This document shows, piece by piece, positions 1 to 64,000 of a stretch of 64,000 nucleotides of DNA. Position 1 is the stretch's first letter. The number at the start of each line of letters is the position of its first letter. The translations under genes were made by a program, and so were the position numbers. Source of the DNA: Luteolibacter ambystomatis (GTDB taxonomy: Bacteria > Verrucomicrobiota > Verrucomicrobiia > Verrucomicrobiales > Akkermansiaceae); NCBI RefSeq assembly GCF_018137965.1, contig NZ_CP073100.1, positions 2,108,001-2,172,000 on the forward strand, in the 5' to 3' direction. The notes under the pieces are model-generated. The model was not told the DNA's origin and did not search any database. It worked only from the letters and a program-made list of their open reading frames with translations.

Positions 1-148
1 AGCTGGATTCAATCTGGATCGCGCCGGGCTCGACGGAAACCGGGCTCTCGGTGGTGTCCGGGCGGTCGGGTGAAAGCTCGCGTTTGAACTCCGAGGCGGA
101 AACGACGGCAGCAGTGGCTGCGAAGGCGAGAAGTGTCTGGCGGATCAT
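1..148 (-). CDS. Outer-membrane transporter-like protein, N-terminal fragment (truncated by window edge)
   Basis: Only the first 49 codons are present; the gene continues past base 1. It opens with a signal peptide (MIRQTLLAFAATAAVVSA) followed by the motif DRPDTTESPVSVEPGAIQIE. That pattern is typical of the N-terminal strand of putative outer-membrane transporters of the MetA-pathway-of-phenol-degradation type (PF13557-like). Its ATG at 148-146 overlaps the TAA stop of the upstream metal-binding lipoprotein gene by one base (TAATG), so the two genes are probably translationally coupled. The context suggests an outer-membrane partner of a metal uptake system. The family call rests on a short fragment. 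Confidence 0.6.
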   Translation of the reverse strand, partial: MIRQTLLAFAATAAVVSASEFKRELSPDRPDTTESPVSVEPGAIQIESS

Positions 149-1092
149 TACTTCAGACCCTCCACGATGGCGTTGATGTTGTGCTTCTGCATGCCGATGT
201 AAGTGCCCTGGTCATAGGATTCGCCATTCACCTCCTCGACATCGCCGGGCTTGCCCATGGCATCCGAGAAAAGCTGGTACTTCGAGATCTGCGCGCCCGC
301 CTCGGCAGCGACGGCCGAGATTCCTTTCGCGTTCACCGAGGATTCCGAGAACAGCGTGCGGATACCGCGGCCACGGATGAAGGACACGAGTTGTTCCCGG
401 TCCTTGATGCCCGCTTCCGCCACCGTCGAGACCCCTTGGAGACCACGGACTTCGAAGCCGAAGCCCTTGCCGAAGTAGAAGAACGCGTCGTGGCTGGTCA
501 CCAGCACTCGCTTGTCCGCGGGAATCTCCGCGATCCGCTTCTTCGACCAGGCATTGAGCGCCTCCAGCTCCTTCTTGTAGGCCTCGCCACGCTCGCGGTA
601 ACCTGCGGCTCCTTCCGGGTCGGCCTTGGAAAGCGTTTCCACCACCGGATCGACGGTGCTCAGCCACAGCGAGGAATCCCCCCACACATGCGGGTCCTTG
701 GTGCCTTCGAAACCTTCCTGGGGTGCGAGGAGGCTGCCTTCGGGAATGCCGCGCGTTACCGGCACCACCACCCGGCCGCGCTTGGCCATGGCTTCCAGGG
801 TTTCCTGCATCTTCCCCTCCAGATGGAGACCACCGTAGAAAACCACATCCGCTTTTTCCAGCGAGGTGGAGTCCTCCAGCTTCGGCACGTAGTTGTGCGG
901 GTCCACTCCGGGCCCCATCAGCCCCTTGACCTGCACCCGGTCACCACCCACCCGGTTCACCAGGTCCGTCACCATCGTCACGGTCGTCGTGACCTGCAGT
1001 TGCTTCCCTGCCTCGCGGGATTTCTCCGGCGAGCAGCCAATCAGGCCCAGCGCCATCATCAGCGCGGCCAGCCATCCAGTCGTTCGTGTCAT
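148..1092 (-). CDS. TroA/ZnuA-family metal ABC transporter substrate-binding lipoprotein
   Basis: This is a periplasmic receptor for a manganese or zinc ABC importer, 314 aa from the ATG at 1092; a GTG 18 bases upstream (1110) is also open. A lipobox (GLIGC, Cys20) marks it as a lipoprotein. The expected TroA metal ligands are visible: His66 in DPHNY, His135 in DPHVW, His201 in TSHDAF and Asp277 in FSDAMG. Length and layout are those of the cluster A-I binding proteins. The H-H-H-D ligand set is the one known for Treponema TroA, which binds Zn and Mn, so I do not assign one metal. The permease and ATPase genes are not in the window and may lie beyond base 1. The gene is divergent from a metallophosphoesterase, with a palindrome between them. 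Confidence 0.88.
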   Translation of the reverse strand: MTRTTGWLAALMMALGLIGCSPEKSREAGKQLQVTTTVTMVTDLVNRVGGDRVQVKGLMGPGVDPHNYVPKLEDSTSLEKADVVFYGGLHLEGKMQETLEAMAKRGRVVVPVTRGIPEGSLLAPQEGFEGTKDPHVWGDSSLWLSTVDPVVETLSKADPEGAAGYRERGEAYKKELEALNAWSKKRIAEIPADKRVLVTSHDAFFYFGKGFGFEVRGLQGVSTVAEAGIKDREQLVSFIRGRGIRTLFSESSVNAKGISAVAAEAGAQISKYQLFSDAMGKPGDVEEVNGESYDQGTYIGMQKHNINAIVEGLK

Positions 1093-1134
1093 GCGCGGCA
1101 CCGTAGGCACGAACCGACACGCCTCAAGCCAAAT

Positions 1135-1149
1135 TTTAGCCTAAACTAA
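1135..1149. promoter_or_regulatory. Candidate DtxR/MntR-type operator between divergent metal genes
   Basis: The stretch TTTAGCCTAAACTAA contains the perfect inverted repeat TTTAG-C-CTAAA (1135-1145) and a wider TTAG...CTAA pair (1136-1149). It sits about 45 bases upstream of the TroA-like start and about 145 bases upstream of the metallophosphoesterase. The sequence and AT-rich palindromic form resemble operators of DtxR/MntR metalloregulators. No regulator gene is in view, so the assignment is inferred from position and form. Confidence 0.4.
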
Positions 1150-1294
1150 TTTTTGTTTCATAGGCCATTTTTGATTTCCTACCGGAATTTTATTACCTCG
1201 CGGCATATCGCCACCTCGAATGGCCAAAATGCCATAAGGTTCGGCTGCTATGCCCATCGCAAAAGGGGCTGAGCATGGTTGAATGGCAGGCATC

Positions 1295-2530
1295 ATGAAC
1301 CTTTCCCGCCGTTCCCTCCTCAAGCAAGCTGGCCTCCTCGCCACCGCCCTGCCACTCAGCCGCGCCCTCGGAGTGGATACCCCGGCCCCCGAGCCGCTGC
1401 CGGACGTGCTCCTCCCCTATCTCCAGAATCCCGCCGCGGATGGCATGACCGTCTGCTTCCTCGCCCAGAAGGCCACGGCCGTGAAAGTCGCCACAGTGAA
1501 AGACGGCCAATCGAAGCTCGTGGAAATGGAAGCCACCGGCACCGCCATTCCGGGCACGCCGTGGACCTTCTGGAAGACCCGTCTCAGCAAACTCCAGCCC
1601 GGCACCGCCTACCGCTACCAGGTCCGCTACACCTCGGAGGACAAGCCGCAGGCCACGCCGATCTACACCTTCCGCACTTTCAACCCGAAGGCCCCGGAAC
1701 TGAAGGTGGCCATCTTCAACGACATCCACAACCACCTCGATACCTTCGAAGCCGCGCTGGCCAATCTGAAGAAGGACGAGTTTGAATTCAGCATCTTCAA
1801 TGGCGACATGATCAACGACCCGAGCGCCTCCGATGGAGCCTCGGTCGTCTTCCGTCTGTGGAATGACTACGTCCGCCTGCTCGATGGCTCGCAGAAACCG
1901 ATCGTCTTCATCCGTGGCAACCACGAGCTGCGCGGCAGCTTCAGCAAGAAGCTCGCCTACATGTTCGACCTGCCACACCTCGATGCCGCCGCTCCGGAGG
2001 CGGACCAGCAATGGCAGTTCGCGTTCAATGCCGGACCCGTCCACTTCACCTTCATGGATACCGGCGAGGACGATTCCCCGACCACCGATCCCACCAGCTA
2101 CAAGCGCCCGCGTTTCTGGGAAGCCTTCCGCCGCAAGCAGACCGCGTGGCTCGATCAGCACCTCGCCACTCCTGCGGTGAAGGATGCACGGCACCGTGTC
2201 TTCGTCGCCCACATCCCGCTGCATGATCCCACCGGCGACTACTCCATCGTCTCGCGCGACGAATGGAGCAACCGCATCGCCACCGCGAAGTTCGATCTCA
2301 TGCTCGCCGGTCACGACCACGCGTGGAAGTATCTGCCGGAGAAAAAATCCTTCACCGTCGACAAGGGGCCGGAAACCGACACCCCGCCGATCCCCGTGCT
2401 CATCGGCGGTGGCCCGGCGATGAAGCAGGGCACCGTCATCCTCCTCACCGCGGACTCGAAGGGCCTGCGCACGAAGATGTTCGCGTCCGATGGCGGCAAG
2501 GTCCTGCACGAAGGCAGCTACAAGGCGTGA
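1295..2530 (+). CDS. Tat-exported calcineurin-like metallophosphoesterase
   Basis: Predicted periplasmic phosphoesterase of 411 aa. The start at 1295 places a twin-arginine signal (MNLSRRSLLKQAGLLATALP) at the N terminus; an in-frame ATG at 1283 would add four residues. An Fn3-like N-terminal domain, as in purple-acid-phosphatase relatives, precedes the catalytic domain. All metallophosphatase motifs are present in order: NDIHNH, NGDMIND, RGNHEL, VAHIPLHD and AGHDHAW. These supply the dinuclear metal ligands. The substrate cannot be told from sequence. It is divergent from a TroA-like metal receptor, which may be meaningful because these enzymes use Mn, Zn or Fe. Confidence 0.85.
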   Translation: MNLSRRSLLKQAGLLATALPLSRALGVDTPAPEPLPDVLLPYLQNPAADGMTVCFLAQKATAVKVATVKDGQSKLVEMEATGTAIPGTPWTFWKTRLSKLQPGTAYRYQVRYTSEDKPQATPIYTFRTFNPKAPELKVAIFNDIHNHLDTFEAALANLKKDEFEFSIFNGDMINDPSASDGASVVFRLWNDYVRLLDGSQKPIVFIRGNHELRGSFSKKLAYMFDLPHLDAAAPEADQQWQFAFNAGPVHFTFMDTGEDDSPTTDPTSYKRPRFWEAFRRKQTAWLDQHLATPAVKDARHRVFVAHIPLHDPTGDYSIVSRDEWSNRIATAKFDLMLAGHDHAWKYLPEKKSFTVDKGPETDTPPIPVLIGGGPAMKQGTVILLTADSKGLRTKMFASDGGKVLHEGSYKA

Positions 2531-2626
2531 GCCGCCGGATCGCTTCCCAAGATCGAAATCCCCACTCCTCGAATCACTCCGCATTCGGCGGTTGTCCCGG
2601 GGCCGATCCGGGTCTAGATCTTCCGC

Positions 2627-3832
2627 GTGTCCGAGAGCGCATTGGAATTCAGCCCGATTGAGGAAATCATCGCCGAGGTGGCTGCCGGCCGGTTGGTCAT
2701 CGTGGCGGACGACCCCTCCCGAGAGAACGAGGCCGACCTCATCGGGGCCGCCTCGCTCTGCACGCCGGAAATGGTCAATTTCATGGCGGTCCACGCCCGC
2801 GGGCTGATCTGTGCGCCGATCACCGCCGAGCGAGCGCAGCACTTGGAACTTCCCCAGATGGCCCGCCGCAACCGCGAGGGCCAGAAAACCGCCTTCACCG
2901 TCTCCGTGGATGCCGCCAGAGGCATCACCACCGGTATTTCCGCCGCCGACCGTGCGCTGGCGGTCAAGCTGCTGGCCGATGGCAGCGTGGGTCCGGACGA
3001 TTTCGTACAGCCGGGCCATGTCTTCCCCCTCGCCGCCATGGAGGGCGGCGTGCTGCGCCGCGCCGGTCATACCGAAGCCGCCATCGATCTGGCCCGCCTC
3101 GCCGGTCTGCCACCCGCAGGAGTGATCTGTGAAGTGATGAATGATGACGGCACGATGGCCCGTGTCGGCCAGCTCGGTGACTATCAGAAGAAGCACGGCC
3201 TGAAAGCCTGCACCATCGCCCAGCTCATCGAATGGCGGCGCAAGTCGGAGAAACTCGTCGAGCGCGAGCAGACCATCAAGCTGCCCACCGACTACGGTGA
3301 TTTCGACTGCCATCTCTACAAGGTCCACACCGATGGATCGCACCACCTCGCCCTTTCGAAAGGTCCTATCGACCCGGAAAAGCCGGTGCTCGTCCGCGTC
3401 CACTCCGAGTGCCTGACCGGTGACGTGTTCCTCTCAAAGCGCTGCGATTGCGGCGGCCAGCTCGCCAAGGCTCTGGAGCGTATCTCCCAGGAAGGTGGCG
3501 TGCTGCTCTACCTCCGCCAGGAAGGCCGTGGCATCGGCCTCGCCGCGAAGATCCACGCCTACAAGCTCCAGGAACTAGGCCTCGACACCATCGAGGCCAA
3601 TGAAAAGCTCGGCTTCGCCTCCGACCTGCGCGACTACGGCATGGGTGCCCAGATCCTCTGCGATCTCGGCGTGCGTCGCATCCGCCTGCTCACGAACAAC
3701 CCGAAAAAGGTCGTCGGTCTCGGCGGCTACGGCCTGGAAATCGTCGAGCAACTGCCGATCAGCCTGCCCGCCAACCCGCACAACGAGAAGTATCTCGAAA
3801 CGAAGAAGCTGCGGATGGGCCACACGCTGTGA
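2627..3832 (+). CDS. ribBA: Bifunctional 3,4-dihydroxy-2-butanone-4-phosphate synthase / GTP cyclohydrolase II
   Basis: This protein provides the two entry reactions of riboflavin synthesis. It is 401 aa starting at GTG 2627; no better in-frame ATG exists upstream. Residues 1-200 are the RibB domain (DDPSRENEADL, then HTEAAIDLARLAG and CEVMNDDGTMA). The RibA domain follows, with the zinc-binding SECLTGDVFLSKRCDCGG, the loop LRQEGRGIGL and DLRDYGMGAQIL. Both domains look catalytically complete. It is followed after a 271-base gap holding a repeat element by ribH and nusB. No FMN riboswitch core is visible in the 96 bases upstream. Confidence 0.96.
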   Translation: MSESALEFSPIEEIIAEVAAGRLVIVADDPSRENEADLIGAASLCTPEMVNFMAVHARGLICAPITAERAQHLELPQMARRNREGQKTAFTVSVDAARGITTGISAADRALAVKLLADGSVGPDDFVQPGHVFPLAAMEGGVLRRAGHTEAAIDLARLAGLPPAGVICEVMNDDGTMARVGQLGDYQKKHGLKACTIAQLIEWRRKSEKLVEREQTIKLPTDYGDFDCHLYKVHTDGSHHLALSKGPIDPEKPVLVRVHSECLTGDVFLSKRCDCGGQLAKALERISQEGGVLLYLRQEGRGIGLAAKIHAYKLQELGLDTIEANEKLGFASDLRDYGMGAQILCDLGVRRIRLLTNNPKKVVGLGGYGLEIVEQLPISLPANPHNEKYLETKKLRMGHTL

Positions 3833-3842
3833 GGCCTCTACT

Positions 3843-4004
3843 TACGTAGCTTCTCCTTCAGAAGGGCGTCTCCAGCGTCGCCCCGGCTAGGGAGCAACCA
3901 GATGGGTGGAGCTTTCTTTCGTAAAGCCATCCCGATCTCGAGATGGCTGGCAGCCGTGGCGACAAAAGAAACGCAAGACACCCTCCTGAAGGAGGAACTA
4001 CGTA
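3843..4004. repeat. Paired GTAG-type REP elements in inverted orientation (BIME-like)
   Basis: The left arm (3843-3870) and right arm (3977-4004) are imperfect inverted copies of a TACGTAG-TTCCTCCTTCAGGAGGG-GTC unit. The right copy, read on the minus strand, is GTAG followed by a hairpin CCTCC-TTCA-GGAGG. GTAG plus hairpin is the signature of REP sequences mobilised by RAYT transposases. A smaller inverted repeat (GCCATC/GATGGC) lies between the arms. The element fills almost all of the ribBA-ribH intergenic space. Confidence 0.7.
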
Positions 4005-4103
4005 CACAGACAACGTTTTTCTTCCCTCCGGAGCCGCCCGCCGGTAGGCTCCCTGCCCCTTCGCCCGGTTGACTTTTCCGTCACCTGCCGCCATATCCCG
4101 CCC

Positions 4104-4622
4104 ATGTCGTCGGCCCTGCCACCCAGACCCCGGATCATCGGACCCAAAGTCCGGATTTGCATCGTTGCGTCGAAATACAATGAGCAATACACCGACGCAC
4201 TCGTGGAGAACACCGTCGAGGAACTCGGCGTGTTGGTCCCGCAGGCCCGCGTGGATCTGATCCGCGTGCCGGGTGCCTTCGAGATCCCGGTGACCATCGC
4301 CAACGTGCTCGACCGCGAGCCGCCGGCCTGCGTGATCGCCCTCGGCCTCATCATCCGCGGCGGCACCGACCACGCCGACCAGATCGCCACCTCGATCACC
4401 CAGTCCCTCCAGCAGCTCGCCATCCAATCGAAGCGCCCCGTGATCCATGAGGTGCTGCTGGTCAATGACGAGAAGCAGGCCTACGCCCGCTGCATCGGAG
4501 CCAATCTCAACCGTGGCCGTGAAGCCGCCCGCGCCGCCGCCAGCATGATCGACATCTTCATGGAGCTCGACCGTTCCATGCCGAAGCCCACCCCCGTCCG
4601 CTCCTCCAGCCGCAATGCCTAG
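4104..4622 (+). CDS. ribH: 6,7-dimethyl-8-ribityllumazine synthase
   Basis: This enzyme condenses the RibB product with the ribitylamino-uracil intermediate to give lumazine, the penultimate step of riboflavin synthesis. It is 172 aa, slightly longer than the usual 155-160 because of a short Pro-rich N terminus and a basic C-terminal tail. Diagnostic motifs are present: VASKYNE near the N terminus, RVPGAFEIP for substrate binding, and IRGGTDHAD with the catalytic His. It lies downstream of ribBA and overlaps nusB by eight bases, a common ribH-nusB arrangement. Confidence 0.95.
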   Translation: MSSALPPRPRIIGPKVRICIVASKYNEQYTDALVENTVEELGVLVPQARVDLIRVPGAFEIPVTIANVLDREPPACVIALGLIIRGGTDHADQIATSITQSLQQLAIQSKRPVIHEVLLVNDEKQAYARCIGANLNRGREAARAAASMIDIFMELDRSMPKPTPVRSSSRNA

Positions 4623-5511
4623 CCGCCGTCAGATCCGCGAAGCGGTCATCCAGTTTTTGTATTGCGCCGATCTCGAAGGTGGAGCCGATCCGGTCGCCCT
4701 GCGCGAGCCGTTCTGGGAATTCATCACCGAGTCGGACCGCCGCAATCTCCAGGTCGCGACCTTCCGCACCGTGTCCCATCTCGCGCATGGCCGTGAGACA
4801 CGCCTGGAGGAATTCGTGGCGCGCAAGACCCTCGCGGATGCCTTTCTCTCCGCCCGCCCGGAAGCCGAGCGCCTGAAGCTGGAGCTCGCCCGCATCGACG
4901 AGCTGGAAGCCAAATGGAGCGCCGCCTTCGACCAGCTCAACCGCATCCCGCGCGAAGGCGATGACGATGCCGTGGCCGGCAAGATCGAGTTCGCGCTCAA
5001 CGCCCTTTTCAAGATCGACCGCGATCTCGCCGCCAGCCGCAAGCGCTTCCTGCTCGGCACCGAGGATCATCCGGTGCTCCGCGGCCAGCTTGAGGCGGTG
5101 TCCGCCACGGTGCGCCGGCTCCAGCGCATCTCCGACCGCCTGCGCATGGTCGAAGCTCCGGAACAATTCCCCGACCAGGCCGATCTGGCAAAGCTCCGCG
5201 AGTCCCGCTCCGAGATCGCCGCGCTGCGCAGTGAGTCCGACAAGATGGTCGATGGCATCCTCCGCACCAAGGAGGAGCTCGACGAGCGCCTCGCCCAGGT
5301 GGTCGAGAACTACGTCCCCGAGCGTATCGATCCCGTGGACCGTGCGGTGCTGCGTCTCGCCGCGTATGAGATTTACCACGCAGGCGTGCCGCACAAGGTG
5401 GTGATCAACGAGGCGATCGAACTCGCCAAACGTTTCGGCACCACCGACTCCGGTCGCTTCGTCAATGGCGTCTTGGATCGCCTGGCGAAGGACGCGAGCC
5501 CGAGTGCGTGA
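4615..5511 (+). CDS. nusB: Transcription antitermination factor NusB with large internal insertion
   Basis: NusB binds boxA RNA with NusE/S10 during rRNA antitermination. The N-terminal helix (SRRQIREAVIQFLY) and C-terminal half (ILRTKEELDERLAQ, then RIDPVDRAVLRLAAYEIY, VVINEAIELAKRFG and FVNGVLDRLAKD) match the family closely. The protein is 298 aa, about twice the usual 140-160. The extra 150-160 residues (roughly 45-205) are charged and helical (many E, R, L, K) and look like an inserted coiled-coil or helical hairpin. The ATG overlaps the ribH stop, so the genes are coupled. Confidence 0.9.
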   Translation: MPSRRQIREAVIQFLYCADLEGGADPVALREPFWEFITESDRRNLQVATFRTVSHLAHGRETRLEEFVARKTLADAFLSARPEAERLKLELARIDELEAKWSAAFDQLNRIPREGDDDAVAGKIEFALNALFKIDRDLAASRKRFLLGTEDHPVLRGQLEAVSATVRRLQRISDRLRMVEAPEQFPDQADLAKLRESRSEIAALRSESDKMVDGILRTKEELDERLAQVVENYVPERIDPVDRAVLRLAAYEIYHAGVPHKVVINEAIELAKRFGTTDSGRFVNGVLDRLAKDASPSA

Positions 5512-5537
5512 AGACGGATCGCAACTGAAAGCTCCGC

Positions 5538-5633
5538 AAAATGTAGGGGGAAGCTCCGCTTTCCCTCTTTGAGGTCGGACATCACCCGTATTCCAGCTCC
5601 CCCCGTTCGAAAGCAGAGCTTTCGACTACATTT
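5538..5633. repeat. Inverted pair of GTAG REP hairpins overlapping the GH8 stop codon
   Basis: The left unit (5538-5565) reads AATGTAGGGGGAAGCTCCGC then TTTCCC: GTAG followed by an imperfect hairpin. The right unit (5608-5633), read on the minus strand, is AATGTAGTCGAAAGCTCTGC then TTTCG: GTAG, one base, then a perfect CGAAAGC-TCT-GCTTTCG hairpin. The TAG of the right unit is the stop codon of the neighbouring GH8 gene. The same family recurs at 45056-45163. Confidence 0.75.
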
Positions 5634-6858
5634 CCCAATAATTCCCCGTCATCACCAGCAGGCACAGCAGGTTCACCGAATCCTCATAATACTCCTGCCT
5701 CGATTTACGAGACTTCCCGTAGATCGAATCCAACAGCTTCTGGTTCTCCTGATCCAGCATCGCCGCCACTCCGAAGGGCGAGACGAAGAAGATGCTGGAA
5801 TAGTCGCTGCCCTCCACAGGCTTTCCGTCCAGCTTGTAACCCGCCTTGATCTTCGCCGCATCTCCACCGGTGGCCCTCCGGACCCACGCCGCCATCTTCC
5901 TGGCCTGCGCGGTGGACGCCGCGTTTCCATTCAGAAGCGCATCGGTCCCGATCCTCCATGGATCACGTCCGGCGTTGTAGAAATACGCGCCATCGTTCTC
6001 TCCCTCCAAAAACTTCGGCCCCGCCGGCTTCGCGGCTGAAGGCGGTTTCGCATCGATGATGAAATCCGGCAGCAGACCCGACTCCGGGCTGTAGTTCTTC
6101 TGAAGTGCATCCACCACCGCGGAGCAGTTGTCCGCCACCGTGTTCCAAACCGGATCACCGGAGAACTTCGCCCACGTCCGGAAGTGCGAGGGCAGCAGGT
6201 CCGAACTACGCGGCGTGTATTGGTTGAACTTCTTGTCATCCGCCTTCACCCAGTTGCCCAGCAGCGGCAAACGGCTTTGCGGTCCGACGCAGCCTTTCAA
6301 CTGGGCCGCGATCACCTCCTTCGCCGCCTCCTTGTAAGGAACCACCCCACCCCCGCCCCATTGCGCATGCGCCAGGATCAGTCCCTGCGCGATATCCGCA
6401 TCACCATCGAAAGCGCTGGTGCCGCCGCCATGGTCGGCAGCCTCCAGCGGCACCCGCCACTGCATCAGCCCCGGCGTCTTCTTGTCGGGATGGGCCTTCG
6501 CAAACAGATACAATCCATCGAACAACGCCCGCGCCTCCGGATCATGCCCCGCCATGATCGCCACGATCACCATGCCGTAGCCCTGCCCCTCGGACACCGT
6601 CACCCCGGACTTCGGCGGCGTCTTTCCGAACGCCACGCGATAGAGCGTCCTGCCCGTAGTCGGGTCCTTGCCCGCCTCCTTCACATAGTCCTTCTTCCAC
6701 GCGTCATAGGCGGCCCGCACGTCCGCATCCTGCTGCTCCTGCGTAAAGCCAGAAGGCCGGATCACCGCCCCCGGATACCGGACATGCGCCGGGAAGGGCC
6801 GCGTCTGGGCCGTCAGGGGTCCCGACAAAGCCGCGCACAGGATGAGGAATCGTGTCAT
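5626..6858 (-). CDS. Secreted glycoside hydrolase family 8 (endo-beta-1,4-glucanase type)
   Basis: Predicted to hydrolyse beta-1,4-glucans or xylan/chitosan-like polymers outside the inner membrane. It is 410 aa with a signal peptide (MTRFLILCAALSGPLTAQ). The GH8 acid-catalyst motif VSEGQGYGM (Glu90), the DGDADIA segment (Asp151-Asp155) and the late motif DPWRIGTD are all visible. The C terminus (LLVMTGNYWEM) matches the usual GH8 end, so the protein is full length. Its TAG stop is the TAG of a GTAG REP element. It is convergent with nusB and stands alone. The exact substrate is not predictable. Confidence 0.88.
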   Translation of the reverse strand: MTRFLILCAALSGPLTAQTRPFPAHVRYPGAVIRPSGFTQEQQDADVRAAYDAWKKDYVKEAGKDPTTGRTLYRVAFGKTPPKSGVTVSEGQGYGMVIVAIMAGHDPEARALFDGLYLFAKAHPDKKTPGLMQWRVPLEAADHGGGTSAFDGDADIAQGLILAHAQWGGGGVVPYKEAAKEVIAAQLKGCVGPQSRLPLLGNWVKADDKKFNQYTPRSSDLLPSHFRTWAKFSGDPVWNTVADNCSAVVDALQKNYSPESGLLPDFIIDAKPPSAAKPAGPKFLEGENDGAYFYNAGRDPWRIGTDALLNGNAASTAQARKMAAWVRRATGGDAAKIKAGYKLDGKPVEGSDYSSIFFVSPFGVAAMLDQENQKLLDSIYGKSRKSRQEYYEDSVNLLCLLVMTGNYWEM

Positions 6859-7019
6859 GCAACCGGCCTACGAAAACAGCGCGCTTTCCCTTACACCCCA
6901 AAAGAGTAGGGCTTCAGGGGGCCGAAGGCTCCTGAGCTCCGAAACCTCAACTCCTTCGAATCCCCGCCGGTTTTTCCAATTCCTCCCCGTGCTCATGTTC
7001 TGATAGACCATCCCGCGAA

Positions 7020-8309
7020 ATGTCGCGCTACCCCACCCGCTTCCAGCAAAAGACGCTCTGGAATGCCGCCACCGGTCTCGGGATTCTCGTGCTTGGCGCG
7101 TTGCTGGTCGGCTTCACCTGGCTGATCGGGCAGATGTTCGGTTTCCTCCAACCGGTCTTGATCCCGCTGCTGATCGCAGGCGTGATCGCCTACCTTCTCG
7201 ATCCCGTCGTCGTGTGGCTGGAGAAGCGCGGGATGAAACGGCTGTGGGCGGTGATGATCGTGTTCCTCGCCCTGCTGCTCACCTTCGGCGGCATGGCCGC
7301 GGCCCTCATGCCCGGCATCAAGAGCGGCAAGCAGACCCTCCAGAGAGTCTTCCAGCCGAACAAGCAGGCCACCCCGGACCCGACCGATGAGGATGACAAG
7401 CATCTCATTCCCCAGCTCGTCCGGTCGCTGAAGAAGCTCCGCGCCGATCACGCCACTGATCCCATCGGCTATGCGCTCGCGGAGGTGGATGATCTCGGCA
7501 AGGCGGTCGAAACGCCGTCCGATGACGAGACGCTCGAATTCCTCGAAAAGACCCGCATCGGCCGCATGTTCTTCGAAAACAAGGCCACCATCCTCTCCAC
7601 CGGCCGCACCTGGCTCAGCACCGGCACCAGCAAGGTGCTGGCCTTCCTCGGCCTCGTGCTCGGCATGATCATGGTGCCAGTCTATCTGTTTTTCTTCCTC
7701 AAGGAGTCCGCCGCCATCCGCGATCACTGGCACGACTACGTCCCCCTGAAAGCCTCGCGCTTCAAGACCGAGCTGGTCGATTGTCTGAAGGAGATCAACG
7801 GCTACCTCATCTCGTTCTTCCGTGGGCAGGTGCTCGTCGCCCTGATCGATGGCGTACTCGTCGGCATCGGCCTCACGATCTACGGCCTGCCCTACGGCCT
7901 GCTGATCGGTGCCTTCATGGCCATCCTCGGAGTCATCCCCTACATCGGCAACATCCTCTGCCTTGTGCCCGCCTGCATCATCGGCTATCTGCATGCCCAA
8001 GGCGTCGCGCCGTGGGGCCTCGGGCCGGGCGGCTACGTGATCGGCGTGGTGGCGATCTTCATCGGCGTGCAGCAGATCAATTCGCTGGTGACCGCACCGA
8101 AGATCGTCGGCGACTCGGTCGGCCTGCATCCCTTGACGGTGATCTTCTCCATGCTGTTCTGGTCCTTGGTGCTCGGTGGCTTCGTCGGCGCGCTGCTCGC
8201 CGTGCCTTTGACCGCCGCGGTGAAGGTGCTGTTCCGCCGCTACATCTGGGAACGCCAGCTCAAGGAAGACGCTGAAACCGCCGGGGGACCGCGGATGTTT
8301 GATGACTGA
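7020..8309 (+). CDS. AI-2E family (UPF0118/PerM-like) membrane transporter
   Basis: A polytopic inner-membrane protein of 429 aa. Paired hydrophobic helices lie at residues 20-80, a large cytoplasmic or periplasmic loop spans about 100-195 (with a charged PDPTDEDDKH segment), and a cluster of helices occupies 205-405. It includes the family-typical stretches FFRGQVLVALIDGVLVGIG, GVIPYIGNILCLVPA and VGDSVGLHPLTV. Members export small molecules (AI-2 in E. coli TqsA) or work as Na+/H+ antiporters, so the substrate is open. There is no clear Shine-Dalgarno. A DUF6172 gene follows 53 bases downstream. Confidence 0.88.
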   Translation: MSRYPTRFQQKTLWNAATGLGILVLGALLVGFTWLIGQMFGFLQPVLIPLLIAGVIAYLLDPVVVWLEKRGMKRLWAVMIVFLALLLTFGGMAAALMPGIKSGKQTLQRVFQPNKQATPDPTDEDDKHLIPQLVRSLKKLRADHATDPIGYALAEVDDLGKAVETPSDDETLEFLEKTRIGRMFFENKATILSTGRTWLSTGTSKVLAFLGLVLGMIMVPVYLFFFLKESAAIRDHWHDYVPLKASRFKTELVDCLKEINGYLISFFRGQVLVALIDGVLVGIGLTIYGLPYGLLIGAFMAILGVIPYIGNILCLVPACIIGYLHAQGVAPWGLGPGGYVIGVVAIFIGVQQINSLVTAPKIVGDSVGLHPLTVIFSMLFWSLVLGGFVGALLAVPLTAAVKVLFRRYIWERQLKEDAETAGGPRMFDD

Positions 8310-8362
8310 CGGGCCGTTTTCCGCGATGGACAAACGCGCCCGGCGGGTCCACAAGCCCGCCC

Positions 8363-8653
8363 GTGAAGAAAACGTTTCCGCTCCAGGTTGAAGGATTGAA
8401 GCCTCCGCGTGTCGTGGAGGCGATCAAGCATGACATCCGGAAATACGTGAAACGCGAGCGCCGCAAGGCCCTGCCGGAAGGTGTCGATTTCTGGGACTTC
8501 CACTGCCGCGTCGGCGCGGAAGCGGCCAATACCAAGGCCATCCACGTGGACGACATCCCGCATGAGATCGACGAGGCAGCGAAGGCCGAGCAGCCCGGCA
8601 TCTACATCGAAATCCTAGCCGCCCCCGGCACCCGGACGAAGAAACCCGGCTGA
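8363..8653 (+). CDS. DUF6172 family small protein
   Basis: A 96-aa cytosolic protein beginning MKKTFPLQVEGLKPPRVVEA, with the family-typical core IRKYVKRERRKALPEG, VDFWDFHCRVG and YIEILAAPG. It resembles a widespread family of unknown function present across proteobacteria and Verrucomicrobiota. The high basic content of residues 25-40 suggests nucleic-acid or ribosome contact, but this is speculation. It lies 53 bases after the AI-2E transporter and may be co-transcribed with it. Confidence 0.75.
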   Translation: MKKTFPLQVEGLKPPRVVEAIKHDIRKYVKRERRKALPEGVDFWDFHCRVGAEAANTKAIHVDDIPHEIDEAAKAEQPGIYIEILAAPGTRTKKPG

Positions 8654-8670
8654 GGATTGGAGGCTCTGGA

Positions 8671-8851
8671 TTTTTTAGCCGCAAAAAGGCGCAAAAGACG
8701 CAAGGGGAAGAGCTATCTTTATACTTGGCTCCTCCTTCATAGGGCGTCTGACACGCTGATGCTCAACCCCGTTCCCCTAAAGGAGAAACTACATACCTCG
8801 CGCAAACGCCTCTTCTTTTTACGTCTTTTGCGCCTTCTTGCGGCTAAAAAA
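8671..8851. repeat. Long terminal inverted repeat element with a nested GTAG REP pair
   Basis: The outer arms (8671-8700 and 8822-8851) are 30-base inverted copies of TTTTTTAGCCGCAAAAAGGC continuing GCAAAAGACG, with one mismatch. Inside lies a second inverted pair: 8727-8747 (CTCCTTCATAGGGCG) and 8772-8792, whose minus strand reads GTAG then TTTCTCC-TTTA-GGGGAA. The inner pair is the family seen at 3843-4004. There is no ORF inside. A related outer element recurs at 40270-40387. Confidence 0.75.
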
Positions 8852-8852
8852 T

Positions 8853-11012
8853 TCACACTCCCCGCGTCGTCGCCGCGGCGATGATCTCCCGATATACCTC
8901 CACCTCCGCCGTCTCCACGCGACGCAGTTCCGGGTCCTTGTCCATGTCCACGAAGTAGAGGCCGAAGTCCGTGTTCGGATCGAACGGATGGCCCCATTCC
9001 CGGTTGGAAGTGATCGACCAGCAGTTGTAGCCGCTCACCGGCACGCCCTTGTCGATGGCCTTCTCCACCTGCTGGAGATGCAGCTTCAGATACTCGCCGC
9101 GCGGCACACCATTCGCCTCCGGCACGCTGCCGTTCTCCACGATAAACAGCTCCTGCCCTGGAAACCAACGGTGGAAACGCCGCAAGGCATGGAACAACCC
9201 CTGCGGCCATACCGGAGCCTGGATGAACTTGCCGTGGGCCGCATCCTCCAGAGATCGGAAACGGTGCAGCTTGTGCGTCGGCAGACCCCAGTAATAGTCA
9301 AGCCCCACGAAATCCTGCGCGCCAATCGCCTCATCCGGGCAAAGCTCCACCGGCAAACGCCCGGAGGTCCCCAGATACCACCAGTTCGCATTCGCGATCA
9401 AGCTCGTCGTCCCCCAGAAGCGCCACGCCCAGTTCAGCCAGCTCGATTTCGAAGACAGCGCCTTCGCCCGCCGCGAGGGCTCCAGTGGCACGATCTCGAG
9501 CAGATCCTCATCCCCCATCACCTGGTGCGCGATGCGCCGCGCGAGCAACAGTTCAAGGCCCTCGCCACGACACGCGGGTGAAAGCCCCGGCGTGTCCTTG
9601 CGCAGACCGATGCGGATGCGGCCACGGCGGCGGATGTGCTTCATCGAGCGCCCCCGCCCTTCGCCGGGACGTTCGTTCTCCGCCGGTCCCCACAGCACCT
9701 CCGCCAGCGAAACCGGCGGCAGCTTGCCCTCATCCGATGGCGCGGCGGGCTGGATCCATGGTTCTTCCCGCCCCGCAGTCACCTCACGCTGGAACGTCGC
9801 CACCACCCGGTTCACGCGCTCCAACAGATCGCCATGGCCGTTCGGCGCGAGCACCACATAGGACTCGTCGCTCAATCCGGTGACGAGAAAGCGGAACGAC
9901 CCGCTCTCCTCCAAACCATGCGGCATCAGAAAGGGCGCGTCCCCATACACCGCGTCGACCGCTCCGACGGCCAGCGAACTACGAGCTTCATCGTAGTTTG
10001 AAAAAATCCGCTTCTTGGCGGACGGAGGCAGGTCGCGCTTCCACCCGTCCGGCTGGTTGCCGATGCCGAGCACACCCACGCGCTTGTCCGCGAGTGAATC
10101 CATCCCCTCACCCGCCCAATCCGCCTTCACCAACACCGCCTTGCCCGTCCGCAGATAGGGATCGCTCGATTCAAAACGACCATGGCGTCCGGAGGTGATA
10201 CCACCGATCACCAGATCCACCTTCGCCCGCTCGCCCACCAGCGCCCCACGCGTGGTGAACTTGAACAATGCCTCCGACAGACGGCGATGGCACGCCGCCC
10301 AGTCCATCAGCATCTGGAGCCACGTGGGGAATCCCGTCACCAGCGGGTTCACACCCACCTTCGTTTCGGAACGCCGCGCCTTGATCTTTACCCGCGCCCG
10401 CGCGTGCGCCCGGAACAGCGAGGGCACCAGCCTCCCCACCGCCGCGGCTTCCTCATCCACCTCCTCGCCGCGCGGTAGTCCCGGCGGCATGTAGTAGCGG
10501 TTCCGCCACCACGGCTTGATGTAGCCGAAGGTGAGCTGGCTCGGCTCGTTGAAAGTGATCCAGTAGTCCACCAGGCCCCCCATCGCCTCCGCCACCCGGT
10601 CCGCATAGCGGGCGAAGAGATCCGGAAACCGCTTTCCCAGCATCCCCCCGTGGTCCCTTTCCAACCATACCGGCCAGACGAAGTGGTGCAGCGTCAGCAT
10701 CACCTGCATGCCATGACTGCGGACGCATTCCGCCACCCGCCGGTAGTGCGCCAGCGCCTCCGGATCGAACACACCCTCGGATGTTTCCACCCGCGCCCAC
10801 GCCGTGGAAAAGCGGAACAACTTGCAGCCCATCGCCGCGGCCGCCGCGATGTCCTCCTCATAGCGGTTCCAGAAATCGGTGGCACGTCCGCGGGGTGAGA
10901 GGCCCTGCGTCCGCTCCCACAGGTCCCACACATCCTCATGCCGGGGATCGTGGGCTTCCACCTGATGGTCCGCATTGGCCGTGCCGAAAAGAAAGTTCAG
11001 TGGGAAAGCCAT
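8853..11012 (-). CDS. GH1 beta-glycosidase interrupted by a permuted SBP_bac_3 solute-binding domain
   Basis: The start at 11012 (719 aa) is preferred over 11090: AAGGG lies eight bases upstream and MAFPLNFLFGTANADHQVEA is the usual GH1 opening. GH1 part A (1-248) carries Gln17, His109-His110 and the acid/base Glu156 in WITFNEP. GH1 part B (about 526-719) carries DFVGLDYY, the nucleophile Glu626 in FIVENG and WSITSNREWGHPF. Between them, residues 249-525 match a family 3 periplasmic binding protein in swapped order. First comes its later portion (KVDLVIGGITSGR, SSDPYLRTGKAVLVK, ADKRVGVLG, VGAVDAVYGDAP). A Pro/Glu/Gly-rich linker (415-460) follows, then its N-terminal strand (GRIRIGLRKDTPG, GLELLLARRIA). 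There is no signal peptide, so it is probably cytosolic. Both catalytic carboxylates are kept, so it should be active. The substrate and the bound ligand are unknown. Confidence 0.85.
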   Translation of the reverse strand: MAFPLNFLFGTANADHQVEAHDPRHEDVWDLWERTQGLSPRGRATDFWNRYEEDIAAAAAMGCKLFRFSTAWARVETSEGVFDPEALAHYRRVAECVRSHGMQVMLTLHHFVWPVWLERDHGGMLGKRFPDLFARYADRVAEAMGGLVDYWITFNEPSQLTFGYIKPWWRNRYYMPPGLPRGEEVDEEAAAVGRLVPSLFRAHARARVKIKARRSETKVGVNPLVTGFPTWLQMLMDWAACHRRLSEALFKFTTRGALVGERAKVDLVIGGITSGRHGRFESSDPYLRTGKAVLVKADWAGEGMDSLADKRVGVLGIGNQPDGWKRDLPPSAKKRIFSNYDEARSSLAVGAVDAVYGDAPFLMPHGLEESGSFRFLVTGLSDESYVVLAPNGHGDLLERVNRVVATFQREVTAGREEPWIQPAAPSDEGKLPPVSLAEVLWGPAENERPGEGRGRSMKHIRRRGRIRIGLRKDTPGLSPACRGEGLELLLARRIAHQVMGDEDLLEIVPLEPSRRAKALSSKSSWLNWAWRFWGTTSLIANANWWYLGTSGRLPVELCPDEAIGAQDFVGLDYYWGLPTHKLHRFRSLEDAAHGKFIQAPVWPQGLFHALRRFHRWFPGQELFIVENGSVPEANGVPRGEYLKLHLQQVEKAIDKGVPVSGYNCWSITSNREWGHPFDPNTDFGLYFVDMDKDPELRRVETAEVEVYREIIAAATTRGV

Positions 11013-11109
11013 CGGACACCCTTCTTGTGGCCTCCGAACCTCCTGCGGACAAGCCGGAAGCTGCGTCAGTTCCGTCGCTTGCCGGCCCAATCTGCATCAC
11101 AGTGTTAGA

Positions 11110-11175
11110 CAGTTTTTTGGAGTGCGCACCGCTTCGCCCCGGGGACATGGCATGCAATTGCTACAACGATTGCAT
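11110..11175 (+). promoter_or_regulatory. Upstream module shared by the two tandem beta-repeat genes (copy 1)
   Basis: This 66-base block aligns almost without gaps to 15678-15744 upstream of the next gene. Shared pieces are CAGTTTTT at the 5' end, GGGG-ATGGC-TGCAATT in the middle and CG-TTGCAT/TTCGCAT at the 3' end. A TTGGAG (TTGACA in copy 2) could be a -35 element. In this copy ATGCAAT and ATTGCAT (11152-11175) form a hairpin followed by a T-rich run to 11185. The block ends 14 bases before the ATG, so it is promoter, leader or both. Confidence 0.45.
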
Positions 11176-11189
11176 TTTTATTTTTGCCC

Positions 11190-14100
11190 ATGAAACCCAG
11201 ACTTATCCCCCTTCTTGCCGTTATTACGTTCTGCTCGAATACCCTCGCCGCCGATGTCTCCTGGGACATCAGCACGGCCTCCGGGATCACCGGAGGAGCA
11301 GGCTCCTGGAACAACCTCGCCACCACCTGGACGACCGACAGTGGAGCCACCAACTTCGCTTGGAGCAACACGACCAATGCCGCGGACACCACCCTCTTCA
11401 GCGGCACCGCAGGCACGGTGACACTGGCCAATCCGATCAACGCCGCAGCGCTCAAGAGCACCATCACCGGCTACACCGTCGCAGGTTCCTTCCTCGGATT
11501 CGGCGCGAATCCGGGCGTGGTGGACACCAGCGCCCTGACCGCTGCGGGTGTCACCACGATCTCCACCTCCCTTGGCGGCACCGCCGGTCTCACCATCGCA
11601 GGCAATGGCGACCTCACCGCGAATGGCGGTGGCAGCAGCGGCCTTGTCACTCTTTCCGGCATCAATACGGATCTCTCCGGCGGCATTTCCATCACCTCCG
11701 GACTGGTGAATACCAACACTCCTGCCGCCTTCGGCAGCTACTCGTTCGCGGCCGGCAGTGGCAACACCCTCACGCTTTCCAACGGAGCCGGCCTCGTCAC
11801 CGCCACCACCGCCGCCAACATCCTCTACCCGCTCGGAAACAACATCGTCTTCTCCGGCGCCACCAATGCCACGCTGCGCAGCTACGGCACCCGCTTCCTG
11901 GTGCTGAACGGCCAGATCTCCGGCACCACCGGCTTCAATGTCACCGATGGCGGCACGCTCCAGCTCACCAATGCCGCCAACAGCTTCGATGGACCGGTTT
12001 CGATTCTCAACGGCGCGTTGAACGCCCGCTCCCTCGGCAATGTCGGCGTGGGCATGAGTTCGCTCGGTGCCCCCACCACCGCGGCCCATGGCACGATCAC
12101 CATCGGTTCCACCACCCTGACCGCCGGACTGATCTACAGCGGCAGCGGCGAGACCACCGACCGCGTGCTGAACTTCGCAGGTACTACAGGCCCCGTATCT
12201 CTCACCCAGTCCGGCTACGGCCAGCTCGTCTTCTCCAGCACCCCCACCTTCACCGGATCGGGGGCGAAGACCCTCACCCTCACCGGTTCCACCGTCGGCC
12301 GCGGCGAGTTCGCCGGAGCGATCGTGGACAACGGCGGAGCCACTTCCGTGACGAAGACCGGCACCGGTCGCTGGACCCTCTCCGGAAACAATACCTACAC
12401 CGGTGCCACCACTGTCAGCGCCGGCACCCTGTCCCTCACCGGCAGCAACACTTCCTCCATCAGCGTCGCCGCCGGTGCCACCCTGACCGGCTCCGGCAGC
12501 ACCACCGGCACCGTCACGCTCGCCAGCGGCTCGAATCTGCTGATCGGCAATGGTTTCATCAATAGCAACGGCATCACACCCACGGCCGTGAACCTCATCG
12601 CACGCGCGCAGTCGGTGACGATGGGTGCCAATACGATCGATGTGATGGGTTACGGCTCCGGCGGAGCACCCGCCGTACAGGACTTCAATGCCGCCTCCTA
12701 TCGCGGAGGCATTGTGGCGGATGACAACGTGAACCTGAAACTCACGCTTTCCTTCACCGCCTCGGCGCGGACATGGAATGGCACGAGCACCACCTGGGAC
12801 CTCGGCACCACTCCGGCATGGCTCGAAGGCGATACCGCCTTCTATTCCGGTGATGCGGTGACGTTCCCGGACATCGCCGGAGACACCGTTGTCACGCTGG
12901 GAGCTACGGTCGCGCCCTCGTCCATCGCGGTGACAAACAACAATGCCGCCAACTATACCATCTCCGGCAGCGGTTCCATCACCGGCACCACCGCGCTGAC
13001 GAAAAGTGGCGGCGGCTCACTGACCCTCTCCACCTCGAACACCTACACTGGTGCCACGACTGTCAGCAACGGCCTGCTCTCCGCCGCCGCGACCAATGCC
13101 TTCGGCACCGGTACCGTCACGCTCAGCGGCGGCAATCTGGGACTGGTCGGCAATACGGCGATCACGATCCCCAATACCATCACCGGCTCCGGTGGGGTCG
13201 CGGTCACCGGCACCGCCCAATCCACCTTGAGCGGAGATCTCAGCGGCTTCGCGGGCACCATCGACATCAACACCACCGGCGCGGGCAAGCTTGCGCTGAC
13301 CCCGGCGGGAGCGGGTGCCCTGCCATCCTCCGCGGTCGTCAACGTGAACGCGGCGACGACCTGCTTCCTCAATGGCACCGGAAACTACGCGAACACCTTC
13401 TATCTTCTCGGAGCCTCCAATACCGAGAACCTTGGCGCGCTGCGTGTGGATGCGGGCACCATCGTCTCGGGCAGCGTGGTGCTCGGCGCGAACTCCAGCG
13501 TCGGTGCGGTTTCCGGCAGCGGGGAAATCAGCGGCATCATCAGTGAAGTGGGCGGCGCCCGCTCGCTGACGAAGCAGGGCGCGGGAACGATCGTCCTCTC
13601 CGGCGCGAACAGCTACAGCGGCAACACCACCATCACCTCCGGCACGCTCTCGCTGGCCAATGCCAGTGCCGTGCCGTCCACCGGCTCGCTCACCTTCAGC
13701 TCCGGCACGGCGGTCGGCGTGCTCGGCACCCTGAACATCGGCAGCTATTCCCCGCAGTTCACCGGATTGACGGTCAGCTACAATCCCAACAGTACTTCCG
13801 CCGCCGCCAGCGCCGTCCTCGCCGGTCCCGGCACCCTTGCCATCCAAGGGTCATCGGACTTCAGCGTCATCAACAATTCGTCTGTCACTCCGGGAGCGAC
13901 CGCCTGGCAGGTGCTGCTCGACGCCAGCAATCTCCGCAACCTGGTTTACAACGCACCGTCCAACAAGGTCGCCATCGGGGGCAATGGCAATGCCCGCAGC
14001 GGCAATCTCACGATGGGCACCAACAGCACCTTCACCGCCTCAAGCTTCGAATTGCAGAACGGGATGCCGGGCAACAACACGGCGAAAACCAGCACCATCA

Positions 14101-15590
14101 ACCTCGGCGTGAACACCACGATCAACGCCAACACGTTGATCGTTCTTGCCAGCAACAACAAGGACAGCGCCACCCTGCAGTTCCGCAGCGGTCTTGTGAA
14201 ACCCACCGTCACCATCCGCGGCACCAATGGCACGGACCGGGCCGCTTGGAATGTCGGAACGGCATTCACCGGTACTGGCACCGCTCTGGTGGACCTCACC
14301 ACCGGAGTCACCGGGGGCAGCCAGCTCGATGCACTGGTGGGTACCCTTCAGATTGGCCAGAAAACCGCTGGCGCGAACGTGGCCAACTCCAATTTTCTGA
14401 TGGGCGGCGGCACGCTGGATGCCACCTCCATCAACCTCGGCAACCTCACCATCAATGGGGGAACCTTGAATGCCACGCTCTCGATCACGGGAGGGACCGT
14501 GAAGGTGGGCACGCTCACCATGGGCACTCAGACCGCCGGCACGCTGAACTCCACACTCAATCTGAATGGAGGTGCCATCCTGGCCGCCCAGACCGTTCAA
14601 AACGGAACCGGAACCGCCACCCGCAATCTCAACTGGAACGACGGCACCATCACCACCTTCGACTCCGCCACCGATCTCACCATCGGCAGTCCGATCAAGC
14701 TCGCCGCCACCGGCACCCACACTTTCAACATCCCTACCGGCCGCACGGCGACGGTCAACGGAGTGGTCGGCGAAGCCGCCGCAGGAGGTGCGATCACCAA
14801 AACCGGAGATGGCAAGGTGGTGCTGTCCAACACCAACACCTATACAGGTGATACCTTGGTCAATGGCGGCACACTCTCGCTCGGAGCCGCCTCCCTGGCG
14901 GACACGGCCGATGTGAAAATCACCAATGCCGCGACTCTCGAACTCACCCATGCCGCCATCGATACGATCGATGAACTCTACATCGACGGCGTCCAGCAAT
15001 CGACCGGCATCTGGGGTTCGCTCGCTTCCACCGCCCCGCACAAGACGGACCGCATCACCGGCACGGGACTGCTGCGGGTCACCACCGGTGTCGCCACCGA
15101 TCCGTATGCGGACTGGGTCATCACCAGCAACCTGACCACCGGTGTCAATGATGCGAAGAACCAGGATCCCGACCAGGACGGCCTCAGCAACTTCTACGAG
15201 TATGCCTTGGACGGCAATCCACTCTCGGGTACCCGCAGTGGCAAGGTGGTCGCCAAGGTCGCCACCCTCACCATCAACGCGACTCCCCAGAAGGTGCTCA
15301 CACTGACCCTGCCGGTGAGAGGCACTCCGTCCTTCAGCGGCCAAACGGACCTGACATCCACTGCTACGGAAGGTGTGATCTATCACATCCAGAGCAGCGC
15401 CGATCTCACGGACTGGACCTCGATTCCGGTACAGGAAGTTCCATCCGGCCAGCAAGGTTCCCTCCAGACCAGTCTGGCATTGCCTCCGATCACCGCGGGG
15501 ATGACGTATCGCTCCTTCTACGTCCCAGGTTCGGACCCGACCCTGACGCCCAAGCTGTTCATGCGTGCCAAAGTCGAGGAATCCCCCTGA
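11190..15590 (+). CDS. Giant secreted autotransporter-associated beta-strand repeat protein (paralogue 1)
   Basis: 1466 aa from the ATG at 11190; a TTG at 11184 is also open. A signal peptide (MKPRLIPLLAVITFCSNTLAA) precedes a long Gly/Thr/Ser-rich beta-solenoid. At least four passenger-associated repeat motifs of the form TKTGTGRWTLSGNNTYTG are visible, with a late one at ITKTGDGKVVLSNTNTYTG. A cap (DELYIDGVQQSTGIWG) follows, then a Ca-binding-like DPDQDGLSNFYEYALDGNP and a C-terminal module (IQSSADLTDW ... LFMRAKVEESP). No beta-barrel translocator and no PEP-CTERM are present, so export past the outer membrane must use another route. Likely a surface adhesin or matrix protein; no enzymatic domain is recognised. 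It is paralogous to the next gene. Confidence 0.8.
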   Translation: MKPRLIPLLAVITFCSNTLAADVSWDISTASGITGGAGSWNNLATTWTTDSGATNFAWSNTTNAADTTLFSGTAGTVTLANPINAAALKSTITGYTVAGSFLGFGANPGVVDTSALTAAGVTTISTSLGGTAGLTIAGNGDLTANGGGSSGLVTLSGINTDLSGGISITSGLVNTNTPAAFGSYSFAAGSGNTLTLSNGAGLVTATTAANILYPLGNNIVFSGATNATLRSYGTRFLVLNGQISGTTGFNVTDGGTLQLTNAANSFDGPVSILNGALNARSLGNVGVGMSSLGAPTTAAHGTITIGSTTLTAGLIYSGSGETTDRVLNFAGTTGPVSLTQSGYGQLVFSSTPTFTGSGAKTLTLTGSTVGRGEFAGAIVDNGGATSVTKTGTGRWTLSGNNTYTGATTVSAGTLSLTGSNTSSISVAAGATLTGSGSTTGTVTLASGSNLLIGNGFINSNGITPTAVNLIARAQSVTMGANTIDVMGYGSGGAPAVQDFNAASYRGGIVADDNVNLKLTLSFTASARTWNGTSTTWDLGTTPAWLEGDTAFYSGDAVTFPDIAGDTVVTLGATVAPSSIAVTNNNAANYTISGSGSITGTTALTKSGGGSLTLSTSNTYTGATTVSNGLLSAAATNAFGTGTVTLSGGNLGLVGNTAITIPNTITGSGGVAVTGTAQSTLSGDLSGFAGTIDINTTGAGKLALTPAGAGALPSSAVVNVNAATTCFLNGTGNYANTFYLLGASNTENLGALRVDAGTIVSGSVVLGANSSVGAVSGSGEISGIISEVGGARSLTKQGAGTIVLSGANSYSGNTTITSGTLSLANASAVPSTGSLTFSSGTAVGVLGTLNIGSYSPQFTGLTVSYNPNSTSAAASAVLAGPGTLAIQGSSDFSVINNSSVTPGATAWQVLLDASNLRNLVYNAPSNKVAIGGNGNARSGNLTMGTNSTFTASSFELQNGMPGNNTAKTSTINLGVNTTINANTLIVLASNNKDSATLQFRSGLVKPTVTIRGTNGTDRAAWNVGTAFTGTGTALVDLTTGVTGGSQLDALVGTLQIGQKTAGANVANSNFLMGGGTLDATSINLGNLTINGGTLNATLSITGGTVKVGTLTMGTQTAGTLNSTLNLNGGAILAAQTVQNGTGTATRNLNWNDGTITTFDSATDLTIGSPIKLAATGTHTFNIPTGRTATVNGVVGEAAAGGAITKTGDGKVVLSNTNTYTGDTLVNGGTLSLGAASLADTADVKITNAATLELTHAAIDTIDELYIDGVQQSTGIWGSLASTAPHKTDRITGTGLLRVTTGVATDPYADWVITSNLTTGVNDAKNQDPDQDGLSNFYEYALDGNPLSGTRSGKVVAKVATLTINATPQKVLTLTLPVRGTPSFSGQTDLTSTATEGVIYHIQSSADLTDWTSIPVQEVPSGQQGSLQTSLALPPITAGMTYRSFYVPGSDPTLTPKLFMRAKVEESP

Positions 15591-15622
15591 TTCACAATCA
15601 CTCATGATGCTTTCCCGCTCTG

Positions 15623-15652
15623 TCCGCCATGGGTGGACAGGGCGGAAACTAC
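15623..15652. repeat. Single GTAG REP-like hairpin
   Basis: Read on the minus strand, GTAG (15652-15649) is followed by TT and then a stem TCCGCC/GGCGGA (15646-15641 with 15628-15623) closing a 12-base loop. It lies 33 bases after the stop of the first giant beta-repeat gene. The stem could also help end transcription or protect mRNA, but there is no U-tract. It has no inverted partner nearby, unlike the other copies. Confidence 0.5.
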
Positions 15653-15677
15653 GTACAATCTGCCAAGTTTTCCTAAG

Positions 15678-15744
15678 CAGTTTTTGACAGGCCCGGCCGT
15701 TTGCGACCGCAGGGGATGGCGTGCAATTTCCCGACGCTTCGCAT
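15678..15744 (+). promoter_or_regulatory. Upstream module shared by the two tandem beta-repeat genes (copy 2)
   Basis: This is the homologous block to 11110-11175: CAGTTTTTGACA at the 5' end, AGGGGATGGCGTGCAATTTC in the middle and CGCTTCGCAT at the 3' end, ten bases before the ATG at 15755. TTGACA at 15683-15688 is a good -35 candidate, but no convincing -10 follows at the normal distance. Conservation between paralogues that diverged strongly in coding sequence suggests a functional control region. Confidence 0.45.
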
Positions 15745-15754
15745 TCCCGGCATC

Positions 15755-18700
15755 ATGAAATCCAAGATCCTCCCGCTTTTCGTCGTCGCTTGTTTCTCAC
15801 CCACCCTCCTTGCCGATACCATCTCCTGGACCGGCACCACCACGGGTGATTGGACCACTCCGGCCAACTGGAGCAACAATACGGCGCCCGCCGCAGGCAA
15901 CGCCTACGCGGCGACCGGCACCGGCAAGACCGTCAACTCCCCCGCCACCGGCAACGTCACCTTCGCCGGTGACTCGCTCGCGGTTGCCAACGGCTCCGCG
16001 CTGAAACTGATCACCACCAACGGTGGCGGCACGCTTGTCTCCACCTTCACCATTCCCAACCTGACGCTCGATGGCGCGACGGTCTCCCCGGCCAGTTCTC
16101 TCGGCTCGGTGACCCAGACGCTGGCCAATCAGCTGGCACTGGCCAATGCCGTGACTGTCGAGATGAACGATGCAGGCGGCTTCACCAACGGCCTCACGTT
16201 CAACAATGGTTATGTGGGCTCCGGTTCGCTCACCATCAAGCGCGGCGGCACCACCGGCAGCAGCCGCAATGTCGTCATCGGCGGCACGAATTCCACCGCC
16301 GCCTACAGCGGTGCCGTGAGTGTCACGGGCAATTCCAGTGGCAAGACCGTCGCCGTGACCATCAACCCGGGCACCGGCTGGGGCGGAGGCAATCTCACCA
16401 TCGGACAATGGTCGTCCGTCACCCTCGGTGCGGACACCACCGGTACCGGCGGTGTCACGGTCGCGGCGAACGGCACGCTCCAGATCGGCAATGCCGCGGG
16501 GACGGGATCGCTGGCAAAGGACATTCTCAACAACGGCTCGGTCGCTTTCAACCGCACCGGAACCCTCGTCCACGGCGGCATCATCTCCGGCACCGGTTCC
16601 GTCAGCCTGAATGGTACGGGTTCCATCGTACTAACGGGTGCCAATACCCACACCGGCGGCACCACGCTGAATTCCGGCATGCTCGTGCTGGGCGGCGCGG
16701 ATGCCATCGGCTCCACCGGCAATCTCACTCTCAAGGGCGGCACGCTCCAGTTCAGCCCGTCCAACAAGACCGACTACAGCAGCCGCATCCACATCGCGGA
16801 TACCAGTGGCTCCGGCGCCAGTGTCACCCTCGATACGACCAGCCGCTCGGTGGTCTTCGCCAATCCGCTCACCATCGATGCGACCGGCACCGTCACCCTG
16901 ACCAAGACCGGTATCGGCACGCTCACCCTGGAAGGCGCGAACACCTACACCGGCGCAACGACGGTCAATGCCGGCACCCTCAAGCTGAACGGTTCCCTGG
17001 CTTCTCCGATCACCGTGGCCTCCGGAGCCACCCTGACGGGCGGTGGCAGCACCACCGGCAGCCTCACGCTGTCCTCCGGCTCCAGCCTGCTGGTGGGCAA
17101 CAGCCACATCACCGCAAGCGGTGTGTCCGCCGCTGCCGTGACGCTGCTCCCCGATGCCGCTTCCGTGGTGCCGGGCACGAACCTTTTCACCGTTGTCGGC
17201 TACAACGGTGCGGGCACTCCGATGGTGAGCGAGTTCTCCACCGCCGGATTCCGCAACGGTTTCATCGCGGATGATGCCGGGAATTTCGCCATCCTCTTCC
17301 AATTCGATGCGGCGGCCCGCACCTGGGGCGGCGTCACGGGCACTTGGGATCTGGGCGGCAGTGCTTCCTGGACCGGTGGTGACAATCTGTTCTTCAACGG
17401 AGACACCGCCACCTTCGGAGACATCACCGCCGACAACCTGGTGACCCTCACCGGCACCCTGGCCCCGGCAGCGGTCACCATCGCGAACAACACCACCTTC
17501 GGCTACACTTTCAGTGGCACCGGTTCGATCGCCGGAAACACCGCTCTCAGCAAGACCGGTCCGGGTCCGCTGGTCGTCTCCACCAGCAATACCTACACCG
17601 GTGGCACCACGCTCAATGGCGGCACCACCACCGCCACCGCTGCCAATGCCCTTGGTACCGGCCCGGTGACGATCACCTCCGGCACCATCGCGCTGGATGG
17701 CGGCACCCTGCCGAACACCATCAGCGGCACCGGCGACATCCTCGCCACCGGCACTTCGCAGGGTACTCTCTCCGGCAACCTGAGCGGACTGACCGGCACG
17801 GCCACCGTGTCCACCACTGCCGGCGGCAAGCTGGCCATCACCGGTGCGACCGTGGCTCCCACCACCCTGCCGGTTACCCTCTCTTCGGGAGCGACGCTTT
17901 ACGCGGCGAACGGTGCCACCATCGCTGGAACCATCAGCGTGACCGGCACCGGCAATACCGAAGGCCTCGGTGCCATCCGCCTGGACACCGGAGCTACCGC
18001 CAGCGGCGCGATCACCCTCAACAACGACTCCACCATCGGTAGCAACAGCGGCACCGGCACCATCTCCGGTGCCATCGGTGAAGCCGGTGGCGCGCGCGCT
18101 CTGACGAAAGTTGGCAGCGGCACGGTCATGCTCAGCGGGGCCAATACCTTCACGGGTATCATGAACCTCTCCGGCGGCACGCTGCTGCTGGGTGCGTCGA
18201 ACACGTTGGCAACGGTATCAAAACTCAACTTCACCACCACCGGCTCCACACTCGACATCGGCTCCACCAGCCCGACCTTCCCCATCCTGACCGCCAACAG
18301 CGTCGGCACTTCCAGCGTGACCCACAACGTGAAGGGAACCGGCACGCTTACCGTGAACGGCGCCTCCGACCTGCTGATCCAGAACCCGGGCAGCAGCAGC
18401 CTCGGCACCACCCTCACCATGGACATGAGCGGTCTCGCCAATCTGGTTTACAACCGTTCCTCCAACAGCGTCATCATCACCGGCACCGGCAACAACCGTC
18501 CTGTCACCGCGACGCTGGCGAACAACACGACGATCACCGCCGCGAACTTCCACATCCAGAACGACAGCTCGGGCAACAACACCGCCCACACCGCCACCGT
18601 CAATCTGGGCAACACCACCACGCTGAACGTCAACAACCTCAACCTGCTGAACAACGCCAGCTCCCGCGACAATGCGACGCTCCGTTTCCGCAGCGGCGGG

Positions 18701-19936
18701 GTCAATCCGACGCTGGTCATCCGCGCCGCCGATGGCACCGGCCGCGCCAACATCAAGGTCGGCGCAAGCAGCACGGTGACCAACAGCGGCGTCCAAACCG
18801 GAGCCGTCGATTTGCTCACCGGTGTCAGCGGCACCAGCAAACTCGATGCCCTCGTTGGAACGCTCAGCATCGGTGATGGCCGCAACACCTCCGCCTCCAC
18901 CTACTCCTTCATCATGGGCAGTGGCACGCTCGACGCCACCGCCCTGATCGTCGGCAACAAGAACGGCGTGGCCGGCACACCGAATGCCAACTTCAGCGTC
19001 ACCGGTGGCACCGTGAAGGCGACCACCGTCACTCTCGGCGTGGTCGCTTCCGGAGGCACCGGAGTGAACTCCACGCTCACGCTCAACGGCAGCTCCGTTC
19101 TAGCCGCGCAGACCATCGCCACCGGCACCGGTGCGGGCACCCGCACCTTTTCCTGGAACAGCGGCACGATCACAACGCTGGATGCCAGCACAGACCTCAC
19201 CGTCAGCAGCGCGCTCAAACTCGCCGCCACCGGCAATCATGTCTTCGACATCGGCACCGGCCGCACCGGCACGGTAAGCGGCATCATCAGCGAAGCCGCC
19301 GCAGGTGGTGTGCTGACCAAGGCGGGAGCAGGTACGCTCGTCCTCTCCGGAGTGAACACTTACACCGGTGACACGCTGGTGACCGGCGGCACGCTGACGC
19401 TGTCGAATGCGTTCCTCGCCGATACCGCGGATGTGAAGCTGAGCAACGGCGCGGTGCTCAATCTGAACCACGCCGCCACCGACACCGTCGATGAACTCTA
19501 CATCGATGGCGTCCAGCAGGCTCCGGGCACCTGGGGTTCCCTCACCTCCTCCGCCACCCACAAAACCGCCCGCATCACCGGCACCGGCCTCCTGCAGGTG
19601 ACCACGGGTGCGAGCGCCAGCAGCTACTCCACCTGGGCCGCCACCAATGCGGGCGGACAACCGGCGGACGGCGACTTCGACAGCGACGGCGTGAAGAACG
19701 GCGTGGAATACTTCTTCGGAGCAACTCCCGGCTTCACCGCCAACCCGGCCACCGTCAACGGCACGATCACCTGGCCGAAGGACGCCACCGCCGCCGCCAC
19801 TCCGATCGTCGAAACCTCCGCCGACCTGATCACCTGGACCCCTGTCACCTTCACGGACAACGGCACCTCGATCCAATACACCATCCCCACCGGTGATCCG
19901 AAGCGCTTCGTCCGCCTCCGCGTGACGGTGCCGTAA
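15755..19936 (+). CDS. Giant secreted autotransporter-associated beta-strand repeat protein (paralogue 2)
   Basis: 1393 aa from the ATG at 15755, chosen because the signal peptide MKSKILPLFVVACFSPTLLA begins there; in-frame codons upstream lie in the conserved leader block. The body is Gly/Thr/Asn-rich beta-solenoid with repeats such as LTKTGIGTLTLEGANTYTG and LTKAGAGTLVLSGVNTYTG. As in its upstream neighbour, the C-terminal part has a DELYIDGVQQAPGTWG cap, a DFDSDGVKNGVEYFFG Ca-binding-like loop and a terminal module (VETSADLITW ... RFVRLRVTVP). No translocator barrel is encoded. Expected at the cell surface or released. A strong terminator follows. The function is structural or adhesive by inference only. 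Confidence 0.8.
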   Translation: MKSKILPLFVVACFSPTLLADTISWTGTTTGDWTTPANWSNNTAPAAGNAYAATGTGKTVNSPATGNVTFAGDSLAVANGSALKLITTNGGGTLVSTFTIPNLTLDGATVSPASSLGSVTQTLANQLALANAVTVEMNDAGGFTNGLTFNNGYVGSGSLTIKRGGTTGSSRNVVIGGTNSTAAYSGAVSVTGNSSGKTVAVTINPGTGWGGGNLTIGQWSSVTLGADTTGTGGVTVAANGTLQIGNAAGTGSLAKDILNNGSVAFNRTGTLVHGGIISGTGSVSLNGTGSIVLTGANTHTGGTTLNSGMLVLGGADAIGSTGNLTLKGGTLQFSPSNKTDYSSRIHIADTSGSGASVTLDTTSRSVVFANPLTIDATGTVTLTKTGIGTLTLEGANTYTGATTVNAGTLKLNGSLASPITVASGATLTGGGSTTGSLTLSSGSSLLVGNSHITASGVSAAAVTLLPDAASVVPGTNLFTVVGYNGAGTPMVSEFSTAGFRNGFIADDAGNFAILFQFDAAARTWGGVTGTWDLGGSASWTGGDNLFFNGDTATFGDITADNLVTLTGTLAPAAVTIANNTTFGYTFSGTGSIAGNTALSKTGPGPLVVSTSNTYTGGTTLNGGTTTATAANALGTGPVTITSGTIALDGGTLPNTISGTGDILATGTSQGTLSGNLSGLTGTATVSTTAGGKLAITGATVAPTTLPVTLSSGATLYAANGATIAGTISVTGTGNTEGLGAIRLDTGATASGAITLNNDSTIGSNSGTGTISGAIGEAGGARALTKVGSGTVMLSGANTFTGIMNLSGGTLLLGASNTLATVSKLNFTTTGSTLDIGSTSPTFPILTANSVGTSSVTHNVKGTGTLTVNGASDLLIQNPGSSSLGTTLTMDMSGLANLVYNRSSNSVIITGTGNNRPVTATLANNTTITAANFHIQNDSSGNNTAHTATVNLGNTTTLNVNNLNLLNNASSRDNATLRFRSGGVNPTLVIRAADGTGRANIKVGASSTVTNSGVQTGAVDLLTGVSGTSKLDALVGTLSIGDGRNTSASTYSFIMGSGTLDATALIVGNKNGVAGTPNANFSVTGGTVKATTVTLGVVASGGTGVNSTLTLNGSSVLAAQTIATGTGAGTRTFSWNSGTITTLDASTDLTVSSALKLAATGNHVFDIGTGRTGTVSGIISEAAAGGVLTKAGAGTLVLSGVNTYTGDTLVTGGTLTLSNAFLADTADVKLSNGAVLNLNHAATDTVDELYIDGVQQAPGTWGSLTSSATHKTARITGTGLLQVTTGASASSYSTWAATNAGGQPADGDFDSDGVKNGVEYFFGATPGFTANPATVNGTITWPKDATAAATPIVETSADLITWTPVTFTDNGTSIQYTIPTGDPKRFVRLRVTVP

Positions 19937-19978
19937 ACCGCGGGACATTCTCCCCCCAATCCAAAAACCCACCCGGTT

Positions 19979-20014
19979 CCGCCCCGGCCGCCCTGCGGCC
20001 GGGGCGGATCGTTT
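19979..20014 (+). terminator. Rho-independent terminator after the beta-repeat pair
   Basis: A perfect 13-bp stem CCGCCCCGGCCGC (19979-19991) pairs with GCGGCCGGGGCGG (19995-20007) across a three-base loop, followed by ATCGTTTT. It ends transcription from the second giant gene before the ABC ATPase gene. Confidence 0.8.
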
Positions 20015-20062
20015 TCCGGAGGAAGCACTGGACGCGGACGGAAGGACGGGCATCGTATCGCC

Positions 20063-20818
20063 GTGTCCGCGCCCGTCCTTGAAATCGACCATGTGGTGAA
20101 ACGCTTCGACAGCTTCACGGCCGTAGATGGCGTGTGCCTGGACGTCCGTGCCGGGGAAGTGGTGGGATTGCTCGGCGTGAACGGCGCGGGCAAGACCACG
20201 CTCATGAATATGGTGCTGGGCCTCATCACCCCCACCTCTGGCACCATCCGCGCCTTTGGCATGGATCTGTCGAAGCACCGCATGGAGATCCTGCGGCGCG
20301 CGAACTTCTGCACCACCTACGCCGCCCTCCCCGGGAACGTCAGCGTGCGCAACAATCTGCTGATCTTCGCCGGGCTCTACGGCGTGAAGAAGCCGAAGCA
20401 GAAAGTCGCTGAACTACTGGAACTACTGGAGATCACCAAACTCGCGGACAAACCCACCGGCCAGCTCTCCGCCGGAGAATCCACCCGCGTGAACCTTGCC
20501 AAAGCCCTGCTCAACGATCCCGAGCTGCTGCTGCTGGACGAACCCACCGCCTCGCTCGATCCGGACATCGCGGACAAAGTGCGCAAGCTGGTCCGGCACG
20601 TACAAAAGGAGCGGGCTCCCGCGATCCTCTACACCTCTCATAACATGCGGGACATCGAGGAAGTCTGCGACCGCATCCTTTTTCTCCATCAGGGCAAAAT
20701 TCTCGCCAGCGGCACCGCGGACGAGATCACCCGCCACTTCAAGGAGGACGACCTTGAGAATGTCTTCATCAAGATCGCCCGCTCCGGAGATGTGGAGACG
20801 GTGGGATCGGGATGCTGA
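20063..20818 (+). CDS. ABC-2 type transporter ATP-binding protein
   Basis: The nucleotide-binding subunit of an exporter, 251 aa from GTG 20063. Visible motifs are Walker A GVNGAGKTTL, the signature LSAGESTRVNLAKAL, Walker B LLLLDEPTA with D-loop SLDPD, and the switch His in YTSHNM. The NatA/CcmA-like layout fits drug, lipid or polysaccharide exporters. Its natural partner permease is on the same strand at about 26.9-27.7 kb; a 5.8-kb opposite-strand metalloprotease gene separates the two. A bidirectional hairpin follows at once, so the ATPase is now probably transcribed alone. Confidence 0.92.
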   Translation: MSAPVLEIDHVVKRFDSFTAVDGVCLDVRAGEVVGLLGVNGAGKTTLMNMVLGLITPTSGTIRAFGMDLSKHRMEILRRANFCTTYAALPGNVSVRNNLLIFAGLYGVKKPKQKVAELLELLEITKLADKPTGQLSAGESTRVNLAKALLNDPELLLLDEPTASLDPDIADKVRKLVRHVQKERAPAILYTSHNMRDIEEVCDRILFLHQGKILASGTADEITRHFKEDDLENVFIKIARSGDVETVGSGC

Positions 20819-20822
20819 ATGA

Positions 20823-20858
20823 AAAAGGGCGGCCGGAGTTTTTCCGACCGCTCCTTTT
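20823..20858. terminator. Bidirectional terminator between convergent genes
   Basis: AAAAGGGCGGCCGG pairs with CCGACCGCTCCTTTT (one bulge, one mismatch) around an AGTTTTT loop. An A-run on one side and a T-run on the other let it work on both strands. It separates the ABC ATPase (plus) from the giant metalloprotease (minus). Confidence 0.7.
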
Positions 20859-20869
20859 GCGGAATGACG

Positions 20870-23800
20870 TCACTGCCCGACTCGGGCGCGGATGAAGATC
20901 TGCGGCTTCTCCGCCGGAGTCGCCACGGCGCGGAAGGTATGGTACTCCCAGCCGCTGTCGGGCGTCGCCAAGCCGGTGGTGATGGCAGGCACCACCTCAT
21001 CCACCGGTTCGGTTCCCCATGAGTTGACATCCTCGCCAGCCTCGACGGTGTAGGTGAGACCATCGATCATGGCGGACGGGCTCCCCTCCTCGCCGCTGAA
21101 GGAAGCCCCGGAGCGCACCGCGATGGTGAAGGTGAATGCATCCTCGCCACCGATGCTCTGGACGCTTTCATAAACCAACCCCGTCGAACCGGAAGAAGTC
21201 GGATCCCCGTCGAAGGCGAACTCGAAAAGGTTGTTCGCACCATCTCCATCCGGATCCGCATCCACCGCACCTGTGACCGAGTTGAAGCCATGAGCCACTG
21301 CCCACGCATCATAGGGCGTGCCTCCATGGGTGACATTGAGGATGCCCGTACCGGTGATGAGGCTGGTCTGGTGCGCGGCGGAAGAACCGATCGCACCCCA
21401 ATTACCGGAGGCCTGGGCAAGACCATCAATGTAGAGCATGTCCACCACATCGGTGGCGGCGTGGTTCAGATTCAGAACCGCTCCCGTGCTCAGGCGGATG
21501 GCTGCGGCATCAGCAAAGAAAGCGCTGTTCGCCGTGAGGGTTCCGGCGCTCACGCTGGTTTCCCCCGCGTAGGTATTCGCCCCGCTCAAGGTGGTCGTGC
21601 CACTACCTGCATGCGAGAACGAGCCACTGCCGCTGATCACCGCGGACATCGTCAACGTGCCGGTCCGATTGATCACCAGCACACCGTTGTTCACGACAGA
21701 AGTCGAAGCCAGACTGCCGGTGCCGGAACCGTTGCCGACCTGAAGCACACCAGCGGAGATGGTGGTCGTGCCAGTGTATGTGTTGTTCCCGCCCAGCACC
21801 AGCGTGCCAGATCCGGTCTTCGTCAGCGCACCGGTCTGGCTGGCAACGTTCGCCACCGGCAGACTCAGGGTGGTCGAGAATTCCTGCGTGTCCACCGTCG
21901 CGCCACCGGTGCCGACCAGCACGACGAAGGGACTGCCCGCCGTCACCGCCAGTGCGGGAATATTCGCCGACAAGCGCAGCGTGGCCCCGCCATTCAGGAT
22001 CAGGCCGCTGTTCGTCGCCAGCGTGCTGGCGATGGTGCTTTCAAAACCACAGCCGGTGACGAACATGCCGCCTGCCAGTGTGAGGGTGGCGTTGCCGCTG
22101 TTCCCGGATGTTGGTTGGAGCTTCACCGTCTGGGTGCCGGTGTAGGTGAAGGTCGCTCCACTGTTCACCGTCATGGCGGAAGTGTAGCCGCCCTGACCGT
22201 TCAGCGACATGGCATCATTCTGAGTCCACGTGCCACCGGAGTTGAGGTTCAGATTGCCGGGACGTCCGTTGTAGAGCGTGCCGTTGTTCACCACGGAGCC
22301 CGCAACGTTGAGCGTCTGACTGGTCGTGCCACTCGCCACGTTGTTGCCGATGCGCACCAGCTTGCCCGGCGCGATCACCACGCTGGAGCCCGCCTGGAAA
22401 TTCACCGTGGTCGTGTTGGCCGCCGCCGCGCCAATGGTCCATCCGCCGTTCGCGGAGCTCTGGTCACCGGAGAGATTCAACGTGCCATTGTCCAGCGTGG
22501 TACCACCGCTGTAGCTGTTCGTTCCGGAAACCGTCAGTGTTCCCGCCGAGGTCTTGCCAAGCGAACCCGTTCCGGAAATGGCCTGCCCCAGCGTGAGAGC
22601 GTCCGAGCGATTGATCACCAGGCTGGCATTGTTGGTGATGGCACCGGTGCCGAGTACGCCGCTGGTCCCACCCGCGCCGACCTGAAGAGTGCCGCCCTTG
22701 ATCAGAGTGGTGCCGGTGTAGGTATTCGCACCGGAGAGCACCAGCGTGCCGCCGTCCTGCTTGGTGAGCGAGCCGCTGCCGCTGACCACACCGCTGATCG
22801 TCGCATTGCCGGAGATCGTCAGAGGATTGGCACCGAGCGACAGACCATTGAGCACCGACAATGCCGACGATGAACCGTTCGTCCAGATCTGTGGTCCCAA
22901 TAGCGATACCGCCACGTTCTGGCCCGCGGTGGCGGAGCCGATGGTCACCGCCCCCGCTCCGGCATTGAGTGTCAGTCCGCCGAGATCGAACGTCAGTGTA
23001 CGGTTCGTGCCACCACCGGTGAAGGTCGTGGTACCGCTGCTGGCGAAGGTCATGCCTGCGGACGATTGATCGGCATCCAGCGTGATCGCCTGCGCGGTGG
23101 TCACGGTGCTGATGTTGAAGGTCATCGTGTTGCTCGCACCCGGGACCGCTCCCGGATTCGGAGTCGTCGCACCGGAGGCCGTGGACCAGTTGGCCGCGGC
23201 ATTCCAGCTCGTGGCGCTGCCATCCCACCAGACGGCGGTCACCGCACCGGCGACATTGATTGTCATTGTCACATCGGCGGTGCCCCCCTGCGTATCGGTG
23301 GCACGGACCACGAAGCTGTTCGCTCCGGCATCGCCCACCATCGGCGTTCCGGAAAGCGTACCATCGGAAGCAATGGCCAGCCACGCCGGCCCGCTGACTT
23401 TGGAGAACGTGAGCGCATCGCCATTGCCGTCCGTCGCATCTCCCGCGATCGAACCCGAATAGGCGTTGCCCGGAAACACCGAAGGCTTCACCAGCGGATT
23501 CGAGACGAAGACCGGCGCGAGGTTGTTGGTGAACTCCACCTTCACATTATCCAGCCGGAAGTCAGCGGTCATGTTGCCGTTGTGAATCGAGATGGTGTTG
23601 AAGGTGGACGTCACCGGCGAGGTGTCCGTGGTGCTCACGCTGCTGCCATCGACCACGCTGGTGACGAGGATACCGGTGGTGGTTTTTTTCAACGTGAGCG
23701 CGGCGCTGTGCTTGAGCTGGTCGTTGATCGAGGGCTTCGAGCCGGTGGCGATCGTGGTCACGGTGCCGCCCGCGCCGAATCCATTGTCCGCACCGTAGTC

Positions 23801-26653
23801 CTCGATGAGATAGTAGCCGCTGGTGCCGCCGGTGCCATTGTGAACGCCGAAGCCATCACCCACACTGTTGTAGAGGCCGAAGCGGAATCCATTGCTGTTC
23901 GCGGGAGGTGCGACGGTGTAGCGGAAATCGAAGCTCAGTTTCAGACTGTCACCGACATCGGAGAGGCTGCGCGAGTCGAACTCCCCGAACACGCCGCCGA
24001 AGGTTCCACCCACATCCACGTTCAACGCGTTACCCGTTCCGAGCGTGGTATCCGCAGCGAGCGTCAGTGTGGCACCCTCCCAACTGAAATCACCGGTGTC
24101 GTTCGAATCGTTGGCCGCAGTGGCGGAGCCGGTGTCGAAGGTGTCGTTCGCGACTACGGAGGAAAGGGTCTGGTCGCTCACCGAAACGTTGTCGAACGAC
24201 GCCGCGCCGAGATCACCATCCACATGGCTGCACACCGCCATGCCGCCGAGAATCGACGAAGGCATGCTGATGGTGGCCGTGGACACCTGCGTCCAAGAGG
24301 TGCCGTTCGCGGAAACGTAGGCGGTGAAGACATTGCCGGTGCGGGTCATGCGCACCCAGTTGTTCGGCGCGGTGTTCAACGCAGGTCCGCTGACATTGAC
24401 CGTCGCTCCGCCGGAAGCGGTGCGGTATTGGAACGCGAAGCCGTTCGAGGGCGTGGCATAGATCGCCGCATGGGCGGCACCCGCGCCGGTGCCATCACGC
24501 AACATCACACCGGATTTCGCATAGCCGTTGCTCGCGGACTGGAGATTGATGCGCGCACGCACGTCGCAATCCCCGCTCACGCCCTGGCGCACGAAGTGGA
24601 AGGCATCCGCCGAGCCCCAGATGTCCGCACCGGAGCCATAGATCAGATGCTTCGCGCTGTCATAGGTGGCACGGCCCGCCGCGGCAACGGTGCCGATGTC
24701 ACCGGAAGTCCACGGCGGCGGTGGCAGAGCGACATTGGTATTCACCAGCACGTCCATGGAATCAAACGAAGCGCCGGTGACCTTCGCCAGCGTGGTGATG
24801 TAAACCTTGTTCGGCACGTCGGCGAAGGTGCGGCCGATCGCGAGTGGCGCATCCGTCAGGCCATTGCCCGAGCCTGAGGTCATGTCGAGGATCTGGGTCT
24901 TGCCATTGCCGGTGCCGGTCGGTCCCCAGCGCACCTGAATGCCATTGTCATTGTAGGTGGCCTGCGAGCCGCTGCGCTCGGTCATGTAATCGAGGCAGTA
25001 ATCCTGGCTGCCCGTGCGCGCAACCTTGAGACCGCGAACACCGGTGGCTGTGGACTTGTCATGCGCGGCGATGCGATAGACACCGCTGGTGGTGACCGTG
25101 GTGTAGTCGGAGCTGGTCAGCCAGTTCAGGTAGAGTTTGTAGCGCGCGTTGTAGGGCGAATATACATCCCCATTGCCCATCGTGTTGTATGGATCGCCAT
25201 ACTCGGAGGTGGTGCCGCCGCTGGCGATGGGATTGCTGCCGCTCACAACATAGCTCTGCGCGTGGTTGAGCCCGAGATTGTGCCCCAGTTCATGCGTCGC
25301 GACCTGTGCGGCATAGGTGGAACCCTCCGCACGCAGCCAGGTCTTGTTGCCACCCACGGTACCGAGCCCGGCGAAGGTGAAGCCCGGCGTGGCATTGTCC
25401 ATGCACACCATCACGAAGGAGTAGTTCCCCGGTGTATAGCCAGCGGACGTGGCGGCGGCGAGGGCATCGGTGTAAAGCGTTCCGGAGGCGCCATTGTAGC
25501 CGGACGTACCCGCGACCTTCGGCATGCGCAGGATCGGTGTGGTGGCGCAGTTGGCCGTGTTCACCGTGCAGCGGCCGTAGCTCCAGGCCGACCATGCGTT
25601 CGCGATGTAGGGCAGGATCACCGCGCCATCGACCGGCGCTCCCGTGTGATCCGAGAAATCCACGCGGATGAAGAGGATCGTTTTCACGCCCTCGGTGTGC
25701 GAGGACTCGGCGGTCACTTCCCCGCCTCCGCCATCGCCACCCGCTGCCGCGAGCATCTCGCCACCCGGGCGGGCGTTCTGTTCCGCAGCGGTCCGTTCCT
25801 CCAATTCCAACGCGGCATGCGCGGACGAGCAGAAAAGATCCGTCTCCTCCCCCACCGCGAGTCCTGCCTCATCGCCCTGGCTCCGTGTGTCCTGCTCGGA
25901 CACCGGACAGATCGCCTCACCCTTTGCGGCGTGGGCGTCGCCCACTTCCACCGGCTCCAGCAAACGACCGGCGGTAGGACGCACGACGATCGAGCTGTCG
26001 AGCTGGTAACCGTGGACTGGCACGCCGTAGCGCGAGGGTTGCCCGGATCGCTCCGCCGTGACGTAGGCTTTCAGTGAGGCCCCGTCGACCTGCACTTCAT
26101 AGAACTCCGGCGGCGCGGCAGCTCCTTCCTCCGAAACGCCCGTGTAGTGCTCGATGTCCCCGCGCTTGTCCACGGGGGTCTCCAAAAACGCCAGCACCTG
26201 CTGCGGCAGGTGGCGTCGCACGGTCACGGGAACCACCAGTTCCAGCGCGCGTGCCGGGTCCGTGTGCATCAGATCGGCAAATCCGGCGCGGCGTACCGTA
26301 GCAAGCTCGATCCCCTCGCCCACCAGCGCCTTTTTACCCTCGGCATCCGCAGCTTCATAACGCCGCGTCCAATCACGGAAGGTGGCGAACGCCGGTTCCG
26401 GAATCTCGTCCTTCCAAACCAAATCCTGGCGGCGTGCCGGTCCAGCCGGGCGCAGGGCCTTCACCGGAGTCGCGGCAGATGGATGGGCAGGCGTTTCCGG
26501 TGCAATCGGCACAGCCCTCCCTGCGCGGGTTCCCCTTGCCTGGGATACGGTTGCCTGCGGGTGGCCGGGCCACGACAGCCACGCGGTGGCGCCAATGACG
26601 GCGGCCGCAACCATCAGGATGGCCCGATGGTGCTTTTGATTGGAGCAATGCAT
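20870..26653 (-). CDS. Giant secreted zinc metalloprotease fused to beta-strand repeat stalk
   Basis: 1927 aa. An N-terminal signal or membrane helix (HHRAILMVAAAVIGATAWLSW) is followed by a roughly 300-aa propeptide-like region. The protease domain is M11/gametolysin- or reprolysin-like: the zinc motif HELGHNLGLNH (His454, Glu455, His458, His464) and a Met-turn in PYNTMGNGD. Next come two lectin/LamG-like beta-sandwiches (DADIWGSADAFHFV region; then FSWEGATLTLAADT to DFRLDNVKVEF). An Ig/cadherin-like domain (VFPGNAYSGSIAGDATDGNG) follows. The C-terminal part is an autotransporter-type beta-repeat stalk (e.g. LTKTGSGTLVLGGNNTYTG) with cap (DMLYIDGLAQASGNWG), DADPDGDGANNLFEFAFDGD and a terminal module (VEAGEDVNSW ... 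QIFIRARVGQ). Probably a surface-displayed or secreted protease acting on extracellular protein or glycoprotein. It interrupts an ABC-2 locus. Confidence 0.85.
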   Translation of the reverse strand: MHCSNQKHHRAILMVAAAVIGATAWLSWPGHPQATVSQARGTRAGRAVPIAPETPAHPSAATPVKALRPAGPARRQDLVWKDEIPEPAFATFRDWTRRYEAADAEGKKALVGEGIELATVRRAGFADLMHTDPARALELVVPVTVRRHLPQQVLAFLETPVDKRGDIEHYTGVSEEGAAAPPEFYEVQVDGASLKAYVTAERSGQPSRYGVPVHGYQLDSSIVVRPTAGRLLEPVEVGDAHAAKGEAICPVSEQDTRSQGDEAGLAVGEETDLFCSSAHAALELEERTAAEQNARPGGEMLAAAGGDGGGGEVTAESSHTEGVKTILFIRVDFSDHTGAPVDGAVILPYIANAWSAWSYGRCTVNTANCATTPILRMPKVAGTSGYNGASGTLYTDALAAATSAGYTPGNYSFVMVCMDNATPGFTFAGLGTVGGNKTWLRAEGSTYAAQVATHELGHNLGLNHAQSYVVSGSNPIASGGTTSEYGDPYNTMGNGDVYSPYNARYKLYLNWLTSSDYTTVTTSGVYRIAAHDKSTATGVRGLKVARTGSQDYCLDYMTERSGSQATYNDNGIQVRWGPTGTGNGKTQILDMTSGSGNGLTDAPLAIGRTFADVPNKVYITTLAKVTGASFDSMDVLVNTNVALPPPPWTSGDIGTVAAAGRATYDSAKHLIYGSGADIWGSADAFHFVRQGVSGDCDVRARINLQSASNGYAKSGVMLRDGTGAGAAHAAIYATPSNGFAFQYRTASGGATVNVSGPALNTAPNNWVRMTRTGNVFTAYVSANGTSWTQVSTATISMPSSILGGMAVCSHVDGDLGAASFDNVSVSDQTLSSVVANDTFDTGSATAANDSNDTGDFSWEGATLTLAADTTLGTGNALNVDVGGTFGGVFGEFDSRSLSDVGDSLKLSFDFRYTVAPPANSNGFRFGLYNSVGDGFGVHNGTGGTSGYYLIEDYGADNGFGAGGTVTTIATGSKPSINDQLKHSAALTLKKTTTGILVTSVVDGSSVSTTDTSPVTSTFNTISIHNGNMTADFRLDNVKVEFTNNLAPVFVSNPLVKPSVFPGNAYSGSIAGDATDGNGDALTFSKVSGPAWLAIASDGTLSGTPMVGDAGANSFVVRATDTQGGTADVTMTINVAGAVTAVWWDGSATSWNAAANWSTASGATTPNPGAVPGASNTMTFNISTVTTAQAITLDADQSSAGMTFASSGTTTFTGGGTNRTLTFDLGGLTLNAGAGAVTIGSATAGQNVAVSLLGPQIWTNGSSSALSVLNGLSLGANPLTISGNATISGVVSGSGSLTKQDGGTLVLSGANTYTGTTLIKGGTLQVGAGGTSGVLGTGAITNNASLVINRSDALTLGQAISGTGSLGKTSAGTLTVSGTNSYSGGTTLDNGTLNLSGDQSSANGGWTIGAAAANTTTVNFQAGSSVVIAPGKLVRIGNNVASGTTSQTLNVAGSVVNNGTLYNGRPGNLNLNSGGTWTQNDAMSLNGQGGYTSAMTVNSGATFTYTGTQTVKLQPTSGNSGNATLTLAGGMFVTGCGFESTIASTLATNSGLILNGGATLRLSANIPALAVTAGSPFVVLVGTGGATVDTQEFSTTLSLPVANVASQTGALTKTGSGTLVLGGNNTYTGTTTISAGVLQVGNGSGTGSLASTSVVNNGVLVINRTGTLTMSAVISGSGSFSHAGSGTTTLSGANTYAGETSVSAGTLTANSAFFADAAAIRLSTGAVLNLNHAATDVVDMLYIDGLAQASGNWGAIGSSAAHQTSLITGTGILNVTHGGTPYDAWAVAHGFNSVTGAVDADPDGDGANNLFEFAFDGDPTSSGSTGLVYESVQSIGGEDAFTFTIAVRSGASFSGEEGSPSAMIDGLTYTVEAGEDVNSWGTEPVDEVVPAITTGLATPDSGWEYHTFRAVATPAEKPQIFIRARVGQ

Positions 26654-26862
26654 GAGGATGGGTTTCTTTGGGTAGCGGTTTTTTGCTGATCGGGCCGAAA
26701 CCCGCTCCGCTGCACCGGCCCGCCTTCACGGAGAAAAACAGGAGCCGGGCATCATGGGGTCATCACCCTACGCCGGTCCCTGATTTCCAAATAGTCGGCA
26801 ATTCCACCGACACGACCCCGGGGGTGGCGAAATCGGCGCTGGATTCGCGCCACTGCGGTGCA

Positions 26863-27705
26863 ATGGTCGCTCCGCGCTTCCGCTCTGAACTTCACGCGCC
26901 GCCCTGCTTGAATCCGCGAACCATCTACTCCCTCCTCAGCCGTTACATTCTCCTCTACGCGCGCAATCCCGTGCGGTTGTTCGAGCTGTTCTTCTGGCCG
27001 ATCGTGCAGCTCCTGATGTGGGGCTTCGTTTCCGTTTCCCTCCAAAACCAAGGCGGGTTGGGCACGCATGGCTTCGTGCCATCGCTGATTGCCGCCACGA
27101 TCCTGTGGGACGCGCTGTTCCGCTCGCAGCAGGGAGTTTCGATCTCGTTCCTCGAGGACGTGTGGACGCGCAACCTGCTCAACATCTTCGCCGCGCCGGT
27201 GCGCATGAGCGAATACGTGGCTGCGGCCTGCGGGGTCGGTTTGCTGCGCGTGGCCATCACCGCGGGTATCCTGGCGGCCATCGCCGCGCTGGCGTATCGC
27301 TTCAATCTTTTCCAATTCAATGCCGCGCTCTTCGCGTGGTATGCCAACCTCATGCTCTTCGGCTGGGCGCTGGGCATCATCTCCATCGCGCTGATCGTGA
27401 AGTGGGGCCATGGCGCGGAATCGCTGGCATGGGCGATCCCGTTCATGATCCAGCCGTTCTCGGCGGTGTTCTACCGCGTGCAGGATCTTCCCGTGTGGAT
27501 GCAACACGTCGCCGCGGCGATGCCCACCGCGCACGTCTTCGAAGGCATGCGCGCGGTGATGGCGGGCAAGCCGCTCGACTGGAGCCACCTCGGCATCGCC
27601 TTCGGTTTGAACGCAGGCTACCTCATTTTCGCGGGGCTGCTCTTCGCCCGCACGCTGGCCTCGGCCCGGGAAAAGGGCCATCTGGTGAAGGTGGCTTCAT
27701 CGTGA
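26863..27705 (+). CDS. ABC-2 type transporter permease
   Basis: The membrane subunit of an ABC-2 exporter with six predicted helices (e.g. LFELFFWPIVQLLMWGF, LMLFGWALGIISIALIV, LGIAFGLNAGYLIFAGLLF). The start is uncertain. ATG 26863 gives 280 aa; TTG 26908 (reading MNPRTIYSLLSRYILLYARN) gives 265 aa and matches the usual family start better. The C-terminal part has AMPTAHVFEGMRAVMAG. Its cognate ATPase is almost certainly the gene at 20063-20818. It now follows the divergent metalloprotease promoter region. A strong terminator follows. Confidence 0.88.
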   Translation: MVAPRFRSELHAPPCLNPRTIYSLLSRYILLYARNPVRLFELFFWPIVQLLMWGFVSVSLQNQGGLGTHGFVPSLIAATILWDALFRSQQGVSISFLEDVWTRNLLNIFAAPVRMSEYVAAACGVGLLRVAITAGILAAIAALAYRFNLFQFNAALFAWYANLMLFGWALGIISIALIVKWGHGAESLAWAIPFMIQPFSAVFYRVQDLPVWMQHVAAAMPTAHVFEGMRAVMAGKPLDWSHLGIAFGLNAGYLIFAGLLFARTLASAREKGHLVKVASS

Positions 27706-27829
27706 GGCGGATGGAGGGCCAACGACCCGTCCCATATCAGCCTGGGTTGAATCGACATTTTGAAAGCCGGAAGCCGGGTGTCTCTGATGTGGAACTGACA
27801 AGGGCAACCGGAGGGCTGACGGAAAACGA

Positions 27830-27863
27830 AAAAGCCCCGCTCCTGTCAAGGAACGGGGCTTTT
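27830..27863. terminator. Bidirectional rho-independent terminator
   Basis: AAAAGCCCCGCTCC pairs with GGAACGGGGCTTTT (one bulge) around TGTCAA. It lies between the convergent permease and DUF4394 genes and has U-tracts in both directions. The 120 bases before it hold no recognisable gene. Confidence 0.8.
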
Positions 27864-27888
27864 GTGGATTTCCTGAAAAGGAGTCGGA

Positions 27889-30800
27889 TCACGGAGGCGG
27901 AGGAGTGGGCGAAAGCACCACCCGGCCACCGATCGTGGAGCCCGGGAAGTAGCCGATGGCTCCGTCGCTCTTCTGCAAGTAGAGCCCCGAACCGCGGACC
28001 GCCTTGTTGAGCACGGGATCGAACACCGTGAAGGTGAAGGTTCCCGCACCACGGTTGATGGACCAGGTCAGCAGCGAACCGGTTGGCACTCCCGGCACGC
28101 CATTGGTGATGGGTACGGTGCCGGTTTCGTCGACCGCCAGGTTGCCGCCGGCCAACTCCACATCGGTGGAGCCGTTGGCGTAGGGAACATTGCGGAAGAA
28201 CAGGCTGCCATTTGCAGTCAGTGTCGTATCGACTCCGGTGAGGTGGGTGCCCTTGGCGTTGCCGCCCTGCGGTGGCTTGCTCCAGACGAGTTCACCGGTG
28301 ACATCGGTGTCCGTATTCGCCCACAGCGTGAGATCACCTCCGACAAAGCCTGAGGGAGTCACGCCGGTGATGTTCGAGGTGAAGAAGGCGATGGCGAAGT
28401 TGTCCGTCAGCGCGGTCGCCGCCGTGAACGGATTGCCATCCGGCAGGAGGCCGCGGAGGTTGGTGGCTCCATTCCGGGTCACCACGGCCGTGGCATAGCC
28501 ACCACCCGGGAAGGTCACGGGATCGATGCTGCGGAGGGCGATGTGGTGGGTGCCGGTGCTGTTGGTAAGCGGCGGCTCCGCATGCAGCGTGCCTTCGAGG
28601 GTGCCGCCGTTCAACGAGAACAGGAGCACACCGTTGAGGCTGCGATCCAGGTTCAGATTGCCGAGCGCCGTCGCCACGTTGATCGAGGTCGAGCCGGTCG
28701 GGAAAGTGATCCGGGTGCTGGTGTTCGAGTTCCCGGTGACGATCTTGATGGTGCCCACGCCGTTCTTGTTGAGCTTGGCCTGGGCCCAGCCTTTCACCTT
28801 GTCGGAGACATCCGTCAGAACGCCGTTGTAGCCCTTCGGCACCGAGGATGGGAGCGATCCCACCACATCGACCACCGCAAGACCGGTATCCGTACCACTC
28901 ACACTGATCGTGTAGGTGAACTGGCCGGTGTAGCCGGCCGGAATGATCAGCGTGCGGCCATCTACGATCTGGATGGCCGGATCGCTCACCGCGGAAATGA
29001 GCAGATCCCCGGGCAACGTGTCGTTCGCCAGCGGATTGAAGCGTGTCTCGCCGGTGGTGGAGAAGAGCGAATCGTTGGTCTGCGGGATCAGCGCGTTGCC
29101 AGTCAGGGCTACCTCGAAGGAAGCCACGTCCGGATCGTTGCTGAGGATGTGCAGCGTGTCGTTCTTGATGCCCATCGAGGTCGGATTGAACGTCAGCGTA
29201 AGAACCACCGAGGAGGATCCGGGAACGGTGCCGCTCCCATTGCCCGTGGCACTGAATTCGGTGCCGGTGGTGAAGCTGGTGGAGTAGGTCAGCGGCTCGC
29301 TGCCCAGGTTCCGCAGGGTGATCTGCTTCGTGACGGGCATGCCCACCAGGGTGTTCGGGAAGGTCGCGGTGCTGGCATTGTCCGCCACCACGGTGCCCGC
29401 CGGGTTTTCCACCGAAAGATCGGCGTTCGTAGCCCATACCACGAGGCTGGTGATCGGTGTGGCACCGGTGCCGATGTTGCCCAACGCCGTGGAAGCACCC
29501 GTGGCGAGATTCACACGGTAGAGACCGGCGATTCCACCCACCTGCGAAGTAAACAGGCCTTCGCCGGTGGCCGCCGTATTCGAGGACGCAACGGACACGG
29601 AGTGCGGGATGTCGAAGCCACCAAACGTGCTGATCGCCAGCGCTGGGCCACCGAGCGTGATCGGCAGCGGACTTGTCTGGGTGCCATTGTTCGGCGGCAC
29701 CTGAATGTAGAGGCTGCCTGAGATCGGATCCACCGTGTAGAGCGTGGTGACCCCACCCGTGAGATTCTGATTGAAGCTGTTGGTGTAGGCGGCGGAGCGG
29801 AGGCCCACGACTCCGGAGCCGTTGATCACTCCATCCGGATTCGTGCCGGTGATGCTGGTATCGCCATCCACCGCCGCACCCGTGATCGGATTGAGACGGA
29901 AATTCAGGCCGGTGGTGGTGACCACCCGGATGCGGTCCACCGTTGGATTGAAATCCAGGCCGTAGCCCGCGGTGGCAGGATCAGGAAGATCCACCACGGT
30001 AACCCCATCGGTCGTGAAGGCGATGGAAGAAGCCGCGCCCACGGCCGTGACGCCGGCGGTCTGGGGATCGATGAGATAAAGCGTGCCGTTGTTGGCCGTC
30101 GCATTGATCCCCAGGCCGTAAAGCTGGCCCGTCTGCGGACGGCTGGTGATGCCCACCAGGGTCTCTCCCGCGGTCAGGGCGCCGAGCGCCACGGTCGTGG
30201 TGGTGGTCGGCGTGGCGGGATTGAGGCGGATCAGGCTGCCACCACCCGCAGGGAGCGCGATCGCAGCGCCCGATCCCGGCAGGACCGCGATGCCGCGGAC
30301 GGACAGTCCGGTGTCTCCCAACAAGGTCGCCTGCGCGGTGACCAGATCCAGCGAAAACAGCTTCGTGGTGCCTCCACCGACCTTCGAGGCTAGGAAGCCC
30401 GACCCGGTCGTGACCGCCGTGTTGCTGGCCGGCGCGTTGACTCCCGGCGCGATGCTGAAGGAGGACGAGGCAATATCCAGGGCAGGCCCACCAAGGGTGA
30501 TGTTCTGGCCCAAGGTCTGCGTGCCGGAATTCGGCAGGTTCTGGATGAAGAGTCTGTTCGACGCATCGTCGATCGTGTACTGCGTGGTGATGCCGCCGTT
30601 GTTCGGGACATCATTGGTGTAGGCCACCCCCGCCACCGTGGTGCTGCCGCCGTTGATCGCTCCGTCCGGGTTGGTGCCGGCCGTCACGGCCCCGCCATTG
30701 TCTCCATCGACAGGCGCGGCGTTGTTCGGGTTCACACGGAAATTCAGGGAACCGGCCGTCACACGGATGCGATCGACGGCGGGGTTGAAATCAAAACCCC

Positions 30801-31206
30801 ATTTCACCACCGCCGGATCGGGAAAATCAACGACCGTGACGCCGTTCGTGGTGAAGGAAATCTGGCCGGGGTTGCCAATCAACGACGCGAAGCCTGTCTT
30901 CGGGTCCACAACATACAGGGAGGCCGTGTCCGCCACGGAATTCACGCCCAGCGCATAGAGAAGCTGGTTCTGCGGACGCACGGAGATGCCCACCACCGAC
31001 TCACCCGCGGTGATGCCGGTGATGGAAACGGGAGCCGTGGGAGTGGTGACGGAGGTCGTCAGGACGCTGGACAGCTTTCCATCGTCGGTGAGGAGATGCA
31101 GCGTCTCCGCTCCAGCCTGCGTGGCGAAGAGGGATGAGGTGGTGAGCAGCGCGAGCCGGAGCAGCGTGCTACGGAGACGGCACGAAGGATTCCATTCCTG
31201 AGACAT
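27889..31206 (-). CDS. Secreted protein with two DUF4394 domains and an ASPM/SPD-2/Hydin-like domain
   Basis: About 1105 aa from ATG 31206 (an ATG at 31230 is also open). The signal peptide ends LLTTSSLFATQAGA. Two DUF4394 domains are arranged in tandem (GVTVVDFPDPAVVKWGFDFN and GVTVVDLPDPATAGYGLDFN, each followed by a VDRIRV strand and a VDGD loop); they probably form beta-propellers. A choice-of-anchor/Hydin-like Ig domain (ITLRNLGSEPLTYSTSF, FNPTSMGIKNDTLHILSNDP) follows. The C-terminal region ends GSGLYLQKSDGAIGYFPG, GGRVVLSPTPPPP, a type I associate with Verrucomicrobiota exoproteins. No catalytic residues are recognised. Probably surface-exposed. Confidence 0.75.
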   Translation of the reverse strand: MSQEWNPSCRLRSTLLRLALLTTSSLFATQAGAETLHLLTDDGKLSSVLTTSVTTPTAPVSITGITAGESVVGISVRPQNQLLYALGVNSVADTASLYVVDPKTGFASLIGNPGQISFTTNGVTVVDFPDPAVVKWGFDFNPAVDRIRVTAGSLNFRVNPNNAAPVDGDNGGAVTAGTNPDGAINGGSTTVAGVAYTNDVPNNGGITTQYTIDDASNRLFIQNLPNSGTQTLGQNITLGGPALDIASSSFSIAPGVNAPASNTAVTTGSGFLASKVGGGTTKLFSLDLVTAQATLLGDTGLSVRGIAVLPGSGAAIALPAGGGSLIRLNPATPTTTTTVALGALTAGETLVGITSRPQTGQLYGLGINATANNGTLYLIDPQTAGVTAVGAASSIAFTTDGVTVVDLPDPATAGYGLDFNPTVDRIRVVTTTGLNFRLNPITGAAVDGDTSITGTNPDGVINGSGVVGLRSAAYTNSFNQNLTGGVTTLYTVDPISGSLYIQVPPNNGTQTSPLPITLGGPALAISTFGGFDIPHSVSVASSNTAATGEGLFTSQVGGIAGLYRVNLATGASTALGNIGTGATPITSLVVWATNADLSVENPAGTVVADNASTATFPNTLVGMPVTKQITLRNLGSEPLTYSTSFTTGTEFSATGNGSGTVPGSSSVVLTLTFNPTSMGIKNDTLHILSNDPDVASFEVALTGNALIPQTNDSLFSTTGETRFNPLANDTLPGDLLISAVSDPAIQIVDGRTLIIPAGYTGQFTYTISVSGTDTGLAVVDVVGSLPSSVPKGYNGVLTDVSDKVKGWAQAKLNKNGVGTIKIVTGNSNTSTRITFPTGSTSINVATALGNLNLDRSLNGVLLFSLNGGTLEGTLHAEPPLTNSTGTHHIALRSIDPVTFPGGGYATAVVTRNGATNLRGLLPDGNPFTAATALTDNFAIAFFTSNITGVTPSGFVGGDLTLWANTDTDVTGELVWSKPPQGGNAKGTHLTGVDTTLTANGSLFFRNVPYANGSTDVELAGGNLAVDETGTVPITNGVPGVPTGSLLTWSINRGAGTFTFTVFDPVLNKAVRGSGLYLQKSDGAIGYFPGSTIGGRVVLSPTPPPP

Positions 31207-31267
31207 TGTTAGACGAAGGTTTGAGGACATGACAGGAGGGTAGTATCGATCAAACTATCGACTAATT

Positions 31268-31304
31268 CATGAGAGAGAAGACTGTTTTTCTCAAATCTCT
31301 CATG
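31268..31304. promoter_or_regulatory. Inverted repeat upstream of the DUF4394 gene
   Basis: A perfect 9-bp inverted repeat CATGAGAGA (31268-31276) / TCTCTCATG (31296-31304), with a 19-base spacer holding a T-run, lies about 60 bases upstream of the DUF4394 start. It could be an operator for a dimeric regulator or a leader hairpin. I cannot tell which. Confidence 0.35.
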
Positions 31305-31328
31305 ACCCTATCAACCGCGGGGAAATAT

Positions 31329-31363
31329 AAAGGGGAGGCACCCCACCAGATGCTTCCCCTTTT
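31329..31363 (-). terminator. Terminator of the flavoprotein gene
   Basis: On the minus strand, AAAAGGGGAAGCA pairs with TGCCTCCCCTTT (one wobble) around a loop of about ten bases and is followed by ATATTT. It lies 33 bases beyond the stop of the FAD-binding protein. Confidence 0.6.
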
Positions 31364-31395
31364 GGGAATCGGGCAAATTGCCATGCTTTCCGAGC

Positions 31396-32796
31396 TTACG
31401 CCACCTCGGCGAGAGCCGGAGCCTCCACTTGTTGGAGTTCCCCGGCGATGCGGGCGGCCAGGGCGGCGGCGTGCAGGCGTAGTTCCGGCACGGCCGTGGC
31501 CTCGAAGTAACGCGCCCGAAGCATCGGGCCGACCACATGCAGCCAGGGAGCCGGACGGCCGTTCCGCTGGACGGCGCGATAGTCCGGCAGCGTTTCCACG
31601 CCCAACCGGTGGACATCCGAGGTCAGGAACCCGCGGCGCAGCAGGTTGCAGATCAGCGGATGTCGCAGCGTGTGGATGTCACGCGCGGGGCCGGTGGCAT
31701 CCAGAATGCGCGCGGCTTCCAGCGTGCGGTTCGGCAGGCGGCTGGTGCGGCTGGCAAATTCCAAGGCATAGTGATCCCCTTTCCGCTCCACGGAAACGAG
31801 CGCGCCGCGGTGGATGGTGAGGCGGCCGCTGGTGATGAGACGGTCCACAAGGCCGCGTGTTTCCGGCGCGCACTGGTGGCGGTGGATTTCCCAGAACGGG
31901 CTGATGAAGCGCAGGAACCGCTGGCGGTCACGCGGCGAAAGCTCCTGCCACAAGCCTGGCGTGTAGGGACGGATCGCCGCGAAGAGGTCGCGCCAGTTCC
32001 CACCGGCGGCTTCATGAGCCTTCACCGCCTTGCGGAACAAGCGCACGCTCTTGCGGAGGTTCGAATCCGGCAGGTGGTCGAGTTCCGGCACCGGCACGGA
32101 CGAAGGCGGCGCGTAGGCATGCGGCAGCAGACCGTGACGGGAGGTGACATGGATCGGTCCGCGATGACCGCGGCGTTCCAACTCGTTCACCGCATCAATC
32201 ATCGAAAGCGCGGTGCCGATGATAACGACCGGCGCATCCGGATGCAGGCCATCATACGCATCCGCATCGCGCGCGGCACGGGTGTGTACGGACCAGAGCG
32301 ATGTGCGGAAGGCCGAGCCGCGGTTGCCCGTGGCGAGCACCACGCGTGAGACCTCCAGCGAGGTGCCATCCTTCAATACCAGGCTCGCTTGTTGTGGATC
32401 GCGTGCGTCCGCCACCAGATCGATCACGGAGGTATGGCGCACCTCCAGCTTCGGATGACGTTCCAGCGCCTGCTTTAGCAGCGATCTCAAGTAACCCCCG
32501 TAAATCGCGCGCGGCAGGAACTCCGCAGCATCCACCGGACGGTCGAGAGCCTGACTGGCGAACTCGCGGAAATGATCCGGACGTTCCGCGAAGGCGCTCA
32601 TCGCACCGGCCCGCACGTTGAGGAGATGATTGGAAGAGCCGGTGCCATAAGCCAGTCCTGGACCGGCCTCGGCGGCTTCCTCGAACAACAGGATGGACGT
32701 ATCCGGCAAGCGCTTGGCCAGATGGATCGCGGCGAGCGTGCCGCTGAAACCACCGCCCACGATGGCGATCGGCAGAGGATTGGAGGCGGACTTCAT
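31396..32796 (-). CDS. FAD/NAD(P)-binding protein (NAD_binding_9 type) in a sulfur locus
   Basis: 466 aa from ATG 32796 (MKSASNPLPIAIVGGGFSG), chosen because the dinucleotide-binding motif GGGFSGTLAAIHLA starts there. Further flavoprotein motifs are GPGLAYGTGSSNHLLNVRAG and the second nucleotide-binding strand VVLATGNRGSAF; VVIIGTALSMIDAVNELERRG gives a second Rossmann-like turn. The family resembles N-hydroxylating or FAD-dependent oxidoreductases of unknown substrate. It lies downstream of the 241-aa unknown gene and divergent from the Rrf2-sulfate genes, so a role in sulfur-compound oxidation or reduction is plausible by context only. Confidence 0.75.
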   Translation of the reverse strand: MKSASNPLPIAIVGGGFSGTLAAIHLAKRLPDTSILLFEEAAEAGPGLAYGTGSSNHLLNVRAGAMSAFAERPDHFREFASQALDRPVDAAEFLPRAIYGGYLRSLLKQALERHPKLEVRHTSVIDLVADARDPQQASLVLKDGTSLEVSRVVLATGNRGSAFRTSLWSVHTRAARDADAYDGLHPDAPVVIIGTALSMIDAVNELERRGHRGPIHVTSRHGLLPHAYAPPSSVPVPELDHLPDSNLRKSVRLFRKAVKAHEAAGGNWRDLFAAIRPYTPGLWQELSPRDRQRFLRFISPFWEIHRHQCAPETRGLVDRLITSGRLTIHRGALVSVERKGDHYALEFASRTSRLPNRTLEAARILDATGPARDIHTLRHPLICNLLRRGFLTSDVHRLGVETLPDYRAVQRNGRPAPWLHVVGPMLRARYFEATAVPELRLHAAALAARIAGELQQVEAPALAEVA

Positions 32797-32843
32797 GAAT
32801 GATGGGATGGTTCGTATGGAAGAGAAGCGGTGGAGAAAAAGAG

Positions 32844-32871
32844 GCGGCCGCACCCTTGTGGATGCGGCCGC
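32844..32871 (-). terminator. Terminator or attenuator between the unknown sulfur-locus gene and the flavoprotein gene
   Basis: A perfect 9-bp stem GCGGCCGCA (32844-32852) / TGCGGCCGC (32863-32871) is followed on the minus strand by CTCTTTTTCT. It lies just past the stop at 32880 of the upstream gene and would reduce read-through into the flavoprotein gene. Confidence 0.65.
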
Positions 32872-32879
32872 GTGAATTG

Positions 32880-33605
32880 TCATGGAAGACGACGGGAAGA
32901 GGCCCTGCACGCGCCCAGCAAGTGCGAGTAGGTCTCAAGCACGCGGCCGATGAAGCGGCTCACGCCGAGCACGTCGCCTGCCTGCGTCCACGCTTCCGGC
33001 ACGTCGATTTCCAGATGCCAGCGGCCGCCACCGAAGGCGGGCACGAAGGTGGACAGCACCGGCGGCGCGGGCAGCCCCCGCGCGCTGGCGGCATTCGATG
33101 CCAGCACCTGATAGAGCCGCACATCCGCCTCGCCCCGGATCACCAGCGATTTGCCAGTAGTCGCACGGACCTCGATCAGGCCATCCGGCACGGAACCGCG
33201 GAACTCGTCCTGCAGGAAAGACAGGACCGGCCAGTCGCTCAGATCCGGAGCGTCTTCCTCCAGTTCCAGCGTGACCGGATCACCCACCGGCAGCACCCGC
33301 AACACCTGGTCCACGGCGATCTCCGGACGCAGCGTGGCGACCTCGATCAACTGGAGCAGCACATCGGATGCGACGGTGCTGGTGCGCGTGTTGTGGCCGA
33401 TCAGGCCGATCGTGCGCGGCACGGTGTCATCCGAAGCCGGACCGGTGAAGGTGAAGACCGGCGCGCCGAACTTGAAGCCGTGGAAATAGATCGGGTGCTC
33501 GATCCTGCCCGCGAGGCGCTCGGAAATTTCGCAGTGCTCCGCAAACCCTTGGAGCAACTGCTTCAGATTGGTCCGGAATTCCGGAGCAAGAGGACGTGTG
33601 TTCAT
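32880..33605 (-). CDS. Unknown conserved-looking protein in the sulfate locus
   Basis: 241 aa from ATG 33605 (MNTRPLAPEFRTNLKQLLQG). I do not recognise a family. The protein is soluble, with no signal peptide or transmembrane helix. Notable segments are HPIYFHGFKFGAPVFTFTG, TIGLIGHNTRTSTVASDV and FGGGRWHLEIDVPEAW. The first two loosely recall carboxypeptidase or succinylglutamate-desuccinylase strands but lack a clear zinc triad, so I do not claim it. It is the first gene facing a palindromic promoter region shared with the Rrf2 regulator, which argues for a role in sulfur metabolism. Confidence 0.6.
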   Translation of the reverse strand: MNTRPLAPEFRTNLKQLLQGFAEHCEISERLAGRIEHPIYFHGFKFGAPVFTFTGPASDDTVPRTIGLIGHNTRTSTVASDVLLQLIEVATLRPEIAVDQVLRVLPVGDPVTLELEEDAPDLSDWPVLSFLQDEFRGSVPDGLIEVRATTGKSLVIRGEADVRLYQVLASNAASARGLPAPPVLSTFVPAFGGGRWHLEIDVPEAWTQAGDVLGVSRFIGRVLETYSHLLGACRASSRRLP

Positions 33606-33664
33606 GGAGTGCTTTGTTTGGTTTGTGGAAACCGCCACTTGAATGCCGCGATTTATTTCCTACT

Positions 33665-33678
33665 ATTCCATATAGAAT
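33665..33678. promoter_or_regulatory. Candidate Rrf2 operator in the divergent promoter region
   Basis: ATTCCATATAGAAT is a 14-base imperfect palindrome (ATTC...GAAT arms). It sits in the 270-base AT-rich gap between the unknown gene (starts 33605) and the Rrf2 gene (starts 33876). Rrf2 regulators such as CymR and IscR bind AT-rich palindromes of this kind. The gap holds no ORF; the remainder is unremarkable apart from T-runs before 33876. Confidence 0.4.
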
Positions 33679-33875
33679 TACCTGTCCAGCATCATTTGGA
33701 ACTTTCCGGCACCCACTCCATCAAATCGCAAAATCGCCATAAACCGCTGAAACCATTGATTTATAAGGCAAATCGTAATCCCACCCGGGGTATCACCTCG
33801 ACAAATCCGAACTTTCTTGTACTTTTTTCTTGAGGCCCACGCCTTAATCCACCACTTACCCGTTCAGATTTCCGA

Positions 33876-34469
33876 ATGCATCTTTCCAAGAAAGCAGAGT
33901 ACGCCCTACGTGCCACCATCCACCTGGGTATCGCCGCCGAACTTGGCCTGTCCACCGTCGCGGGAGCTGATCTCGCGGAAGCAAACCGGCTGCCGCTCAA
34001 ATTCGTCGAACGTATCCTCCAGGAACTCCGGGAGGCTGGGATCGTCGAGACCCGTCGCGGCAAGTTCGGAGGATATGCACTAGCGAAATCCCCGGACTCG
34101 ATCCGCATCGGTGACCTGGTCCGTCTCATGGACGGCCGCCTGGCTCCGATCTGCTGCGCCAGCGAAAACGCCTACCAGCGCTGCTCGTGTCCGGACGAGG
34201 CCCACTGCGGCCTCCGCATGCTGATGATCGATGTCCGCAACGCCATCGCGAACATCCTTGATCGATACACCATCGCCCAGGTCGTCGAAGTCACTCTCCG
34301 CAAAATGCGCCGTGACGGAGTCGAACCTCCCTTCGCCGCCCAGCTCTCCACCTTGGAAGGCAAGCCCGCCACCAACAAACGGCGCGCCGACCCCGAGGAT
34401 GGATTCCTGGCCGGCCTCTCCCAACTCGCCTTACCATCCTCCGTTTCCAATGAATCCGAAAGCCGCTGA
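33876..34469 (+). CDS. Rrf2-family transcriptional regulator with Cys cluster
   Basis: 197 aa. The N-terminal winged helix (MHLSKKAEYALRATIHLG, LPLKFVERILQELREAGIV, RGKFGGYALAKSPDSI) is typical of Rrf2 proteins such as CymR, IscR and NsrR. After the DNA-binding part there are five cysteines (93, 94, 103, 105, 111 in PICCASENAYQRCSCPDEAH then CG). This suggests iron-sulfur or thiol sensing, unlike B. subtilis CymR, which senses with CysK. A 60-residue C-terminal tail is unusual. It heads a DUF2292-porin-sulfate transporter series and is therefore the likely regulator of sulfate assimilation here. Confidence 0.88.
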   Translation: MHLSKKAEYALRATIHLGIAAELGLSTVAGADLAEANRLPLKFVERILQELREAGIVETRRGKFGGYALAKSPDSIRIGDLVRLMDGRLAPICCASENAYQRCSCPDEAHCGLRMLMIDVRNAIANILDRYTIAQVVEVTLRKMRRDGVEPPFAAQLSTLEGKPATNKRRADPEDGFLAGLSQLALPSSVSNESESR

Positions 34470-34650
34470 ACGCATCGTTCCAATCGAGGGCACCAAGCCC
34501 GACTGGTTGGAAGTCGTTCGAACCAAAGTGGAATCACTCCGATTCGGCTCGATCCAGATCATCGTCCATGACGGACGCGTGACCCAGATCGAGGCGCTGG
34601 AAAAGACCCGCTTCAACTCACCCCGGGACGAACAAGGACAGCCCTCCTGA
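34450..34650 (+). CDS. DUF2292 (YezD-like) small protein
   Basis: 66 aa, starting at ATG 34450 inside the 3' end of the Rrf2 gene (20-base overlap, different frame), so it is probably translationally coupled. The core VRTKVESLRFGSIQIIVHDG, RVTQIEALEKTRF is the DUF2292 signature. The family is often encoded beside sulfate or cysteine assimilation genes, which matches this locus. The biochemical role is unknown. A long hairpin with a T-run follows. Confidence 0.8.
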   Translation: MNPKAAERIVPIEGTKPDWLEVVRTKVESLRFGSIQIIVHDGRVTQIEALEKTRFNSPRDEQGQPS

Positions 34651-34690
34651 CCCGCCCCACGCGGCACCCGCCGCACAAACGCTCAAAAGA

Positions 34691-34793
34691 GACCGACCGG
34701 AACACCGGAGGGATCGGAGAGCGGTACGATATCCACCGTAGTTCGCTGCGGTGCCCGTCCGCCATCCGTCCCTCCGTGTCCCGGTCTTTTTTT
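34691..34793 (+). terminator. Long structured RNA ending in a T-run (terminator or leader attenuator)
   Basis: The 5' arm (GACCGACCGGAACACCGGAG, then GGATCGGAGAGCGG) pairs over about 25 positions with the 3' arm (CCGCCATCCGTCCCTCCGTG, then TCCCGGTC), with small bulges. An internal CACCG/CGGTG hairpin caps the stem. Seven T residues follow (34787-34793). It can terminate the rrf2-DUF2292 transcript or, since the porin starts 77 bases later, act as an attenuator for the sulfate genes. I see no SAM-I or other known riboswitch core. Confidence 0.6.
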
Positions 34794-34869
34794 GCCTGAT
34801 TCCTTCCTCAACGCCCCGCAGGGCGCGAGATCACTCCCGTTTCCCTCCCCGGAAACATCCCACAACCGA

Positions 34870-36309
34870 ATGAAGACACCTGATCGAAACGCCGCACCAC
34901 GGCGCTCAGTCAATGGTCGCTCCGCCACACGCAGCCAAGCGTCACGCCTCGCGATCACCACCCTCCGGATTCCCCGTCACCTGGCCTCCGCCGCCATGCT
35001 GACCGCCCTCGCGGGCGTCGCCCACGCCGGCACCGCCCCGGCCCCCGCCACCGGGGCCTCCGACTGTCTTCTCAACGATTTCAAATTCGACGCCGAGGTC
35101 CGCGTCCGCGCCGAGTGGACGGACAACGTCCGCGACTTCAACGACGACCTGAATGCCGCCGATGACGATGGCTGGTTGATCACTCGCACCCGTCTGGGTC
35201 TCGCTTATCAGCCTGCCTCGTGGCTGAAGCTGTATGCGCAAGGCCAGGACTCGCGCGAGTTCTTCTCCGGCCGTCCGCACGACACGCTCAATGGCGCGAA
35301 TGGCGACGATACATTCGATCTCCGCCAGTTGTATCTCCAGCTCGGCGACCTGAAGGACATCCCGCTGCAGCTCACACTGGGCCGCCAGCCGCTGGACTTC
35401 GGATCGCGCCGCATCCTCGCAGACAGCAACTGGAGCAACTACGGCCGCACCTTCGATGCCGCACGCGTGACGTGGAAGGTGAACAAGGACTGGCAGATCG
35501 ATGCCTTCGCCGGTCATGTCGTGGTGATCGAAGAGGATCAATTCAACGACTCCGATCACAACGCGGACCTCATCGGCCTCTACGCCTCCGGCAAGATCCC
35601 TTGTGGCCAGACCCTCGACTTCTACGCCATCCATCTGGACAGCGAGCACAGCACCGTGGCTCCCGTGAAGGGGGACTTCTGGACGTTCGGCTCGCGCCTG
35701 TTCAAGAAGGCGGGCAAGGATTCGCCATGGGACTGGGAACTCGAAGCCGCATTCCAGACCGGCCACGTGTTGTCCGGTGCGAAGGAGCTCGACCTCCTCT
35801 CCTTCGGCGGACAGGCCACGCTCGGCTACACGTTCAACGACGCGCCATGGACCCCACGCCTCAGCGTGAACTACAGCTACGCCAGCGGTGACGACGACCG
35901 CACCGATGGCGACCAGCACCGTTTCCTGCCGGTCTATCCCTCCACGCACAACATGAACGGCCTGCTCGACTCCGTCGGCTGGGCGAACATTCATGATCCC
36001 TACGTGGAGCTGACCGTCACTCCGGCGAAGGACTGGAAGGTGGGCCTGCAGGCACACGCCTTCTTCCGCGCGGAGACCGCGGACTTCGTCTATCGTGCGA
36101 ATGGCTCGTCCACACTCCGCACTCCCGCAGGCTACAATGGCGACCGCTTCATCGGCACAGAAGTCGATCTCTACGTCCAGACCAACCTCACCAAGAACCT
36201 CGAACTCCTGTCCGGCACCGGCGCGCTGTTCGCTGGCGATTACCTCGACAGCACCGGCACCGACGACACCGCCAGGACCGCCTATCTCCAACTCACCTAC
36301 AAATACTGA
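34870..36309 (+). CDS. Alginate-export-family outer-membrane porin in the sulfate operon
   Basis: 479 aa from ATG 34870 (MKTPDRNAAPRRS). A long basic leader and a signal helix end MLTALAGVAHAG. The barrel has the Alginate_exp (PF13372) pattern: TRTRLGLAYQPASWLKLYAQ, DLRQLYLQLGD, LTLGRQPLDFGSRRI and a C-terminal aromatic strand YLQLTYKY. It should form an outer-membrane channel. Placed six bases before the sulfate-binding protein gene, it probably passes sulfate or organosulfur compounds rather than alginate. This is inference from context. Confidence 0.8.
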   Translation: MKTPDRNAAPRRSVNGRSATRSQASRLAITTLRIPRHLASAAMLTALAGVAHAGTAPAPATGASDCLLNDFKFDAEVRVRAEWTDNVRDFNDDLNAADDDGWLITRTRLGLAYQPASWLKLYAQGQDSREFFSGRPHDTLNGANGDDTFDLRQLYLQLGDLKDIPLQLTLGRQPLDFGSRRILADSNWSNYGRTFDAARVTWKVNKDWQIDAFAGHVVVIEEDQFNDSDHNADLIGLYASGKIPCGQTLDFYAIHLDSEHSTVAPVKGDFWTFGSRLFKKAGKDSPWDWELEAAFQTGHVLSGAKELDLLSFGGQATLGYTFNDAPWTPRLSVNYSYASGDDDRTDGDQHRFLPVYPSTHNMNGLLDSVGWANIHDPYVELTVTPAKDWKVGLQAHAFFRAETADFVYRANGSSTLRTPAGYNGDRFIGTEVDLYVQTNLTKNLELLSGTGALFAGDYLDSTGTDDTARTAYLQLTYKY

Positions 36310-36315
36310 TCCCTC

Positions 36316-37341
36316 ATGAAACCCCTCCGCATCACCGCACTCCTCACGCTTGCCGCCGCATCGCTCCTGGCGACGGCTTGCAAGAAAAGCCACAACACCG
36401 CAGGCAGTTCCGGCGGCGTCTCGCTATTGAACGTCTCCTACGATCCGACCCGCGAGCTCTACGTCGAGTTCAATGCCGCATTCGCCAAGCACTGGAAGGA
36501 AAAGACCGGCCAGGATCTCAAGGTGGAGCAATCCCACGGCGGCTCCGGCAAGCAGGCCCGCGCCGTCATCGACGGCCTCTCCGCGGATGTCGTCACACTG
36601 GCGCTCGCAGGTGACATCGACGCCGTGGCGAAGTCCGGTGCCCTGCCCGCCGATTGGGAAGGCAAGCTCCCGGACCACAGCTCACCCTACACCTCCACGA
36701 TCGTCTTCGTCGTCCGCAAGGGCAACCCGAAGGGCATCAAGAATTGGGACGATCTCGTGAAGCCCGGCATCGGCGTCATCACCCCGAATCCGAAGACCTC
36801 CGGTGGTGCCCGCTGGAACTACCTCGCCGCCTGGGCGTGGGCGTCCAAGGAATATGGTGGCGATGAAGCGAAGGTGAAGGACTACATCACCAAGCTCTTC
36901 AAGAACGTTCCCGTTCTGGACAGCGGTGCCCGTGGTTCCACCACCAGCTTCGCCCAACGCGGTCTCGGTGACGTGCTGCTGGCCTGGGAGAATGAAATCG
37001 CCCTGCTGCAGAAGGAGTTTCCGGGCCAGACCGAGGTCGTCTATCCCAGCCTGAGCATCATCGCCGAGCCTCCGGTGGCGGTGGTGGAGAAAAACGCGGC
37101 CGCCCACGGCACCACCGAAGTGGCCACCGAGTATCTCAAGTATCTCTACACCCCGGAAGGCCAGGAAATCGCGGCGAAAAACTTCTACCGCCCGCGTGAC
37201 GCGAAGGTGGCCGACAAATACGCCAAGAACTTCCCCGCCCTCACTCTCGTGAACATCCGCGACGATTTCGGCGGTTGGGAAAGAGCCCAAAAGACCCACT
37301 TTGCCGACGGCGGCACTTTCGACCAGTTGTACGGCAAATAA
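36316..37341 (+). CDS. sbp: Sulfate ABC transporter substrate-binding protein
   Basis: 341 aa. The periplasmic sulfate (or thiosulfate) receptor, likely a lipoprotein because the signal ends in LLATACKK. Family motifs are visible: [13 protein letters not shown] near the N terminus, [28 protein letters not shown], and [18 protein letters not shown], the Sbp/CysP signature. The C-terminal part ([12 protein letters not shown]) is normal. It lies between the porin and cysT and is separated from cysT by a strong hairpin. Confidence 0.93.
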
Positions 37342-37365
37342 GTTGCCATCCCCGGTTTGTCTGAC

Positions 37366-37398
37366 CATGCCCGGCTGGGATATTCCCGACCGGGCATG
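37366..37398 (+). other. Stable hairpin between sbp and cysT
   Basis: CATGCCCGG (37366-37374) pairs perfectly with CCGGGCATG (37390-37398), and GGG/CCC extends the stem inside. There is no U-tract. Hairpins of this kind after binding-protein genes often stabilise upstream mRNA and keep the binding protein in excess of the permease, which is the likely role here. Confidence 0.55.
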
Positions 37399-37463
37399 TG
37401 CCGTGCTCCGGCCTGTCTCCAATTCGCTGTTTTCAAATCCCTGAAATCCTCCAAGGCTCACGC

Positions 37464-38348
37464 ATGTCCCGCCGCCGCATCATTCCGGGCTTCGGCCTCT
37501 CGCTCGGCTACACTCTCACCTACCTCAGTGTGATCATCCTGATCCCGCTGGTGGCTCTCTTCATGAAGGCCAGCCAGATGGGATGGGCGGATTCCGTCAA
37601 GCTGTTGAAGTCGCCCGGCATCGTCGCCGCGGCGAAGCTCAGCTTCGGTGCCTCCGCGATCGCCGCGTTGTGCAGTTCCGTGCTGGGGCTGTTGATCGCG
37701 TGGGTACTGGTCCGCTACCGCTTCCCGGGCCGCAAGTTTTTCGATGCAATGGTGGACCTGCCGTTCGCCCTGCCGACCGCCGTGGCGGGCATCACCCTGT
37801 CCCAAATCTACTCGACCAAGGGCTGGGTGGGCAAATACCTCGCCCAAGGCGCGCAGTGGGTGAAGGAACACCACGCGCCCGGCGGTTGGATCGGCGGATG
37901 GGTGGACACCATCTCCCAGCGCGGCGCGGCCTATAGTTCCATCGGTGTGTTCATCGCCCTGTTCTTCATCGGCCTGCCTTTCGTGGTGCGCACGGTGCAG
38001 CCGGTGATGGAGGATCTTTCCAAGGATACGGAGGAAGCAGCGGCCACACTCGGAGCCGGACGCTGGACCGTTTTCTGGCGCGTCATCTTCCCATCGATCC
38101 TGCCCGCGCTGATCACCGGGTTCACCCTGGCCTTCGCACGCGCGGTCGGTGAATACGGCTCCGTGATCTTCATCTCCGGAAACCTGCCGCTGAAGACCGA
38201 GATCCTGCCCTCGCTGATCATCTCGCAGCTCGAGCAGTTCAAGTATGAGTCCGCCGCCGTGATCGCCGCCGCGATGCTGGTCGTGTCCTTCGTCCTCCTC
38301 TTCCTCATCAATCTCCTCCAGCGCCGTCTCAACTGGCGCACCCGCTGA
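37464..38348 (+). CDS. cysT: Sulfate ABC transporter permease CysT
   Basis: 294 aa from ATG 37464 (MSRRRIIPGFGLSLGYTLTYLS); the extra 22 codons upstream overlap an intergenic hairpin region. It has six transmembrane segments and the EAA loop TEEAAATLGAGRWTVFWRVIFPSILPALITG; VDLPFALPTAVAGITLSQIYS is characteristic of CysT/CysU. It forms the membrane channel with CysW and is two bases from cysW, so they are coupled. Confidence 0.93.
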   Translation: MSRRRIIPGFGLSLGYTLTYLSVIILIPLVALFMKASQMGWADSVKLLKSPGIVAAAKLSFGASAIAALCSSVLGLLIAWVLVRYRFPGRKFFDAMVDLPFALPTAVAGITLSQIYSTKGWVGKYLAQGAQWVKEHHAPGGWIGGWVDTISQRGAAYSSIGVFIALFFIGLPFVVRTVQPVMEDLSKDTEEAAATLGAGRWTVFWRVIFPSILPALITGFTLAFARAVGEYGSVIFISGNLPLKTEILPSLIISQLEQFKYESAAVIAAAMLVVSFVLLFLINLLQRRLNWRTR

Positions 38349-38350
38349 CC

Positions 38351-39193
38351 ATGGCCTCCCACAAGAACGTCACGACCGAATCCCTCGGAGTGAAAATCCT
38401 GCTGATCGGCGCGGCCTGCACCGTGCTGACCTTCTTCCTGCTGATGCCGCTCATCGCGGTGTTCCTGGAAGCATTCCGCCAGGGGGCCGAAGTCTTCGTC
38501 AAGGCCCTCACCGAACCTGCGGCGATGTCCGCGATCAAGCTCACGCTGCTCACCGCCGCGATCACGGTGCCGTTCAATGCCGTGTTCGGCCTCGCCGCCG
38601 CGTGGCTGGTGACGAAGTTCCGCTTCCCCGGCCGCTCCATCCTCGTCTCGCTGATCGACCTGCCCTTTGCCGTCTCCCCGGTCATCGCCGGTCTGGTGTG
38701 GATGCTGATCTTCGGCTCGAAGGGCTGGTTCGGCCCATGGCTGGATGCCCATGACATGCAGGTGGTCTTCGATACGCCCGGCATCATCATCGCCACCATC
38801 TTCGTCACTTTCCCCTTCGTCGCCCGCGAGTTGATCCCGCTGATGGAAACGCAGGGCACGGATGAAGAGGAAGCCGCGGTGACTCTCGGCGCGCATGGCT
38901 GGCAGATTTTCCGCCGCGTGACGCTGCCGAACATCAAGTGGGGCCTGCTCTACGGCATCCTGCTCTGCAACGCCCGCGCGATGGGTGAGTTCGGCGCCGT
39001 GTCCGTGGTCTCCGGCCACATCCGCGGCAAGACCAACACCCTGCCGCTGCAGGTGGAGGTGCTCTACAACGAGTATCAATCGAGCGCGGCCTTCGCCTGC
39101 GCCTCGCTGCTCGCCCTGCTCGCGCTCGTCACCCTCATCGTCAAGGACGTCATCGAACGTTACGCCGGCCACGCCGGTTCCAAAGGCCACTGA
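38351..39193 (+). CDS. cysW: Sulfate ABC transporter permease CysW
   Basis: 280 aa. The second membrane subunit, with six predicted helices. Signature segments are VSLIDLPFAVSPVIAGLVWM, FVTFPFVARELIPLMETQG and the EAA motif EEEAAVTLGAHGWQIFRRVT, followed by RAMGEFGAVSVVSGHIRGKT. Standard length. It follows cysT by two bases and precedes cysA by 64 bases. Confidence 0.94.
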   Translation: MASHKNVTTESLGVKILLIGAACTVLTFFLLMPLIAVFLEAFRQGAEVFVKALTEPAAMSAIKLTLLTAAITVPFNAVFGLAAAWLVTKFRFPGRSILVSLIDLPFAVSPVIAGLVWMLIFGSKGWFGPWLDAHDMQVVFDTPGIIIATIFVTFPFVARELIPLMETQGTDEEEAAVTLGAHGWQIFRRVTLPNIKWGLLYGILLCNARAMGEFGAVSVVSGHIRGKTNTLPLQVEVLYNEYQSSAAFACASLLALLALVTLIVKDVIERYAGHAGSKGH

Positions 39194-39257
39194 ACCCCAT
39201 CACCACATCCGGCTCTTCATTCAGTGCTTCGGATCTAGTGCTTAGAATTTTCCATCC

Positions 39258-40262
39258 ATGTCCATTTCCATCCGCAACATCAACAAGACCTTCGGCAAGT
39301 ACAAGGCGCTCGACAACGTCTCGCTCGAAGTTCCCAACGGCTCGCTGACCGCGCTGCTCGGACCCTCCGGTTCCGGCAAGACCACGCTGCTCCGCATCGT
39401 CGCCGGTCTGGAGTTCGCCGATGAATCCAAGAACAGCGCGATCCACTTCCACGGTGAGGACGTGACCAACGTCCACGCGGGCAAGCGCGGTGTCGGCTTC
39501 GTGTTCCAACACTACGCCTTGTTCCGCCACATGACCATCGCGGAGAACATCGGCTTCGGTCTTTCGGTGCTGCCATCGAAGCAGCGCCCCTCCTCCACGG
39601 AGATCCGCAACCGCGTCGGCGAACTGCTCTCGCTGGTGCAACTCGCCGGTCTTGAAAACCGCCGCCCCGACCAGCTCTCCGGAGGCCAGCGCCAGCGCGT
39701 CGCGCTCGCCCGCGCGCTCGCCATCCGCCCGAAGGTGCTGCTGCTGGACGAACCCTTCGGCGCGCTCGATGCCAAGGTCCGCAAAGATCTCCGCCGCTGG
39801 CTCCGCAGCTTCCACGATGAGATCGGCCTCACCACCCTCTTCGTGACCCACGACCAGGAGGAAGCCCTCGAACTCGCCGACCAGGTCGTCGTCATGGCGA
39901 ACTCCCGCATCGAGCAGGTGGGCGAGCCGCAGCAGATCTACGACCACCCCGAGTCGCAGTTCGTCATCCGCTTCCTCGGCAACGTCAATGCCATCCGTGA
40001 CAGCCGCGATCCGGACTCCCCGCTCTACGTGCGTCCGCACGACGTCGAGGTCCTCTTCGCCGCCGAAGCCGATCCGGCCACCGACCGCCTCGCGCGCGTG
40101 CATCATCTCTTCTCCGCTGGTCCCATCGCCCGCCTGAGCCTGCGCCTGGAAGACGGCCAGTTCGTCGATGCGGAGCTTTCCCGCCAGCAGCTTGAGGAAC
40201 TCGGGCTCGGCGTGGGCGATCCGGTCGCCGTGCGCATGCAGGGTGCCAGCCGCTTCGAGTGA
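39258..40262 (+). CDS. cysA: Sulfate ABC transporter ATP-binding protein CysA
   Basis: 334 aa. It energises the CysTW channel. Walker [14 protein letters not shown]-loop [12 protein letters not shown], signature [14 protein letters not shown], Walker [13 protein letters not shown] and switch His in FVTHDQEEA are all present. A C-terminal TOBE-like regulatory domain ([20 protein letters not shown], then [10 protein letters not shown]) follows residue 235. It ends the sulfate transporter operon, directly against an inverted-repeat element. Confidence 0.95.
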
Positions 40263-40269
40263 GATTTTC

Positions 40270-40387
40270 AGCCGCAAAAAGGCGCAGAAGGCGCAAAAAA
40301 GCAATGAAGAGGGATTTGTCGGAAAAGCCGTGATGACTTTGTTTTCTTTCCCTCTTCCTTTTGCGCTTCTTGCGCCTTTTTGCGGCC
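40270..40387. repeat. Inverted-repeat element (GCCGCAAAAAGGCGC family, copy 2)
   Basis: Arms at 40270-40298 and 40359-40387 are inverted copies of AGCCGCAAAAAGGCGCA-GAA-GCGCAAAA with one small indel. This is the same family as 8671-8851 but with a shorter, different interior and no nested REP. It begins eight bases after the cysA stop and ends 55 bases before the Hsp33-like gene. A spurious ORF start lies inside it, so the downstream gene start was moved to 40442. Confidence 0.7.
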
Positions 40388-40441
40388 AAACTTCTTCGTC
40401 CGCCTTGCAGCCCGGGCGATCCTGCGGCATGCCTGAGCCGC

Positions 40442-41224
40442 ATGAGTGACGAAAGCGGCCAGTTGGAATCCCCGGAGGAATTCACCAAGATCGAATCGAT
40501 CTACGTGCGCCATCGCAACGCGCTGATGGTCCGTGGACAGTTCACGCCGATCTATACGGACTACTACCTCCACCTGATGCAGCACGGGATCCGCCACAAT
40601 GGCGATCTCGACCTGATGCTGAAGGACTTCATGGCGCTCATCACGCTCCACACGGTCGCCCGCCCGTGGGCCGAAACCATCGCCTGGACCGTCAATCTCC
40701 GCGCGCCACGCATCAATCTCTTCACCACCGCCAGCTCGCTGCAGGAATCGGTGGTCGGCCGCTTGTTTACCGAGGATGTGCGCGAGCCGGACCGCAATCT
40801 CTTCTACTCGCAGGTGCTCGCACCCAACCAACACGAGCCGCGCATCTCCACACTCGAGGTGGAGGGCAAGGACCCCGTCGAATGGCTGGCACAGTACTAT
40901 CGCCAGTCCGAGCAACGACCGGGCCGCGCCTTCCGTCTGGAAGATGAGAACTTCGTGCTGATCGTCGCCCAGCCGGACTGTGACATGGAATGGTTCAACG
41001 CCCTCGATGACGCCGCGGTCGAAGTGATCGAAACCACCGAGGAAACCAAGCTGCTCGAAAGCCGCCGCTTCCGTTTCCACTGCGGTTGCACGCTCGACAA
41101 GATCCTGCCCGTGCTCGGCAACTGGCGCGAACGGCCGGATGAGCTCTTCGAGGGCGATGATGTCATCACCATCCAGTGCCCGCGTTGCGCGGCCCGCTAT
41201 GCCATCACGCGGGACATGCTCTGA
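40442..41224 (+). CDS. Hsp33-like redox-regulated chaperone
   Basis: 260 aa from ATG 40442. The N-terminal part has the Hsp33-type alpha/beta domain, and the middle segment DPVEWLAQYYRQSEQRPGRA matches the Hsp33 linker entry (Y-x-x-S-E-Q). The C terminus has a zinc centre CGC (Cys214, Cys216) with 29 residues to CPRC (Cys246, Cys249), the CxC-x(27-32)-CxxC spacing of Hsp33. In that family oxidation releases zinc and activates holdase activity. N-terminal similarity is weak, so this is a divergent member. It follows the sulfate operon but is separated from it by a repeat. Confidence 0.72.
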   Translation: MSDESGQLESPEEFTKIESIYVRHRNALMVRGQFTPIYTDYYLHLMQHGIRHNGDLDLMLKDFMALITLHTVARPWAETIAWTVNLRAPRINLFTTASSLQESVVGRLFTEDVREPDRNLFYSQVLAPNQHEPRISTLEVEGKDPVEWLAQYYRQSEQRPGRAFRLEDENFVLIVAQPDCDMEWFNALDDAAVEVIETTEETKLLESRRFRFHCGCTLDKILPVLGNWRERPDELFEGDDVITIQCPRCAARYAITRDML

Positions 41225-41241
41225 GATCCGTTCGTTCCGTT

Positions 41242-42159
41242 TTGAAAATCTTCCATCACTCGCGTTTCCACGATTCCGGCGCGCTGGCCGCGCTCAAACG
41301 GAACCACGGTCTGCGCGTGTCCGTGTGCATCCCCACGCTGGATGAAGCGGACACCATCGGAGTGATCGTCTCCTGCATCCGCAAAGAACTGATGGATACG
41401 CATGGCGTGGTCGATGAAGTGATCGTCATCGACTCCGGCTCCACCGATGCCACCCGTGATCTCGCCCGCGCCGCCGGAGCGGATGTGTATCTTTCCGCGG
41501 AGATCGCCCCGGAAAGCGGCACCTTCCGCGGCAAGGGTGAGAATCTTTGGAAAGCCCTCCACGTCGCGACCGGAGACCTCATCTGCTTCGTGGACGGGGA
41601 CATCGCGAACTTTGATCCCCATTTCGTCACCGGTCTCGTCGGTCCATTGTTGGAAGACCCATCGCTGTGCTATGTGAAGGCCTTCTATGAACGTCCGCTC
41701 GATCATCCGCAGGGCTTCCGCCCCACCGGTGGCGGACGGGTTACGGAGATCCTCGTGCGGCCGCTGCTCTCGCTGTTCTATCCGGAGCTTACCGCGTTCC
41801 TGCAACCACTCTCGGGCGAATACGCCGCGCGCCGCGAAACCTTCCGCAGCCTCCTCTTCCCCTGCGGCTATGGCGTCGAGCTGGCGCATCTGATCGATCT
41901 TTCTCGAACGATCGGCCCCGATGCCATGGCACAGACCGATCTCGACCAGCGCCATCATCGCAACCGCAGCGATGAGGAACTCGGCCGCATGGCCTTCGGC
42001 ATCCTCCAGGTGCTGTTCCGGCGGCTGGAACGCGATGGCAAGCTGACCCTCGCCAGTTCACTGCCGGAGATTCTCCAGACCTGGCACTTCGATGGTCTCA
42101 ACCTCGCCGCCGAAGCCACCGCCATTCCCGAGCCGGAGAGGCCTGCTTTCGCAAAGTAG
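41242..42159 (+). CDS. gpgS: Glucosyl-3-phosphoglycerate synthase
   Basis: GT81-type enzyme that joins NDP-glucose to 3-phosphoglycerate, the first step to the compatible solute glucosylglycerate. Start TTG 41242 (KIFHHSRF, as in homologues) gives 305 aa; ATG 41176 would overlap the upstream gene by 49 bases. Diagnostic segments are VSVCIPTLDEADTIG, VIDSGSTDATRDLARAAGAD, GKGENLWKAL, FVDGDIANFDPHFVTGLVGP, GGGRVTEILVRPLLS, LQPLSGEYAARRE and CGYGVELAHLID. The TAG stop belongs to a GTAG REP element. The adjacent glycosyltransferase and HAD genes may complete a pathway. Confidence 0.9.
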   Translation: MKIFHHSRFHDSGALAALKRNHGLRVSVCIPTLDEADTIGVIVSCIRKELMDTHGVVDEVIVIDSGSTDATRDLARAAGADVYLSAEIAPESGTFRGKGENLWKALHVATGDLICFVDGDIANFDPHFVTGLVGPLLEDPSLCYVKAFYERPLDHPQGFRPTGGGRVTEILVRPLLSLFYPELTAFLQPLSGEYAARRETFRSLLFPCGYGVELAHLIDLSRTIGPDAMAQTDLDQRHHRNRSDEELGRMAFGILQVLFRRLERDGKLTLASSLPEILQTWHFDGLNLAAEATAIPEPERPAFAK

Positions 42160-42265
42160 CGCGAGGCTCCCGCCTTGCGTGCTTCTGGCGGAGCTTTTGA
42201 GGAAAAAGGAACCCCATCTCCCACAGCGTTCTTCCCCTCACACAAAGCAGGAGCTTCGCGCTACT
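42155..42265. repeat. Inverted pair of GTAG REP hairpins overlapping the gpgS stop
   Basis: Arms 42155-42170 (AGTAGCGCGAGGCTCC) and 42250-42265 (GGAGCTTCGCGCTACT) are inverted with one mismatch. Each strand reads GTAG then a hairpin: CGCGAGGC-TCCC-GCCTTGCG on plus, CGCGAAGC-TCCT-GCTTTGTG on minus. TAG at 42157-42159 is the gpgS stop codon. The 83 bases after the element up to the GNAT start hold nothing else recognisable. Confidence 0.7.
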
Positions 42266-42348
42266 ATTTCCGCCTTCCGCGGATTCTTCCCCCTCCCTCA
42301 CGGTTTCCCTAGCGGAATAGCCCCGCATCGGCCAAAGTGCAGCGCCTG

Positions 42349-42792
42349 ATGCCCCTTGAAACCCGCATCCTCGGTCCCGAAGACGCCTTGGCCGCCACCG
42401 GCCTGCTGGCGCATCTCAATCCGGACCTGCCCACCGCCACGCTGCGCGAACGTTTCGAAACGATCCTCCGCGAGCACCCGCACTACCACCCCTTCGGCGC
42501 CTTTCAGAATGGCAAGCTCGTGGGCCTCGCCGGTGTCTGGATCGCCACCAAAATCTGGTGCGGCCGCTACCTGGAACTCGACAACATCGTCGTCCACCCG
42601 CTCCACCGCTCCGAGGGCATCGGCTCCGTGCTGATCCAGGCCATTGAGGGACTTGCCAAGCAAAGAAACTGCAATCTTCTCGTCCTTGACAGTTATACCT
42701 CCAACCATCCATCCCATCGACTCTATCATCGGCTGGGATTCGAGATCTGGGGCTTTCATTTTGTGAAGCCGCTCGCCGGGTTGGACCGCTGA
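42349..42792 (+). CDS. GNAT family N-acetyltransferase
   Basis: 147 aa from ATG 42349 (GTG 42337 is also open). The acetyl-CoA-binding part is clear: LELDNIVVHPLHRSEGIGSV, LIQAIEGLAKQRNCNLLVLD, and the C-terminal YHRLGFEIWGFHFVKPL. The substrate is unknown. Its stop (TGA) is immediately followed by the ATG of the glycosyltransferase, so the two are coupled, which suggests a role in the same glycosylglycerate or glycan pathway. Confidence 0.88.
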   Translation: MPLETRILGPEDALAATGLLAHLNPDLPTATLRERFETILREHPHYHPFGAFQNGKLVGLAGVWIATKIWCGRYLELDNIVVHPLHRSEGIGSVLIQAIEGLAKQRNCNLLVLDSYTSNHPSHRLYHRLGFEIWGFHFVKPLAGLDR

Positions 42793-44274
42793 ATGCTTTT
42801 CCACATCACTCCTTTCATGTCCGTCGTCATCGTCCACTATCATCTCTCGCCCGGCGGAGTCACCCGCGTGGTCGAGAGCGCCTCCCGCTGCCTCACCGCC
42901 GCCGGCATCCCGCATGTGGTGCTCAGCGGTTCCCCGCCGCCGTCCGTCACCGATCTGCCGGTGCGGGTGGTCGAGGGACTGGGCTACCTCAACGACGTGG
43001 GTACCCACACACCGCTGCGGCTCGTCCATGCCATGCGCTCCGCCGTCCAGGACGCCATCGGTCTCGGACCGCACGTCTGGCACTTCCACAACCATTCGCT
43101 GGGAGTGAATCCGTTGATGGATGAGGCCGTCAGCATCCTCGCCGAAGCAGGGGAAAAACTCGTCCTCCAGATCCACGATCTCGCCGAAGATGGACGCCCG
43201 AAAAACTACCCGGTGATCGCGGACTCGGAGACCCTCTACCCGATCGCCCCGCAAATCCGCTACGCCTTCCTCAATTCCCGGGACCGCTCGTGGTTCCACC
43301 ACGCCGGACTGCCGCTGGAAAGCTCGATGGTGCTGCCCAATCCGATCAGCGCCCCGGCCACTCCGGCGGGCAATCCACCGGCCGACGGCCCCTCACGGGT
43401 GCTCTATCCGGTGCGCGGCATCCGCCGGAAAAACCTCGGCGAGGTCTTCCTGCTGGCCGCCCTTTCCCCGGAAGGCACGCGCTACGCCGTGACCCTCGCG
43501 CCCGTGCATCCGCGCTGGAAGCCCTACTTCGATGCCTGGATGGCCTTCTCCTCCGATTCGGGCCTGCCGGTGGATCTCGCGGTGGTGGATCGCATTTCGC
43601 CACACTCCGGCGCGAACAGTTCCTTCGAAGCATGGCTGGGCCAAGCCACCCACCTCGTCACCACCTCGGTCGCGGAGGGCTTCGGCCTCGGCTATCTGGA
43701 ATCCGCGGCTCTCGGCAAGCCGCTGCTCGGCCGCAATCTGCCCATGGTGACCCAGGACTACGCCATGTCCGGCATCACCACCGGCCGTCTCTACGATCGC
43801 GTCCTCGTGCCGATCTCATGGGTGGGTCTGGAAACCCTGCGCCAGCATCTGACCCGGTATCTCCAGGACGTGCTCGATGCCTACGGCAAGCCGCTGCACA
43901 ATTCCGATGTCGACCGCGTCTTTGATGCGATCCGTTTCCGTGGCTATCTCGATTTCGGCAATCTGCCGGAAGACCTCCAGCGCCAGGTGGTTCATCGCCT
44001 GATGGCGGGTGGCGACCGCAGCGCGCTGCAAGTGGAGATCGGTGGCAGCGTGGTGCCGCTGGCGACATGGCTGGAGGAAACCCTGGCCATCCGCGAGCCC
44101 ACCGCCACTCCCGACCAGCTCGCGCCCTACTCGCCGGATGCCTACAAGGACCGCCTGGTGGCGCTCTATGAAGAATTGGAAGCCACGGCGCCGGGTGCTC
44201 CTGTTTTCCTGCCGAAGCACCGCGTGCTCGATGAATATCTGAAGCCGGAGAATTTCAATTTCCTGCTGACCTGA
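42793..44274 (+). CDS. GT4-like glycosyltransferase
   Basis: 493 aa from ATG 42793, directly after the GNAT stop; ATG 42817 (MSVVIVHYHLSPGGVTRV) is an equally good start by homologous form. The N-terminal domain has the GT-B glycine-rich acceptor loop (SPGGVTRVV). The C-terminal domain has LVTTSVAEGFGLGYLESAALG and KPLLGRNLP, the EX7E-like nucleotide-sugar region. About 90 residues of helical C-terminal extension follow. It may extend glucosylglycerate or act on another small acceptor. It is one base from the HAD gene. Confidence 0.75.
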   Translation: MLFHITPFMSVVIVHYHLSPGGVTRVVESASRCLTAAGIPHVVLSGSPPPSVTDLPVRVVEGLGYLNDVGTHTPLRLVHAMRSAVQDAIGLGPHVWHFHNHSLGVNPLMDEAVSILAEAGEKLVLQIHDLAEDGRPKNYPVIADSETLYPIAPQIRYAFLNSRDRSWFHHAGLPLESSMVLPNPISAPATPAGNPPADGPSRVLYPVRGIRRKNLGEVFLLAALSPEGTRYAVTLAPVHPRWKPYFDAWMAFSSDSGLPVDLAVVDRISPHSGANSSFEAWLGQATHLVTTSVAEGFGLGYLESAALGKPLLGRNLPMVTQDYAMSGITTGRLYDRVLVPISWVGLETLRQHLTRYLQDVLDAYGKPLHNSDVDRVFDAIRFRGYLDFGNLPEDLQRQVVHRLMAGGDRSALQVEIGGSVVPLATWLEETLAIREPTATPDQLAPYSPDAYKDRLVALYEELEATAPGAPVFLPKHRVLDEYLKPENFNFLLT

Positions 44275-44275
44275 A

Positions 44276-45037
44276 ATGCGGCGCTCGCCGGTGTTCATTC
44301 CCTCGGGTGCGGAGCCACGCTTGAGCCCTTTGCCCGGGATCAAGGCGGTGATCTTCGATGTCTATGGCACGCTGCTGCTCGGCGGTGGTCCGGTGTATGC
44401 CGATGCGGAAGCGGATATAGAACTGACCGCCTTTCTCGCGGACCAAGGCATCCGCTTCGATGGTTCCGTGACCGAGGCTTTGGCGGATGCGGTCAAGCGG
44501 TCGCACGCGGCATCCACCGCCGCGTTTCCGGAAGTGGATCTGAAGGCCTTGTGGTCGGAGGTCCTGCGGCAGGCAATCGATAAACCGCTGTTCATCGCAC
44601 TCGAAGACATCCGCCAGCCGGTGGCGCTGATGCCGGGTGTCCGCGAAACCTTGACCGCGCTCTCCCATCTGCCTCTCGGCCTCATCTCGAACGCACAAGC
44701 GAATACAATCCCGACCTTGGAACGACTGACCGGATTGACTGATGCGTTTGCACCGGACCTTTGTATCCTCTCCTACCAATACGGCGAAGCGAAGCCTGCT
44801 CCCGCGCTCTTCGACTCACTGGCCACGGCGCTCGCCATCCGGGGCATCCAGCCAGCGGAAGCCCTCGTTGTCGGCAATGATCCGCTCCACGATATCAGTC
44901 CCGCAACGAGTCACGGATTCCATACCGCGCTCGTGATGGCGGATCATCATTCACTCCGGCCGGGCGATCCAGAGATGGCTAACGCCGTGGTTACGGATGT
45001 GCGGCAGATTGCGGATCTATTGGCGGATGGTTACTGA
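44276..45037 (+). CDS. HAD-family hydrolase, possible glucosylphosphoglycerate phosphatase
   Basis: 253 aa. Motif I is FDVYGTLL (nucleophile Asp28), motif II is LISN, motif III Lys is in GEAKPAP and motif IV is GNDPLHDI. It is a haloacid-dehalogenase-type phosphatase with an alpha-helical cap. Coupled to the glycosyltransferase, it could dephosphorylate the GpgS product, a job done by GpgP (HAD-like or histidine-phosphatase) elsewhere. That role is inferred from context. The first 18 residues are not part of the HAD fold, so a later start is possible. Confidence 0.78.
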   Translation: MRRSPVFIPSGAEPRLSPLPGIKAVIFDVYGTLLLGGGPVYADAEADIELTAFLADQGIRFDGSVTEALADAVKRSHAASTAAFPEVDLKALWSEVLRQAIDKPLFIALEDIRQPVALMPGVRETLTALSHLPLGLISNAQANTIPTLERLTGLTDAFAPDLCILSYQYGEAKPAPALFDSLATALAIRGIQPAEALVVGNDPLHDISPATSHGFHTALVMADHHSLRPGDPEMANAVVTDVRQIADLLADGY

Positions 45038-45055
45038 CCGCGTGATCGCACGACT

Positions 45056-45163
45056 GTAGTCGAAAGCTCCGCTTTCGAAATGTCTCCGCCAGCTCTGTTG
45101 GCGGGAGCTTGTCGGGCCGGGCGAGATCCATCCCGAAGAGGGAAAGCCGGAGCTTCCCCCTAC
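45056..45163. repeat. Inverted pair of GTAG REP hairpins
   Basis: The left unit is GTAG (45056-45059), T, then CGAAAGC-TCC-GCTTTCG. The right unit, on the minus strand, is GTAG then GGGGAAGC-TCCG-GCTTTCCC (45163-45140). Between them, CTCCGCCAGC/GGCGGGAGC forms a further hairpin. This is the same family and arrangement as 5538-5633. Confidence 0.72.
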
Positions 45164-45166
45164 ATC

Positions 45167-45190
45167 AAAAAGCCCGCCTTGCGGCGGGCT
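45167..45190 (-). terminator. Terminator of the first tRNA-Asp
   Basis: AGCCCGCC (45171-45178) pairs with GGCGGGCT (45183-45190); read on the minus strand it is followed by TTTTTG. It lies 16 bases past the tRNA 3' end. Confidence 0.75.
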
Positions 45191-45206
45191 TGTTTCGTCG
45201 ACGGAG

Positions 45207-45283
45207 TGGCGGAGCGGACGGGGCTCGAACCCGCGACCTCCAACGTGACAGGCTGGCGCTCTAACCAACTGAGCTACCGCTCC
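45207..45283 (-). tRNA. tRNA-Asp (GTC), copy 1
   Basis: The 77-base cloverleaf reads GGAGCGG (acceptor), GCTC/GAGC D-stem, CCAGC-CTGTCAC-GTTGG anticodon arm with anticodon GTC, GCGGG-TTCGAGC-CCCGT T-arm, CCGCTCC and an encoded GCCA end. Discriminator G and the sequence match bacterial tRNA-Asp. It is identical to the second copy at 45420-45496. Confidence 0.97.
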
Positions 45284-45377
45284 AGAGCCGTTCCGTTCGG
45301 ACGGGCGGAAACTAGCAACCGGTCCGTACCGTGCAACCCATAAAATCACGAACTACGAGATTTATCGTAGAAACAAG

Positions 45378-45402
45378 AAGGCCCGCCGTGATGGCGGGCC
45401 TT
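45378..45402 (-). terminator. Terminator of the second tRNA-Asp
   Basis: AAGGCCCGCC/GGCGGGCCTT forms a 10-bp stem with a GTGAT loop; on the minus strand CTTGTTTC follows. It sits 17 bases from the tRNA 3' end and upstream of copy 1, so the two tRNAs are probably separate transcription units. Confidence 0.65.
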
Positions 45403-45419
45403 GCTTTACTCGAACGGAC

Positions 45420-45496
45420 TGGCGGAGCGGACGGGGCTCGAACCCGCGACCTCCAACGTGACAGGCTGGCGCTCTAACCAACTGAGCTACCGCTCC
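45420..45496 (-). tRNA. tRNA-Asp (GTC), copy 2
   Basis: This is identical in sequence to copy 1, with encoded CCA and anticodon GTC. The short flanks are also related (CTCCAGAGCCG just upstream on both), so the pair arose by local duplication including part of the promoter region. It lies 90 bases from the fabD stop on the same strand. Confidence 0.97.
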
Positions 45497-45586
45497 AGAG
45501 CCGCCCGTTCGGGGTGCGCGGAAGCTAGGAGGACCGATCCTGCCGCGCAACCTGAAAATGGCGGTTTTGTGATTTTTTTTCGGATG

Positions 45587-46513
45587 TCAGGACAGGGCCT
45601 CCACGGCAGCTTCCAAAGACGCCAGATCCTCAACGGAATAGACCTTCGCTTCCTTGTCGATCTTCGCCACCAGGCCCGCCAACACCTTGCCGGGGCCGAT
45701 TTCCACGAAGGTGTCGTAGCCCTGGGAACGCAGCAGTTGGATGGATTCCGTCCAGCGCACGGAGCCGGTCACCTGTTTTTCGAGATTGGTGCGGATGTCC
45801 TCCGCAGCGGAAACCACGGACGCGCCGAAGTTGCACACCACCGGTACGGCGGGCGATTGGATCGCCGCGGCGGCGAGTTCCGCAGCCAGCTTGTCCTGCG
45901 CGCTCTGCATCAGGCGGGAGTGGTAGGCACCAGCCACGTTCAGCTTGATCGCACGGCGGATGCCGAAGTCCTTGGCCTTCGCCACCGCGGCATCGATTCC
46001 GGCCACGGAACCGGACAGCACGATCTGGCCCGGCGCGTTCAGGTTCGCCACGTCCACATCGCACTCGGCGGCGAGCGCGCGGACCTGCTCCTCTTCCCCA
46101 CCGATCAGGGCGGCCATGGCGCCCTCGGTCGCCTGGCAGGCTTCCTCCATGAAAAGACCACGGCGGGCCACCAGTTTCAGGCCGTCCTCAAAGGAAAACG
46201 TCCCGGCGGCGGCGTGAGCGGTGAATTCACCCAGCGACAGACCGGCGGCGGCCACCACCTCCAGCGCCGGCACCCGCTCCTTGAGCAGCGCCAGACCAAT
46301 CAGGCCGTGCAGGTACAGCGCGGGCTGGCAGCGCGAGGTCTTCGTCAGCTCCTCGTCCGGCCCCTCGAACATGATTTCGGAAAGGGAGAATCCCAAGGCG
46401 GCATCGGCCTGGGCGACCATGCTCCGCGCGGTGGTGGAGGTCTCGAACCAATCCTTGGCCATGCCCACCTTCTGGGCTCCCTGACCGGAAAAAAGCACTG
46501 CGATCTTGCTCAT
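45587..46513 (-). CDS. fabD: Malonyl-CoA:ACP transacylase
   Basis: 308 aa. It loads malonyl groups onto acyl carrier protein for fatty acid synthesis. The entry motif LFSGQGAQ, the nucleophilic Ser93 in GLSLGE, Arg118 in VARRG and the catalytic His198 in GAYHS are present, followed by VRWTESIQLL and EIGPGKVLAGL. Standard length. It is 11 bases downstream of the glycerate kinase gene on the same strand and probably co-transcribed with it. Confidence 0.96.
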   Translation of the reverse strand: MSKIAVLFSGQGAQKVGMAKDWFETSTTARSMVAQADAALGFSLSEIMFEGPDEELTKTSRCQPALYLHGLIGLALLKERVPALEVVAAAGLSLGEFTAHAAAGTFSFEDGLKLVARRGLFMEEACQATEGAMAALIGGEEEQVRALAAECDVDVANLNAPGQIVLSGSVAGIDAAVAKAKDFGIRRAIKLNVAGAYHSRLMQSAQDKLAAELAAAAIQSPAVPVVCNFGASVVSAAEDIRTNLEKQVTGSVRWTESIQLLRSQGYDTFVEIGPGKVLAGLVAKIDKEAKVYSVEDLASLEAAVEALS

Positions 46514-46524
46514 GTGGCGGCGAT

Positions 46525-47634
46525 CTAAGCCCCCGCCAACGAGCGGATCAAGTCCGCAGCCTCCCGCGCCCGGGTCTCCAGAAGCTCGCCTCCGCGCCGC
46601 ATCGATTCCTCCAACGGCAGGCCGTACGCCGCCAGATCGAACATGGCATCGAAGAACGGAGCCGCCACCGGCAACGTCCGTCCGGCAAACGCGACCACCG
46701 GCTTCCCGGCCTCCCGCGCCATCCGCGCCACCCCGGCCGGGCCCTTGCCGCCCAGCGTCTGCTCGTCCAGCGAACCTTCCCCGGTGATGACCAGATCCAC
46801 TTCCACCAGCCTCTCGCGCAAACCGAGCGCGCCCGCGACCAGATCGAATCCGGACACCAGCCGCGCCCCGGCGAACCGCAGCAAGCCGAAACCCAGACCG
46901 CCCGCCGCACCCGCGCCCGGCGTGATTTCCTCATTCTCCCCACCGCTCACGGCCACCAGCCCACCGAGCACTCCATCCAAAAACACCACGTCCTCCGGCG
47001 AGGCCCCCTTTTGAGGACCAAACACCGCCGAGGCTCCGCGCTCCCCGAGCAGCGGGTGATCCACATCGCACGCCACCAGAATCTCCGGCAGCGCGATGCG
47101 CCCGCCTTCATCCACCACCGCGAGCCATTCCAGCTCCGCGGGCACGGGCTGCAATTCAGCGCCCATCACATCCAGAAAACGAACGCCAAGTGCCGCCGCC
47201 ATGCCCGCGCCGCCGTCATTCGTCGCACTGCCACCGAGCCCCACCAGCAGTTTCTTCGCTCCGGAAACCTCCACCGCGTGCCGCATCAGCTCGCCGGTGC
47301 CGTAGGTGCTCATGATCCGCGGATTCCGCTCCTCCGGCTTCAGCCGCCACATGCCGCTGGCCTCCGCCATCTCGATCACCGCCGTGGGCACTCCCTGCAC
47401 GTGAATGAGGCCGTAGCTGCCTTGGATCGGTCGGCCAAGCGGATCGTGCGTGGGCGCATGCACCTTCACGCCGCCAAGCGCCGTCACCATCGCATCGACA
47501 AATCCCTCGCCGCCATCCGCGATCGGGCACAGCCCGGCCTCCGTCCCCTCTCCCAGTCCGCGCCGGATCGCCTCACAGGCCTCCAACGCGCTCAGGGAAC
47601 CCTTGAATTTGTCACAAGCAATGAGCACTCGCAT
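46525..47634 (-). CDS. Glycerate kinase (GlxK/GckA family)
   Basis: 369 aa. It phosphorylates D-glycerate to 2- or 3-phosphoglycerate. The family start MRVLIACDKFKGSLSALEAC is intact; CPIADGGEGFVDAMVTALGG, LVGLGGSATNDGGAGMAAALG and VITGEGSLDEQTLGGKGPAG are the conserved glycine-rich and catalytic segments. It may link glycerate released from glucosylglycerate turnover to central metabolism, given gpgS 5 kb away. Position 11 bases upstream of fabD suggests an operon. Confidence 0.92.
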   Translation of the reverse strand: MRVLIACDKFKGSLSALEACEAIRRGLGEGTEAGLCPIADGGEGFVDAMVTALGGVKVHAPTHDPLGRPIQGSYGLIHVQGVPTAVIEMAEASGMWRLKPEERNPRIMSTYGTGELMRHAVEVSGAKKLLVGLGGSATNDGGAGMAAALGVRFLDVMGAELQPVPAELEWLAVVDEGGRIALPEILVACDVDHPLLGERGASAVFGPQKGASPEDVVFLDGVLGGLVAVSGGENEEITPGAGAAGGLGFGLLRFAGARLVSGFDLVAGALGLRERLVEVDLVITGEGSLDEQTLGGKGPAGVARMAREAGKPVVAFAGRTLPVAAPFFDAMFDLAAYGLPLEESMRRGGELLETRAREAADLIRSLAGA

Positions 47635-47698
47635 GCATCAAACTGGCGGGCCGTTCCGATGGCGGGAAGCGCCAAGTTCAGATGGAAAGCACCTTTTA

Positions 47699-47887
47699 AA
47701 ACCACGGATTACGCGGATTGAACGGATTTTTGAAGAGACGGATAGGACCGCAGATTTCGCAAATGACGCAGATTTTTTGGATTTAGAATCTTCTCTTCAA
47801 ATCTGCGTCATCTGCGAAATCTGTGGTCGAATCCATGGCCATGTGCGCCTCTCTAAAAAATCCGTTCAATCCGCGTAATCCGTGGTT
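47699..47887. repeat. Nested double inverted-repeat element
   Basis: The outer arms (47699-47731 and 47856-47887) are perfect 32-base inverted copies around CCACGGATTACGCGGATTGA. The inner arms (47746-47775 and 47799-47828) are 30-base inverted copies around CAGATTTCGCA-ATGACGCAG with two mismatches. A separate unit thus sits inside another. From memory, these phrases occur in many unrelated bacterial genomes. There is no ORF inside. It fills the gap between the glycerate kinase and the coiled-coil protein. Confidence 0.8.
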
Positions 47888-47920
47888 AAAAACGGGCTGA
47901 TCTCCCAAACGCGGTTTCCT

Positions 47921-48811
47921 TCAAGCCCGGCTCACCGTCACCGGGCGGCTACCCTTCTCCTGCCCGCTCCTCAGCACCACATAGACGCGGAATGAAGCTC
48001 TGGCTTCAGGCTCATCCAGATCGGAAATCGTCTCCACCTGGCACGTGCTGCCAGCGGTCACACGGCCCACCAACCGCTCGTCCTCCATCTCGTAGTCGGC
48101 TCCGGCCATGCCGCGCACGTCGTAGTGCGCCACCGCCGGATCGGCGCTCGGCGTCCACCACACGCGGGCGCAGTCGCCTTCCCATGAACAGTCCGCATCC
48201 ACCGGCGCAGGAGCCTGGCCCTTGGGAACGGTCAGCACCGGCAGGCTCTTCACCAGTTCATGGTCCACTGGGAAAAACTCACGCACCCGGTCCCGATACA
48301 TCTCCGCAAAGCCGTGGAGCTGATCCTGATACTCGTCGCGGCGGCCGCGCGAGCTCGCCAGCGCCTTCTCCGCCTTCGCCAGCGCGGAGGCCATCAAGCG
48401 CCGGGCAGACAGATCGGTGATGAAATCCAGTCGGGTGTATTCCGTAGGCAGGCAGAAAGCTTCCCCACTCTCCGTCTCCAGCTTCTGCCAGAGCACGCGT
48501 GCCTCTTCCGGAGAAATCTTCGGGTCCACTCCGCTGCCATGGAGATACTGCCGGAACTGGTTCATTCGCCGGGCCACGACCTTGTCCTGGGCCTCCAGAT
48601 CATGAGCCTCCAAGGACCGGCTGGCCCGCGCCCGCGCGACCGCAGCCTGGGTCACCTCCAACTTTTCCCGCAGTTCCAGCAAAGTGGAGCGCCCTATCCG
48701 CCCTACCAGCAGCAAGGGATTCCCGTCCCCCCGGGCCGCATCCACAGCCGCCCAATGGACGAGCAACTCGTCCGCCAGGGGGAGAAAAGAGGCGGGGCCG
48801 TTGAGGGGCAT
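47921..48811 (-). CDS. Hypothetical coiled-coil protein with C-terminal Fn3-like domain
   Basis: 296 aa from ATG 48811 (MPLNGPASFLPLADELLVHW); the longer frame upstream runs through AT-rich intergenic DNA. I recognise no family by name. Residues 40-190 are helical and charged (LLELREKLEVTQAAVARARA, ALAKAEKALASSRGRRDEYQ). The last 80 residues (CARVWWTPSADPAVAHYDVR ... FRVYVVLRSGQEKGSRPVTV) look like a fibronectin type III beta sandwich. No signal peptide, so cytosolic. The layout is typical of a Verrucomicrobiota protein group, with unknown role. Confidence 0.6.
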   Translation of the reverse strand: MPLNGPASFLPLADELLVHWAAVDAARGDGNPLLLVGRIGRSTLLELREKLEVTQAAVARARASRSLEAHDLEAQDKVVARRMNQFRQYLHGSGVDPKISPEEARVLWQKLETESGEAFCLPTEYTRLDFITDLSARRLMASALAKAEKALASSRGRRDEYQDQLHGFAEMYRDRVREFFPVDHELVKSLPVLTVPKGQAPAPVDADCSWEGDCARVWWTPSADPAVAHYDVRGMAGADYEMEDERLVGRVTAGSTCQVETISDLDEPEARASFRVYVVLRSGQEKGSRPVTVSRA

Positions 48812-49095
48812 GGCGGATATACAAGACCATTCCGCCCCCCAAGTCAGATCAAAACCTTGGCTAGTCCGTGATCGCGTGGGAAAAAAATCACGGAATGGCG
48901 CGGGTCCATGCCAAGTCCATTTCTTGTTAGGAAACGCGGGACACCCGGCCTCCGGGAGATCGTTCCTCTGGATCACCCCACCAAAATCACGCCTTCACCT
49001 GGTTTACATTGAATATACCGCATCAATGCCTAGTCTGCGCGCGATTTGAGTTATCTTTCCCCCAAAGACGCAATCCTCCACTCACCCTTCCAGTC

Positions 49096-51483
49096 GTGTT
49101 CCGCCTATCCTCCCTGATACTGGCAGTTGCCCTTTTCACCAGCCGGACTGCCAGAGCCGAGTTCAATCCCTCCCCTTACACCGGCCCGAATCCGGTCACG
49201 TATCCCATCGCCACCACCATCTATGGTGCGCAGTTCCAAACCGCGGATCTCGACCGCGACGGCCGCCAGGATCTTCTCGTCTATTACAAGGACTTCGGAC
49301 TCTTCCTGCACCGCACGCTCGGCGCCACCTCCCTGCAGCAATATCCGCTCGCCTCGCCCCAGGTCCTCAGTACCCTGCAACTGGACTTCCTCCGCATCGC
49401 GGACCTGGATCAGGACGGCTATCCGGACATCGTTGCCTGCCGTCCGAACTATCCCTCCAACAACCAGATCTTCTGGCTGAGGAATCTTTACGGAGACACC
49501 GGCAGCGTCTCCTTCGAGACCACCCCACGGGTCATCAGTGCCTTTTCCAACGATGTCCGCGCGCTCTTCGTCGCGGATCTCGATGCGGACGGCGACCCGG
49601 ATGTGATCAGCTGCACCAATTACAGTTCCGAGAAATTCTACCTGCACACAAACCGACTGAAGGAAGCGACCGCGGACATCGCGGCTCCGGTGCTTCTACC
49701 GGGCCAGGGACGCTACAACGATGGATCCTGCACCACCTTCTCCGATCTGGATGGGGATGGCGACCTGGACATCGCCACCCGTCTCGTTCTCAACGGTTAC
49801 GTGACCACGATCTTGTGGATGGAGAACAAGACCATTGATACCTCCGGCTACACGCTGTACCTGATCCCCTCTCTGGCCAGTTCTTCCGCCCTCCCAGCCA
49901 CCTCCACCGTGCCAACCGTGGTGGTGGCAAAGATCCAGGGTGAACTCTGGTTCCGTTTCATCAAGACCGGGCAACCCCCGGCCACCTACCGGGAAGCCGA
50001 TTTCCCCACCCAGTCCGCCGCTCTCGCACAACTCCGCACCACCTTCAATACCTACGTCACCACAGCTCCAAGTGCCTTCGCCTCCCAGCAGTACATGCGG
50101 AAGATCACCTCGGTGTGCCGCTACCGTGTGGGCAATGGCACCCAGTTCACCAACCACTCCCTCTACTCGGCCTTCGTCCCGGGCACGAGCCAATATTATT
50201 CGCCAAACCAAATCCTCTGCGGCGATCTCGATGGCGATGGCGATGACGATATCTTCACGGGCTTCTGCGAAGCCTATGAAGCCTACAACGGCTGGTTCGA
50301 AAACCGCCTGAACGAAGAAGGTCACGCCGATTTCTCCGTCTTCCACAAGCTGAACCTGGAAGGCTATCAAGGCGCGGCCAAGCTGGCGGATGTCGATGGC
50401 AACGGGCGACCCGATCTCACCTACCTCAGCACCACCCTCAATACCGGCATCCGCGTCTGGTACGATTGCCACGACCTGCGCGGCACCGGCATGCCGTGGA
50501 CCGAGGTGGTGAGAAAGGCGGCCGCTGGATCCTACAGCACCGCAGGCATCGGCAATTTCGCCCTTCTGGACTTGGATGGAGACGGCGATCTCGACATCGC
50601 CAGTGATGTGATCTCCGTACCGGATTGCTACCTTCTCCTGTCCGAAAACCTGACGGGCGAAACACCCTCGCCCTTTCTGCGTCAGGAAACGGAGCTGATC
50701 TCCGGCCTGCGTTCGAGTGACACGTTCCCATCCATTCTGGCGCAGGACCGCGATGGCGACGGCGATCCGGATATTTCACTAGGCCGCACCGGTTATTCCT
50801 ATCGCAACAACTGGTCCACCGCTCCCACCTTCGGCTACACGGTGGACAACACGCTGGGCACTTTCAGTGCGGCTCCGGCACCGAACGCCGCCGTCAACGC
50901 CAACTTCAACACCTGGCTGGCCGCCCAGCCGTGGCAGAAAGCCGGAACCATTTTCACGCGACTGACTGCGGACATTGACGGCGATGGCGATCTGGACGTG
51001 GTGGTGCTCCATGGCGTGAGCGACTCATACAACGCCATCTCGTGGTTCGAAAACCGCTCGTCCGCCACACCGGATTTCAACGGTCCCTTCGGCATCACCG
51101 GCAATGTGAACTACCAAAGCAAGCTGGCGTGCGCCGACTACGATTCGGATGGCGACGTGGATGTCCTCGCGCTGTGTTCCATCGTCAAAAACGGCACCCT
51201 CACCCAGCGGCTGGCGGCTTTCGAGAACACCTCCTCCCCTTCCGACTTCACCCGCCAGGTCGTGGATGATCCGCAGGGCTTCCTGCGCAACTCGATCGCC
51301 AGCCCCACCTTCACCGCGAAGCTCCAGAGCAGCGCGGACCTGAACTGGGCGACGGGAGAAACCGTGGCCGTCACCGCCAAGCAGTTGCGGAATCCCCACG
51401 CCATGAAGGATCTCATGCGCTGGAGGGACCCCGCCCGGCCGAAGCGGTTCTACCGGCTCATCTACTCGCTGGACGCGCCCTGA
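49096..51483 (+). CDS. Secreted FG-GAP/VCBS repeat protein
   Basis: 795 aa from GTG 49096, chosen because a signal peptide (MFRLSSLILAVALFTSRTARA) starts there; ATG 49009 is in frame upstream. At least ten Ca-binding D-x-D-x-D-G loops are spread along it (DLDRDGRQDLLV, DLDGDGDLDIAT, DLDGDGDDDIFT, DIDGDGDLDVVV and others), the FG-GAP beta-propeller pattern. The C-terminal end (LQSSADLNWATGE ... PKRFYRLIYSLDAP) resembles the ends of the giant beta-repeat proteins. Probably surface-bound or extracellular, role unknown. The 284-base gap before it has no other gene. Confidence 0.8.
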   Translation: MFRLSSLILAVALFTSRTARAEFNPSPYTGPNPVTYPIATTIYGAQFQTADLDRDGRQDLLVYYKDFGLFLHRTLGATSLQQYPLASPQVLSTLQLDFLRIADLDQDGYPDIVACRPNYPSNNQIFWLRNLYGDTGSVSFETTPRVISAFSNDVRALFVADLDADGDPDVISCTNYSSEKFYLHTNRLKEATADIAAPVLLPGQGRYNDGSCTTFSDLDGDGDLDIATRLVLNGYVTTILWMENKTIDTSGYTLYLIPSLASSSALPATSTVPTVVVAKIQGELWFRFIKTGQPPATYREADFPTQSAALAQLRTTFNTYVTTAPSAFASQQYMRKITSVCRYRVGNGTQFTNHSLYSAFVPGTSQYYSPNQILCGDLDGDGDDDIFTGFCEAYEAYNGWFENRLNEEGHADFSVFHKLNLEGYQGAAKLADVDGNGRPDLTYLSTTLNTGIRVWYDCHDLRGTGMPWTEVVRKAAAGSYSTAGIGNFALLDLDGDGDLDIASDVISVPDCYLLLSENLTGETPSPFLRQETELISGLRSSDTFPSILAQDRDGDGDPDISLGRTGYSYRNNWSTAPTFGYTVDNTLGTFSAAPAPNAAVNANFNTWLAAQPWQKAGTIFTRLTADIDGDGDLDVVVLHGVSDSYNAISWFENRSSATPDFNGPFGITGNVNYQSKLACADYDSDGDVDVLALCSIVKNGTLTQRLAAFENTSSPSDFTRQVVDDPQGFLRNSIASPTFTAKLQSSADLNWATGETVAVTAKQLRNPHAMKDLMRWRDPARPKRFYRLIYSLDAP

Positions 51484-51488
51484 TCCGT

Positions 51489-53531
51489 TTACCAGATCCG
51501 CACCCGGTCCTCCGGCTTCACGTACAGCTTGTCACCCGGCCGGATGTTGAAGGCCTCGTACCACGCGTCCACGTTCCGCATCACGAAATTCACGCGCGCG
51601 ACGGCGGGCGAATGCGGATCGGTGTGGAGCTGCTTGACCAGCGCCGCCTCGCGCATCTTCTGCCGCCAGACCTGCGCCCAGCCGAGGAACACGCGCTGGT
51701 CGCCGGTGGTGCCATCGATTACCGGCGCGGGCTTGCCCCCGAGCGAAGCCCGGTAGGCGGCGAGCGCGAGATTGATCCCGCCCATGTCGCCGATGTTCTC
51801 GCCCATCGTCAGCTTGCCGTTGATCTTTTCGCCCGGGAGGATCTCCTCCGATTGGTACTGTGCGCCTAGTTTTTCCGCACGTTCGTTGAACTTCCGCGCG
51901 TCCTCCGCGGTCCACCAGTCCTTCAGCACGCCATCGCCATTCGACTTGCGGCCCTGGTCGTCAAAACCATGGCTGATCTCATGGCCGATCACACCGCCGA
52001 TGCCGCCGTAGTTCACCGCCGGGTCCGCATCGGGATCGAAGAACGGCGGTTGCAGGATCGCCGCCGGGAATACGATCTCGTTCATCGTCGAGTTGTAGTA
52101 GGCATTCACCTTTTGCGGCGGCATGCCCCACTCCTTGCGATCCACCGTCTTGTCCAGGCGGTCGAGATCGTGCTTCCATTCGAAGAGCCCGGAACGGCGG
52201 AGGTTTCCACACAGGTCGTCCGCCTTCACCTCATACGCGGAGTAATCGCGGAACTCATCCGGATAGCCGATCTTCACGCTGATCTTCGCCAGCTTGTCCT
52301 GCGCCGCCTTCTTCGTCTCCGCGCCCATCCAATCGAGCTGGTCGAGACGCTGTGCGAGCGCCTTCCGCACGTTGGCGACCAAGTCCAGCATCTTGGCCTT
52401 CGACTCCGCCGGGAAATAGCGGGCCACATAGACCTTCCCGACCTCCTCGCCCAGCGCCTCATTGGTCGCGGCAACCGCGCGCTTCCAGCGCGCCTGCTGC
52501 TCCGGCTGCCCGGAGAGCGTCTTCGCCCGGAAAGCGAACTGCGCGTCCACGAACGGCTTCGACAAATACGTCGCCGCGGAATCCGCCGTGCCGAACGCCG
52601 CCCAGGCTTTCAGCACGTCCAGCGGCGTCTCCGCGAAGACTTTCGCCTTCTTCGGGAAGGCCGACTTGTCACTGACCACGAGACGTTTGACCGAACCCAA
52701 TCCGCGGACCTCCAGCACGCGCTTGAAATCGTAGCCCTCCGCGAACTTCGCCAGCTCATCGGGCGTCATCGGGTTGTAGGTCTTGTCGCGGTCGCGGAGT
52801 TCCGCGCGTTCCCAGCTCACCTCGGCAAGGCGGGTTTCGAATGCCAGGATGTCCTTCGCGCGCGCCTCCGGCTCCGGCCAGCCGATCAGCTTCAGCATCT
52901 CGACCATGTAGGCCTCATACTTCCCTTTGATCTCCGCAAAGCTGTCCTTGAGATAGTAATCCTTGTCCGGCAGTCCCAGGCCACCCGATCCCGCCGAGAC
53001 ACGGTAGTGCTCCGGGTCCTTCGGATCGGGGCCGATACCAACGCCGAACACGCCGCGGTGGAAGCCGCCCGGATTCGCCAGCACTCCGACGAGGGCCTCA
53101 TGCGTCGCCGCGCCCTTGATCTCCGCGAGATCGGTTTCGATCGGTTTCGCGCCGAGGCTGTTCGCCTTTTCCTCATCCATGTAGGCGGCGAAAAACGCGG
53201 CGATCTTCGCGGTAGCGGCGTCCGGCTTCTTCACCGCGCTTTCCAGAATGTCCTTCACCCGCGCTTCGGACAGGATGCTCAGCGCGTCGAAGTTCCCGAA
53301 CCGCACCCGATCCGGCGGGATCACCGTGCGCTCCACAAACTTGCCATTCGCATATTCGTAGAAGTCATCCCCCGGCTTCACCTCCAGATTCCGCCCGGAA
53401 AGGTCGAAGCCCCACGTCCCGAACCGCGGCGCGGCGGTGGTGACGGTGGGAGCATCCGGCTCGGCGGACACGGAATGGGTGGCAAGCATCAGCGCCGCGA
53501 AGGCGAGGGAGAAACGGGTGTGGAGCTTCAT
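51489..53531 (-). CDS. M13 family zinc endopeptidase (neprilysin/PepO type)
   Basis: 680 aa from ATG 53531. A signal peptide (MKLHTRFSLAFAALMLATHSVSA) suggests periplasmic or extracellular location. The catalytic zinc motif is HEISH (His517, Glu518, His521), and the third ligand lies in GENIGDMGG (Glu578, with Asp582). The start of the mature protein (WGFDLSGRNLEVKPGDDFYEYANGKF) and the end (RVNFVMRNVDAWYEAFNI) are typical. It cleaves oligopeptides. It is convergent with the FG-GAP gene, five bases apart. Confidence 0.94.
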   Translation of the reverse strand: MKLHTRFSLAFAALMLATHSVSAEPDAPTVTTAAPRFGTWGFDLSGRNLEVKPGDDFYEYANGKFVERTVIPPDRVRFGNFDALSILSEARVKDILESAVKKPDAATAKIAAFFAAYMDEEKANSLGAKPIETDLAEIKGAATHEALVGVLANPGGFHRGVFGVGIGPDPKDPEHYRVSAGSGGLGLPDKDYYLKDSFAEIKGKYEAYMVEMLKLIGWPEPEARAKDILAFETRLAEVSWERAELRDRDKTYNPMTPDELAKFAEGYDFKRVLEVRGLGSVKRLVVSDKSAFPKKAKVFAETPLDVLKAWAAFGTADSAATYLSKPFVDAQFAFRAKTLSGQPEQQARWKRAVAATNEALGEEVGKVYVARYFPAESKAKMLDLVANVRKALAQRLDQLDWMGAETKKAAQDKLAKISVKIGYPDEFRDYSAYEVKADDLCGNLRRSGLFEWKHDLDRLDKTVDRKEWGMPPQKVNAYYNSTMNEIVFPAAILQPPFFDPDADPAVNYGGIGGVIGHEISHGFDDQGRKSNGDGVLKDWWTAEDARKFNERAEKLGAQYQSEEILPGEKINGKLTMGENIGDMGGINLALAAYRASLGGKPAPVIDGTTGDQRVFLGWAQVWRQKMREAALVKQLHTDPHSPAVARVNFVMRNVDAWYEAFNIRPGDKLYVKPEDRVRIW

Positions 53532-53626
53532 GAGAACAAACGGACGAAATGAACCGGCGCTACGCAAGCAGGTCCGGGACGGGGTGTCCAGAGGGGGAGA
53601 AGTCTTACAGCTCCACGCAGCCTGCT

Positions 53627-53694
53627 GTAGGACTCGAACCCCGGAACAATTGATGAAGAGTCAACTGCTCTACCAGCAACGCGCTCCCGTCCTA
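53627..53694 (-). pseudogene. Degenerate tRNA-like sequence (Lys-like, CTT loop)
   Basis: The minus strand has a D-arm-like GCGTTGCTGGTAGAGC, an anticodon arm GTTGA-CTCTTCA-TCAAT (anticodon CTT by position) and a T-loop GGTTCGAGTCC. The T-stem and the acceptor do not pair normally. Instead GTAGGAC at one end pairs with GTCCTAC at the other, so it is not a standard cloverleaf. It is a decayed tRNA-Lys, a tRNA-like element or part of a repeat. The TAG in GTAGGAC is the stop codon of the SDR gene. Confidence 0.4.
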
Positions 53695-54519
53695 CCTAGC
53701 CGGTTCGCTGCCGGTCATGGCACGGATGCGCCGGATGAACTCCTGCTCCGGCAGGGATGCCCTGAGCCCGGCCAGCATCGCACTGTCAGCCCCGGCCGGA
53801 TAGCGGAAACCGTCTCCTTCATCCGTTGCCGCCGCGTGGACGGCTTTGGCGACGTCTTCCTCGGTGGTGTAGCCGGTGGGATAGTCCTGCATGGATTGGA
53901 AATAGCGCGCGGCATGTCCGGAGTAGGCCGGGGGAATCGGATGATCACCGGACGCGGCGGAGTTCGCGGCGAAATGAGTCGTGGGAGCGAGTCCCGGCTG
54001 GACGATCTTCACACGGATGCCGAGCACACCCGTTTCATAAGCCAGCGATTCCGAGAAGCCTTCGATGGCATATTTGCTGGCCGTATAGGCGGCGACCAAC
54101 GGCATCGGCGCGATGCCGACACTCGAAGTCACATTGATGATCGTTCCCGATCCGTTCCCGCGCATGTGGGGAATGATGGCGCGGTTGGCCGCCATGACGC
54201 CAAAGGTGTTCGTCTCGAAGAGCTGGCGGATCGCCTCATCCGGCACCGCCTCGTGCGCTCCGAAATAACCGATGCCGGCGTTGTTGACGAACACATCGAT
54301 CTTTCCGAAACGTGCGACACTCTTCCCGATGGCGTCCGCGATGGAGTCGGGTTGTGTCACATCGAGCGGCAGAAGCAGAAGCTGGTCACTGTCTTCGAAC
54401 AATCCCGGTTGAGGCGTGCGCATGGTGGCGATGACGTTCCAGCCGCAAGCGAGAAAGAAGGAAGCGGTCGCCTTGCCGAAGCCGGAGGAGCAGCCGGTGA
54501 TGAGAATGGTGGATGGCAT
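53692..54519 (-). CDS. SDR family oxidoreductase
   Basis: 275 aa from ATG 54519. A classical short-chain dehydrogenase: cofactor motif TGCSSGFGKATASFF (TGxxxGxG), NNAG in VFVNNAGIGYFGA, and catalytic Ser with Tyr-x-x-x-Lys in VTSSVGIAPMPLVAAYTASK. The substrate is unknown. It is divergent from an AraC regulator 100 bases away, the usual arrangement for a regulator and its target. Its stop overlaps the tRNA-like sequence. Confidence 0.9.
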   Translation of the reverse strand: MPSTILITGCSSGFGKATASFFLACGWNVIATMRTPQPGLFEDSDQLLLLPLDVTQPDSIADAIGKSVARFGKIDVFVNNAGIGYFGAHEAVPDEAIRQLFETNTFGVMAANRAIIPHMRGNGSGTIINVTSSVGIAPMPLVAAYTASKYAIEGFSESLAYETGVLGIRVKIVQPGLAPTTHFAANSAASGDHPIPPAYSGHAARYFQSMQDYPTGYTTEEDVAKAVHAAATDEGDGFRYPAGADSAMLAGLRASLPEQEFIRRIRAMTGSEPAR

Positions 54520-54619
54520 GGTTCTGTTTTCGTTTTGGTTTGATCGACGGGATGAAATTAGCAAAAACCAATCGGACTTTCTATAACGCTTAGTCCATAT
54601 TTCATCACAAATAGTCCAG

Positions 54620-55570
54620 ATGGATACCCTTTCCACCATCGTCGCCCTTCTCAAACCCCAGGCCCACGGGGCCAAGCTCGTACACGGCGCGGGGCGCTGG
54701 GGAGTGCGTTACGCCGAGTTCGGACATCCGAGCTATGCGCTGGTGTTGAAAGGACCGTGCTGGCTGGCGGCGGAAGGAGCACCCGCCCGAACGCTGGAAA
54801 CCGGAGATTTCATCCTCTTTCCCGCAACTCCGCGTTTCACGCTGGCCAGTGATGCGAAGGTCCGCCCGAAGCTGCTGGCACCAGTTCCATCCGGACGGCA
54901 GATGGAGGAAGTTGTTCATGGCGACTCCACCATGGAACCTTCTGCCAGCCTGCTGGGTGGTTACTTCATGTTTGATCCGGTCAACGCCTCGATCCTTACC
55001 AGCCTGCTTCCCAAGATGCTGCATTTGCACGCGGGAGATCCTGCCGCCGACAGTCTGGCTCCCCTTGTCGGACTCATCAAACGGGAGGCACTTGGAAATC
55101 GCCCGGGACAATCACTCGTTCTGAATCGCCTGGTCGAAGTCCTGTTGGTCGAAGCCTTGCGATCCGCTCCATCGGAAACAGCCGCAAAAGGGTTGCTGGC
55201 GGGCTTGCAGGATTCGCGTCTCGCCGCCGCATTGCAGGCCATCCACACGCGGCCCGCCCATCCGTGGACGCTGGACACGCTCGCCCGCGAGGCCTCGATG
55301 TCGCGTTCGTCTTTTGCGGAACATTTCGCCCGCGTGATGGAGGTGACGCCGTTGCGTTATCTGCTGCAGTGGCGCCTCACCATGGCCAGGGATCTGTTGA
55401 GCCGGGGGGACATGACCGTTGCGGAAACCGCCCTGGCCGTGGGTTATGAATCGGCCAGCGGCTTCAGCATCGCTTTCAACCGCGAGATAGGTCAGCCGCC
55501 GGTGACCTACAAGGAAAGGTCGAAGAAGACCTCCAACCGTGTCCGGAATCGTGGATGCCGGCCGGGTTGA
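54620..55570 (+). CDS. AraC family transcriptional regulator (Cupin_6 sensor)
   Basis: 316 aa. The N-terminal half is a cupin-type ligand domain (KLVHGAGRWGVRYAEFGHPS ... GDFILFPATPRFTLAS). The C-terminal AraC DNA-binding domain has two helix-turn-helix units (WTLDTLAREASMSRSSFAEH and VAETALAVGYESASGFSIAF, then REIGQPPVTYKER). Likely controls the divergent SDR gene through the 100-base gap, which holds the AT-rich ATAACGCTTAGTCCATATTT segment. A hairpin ends the unit. Confidence 0.9.
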   Translation: MDTLSTIVALLKPQAHGAKLVHGAGRWGVRYAEFGHPSYALVLKGPCWLAAEGAPARTLETGDFILFPATPRFTLASDAKVRPKLLAPVPSGRQMEEVVHGDSTMEPSASLLGGYFMFDPVNASILTSLLPKMLHLHAGDPAADSLAPLVGLIKREALGNRPGQSLVLNRLVEVLLVEALRSAPSETAAKGLLAGLQDSRLAAALQAIHTRPAHPWTLDTLAREASMSRSSFAEHFARVMEVTPLRYLLQWRLTMARDLLSRGDMTVAETALAVGYESASGFSIAFNREIGQPPVTYKERSKKTSNRVRNRGCRPG

Positions 55571-55584
55571 TCAGACCGCGGCTG

Positions 55585-55609
55585 ACAACCGCCAAGACAT
55601 GGCGGTTGT
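55585..55609 (+). terminator. Hairpin after the AraC gene
   Basis: ACAACCGCC (55585-55593) pairs perfectly with GGCGGTTGT (55601-55609) across AAGACAT. Only TTAG follows, so it is a weak terminator candidate. Further along, CCTTGGT (55741-55747) / ACCAAGG (55758-55764) forms a second hairpin just before the next start; the rest of this 216-base gap shows nothing recognisable. Confidence 0.5.
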
Positions 55610-55786
55610 TAGATGGTGCATTGGAAATGCGTGAGCTTCTTCAACTCATCATGACGCCAGCACACGCGAAGACGGGGGTGGCCCGGGCCCGATAGATCTT
55701 GTGACCGCCTGCCACCGCCCATAAAACCGCAGGCTGACAGCCTTGGTGGCAATCCGTACCAAGGCCATCCCCTCCCCAAAGAAATC

Positions 55787-56941
55787 ATGAACTCTCCATT
55801 TCGCAAAGCCGTGATCGTCGCGCTCGGCGCGTCTTATCTGTGTATGCACGCACCGCATGCCCGCGGTGAGGACAAACCCGCCGATGCCAAGCCCAAACAC
55901 GACGCCAAGAAACCCACCGCCGCCTCGTTGGTCGCGGACATGGGCAAGTCCGTCGCCTTCATCGCGCATGCGGCGAAGGACAAGATCAGCGTGAAATCCA
56001 AGGAAGCCCGCCCGTTCTGGAGCGCGCTCCGCGATTGCAGCAAGGCCGTCGACCAGTTGGAAGCCGGCGTGAAGGCCAACGACGAGAACACGCTCAAGGG
56101 GCTCGATGCTCTCGGCGTGAGCGTCCACCAGCTTGCCGCCGCATGGGGCGTGCTCAGCGGTTCCCATGAGGGGGTCGAGGTCACACCCGGCCTCAAATCG
56201 CTCTCGAAGTCCTATGAAACCTTCCTCTTCCACTTCGGCCCATCCGTGGCGCGGAAGAAGATGGGCGGCGAGGTCACCGAAGCCGAAAAGGCGCAACTGG
56301 CGGCGGCACGCGCCGAGGTGAAATCGATCAAGGCCCAGTTGAAGGCCATCGAGAGCAAGGCCAAACCGAAGTCCTATCAGCAGCGGTTCGTCCACGACAT
56401 CGTGGGTCTCTGCGATGAAACCGACAAGGTGACCGGCAACGACCTGAATGCCTATTGTGCGTATCTCTTCCAATACAACCGGCTCAAGTACACCGCCCTC
56501 GCCTACAATTCGCTGGTGGACGACTGGTTCCCGGATTTTTCGAAGGACTGGGGCACGGTGGTGAAGGAAAACAAAACTCCCGGTGCGGGCGAGTTCTCGA
56601 ACACCGCCGTCACCTACTACAAGGACTGGAAATACTCCAGCCAGCCGGTCCACAAGGCGGGAGACTACTACGAGGTGACCGCCTGCGTGTCCGTGATCTC
56701 CGAGTCCGAAGAGGCCACGTATGAATCCTACACCGAGTCCTATTCCGAAGAAACCGCCACCGAGGAATCCGCCGAAGAGCTGGCCCAGGTGACCGAGGAG
56801 GTCTCCATCGATGAAGACGATCATGAATCCTTCGCCGATGAATCGGACGGCACCGACATCGACGAGAGCATGGAGGACGGCTCCGCCGACGAGGATGATG
56901 ACGGCGGTGGAGAAGACGATGGAGACGACGAGGACGAATAA
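55787..56941 (+). CDS. Secreted helical protein with extremely acidic C-terminal tail
   Basis: 384 aa; I do not recognise a family. A signal peptide (MNSPFRKAVIVALGASYLCM ... HARG) precedes a Lys/Ala-rich linker. Residues 40-300 are mostly helical with some Trp/Tyr strands (AEKAQLAAARAEVKSIKAQL, YKDWKYSSQPVHKAGDYYEV). From about residue 300 the tail is rich in Glu, Ser and Thr, then almost pure Asp/Glu/Gly (final 35 residues). The tail could bind calcium or keep the protein extended at the surface. It stands alone with its own terminator. Confidence 0.65.
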   Translation: MNSPFRKAVIVALGASYLCMHAPHARGEDKPADAKPKHDAKKPTAASLVADMGKSVAFIAHAAKDKISVKSKEARPFWSALRDCSKAVDQLEAGVKANDENTLKGLDALGVSVHQLAAAWGVLSGSHEGVEVTPGLKSLSKSYETFLFHFGPSVARKKMGGEVTEAEKAQLAAARAEVKSIKAQLKAIESKAKPKSYQQRFVHDIVGLCDETDKVTGNDLNAYCAYLFQYNRLKYTALAYNSLVDDWFPDFSKDWGTVVKENKTPGAGEFSNTAVTYYKDWKYSSQPVHKAGDYYEVTACVSVISESEEATYESYTESYSEETATEESAEELAQVTEEVSIDEDDHESFADESDGTDIDESMEDGSADEDDDGGGEDDGDDEDE

Positions 56942-56963
56942 TCGTCCCGCATGCTCCGATCCC

Positions 56964-57003
56964 AACACCCCGCGCCGGTTCCGGACAGCGGGGTGTTTTG
57001 TTT
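56964..57003 (+). terminator. Rho-independent terminator
   Basis: AACACCCCGC (56964-56973) pairs perfectly with GCGGGGTGTT (56988-56997) across 14 bases and is followed by TTGTTTT. It ends the acidic-tail gene; the A-side also allows some activity on the other strand for the convergent barrel gene. Confidence 0.8.
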
Positions 57004-57055
57004 TACAAGATCCACCGACCGCACTGAAGAAGCACGCCGCTACGAAAGTGGCTTC

Positions 57056-58120
57056 TCAAAACGTATACGCCACGCCGAGGGAGATCACGAACGCGGAGTC
57101 GAAGGAAAGACTCGCCTCCGACCCTCCGGCGGTGACGTCGAATTGGCTGAGATACTGGTAACGGCCACCGAAGAGAACGGACCAATCGGAGTTGACCTTC
57201 CAATCGGCTGTCGCTCCAAGATAGAAGCCGGGCAGGAAGTCGGACTTCGAGCCGCGGCCGTTGCTGGTCTGGGTACCGAGTCCGGTGACGGTGGTGGCGG
57301 AGTGCATCTCGTAATCGCCATCGGCCCAGCCAAGACTGATGCCCGCTTCGAGAAGCACGTCGAACTTGTCGGTGATCGGGATTTCCAAATACGGCCCGAA
57401 GCTGAGCACCGCGAGATTCACGTCGAGCTCGCGGCTGCCGGTGACGAAGCCGGTGCCACCATTCGAGATGGTGCGGATGGGCTGGTCCCCCAACAGCGGA
57501 CCAGGTCCGTTGAAGGAACCGGTGTAGGGAGCCTGCGGTGGAATGGTGCCGCCGAGATCGAAGGAATCGGTGACGGTGGTCAGACCGGTGAAGACCGCAT
57601 CGTGGTTGCTGATGCCGAGATGGGAATACATGAGTCCGGCCCGGAAACCCCACGTGGCTTTGTGACCATCGAGTCCTGAGAAACCGACCGGACCCATGTC
57701 ACGGTAAGCAAACAGGTCCACGCCGGGATTGGCTCCGCCATCTTCGCGGGCGCTGCCGGTGGCGCGGCTGTTGGTGATGGAGTAGTTGATGGAGCCCGTT
57801 CCCGCCGGGTTGTATTGGCTGGCGTTGTTGTAGGACCAGTTGGTGGTCGCGTTGCCGAGATTGCCGGAGGAGTCGATGTGGACGAAGCCGTCGTCATAGT
57901 CGCGGTTGACGGTGCCGCCGAGTGGCTGCGGAGTGAACGAGCTCTGGAAGGTGCCGAGGCGGGTGAAGTCCGTTTTGATGCCAAGGATCTGCGCGCCGCC
58001 GATGCCGAAACGCCAAGGCGATGTCGGCTCCGGCATCACCATTTCCGACACGGGTTGACCGGCATGCGCCGCAGCGGCCAAGGCGAAGACCGACAGCGGA
58101 AGGAAGCGTGAAGTCATCAT
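57056..58120 (-). CDS. Outer-membrane beta-barrel protein
   Basis: 354 aa. A signal peptide (MMTSRFLPLSVFALAAAAHA) is followed by alternating amphipathic strands, and the chain ends in Phe (SFDSAFVISLGVAYTF), as outer-membrane barrels do. Late strands KFDVLLEAGISLGWADGDYE, GFYLGATADWKVNSDWSVLF and GGRYQYLSQFDV are typical. An Asn/Gly-rich loop occupies residues 80-130. No specific family is recognised. It is 42 bases downstream of the giant adhesin gene on the same strand and could be its outer-membrane partner, although it is not a TpsB-like two-partner transporter. Confidence 0.75.
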   Translation of the reverse strand: MMTSRFLPLSVFALAAAAHAGQPVSEMVMPEPTSPWRFGIGGAQILGIKTDFTRLGTFQSSFTPQPLGGTVNRDYDDGFVHIDSSGNLGNATTNWSYNNASQYNPAGTGSINYSITNSRATGSAREDGGANPGVDLFAYRDMGPVGFSGLDGHKATWGFRAGLMYSHLGISNHDAVFTGLTTVTDSFDLGGTIPPQAPYTGSFNGPGPLLGDQPIRTISNGGTGFVTGSRELDVNLAVLSFGPYLEIPITDKFDVLLEAGISLGWADGDYEMHSATTVTGLGTQTSNGRGSKSDFLPGFYLGATADWKVNSDWSVLFGGRYQYLSQFDVTAGGSEASLSFDSAFVISLGVAYTF

Positions 58121-58162
58121 GGGTCGAAAGGAGGTTGGAAGGATCGATCGGAGCGGCGGAGT

Positions 58163-61100
58163 TCAGGGGACTTCGTTGACGAGGTAGAAGCGGGTGGTCA
58201 CCGAGGGATCGGCGGGCGAGATACTGGTGAACGGAGCGCCATCATCGATCCATTGGGTGCGATTGGCGTTGGCCTGGATCGGCACCGGGCAGTCATACCA
58301 ACTGTTGGGAGCCATGGTGGCGCTATAACGGACGCGGTACCAGTGGCCGGGGATGGAGTCGAACTCCAGCAGAACGGTGCCATTGGCCAGTTTGACGATG
58401 CGTGGTTGGACGCCCGGACCGGGAGGACCGGCGACAGCAGACACGGGCAGGATCTCCACCGTCAGGCCCGGATTGAAGGGATTCGGGAAGGTGCGGGTGC
58501 TGGTGTAGAAGAGGAGTTTGACGGGTACGGTGGCATCAACGGCCACTGGATAGGCATAGTCGACGTAAGGATCCGGAGTGAGGCTGGTGGCATTGTAGAG
58601 ACGCAGGCTCGGATACGCGGCGATGTAGGAAGCGTAGTCGACATGCACGCGGAAGCCATTGATCGGCAGAGGCGTGGTATTGGTCACGTTGACGGTCAGT
58701 TCGAAGAGGCCGGTCTGGCGGTTGAGCACGCCGGTGGTGCCGACCTGGGCCGGGGTCGGCGTGAGCGTGCCGACGGAAACCGGATCGGTATCGCTGTTGT
58801 TGCCGCTGACCGGATCGGGGTTCGAGGAGGAAGCCGTGGCGGTGTTGTTGATGACCGTCCCCGTGGGCACACTGGCGCCGACCTGGGTCACGACTGTGAA
58901 GGCTGCGGAGCCGCCATTGGCCAGCGTGCTGCGGGTGAAGGTCACCGTTCCACTTGCTCCCACCGCCGGATTCAAGATGTTCCAGCCGCCGGGAGCGGTG
59001 GCGGAGACGAAGACCATGTTCGCGGTCGTCGGGAAGGAGACGCTGGGATTGGCCGCGTCCGCCGGACCGAGGTTGCTCAGCGCGAGGGCGAAGGAAACGA
59101 TGCTGCCCTTCGGCGCGGTGGTGGGCGTGGCGGTCACATCCAGCGCGAGATCGGCATTCAAAACGAGGGTATCGTTGTCGGTGGCGCTGTTGTTACCGGG
59201 ATTCGGATCGGTGACGCCCGCCGGAGCCGCGACGGTCGCGGTGTTCGACAGCGTGCCGGAGGCCGAGCCGGAGATGGTCGCGCTGACGGTGTAGGTCACG
59301 GAACCGCCCGCCGGGAGATTGACCGCGGCATTGATATTGCCGGAACCGGAGGTCGCCGGAGGAACGCCACCGCCCGCACCCACTGCCGTCCAGGTGCAGG
59401 TGAGCGAAGCCGGGAACGTATCGGCGACGGTGGCACCGGGCGCATTGCTCGGGCCGGCGTTGCTGGCGGTGATGGTGTAGGTGACGGAACCTCCCGGCTG
59501 GGCGGTGGTGACACCATCGGTCTTCGTGATCGAGAGGTCCGCGCTCGGAGTGAGGGTGTCGGTATCGGTGGCGCTGTTGTTACCGGGATTCGGATCGGTG
59601 ATCCCCGCTGGCACGGCGATGGTGGCGGTATTCGACAGCGAGCCGGTGGCGGCGGCAGAGATGGCTGCGTTGACGGTGTAGGTGACCGAGCCGCCCGCAG
59701 GGAGATTGACCGCGGCATTGATATTGCCGGAACCGGAGGTCGCCGGAGGAACCCCTCCCCCTGCTCCCACCGCCGTCCAGGTGCAGGTGAGCGAAGCCGG
59801 GAACGTATCGGCGAGGGTGGCACCGATGACGTCATTGGGACCGGCGTTGCTGGCGGTGATGGTGTAGGTGACAGAGCCGCCGGGCGTGGCGGTGGTGACT
59901 CCATCGGTCTTGGTGATCGAGAGATCCGCGAAAACCGGAGGGGTTTTAACAAGTACCGCGTCATTGCCGAGGCCATTCCCATCGGTGTATTTCACCGTGA
60001 AACCCAATCCTGAAATATTGGTCGCGGCATTCTCCGCCAATCCCGAGAACGTGCCGGTGATGGCGTCGGACAAATCGTTGTCCACGATCTTGTGGACGGT
60101 GTTGTCCGCCGGAGTGTACCCGCCGAGCAAGCTCGCATCCAGCACCGCGGAGTTCAGATTCACGGTGCCGGTCACGCCCACCTGGCCGAGCTGCCCCGCA
60201 CCAGTGCCCGAGATCTGCGTGGTGAGCTGGCCGCTCGCCGCGAATGCCAGATTGCCGGAAACCGTGAGCTTTCTGGAAGCGAGATTCAGCGTCCTCAGCG
60301 TCACCGTCGGAGCGGTCGCCGTCATGTCGCCGGTCATTTGCAGGGAGGTGACCGAGATGTTGCTCCCGGCTGTCGGCCCGGTGTTGGAAAGGACGCCGCC
60401 GTTGGACTTGATGGTGTCCAGCGTCATCGGTCCGCTGGTCAGGTTCGTCTTTCCGGCACCGTCCAGCACTCTGGCATTCAAGGGCGCGGTGCCGGTATCG
60501 ATGGTCTTGCCCACCGCCAGGGTGAGGACTCCCGCTCCGGCGTCGCGCTGGGCGTCGATCACCCCTGCGGCGAGGACATCGTTGGCCGTGAGGTTCAGGA
60601 TGCCGTTGTTGGTGGTGATGTTGGCATTGATCAGGATGCTGCGCCCGGCCTGCAATGTCAGCGTCCCCGCACCGGTGCCGGTGACATTGATGGCATCGGT
60701 GACGGTCAGGTCGGTATTGGCCTGGAGGATCAGGTTCGTGCCGCCACCGATCGCATTGGCGATGAAGGACGGGTCCACCGTAACGGTGGCGGTTGGCTGC
60801 GAGGAATAGATCAGCGAGCCGGGACCCGTGCCGGTGAGGAGGCGGACCTTGCCATTGGCCTCTTGATTGAAGCCAACGAGCACGTTGCCGTTGTAGATGT
60901 CCTCCACGGCATACGAAGCTCCACCGAAGGTGCCCGCGCCCATCACGCTGTTGGCGGCGCTGATCGTGCCGGCATTGTTGGAGGTCTTGCCGGTGGTTCC
61001 GCTCACCCACGTACCCGCGCCGACCGTGTTGGCACCGGAGTGGAAGTTGGCGGTTACGAGAACGAAGTCGCCGCTGGCGAGAATCCGGGGATTGTCATTG

Positions 61101-64000
61101 ATCGGATTTCCGTTGCCGGGCGTGGCGATGGAGAAATTACCCACCTGGTCCTGCGTGGTATTGCCACCTTGCGAACCGATGATGCTGTTCGATGCATCGA
61201 TCACACCTTTCACCCCGGTGGTGCCGCTACCCCATGTCACGTGGCCGGCGTAGGTGTTCCAGGAATTGGTGCCGATGACGTAGTTGCCATTGGGAAGGAT
61301 GACTACGGTGCTGTTGTTTCCGATTTTGTCACTGGCATGCGAGCCGACCAAGCTGTTGCCGGAGCCCACCACGCCCACGGTCGTGCCATCACTCTTGCAG
61401 AACGTCACCGCACCGGCATCGGTCGCTCCCCCATCCCAGTTCGGGCTGCTGATGAGGAAGTTCCCGCTCGGCAGTGCATAGCCGCCCTGGTAGCCGCTGC
61501 CGACGTTGTCATTCTGCGAACCACCGACGAGGCTGTTCGTCGCGGAAACGGGATTGAAGCCCCCGGTCACGTCGCGGCCATTGGTTCCGTTCACCCAGGT
61601 GACCGCTCCGGCGCCGGTCGCTCCACCATTGTTGAAGTTGGAAGCTTGCCCCCAGCAGTTGCCGTTGCTCAGGGCCTTCAGATTCTGGCCGATGTTGTCG
61701 CTCGCCGAGACACCGGTGATCTTGTTGACGGTATCGATCGTTCCCACCAGGTGGCTGCCCGCGGTGGCTCCGTTGCCCCAGACGAGGGCACCGGCGCTGG
61801 TGTTGCCTCCCACGGTCAGGTTCGGGATGCCGCAGACGTAGTTGCCGTTGGTCAAGGCGATGAGAGGGTTGTTTCCATCCGCGATGCTCTGGAACTGGGT
61901 GGTGCCAACGAGGCTGTTGGTGGCATCCACCACGCCGTTCGTTCCAGTGGCACCATTGCACCAGGTGATGGCGCCGCGGGTGCCATTGAATCCTCTCGCC
62001 CGGATCACGTAATTGCCGTTCGCAAGAACCGTCAGTCCGCTGATCGAACCGACCGCGTCCCCCACGCCCGGTCCGGAAGTAGCTCCCACCAGGCTGTTGG
62101 CGGAGGAAATGTTGCCCACCACGCCGGTGCTGCCGCTGCCCCAGGTGGCCGCGCCCTTGCCATTGAGGGAGAAGCCGCCGTCCCCGCCGCCGGACCACAC
62201 CGGGCTGCACACCACGTAGTTTTTGCTGGCGATGGTGTAGGTGGTGGAAACGGTGCTACTACCATTATAGTAGGAGCTCGTCTGGGAACTGAAGACACCT
62301 CCCAGGCTCACGCGGTCTCCCGTGTTGCTGGCGTCCGGCTGGCCGGGGGTCACGCCGGTGGTGCCTACAAGGCTGTTGCTCGTACTGATCACATCGCCGA
62401 GCAACGGAGCATTGCCACTCATGAAGGTGGCCGCACCGCGGAAGCCGCTGAAGTTCGGGCTGGAGATCACGATGTTGCCGTCGCCGACCTCGATGACAGC
62501 GGAGCCAAGGCCGAAATTGCTGCCGCTGCCGACGTTGTCGCCGAAGGTCGTGCTGCCGTTGCCGCTGGTATGCCCCACCAGGCTGTTGGCCGGACCCGCC
62601 AAGCCGACCAGACCGGTATTCGGATCACCCACCGCCACCGCGCCGCGGTTGGTTCCCCAGAACGGGCTGGCGATGACATACTTCCCGGTGCTCAGGATCA
62701 GGACGCTGCCCCCGCCGAGGGAGGATGCGCCGAGCTGGTCACCGGCATTCCCCATGTAGGTGTTCGTCGCATCCACCGAACCATCTTGCAGGCCGACAGG
62801 CGGGCGGCCGGTGGTTCCCACGCACAACGTGAGAGCCCCCTTGGGCGTGCCGAACCCTCCGCCCTGTCCGAACTGCGCGGAATAGAGGAGGTAGTTGTGG
62901 TTCGGCAGCACGAAGATCTGTCCGCCGAAGTTGTCGTTCACGGTGGGGCCGACCATGCTGTTCGCCTTCGCCACCACGCCCACGGTGGCGGTCGCGCTGT
63001 CGCAGAATGTGACCGCTCCCGAATTGGCAGGACCACCGCTCCAACTGATGCTGCGAACCAGGTAGTGGCCATTCTTCAAGTCCGTCACCAGATGGCCGGT
63101 GCTGTCATTGGCATTCGTGCCGATGATCGAGTTGGAGGCACTCGGCTGAGCGACCGCAACCGCGGCCGGTGGCAGTCCGGTGGCACCATCCAGCAGCATC
63201 GCGAACCCACGGCGGCCGTTGTAGCCCGGAGCAGCCAGGACGTAGTTGCCATTGCTCAGCTTCGTCGCATACGGTGGTTGGCCCGCGAAGGAATTGGCGG
63301 GAAATTCGCCGGGATCGAAACCGCCGGTGTGTGTGGTGACCGCCATGATGCTGTTCGCGGTTCCCACCGTGCCGGAAACGCCGGTCGTGCCGTTCACATA
63401 AGTAAGCGCCCCCCTCTTGCCGTTCGCATCCTGGCTGATCACATAGGCATTCGCGCCGAGATTGATGATGTCCGCTCCCGTATAAAATCCGCTTTGATCC
63501 ACTCCCCCCAGGGCATCACCTGCCGCAGCTCCGAGAAGGGTGCTGACCAGCGCTCCGGTCTTGCCGTTGTAAAGGTAGATCGCTCCGCTCGAAGTCCCGT
63601 TCGTGTCGTCACCCGGATCGGTCACCACCACGTTGCCCGTGGAGAGCGGCTGCACGCGGACGCCGAAGTTGGAGCCGGTGGGCGTGGGATGAGGATCCAC
63701 CAGTTCGCTGAAGCCGATGCTGCCACCGCCCGCCGCCGTCTTGATCTCAATGAACTTCGGGTCCAGCAGCAGCGTGCCTGGTTTGCCACGCGGCGCCGCC
63801 GCATCCGCCCGCGCGCCATAGGCGAGCTCGCCCTTGCCGGACGCTTCGATGAACCCGCCATTGCCGCCTTGCTCTCCGCCGCGCGCGCTCAACTGTCCCG
63901 CCGCCTCGGTGCGGCCATCGGACCACACGACGATCTTGCCGCCCGGACCGGACACCCGCGCGTCCGCCACGACGCTGGTGGACGGATTGACGTTCACTTC
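58163..64000 (-). CDS. Giant hemagglutinin-like adhesin, C-terminal 1945 residues (5' end outside the window)
   Basis: The frame is open to base 64000, so the N terminus is missing. The first visible part (VSGPGGKIVVWSDGRTEAAG, GGNGGFIEASGKGEL, GTLLLDPKFIEI) is the end of a filamentous-hemagglutinin-type passenger, as in two-partner-secreted exoproteins. About 1000 residues of repeats follow, with NSLVG-x-x-x-x-D-x-VG and NGNYVI-x-SP units. A beta-helix stretch (TNNGILNLTANDVLAAGVID) comes next, then two near-identical DUF11 domains (ADLSITKTDGVTTA, TPGGSVTYTITASNAGP) and a third divergent one. The end (WYRVRYSATMAPNSWYD ... RFYLVNEVP) resembles other secreted proteins here. Probably a surface adhesin. 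Confidence 0.85.
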   Translation of the reverse strand, partial: EVNVNPSTSVVADARVSGPGGKIVVWSDGRTEAAGQLSARGGEQGGNGGFIEASGKGELAYGARADAAAPRGKPGTLLLDPKFIEIKTAAGGGSIGFSELVDPHPTPTGSNFGVRVQPLSTGNVVVTDPGDDTNGTSSGAIYLYNGKTGALVSTLLGAAAGDALGGVDQSGFYTGADIINLGANAYVISQDANGKRGALTYVNGTTGVSGTVGTANSIMAVTTHTGGFDPGEFPANSFAGQPPYATKLSNGNYVLAAPGYNGRRGFAMLLDGATGLPPAAVAVAQPSASNSIIGTNANDSTGHLVTDLKNGHYLVRSISWSGGPANSGAVTFCDSATATVGVVAKANSMVGPTVNDNFGGQIFVLPNHNYLLYSAQFGQGGGFGTPKGALTLCVGTTGRPPVGLQDGSVDATNTYMGNAGDQLGASSLGGGSVLILSTGKYVIASPFWGTNRGAVAVGDPNTGLVGLAGPANSLVGHTSGNGSTTFGDNVGSGSNFGLGSAVIEVGDGNIVISSPNFSGFRGAATFMSGNAPLLGDVISTSNSLVGTTGVTPGQPDASNTGDRVSLGGVFSSQTSSYYNGSSTVSTTYTIASKNYVVCSPVWSGGGDGGFSLNGKGAATWGSGSTGVVGNISSANSLVGATSGPGVGDAVGSISGLTVLANGNYVIRARGFNGTRGAITWCNGATGTNGVVDATNSLVGTTQFQSIADGNNPLIALTNGNYVCGIPNLTVGGNTSAGALVWGNGATAGSHLVGTIDTVNKITGVSASDNIGQNLKALSNGNCWGQASNFNNGGATGAGAVTWVNGTNGRDVTGGFNPVSATNSLVGGSQNDNVGSGYQGGYALPSGNFLISSPNWDGGATDAGAVTFCKSDGTTVGVVGSGNSLVGSHASDKIGNNSTVVILPNGNYVIGTNSWNTYAGHVTWGSGTTGVKGVIDASNSIIGSQGGNTTQDQVGNFSIATPGNGNPINDNPRILASGDFVLVTANFHSGANTVGAGTWVSGTTGKTSNNAGTISAANSVMGAGTFGGASYAVEDIYNGNVLVGFNQEANGKVRLLTGTGPGSLIYSSQPTATVTVDPSFIANAIGGGTNLILQANTDLTVTDAINVTGTGAGTLTLQAGRSILINANITTNNGILNLTANDVLAAGVIDAQRDAGAGVLTLAVGKTIDTGTAPLNARVLDGAGKTNLTSGPMTLDTIKSNGGVLSNTGPTAGSNISVTSLQMTGDMTATAPTVTLRTLNLASRKLTVSGNLAFAASGQLTTQISGTGAGQLGQVGVTGTVNLNSAVLDASLLGGYTPADNTVHKIVDNDLSDAITGTFSGLAENAATNISGLGFTVKYTDGNGLGNDAVLVKTPPVFADLSITKTDGVTTATPGGSVTYTITASNAGPNDVIGATLADTFPASLTCTWTAVGAGGGVPPATSGSGNINAAVNLPAGGSVTYTVNAAISAAATGSLSNTATIAVPAGITDPNPGNNSATDTDTLTPSADLSITKTDGVTTAQPGGSVTYTITASNAGPSNAPGATVADTFPASLTCTWTAVGAGGGVPPATSGSGNINAAVNLPAGGSVTYTVSATISGSASGTLSNTATVAAPAGVTDPNPGNNSATDNDTLVLNADLALDVTATPTTAPKGSIVSFALALSNLGPADAANPSVSFPTTANMVFVSATAPGGWNILNPAVGASGTVTFTRSTLANGGSAAFTVVTQVGASVPTGTVINNTATASSSNPDPVSGNNSDTDPVSVGTLTPTPAQVGTTGVLNRQTGLFELTVNVTNTTPLPINGFRVHVDYASYIAAYPSLRLYNATSLTPDPYVDYAYPVAVDATVPVKLLFYTSTRTFPNPFNPGLTVEILPVSAVAGPPGPGVQPRIVKLANGTVLLEFDSIPGHWYRVRYSATMAPNSWYDCPVPIQANANRTQWIDDGAPFTSISPADPSVTTRFYLVNEVP
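59156..59930. repeat. Tandem 387-bp direct repeat encoding two DUF11 domains
   Basis: Two units of exactly 387 bp (129 codons) lie in frame inside the adhesin gene. Long stretches are identical, for example around GATTGACCGCGGCATTGATA (59314 and 59701 series) and TCCAGGTGCAGGTGAGCGAA. The high DNA identity points to recent duplication or gene conversion, and it could support copy-number change by slippage or recombination. Confidence 0.8.

Follow-up and report, generated by a model that had tools for sequence, protein, structure and literature searches.

The window analysed here is a 64,000-nucleotide stretch of the Luteolibacter ambystomatis genome, which is a single contig of 5.32 Mb. Its minus strand carries, between positions 8853 and 11012, the uninterrupted 719-aa frame that an earlier note on this DNA had reported; the plus strand of the same interval contains stops. 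Because the frame stays open upstream as far as a TTG at 11090, from which the protein would count 745 aa, where translation begins is not certain. The protein is a GH1 glycosidase with a permuted domain of the periplasmic binding protein (PBP) type set into it, and the parts and neighbours of its gene are as follows.

8853..11012, minus strand: whole gene, 719 aa plus stop (translated minus-strand frame)
10284..11012, minus strand: GH1 part A, residues 1-243, through beta-strand 5 and the next helix (Pfam PF00232)
10545..10547, minus strand: codon of the acid/base Glu156 (FNEP), Glu in 101 of 102 homologs
10146..10229, minus strand: lobe 1 segment a, residues 262-289 (NCBIfam GlnH, insert profile)
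9867..10145, minus strand: lobe 2, residues 290-382 (6gpm match, deletion limits)
9939..9941, minus strand: codon of Asp358, counterpart of the ligand Asp in amino-acid PBPs (alignment)
9771..9866, minus strand: lobe 1 segment b, residues 383-414 (profile alignment with 5eyf; helix 394-414)
9651..9770, minus strand: linker between the native ends of the PBP, residues 415-454 (low model confidence)
9453..9650, minus strand: lobe 1 segment c, residues 455-520, the native PBP N-terminus (profile on 5eyf and 1xt8)
8856..9452, minus strand: GH1 part B, residues 521-719 (Pfam, model)
9135..9137, minus strand: codon of the nucleophile Glu626 (VENG), Glu in 102 of 102 homologs
5626-6858, minus strand: GH8 glycosidase gene, two genes from the fusion (neighbour scan)
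7020-8309, plus strand: AI-2E family transporter gene, between the GH8 gene and the fusion (neighbour scan)
11184-15590, plus strand: large PATR protein, 1468 aa (passenger-associated-transport repeats)
15701-19936, plus strand: large PATR protein, 1411 aa (passenger-associated-transport repeats)

Pfam GH1 (PF00232) matches the protein in two stretches (E 9.4e-50), with residues 2-243 of part A aligned to profile positions 4-240. An AlphaFold model of the whole protein, built with 36 sequences, has a pLDDT of 84.7 and a pTM of 0.79; it displays the (beta/alpha)8 GH1 fold and can be superimposed on 1uyq with a Z of 38.3 and an rmsd of 3.3 for 391 aligned residues. Part B opens in the model with a helix of 26 residues (524-549), which follows the last PBP helix. 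Nine subsite -1 positions, whose roles we presume from known GH1 structures, are each kept in 101-102 of the 102 homologs in our alignment, from which three fragments below 470 aa were left out; they comprise both catalytic glutamates, correctly placed by the earlier note, and seven further residues (Q, H, N, Y, W, E, W). The gene product is a (beta/alpha)8 glycosidase of family GH1 whose subsite -1 residues are all in place, and a retaining activity is predicted from sequence and model. In fold, subsite -1 residues, acid/base and nucleophile it resembles the GH1 beta-glycosidases (PF00232; 1uyq, 6z1h, 4r27). It departs from them in reading SITSNREWG where GH1 enzymes usually have a DNFEW stretch, which is present in the outgroup rows, and in the 280-residue domain inside its barrel, the like of which is named in none of the best 60 solved GH1-like chains.

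The domain is inserted after beta-strand 5, and its parts run from the native C-terminal part through a linker of about 40 residues to the native N-terminal part. NCBIfam GlnH recognises residues 264-410 at positions 83-232 of its 248 (E 1.5e-9). Segment a begins midway in the native PBP fold, residues from 20 onward of the insert model mapping to PBP chains from about residue 59, and segment b is the end of that fold. A profile of 30 inserts aligns insert residues 17-171 with residues 73-228 of the glutamate-binding protein 5eyf, and insert residues 220-274 with residues 17-75; since the two halves fall in reverse order on 5eyf, the segments are swapped. In the swapped part the best-scoring chain with this profile, 4zv1, is a weak match (i-E 0.95), and 5eyf (1.3e-4), 1xt8 and 4z9n are better, insert residues 201-276 falling on residues 27-105 of the 1xt8 chain. 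The homolog L062, taken by itself, places residues 14-175 on 72-233 and residues 225-292 on 8-75 of a PBP chain, and its two pieces match Pfam SBP_bac_3 at positions 52-131 and 1-56. The insert of the window protein does not match this Pfam profile in either the given or the native order, whereas deeper homologs do; matches were found in five of the eight homologs scanned, four of them exceeding the curated cut-off.

Residues 243-526 modelled alone gave a pLDDT of 78.5 and a pTM of 0.75; in the linker, residues 423-429 and 445-453 have pLDDT values below 50. The best Foldseek matches of the insert model are proteins that bind glutamine or other amino acids (8eyz, E 3.4e-10), and VIA, with Z up to 12.7, places model residues 20-183 on residues of about 59 to 225 of a GlnH-like chain. 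Both comparisons cover model residues 20-183, and the native N-terminal part is placed by the sequence profile; taken together, they describe a two-lobe type II PBP fold. Residues 290-382 of the window protein are where domain 2 of TmArgBP, solved in isolation (6gpm), superimposes, with a Z of 11.3 and an rmsd of 2.5 for 88 aligned residues. The domain after beta-strand 5 is a nested, circularly permuted binding domain of the family-3 amino-acid type. It is in this anatomy that the earlier note proves right: a GH1 enzyme interrupted by a family-3 binding domain agrees with Pfam GH1, NCBIfam GlnH and the insert profile, the swapped segments agree with GlnH and with the profile on 5eyf, and the structure prediction it had proposed returned a PBP fold over model residues 20-183; the search of residues 249-525 with SBP_bac_3, also proposed there, is the one described above as giving no match. 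We likewise see no signal peptide on reading the protein sequence.

With SBP_bac_3 binding proteins such as GlnH, 5eyf, Peb1a and ArgBP the insert shares the two-lobe fold and, in its deep homologs, the ligand-binding Arg, Thr and Asp; unlike them, it is permuted, nested in an enzyme and devoid of a visible signal peptide. The fusion does not belong to the PBP family in the strict sense, for the segment order native to SBP_bac_3 is swapped in the window insert and in its homologs, and neither an export signal nor a transporter partner was found, the window neighbours scanned including no ABC-transporter gene. In two homologs from the phylum of an Eremiobacterota-titled genome (L123 and L148), the native N-terminal segment holds an additional low-complexity stretch of about 60-70 residues that resembles an in-frame repeat element.

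An order as unusual as this could be suspected to be an artefact of assembly or annotation in which two genes were fused. We give this practically no credence, because the genome is a single contig and full-length copies of the architecture are found in 28 of the 145 genomes from the family Akkermansiaceae (one of them, G137, with an internal stop) and in other phyla; recurrence across species and phyla rules the artefact out. The search for further GH1-SBP-GH1 proteins that the earlier note had suggested thus yields them in many species, at full length. Genomes of the relatives include Luteolibacter, Haloferula and Akkermansiaceae MAGs. Among 337 genomes drawn from the phylum of the window, eight match, all of them Akkermansiaceae. 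Of 148 genomes in the phylum to which an Eremiobacterota-titled genome led, 52 give a match at 1e-60, and in 33 it is continuous and full-length. The phylum reached through a Chloroflexi-titled genome, which holds genomes titled Chloroflexi, Anaerolineae and (L062) Proteobacteria, has seven matches in 301 genomes, namely four full-length proteins, one fragment and two insert-free proteins. The GH1-PBP arrangement is therefore old and common to at least three groups of bacteria. As the fusion is restricted to one family within the phylum of the window, we infer that the Akkermansiaceae gained it horizontally. No relative was found on the 13 stretches of viral contigs examined, nor, at E 1e-30, among plasmids searched with the L062 protein.

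Counted between identical flanking alignment columns, three insert-free sisters (L081, L158 and L159) have 66-91 residues at the place of insertion, compared with 304 in the window protein. The earlier note had held that excising residues 249-525 would rejoin a normal GH1 enzyme. The barrel is indeed interrupted there, but such an excision does not exactly reproduce the natural insert-free form, in which 66-91 residues remain; these are perhaps the pre-insertion site or a remnant. The tree places the three sisters beside L077, inside the Chloroflexi-titled group. Grouping them with the outgroup instead is not rejected (p-AU 0.22), so that a single insertion early on and loss at a later stage are both possible.

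The ligand site of the insert differs between the Akkermansiaceae and the other bacteria. Four positions, an Arg, a Thr, an Asp and a Ser/Thr, presumably bind the carboxylate and amino group of an alpha-amino acid, as we take from work on LAO and GlnH. Outside the Akkermansiaceae, where 46 full inserts were counted after one frame-broken row had been left out, the ligand Arg is present in 46/46, the preceding Thr in 45/46, the Asp in 41/46 and the lobe-2 Ser/Thr in 38/46. The 40 full inserts of the Akkermansiaceae all have the ligand Asp, and only two of them have R at the canonical Arg column; the helix carrying this Arg is shorter by three residues, 30 of 41 rows have an Arg close by, the lobe-2 Ser/Thr has become Gly in 36/40, and the second Thr is also changed. 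The closest solved relatives of the insert bind Glu, Gln, Arg or Asp, and the ancestral ligand was probably an alpha-amino acid. The Akkermansiaceae pocket appears remodelled, and given the changes at the canonical Arg column and at the lobe-2 Ser/Thr, the window protein may bind something else, bind otherwise, or bind no longer. A sugar, which the earlier note had offered beside an amino acid as the ligand sensed, finds no support: no sequence or fold match to a sugar-binding PBP occurs among the best-ranked matches, which are amino-acid binders, an argument that is weak for being drawn from best-ranked lists.

Lobe 2 is kept within a full insert in 86 of 102 homologs and is absent in 12. The 12 deletions begin and end very nearly at the hinges: the last residue kept ahead of the gap corresponds to residues 286-290 of the window protein and the first one kept beyond it to 377-386, with a few replacement residues in between in five of the 12. 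As 6gpm maps to residues 290-382, these excisions follow the domain boundary, and lobe 1 is retained in every case. Parsimony on a tree of the GH1 part only (78 rows, after two had been left out) counts seven state changes, six of which read as losses of lobe 2; this suggests about six separate losses, on a quick tree with several weak forks. A single clade for the six lobe-1-only rows of the Eremiobacterota group, a grouping chosen after the tree had been viewed, is rejected (p-AU 0.001). Since lobe 2 has been lost repeatedly, gating would be dispensable for whatever keeps the enzyme. Outside the Akkermansiaceae, eight of nine lobe-1-only inserts keep the Arg, so that its conservation is no proof of a two-lobe ligand site. 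According to passages of PMC7589609, the isolated lobe 1 (D1) of TmArgBP still binds arginine; by analogy, and in view of the Arg kept in those eight inserts, the lobe-1-only forms may possibly retain a half-site. Like the 12 homologs, dissected TmArgBP D1 (6gpc, 7a99, 6y16) is a lobe 1 without lobe 2; unlike them, it is a laboratory construct in native order and outside any enzyme.

The losses are also what would be expected if the insert were a structural relic, a rigid PBP add-on that no longer binds a ligand, least of all in the Akkermansiaceae, with lobe 1 stabilising the barrel or making an oligomer contact and lobe 2 disposable. The remodelled Akkermansiaceae site and the escape of the window insert from Pfam recognition agree with this, as do the substitution rates, lobe 2 evolving faster than GH1 in all five pairs that possess it. 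Those rates are nevertheless low. When the window protein is compared with its closest relative, to which it is 91 percent identical, the five insert segments have dN/dS values of 0.02, 0.13, 0, 0.13 and 0.06 and GH1 has 0.06-0.07; for lobe 2 dN/dS is 0.13 in this pair and 0.15-0.33 in four others, values for such short segments being noisy (0 to 0.61). As no segment of the closest pair exceeds 0.13, the window insert is not decaying freely and is under purifying selection. Moreover, the Arg and Asp kept outside the Akkermansiaceae, the Asp kept in all 40 inserts within, and the full inserts of the 86 homologs with lobe 2 are at odds with a mere relic, which we consider a serious if unlikely explanation.

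We favour, tentatively, gating by a ligand that ancestrally was probably an alpha-amino acid, with lobe 1 as a fixed part of the enzyme and lobe 2 as an optional lid. Lobe 1, with both of its ends anchored in the barrel, would be permanent, and lobe 2 would be movable. Ancestrally, lobe 2 would close onto lobe 1 around a cytosolic alpha-amino acid (Glu, Gln or related), and the movement would be transmitted through the helices joining lobe 1 to the barrel, altering how accessible the pocket is on its aglycone side, or how it is shaped there, and so making glycoside hydrolysis ligand-dependent. Parts of PMC3056771 place the end of beta-strand 5 in a Thermotoga GH1 enzyme at the pocket floor near subsite +2, on the aglycone side. 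That the insert follows this strand, and that the ligand-site Arg, Thr and Asp are kept outside the Akkermansiaceae, speaks for gating; the remodelled Akkermansiaceae site and the loss of lobe 2 in 12/102 homologs speak against gating of the window protein itself. With its pocket rebuilt, that protein, if still gated, would answer another ligand or bind otherwise, and lineages without lobe 2 would be ungated or operate with a half-site. From sequence, model and analogy we infer that the fusion may function as a natural ligand-gated glycosidase. Somewhat more speculatively still, this would be a family of cytosolic glycosidases that reads the level of free amino acids through its nested PBP and ties hydrolysis to nitrogen status, the ligand having later changed (Akkermansiaceae) or the lid been cut off (lobe-1-only, ungated).

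The regulatory domain of the lytic transglycosylase MltF is of the SBP_bac_3 type. Like the fusion, for which gating is a proposal, MltF is a carbohydrate-active enzyme found in nature, and a regulatory domain switches it; this domain, however, is an N-terminal tandem, neither nested nor permuted, and MltF is a cell-envelope enzyme of another catalytic fold. According to parts of PMC10746161, muropeptides trigger its active conformation. Engineered fusions of PBPs with glycosidases and lactamases are described as ligand-gated in the abstracts of PMC4896006 and PMC3375305. RG13 (MBP with permuted TEM-1) and XynA-XBP resemble the window protein in nesting binding protein and enzyme, and RG13 also in permutation; they differ in being man-made, in having the enzyme placed into the binding protein, and in their enzyme families. 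We found no earlier description of a natural permuted PBP nested in a GH1 barrel among the titles listed in searches of open-access literature, and the main text of a domain-insertion survey (PMC13114784) contains no mention of the PBP or glycosidase terms searched. With GH1 enzymes, amino-acid PBPs, tandem regulatory domains and engineered nested switches known, what appears to be new, judged from sequence, is the natural permuted nesting in GH1. If gated, the fusion would be nature's equivalent of the permuted PBP-enzyme switches that have been engineered, nesting and permuting binding protein and enzyme being the laboratory recipe for such switches, and it would set a periplasmic-type sensor in an apparently cytosolic enzyme. 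The natural series of full inserts with a canonical site, full inserts with a rebuilt site, lobe-1-only forms and insert-free sisters opens to direct testing the origin of such a switch, its change of ligand and its dismantling.

The position after beta-strand 5, on the aglycone side, would also suit a PBP that captures substrate, binding the aglycone (for example of a glycosylated amino acid or an opine-like conjugate) and passing it to the barrel, thus setting specificity and not acting by allostery. Relatives of the insert bind amino acids, and some with solved structures bind conjugates of a sugar and an amino acid, as SocA does with glucopine or deoxyfructosylglutamine. Versions without lobe 2 persist, however, and neighbouring genes give no consistent functional clue: when 58 loci were clustered by neighbour genes, on ORFs picked by a mechanical rule that may overlook genes that are small or misread, the fusion itself occurred in 53, the next commonest cluster, a short-chain dehydrogenase, in seven, and the commonest neighbour cluster among the Akkermansiaceae loci in six. 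We judge capture of an amino-acid aglycone improbable and rank it below the structural relic, which in turn ranks below amino-acid gating. The short-chain dehydrogenase gene adjoins the fusion in seven of 24 loci outside the Akkermansiaceae (L108, L110, L111, L117 and L125 included), often head-to-head, and a gene for a GMC-type oxidoreductase was seen by eye beside or near the fusion in L107, L112 and L121.
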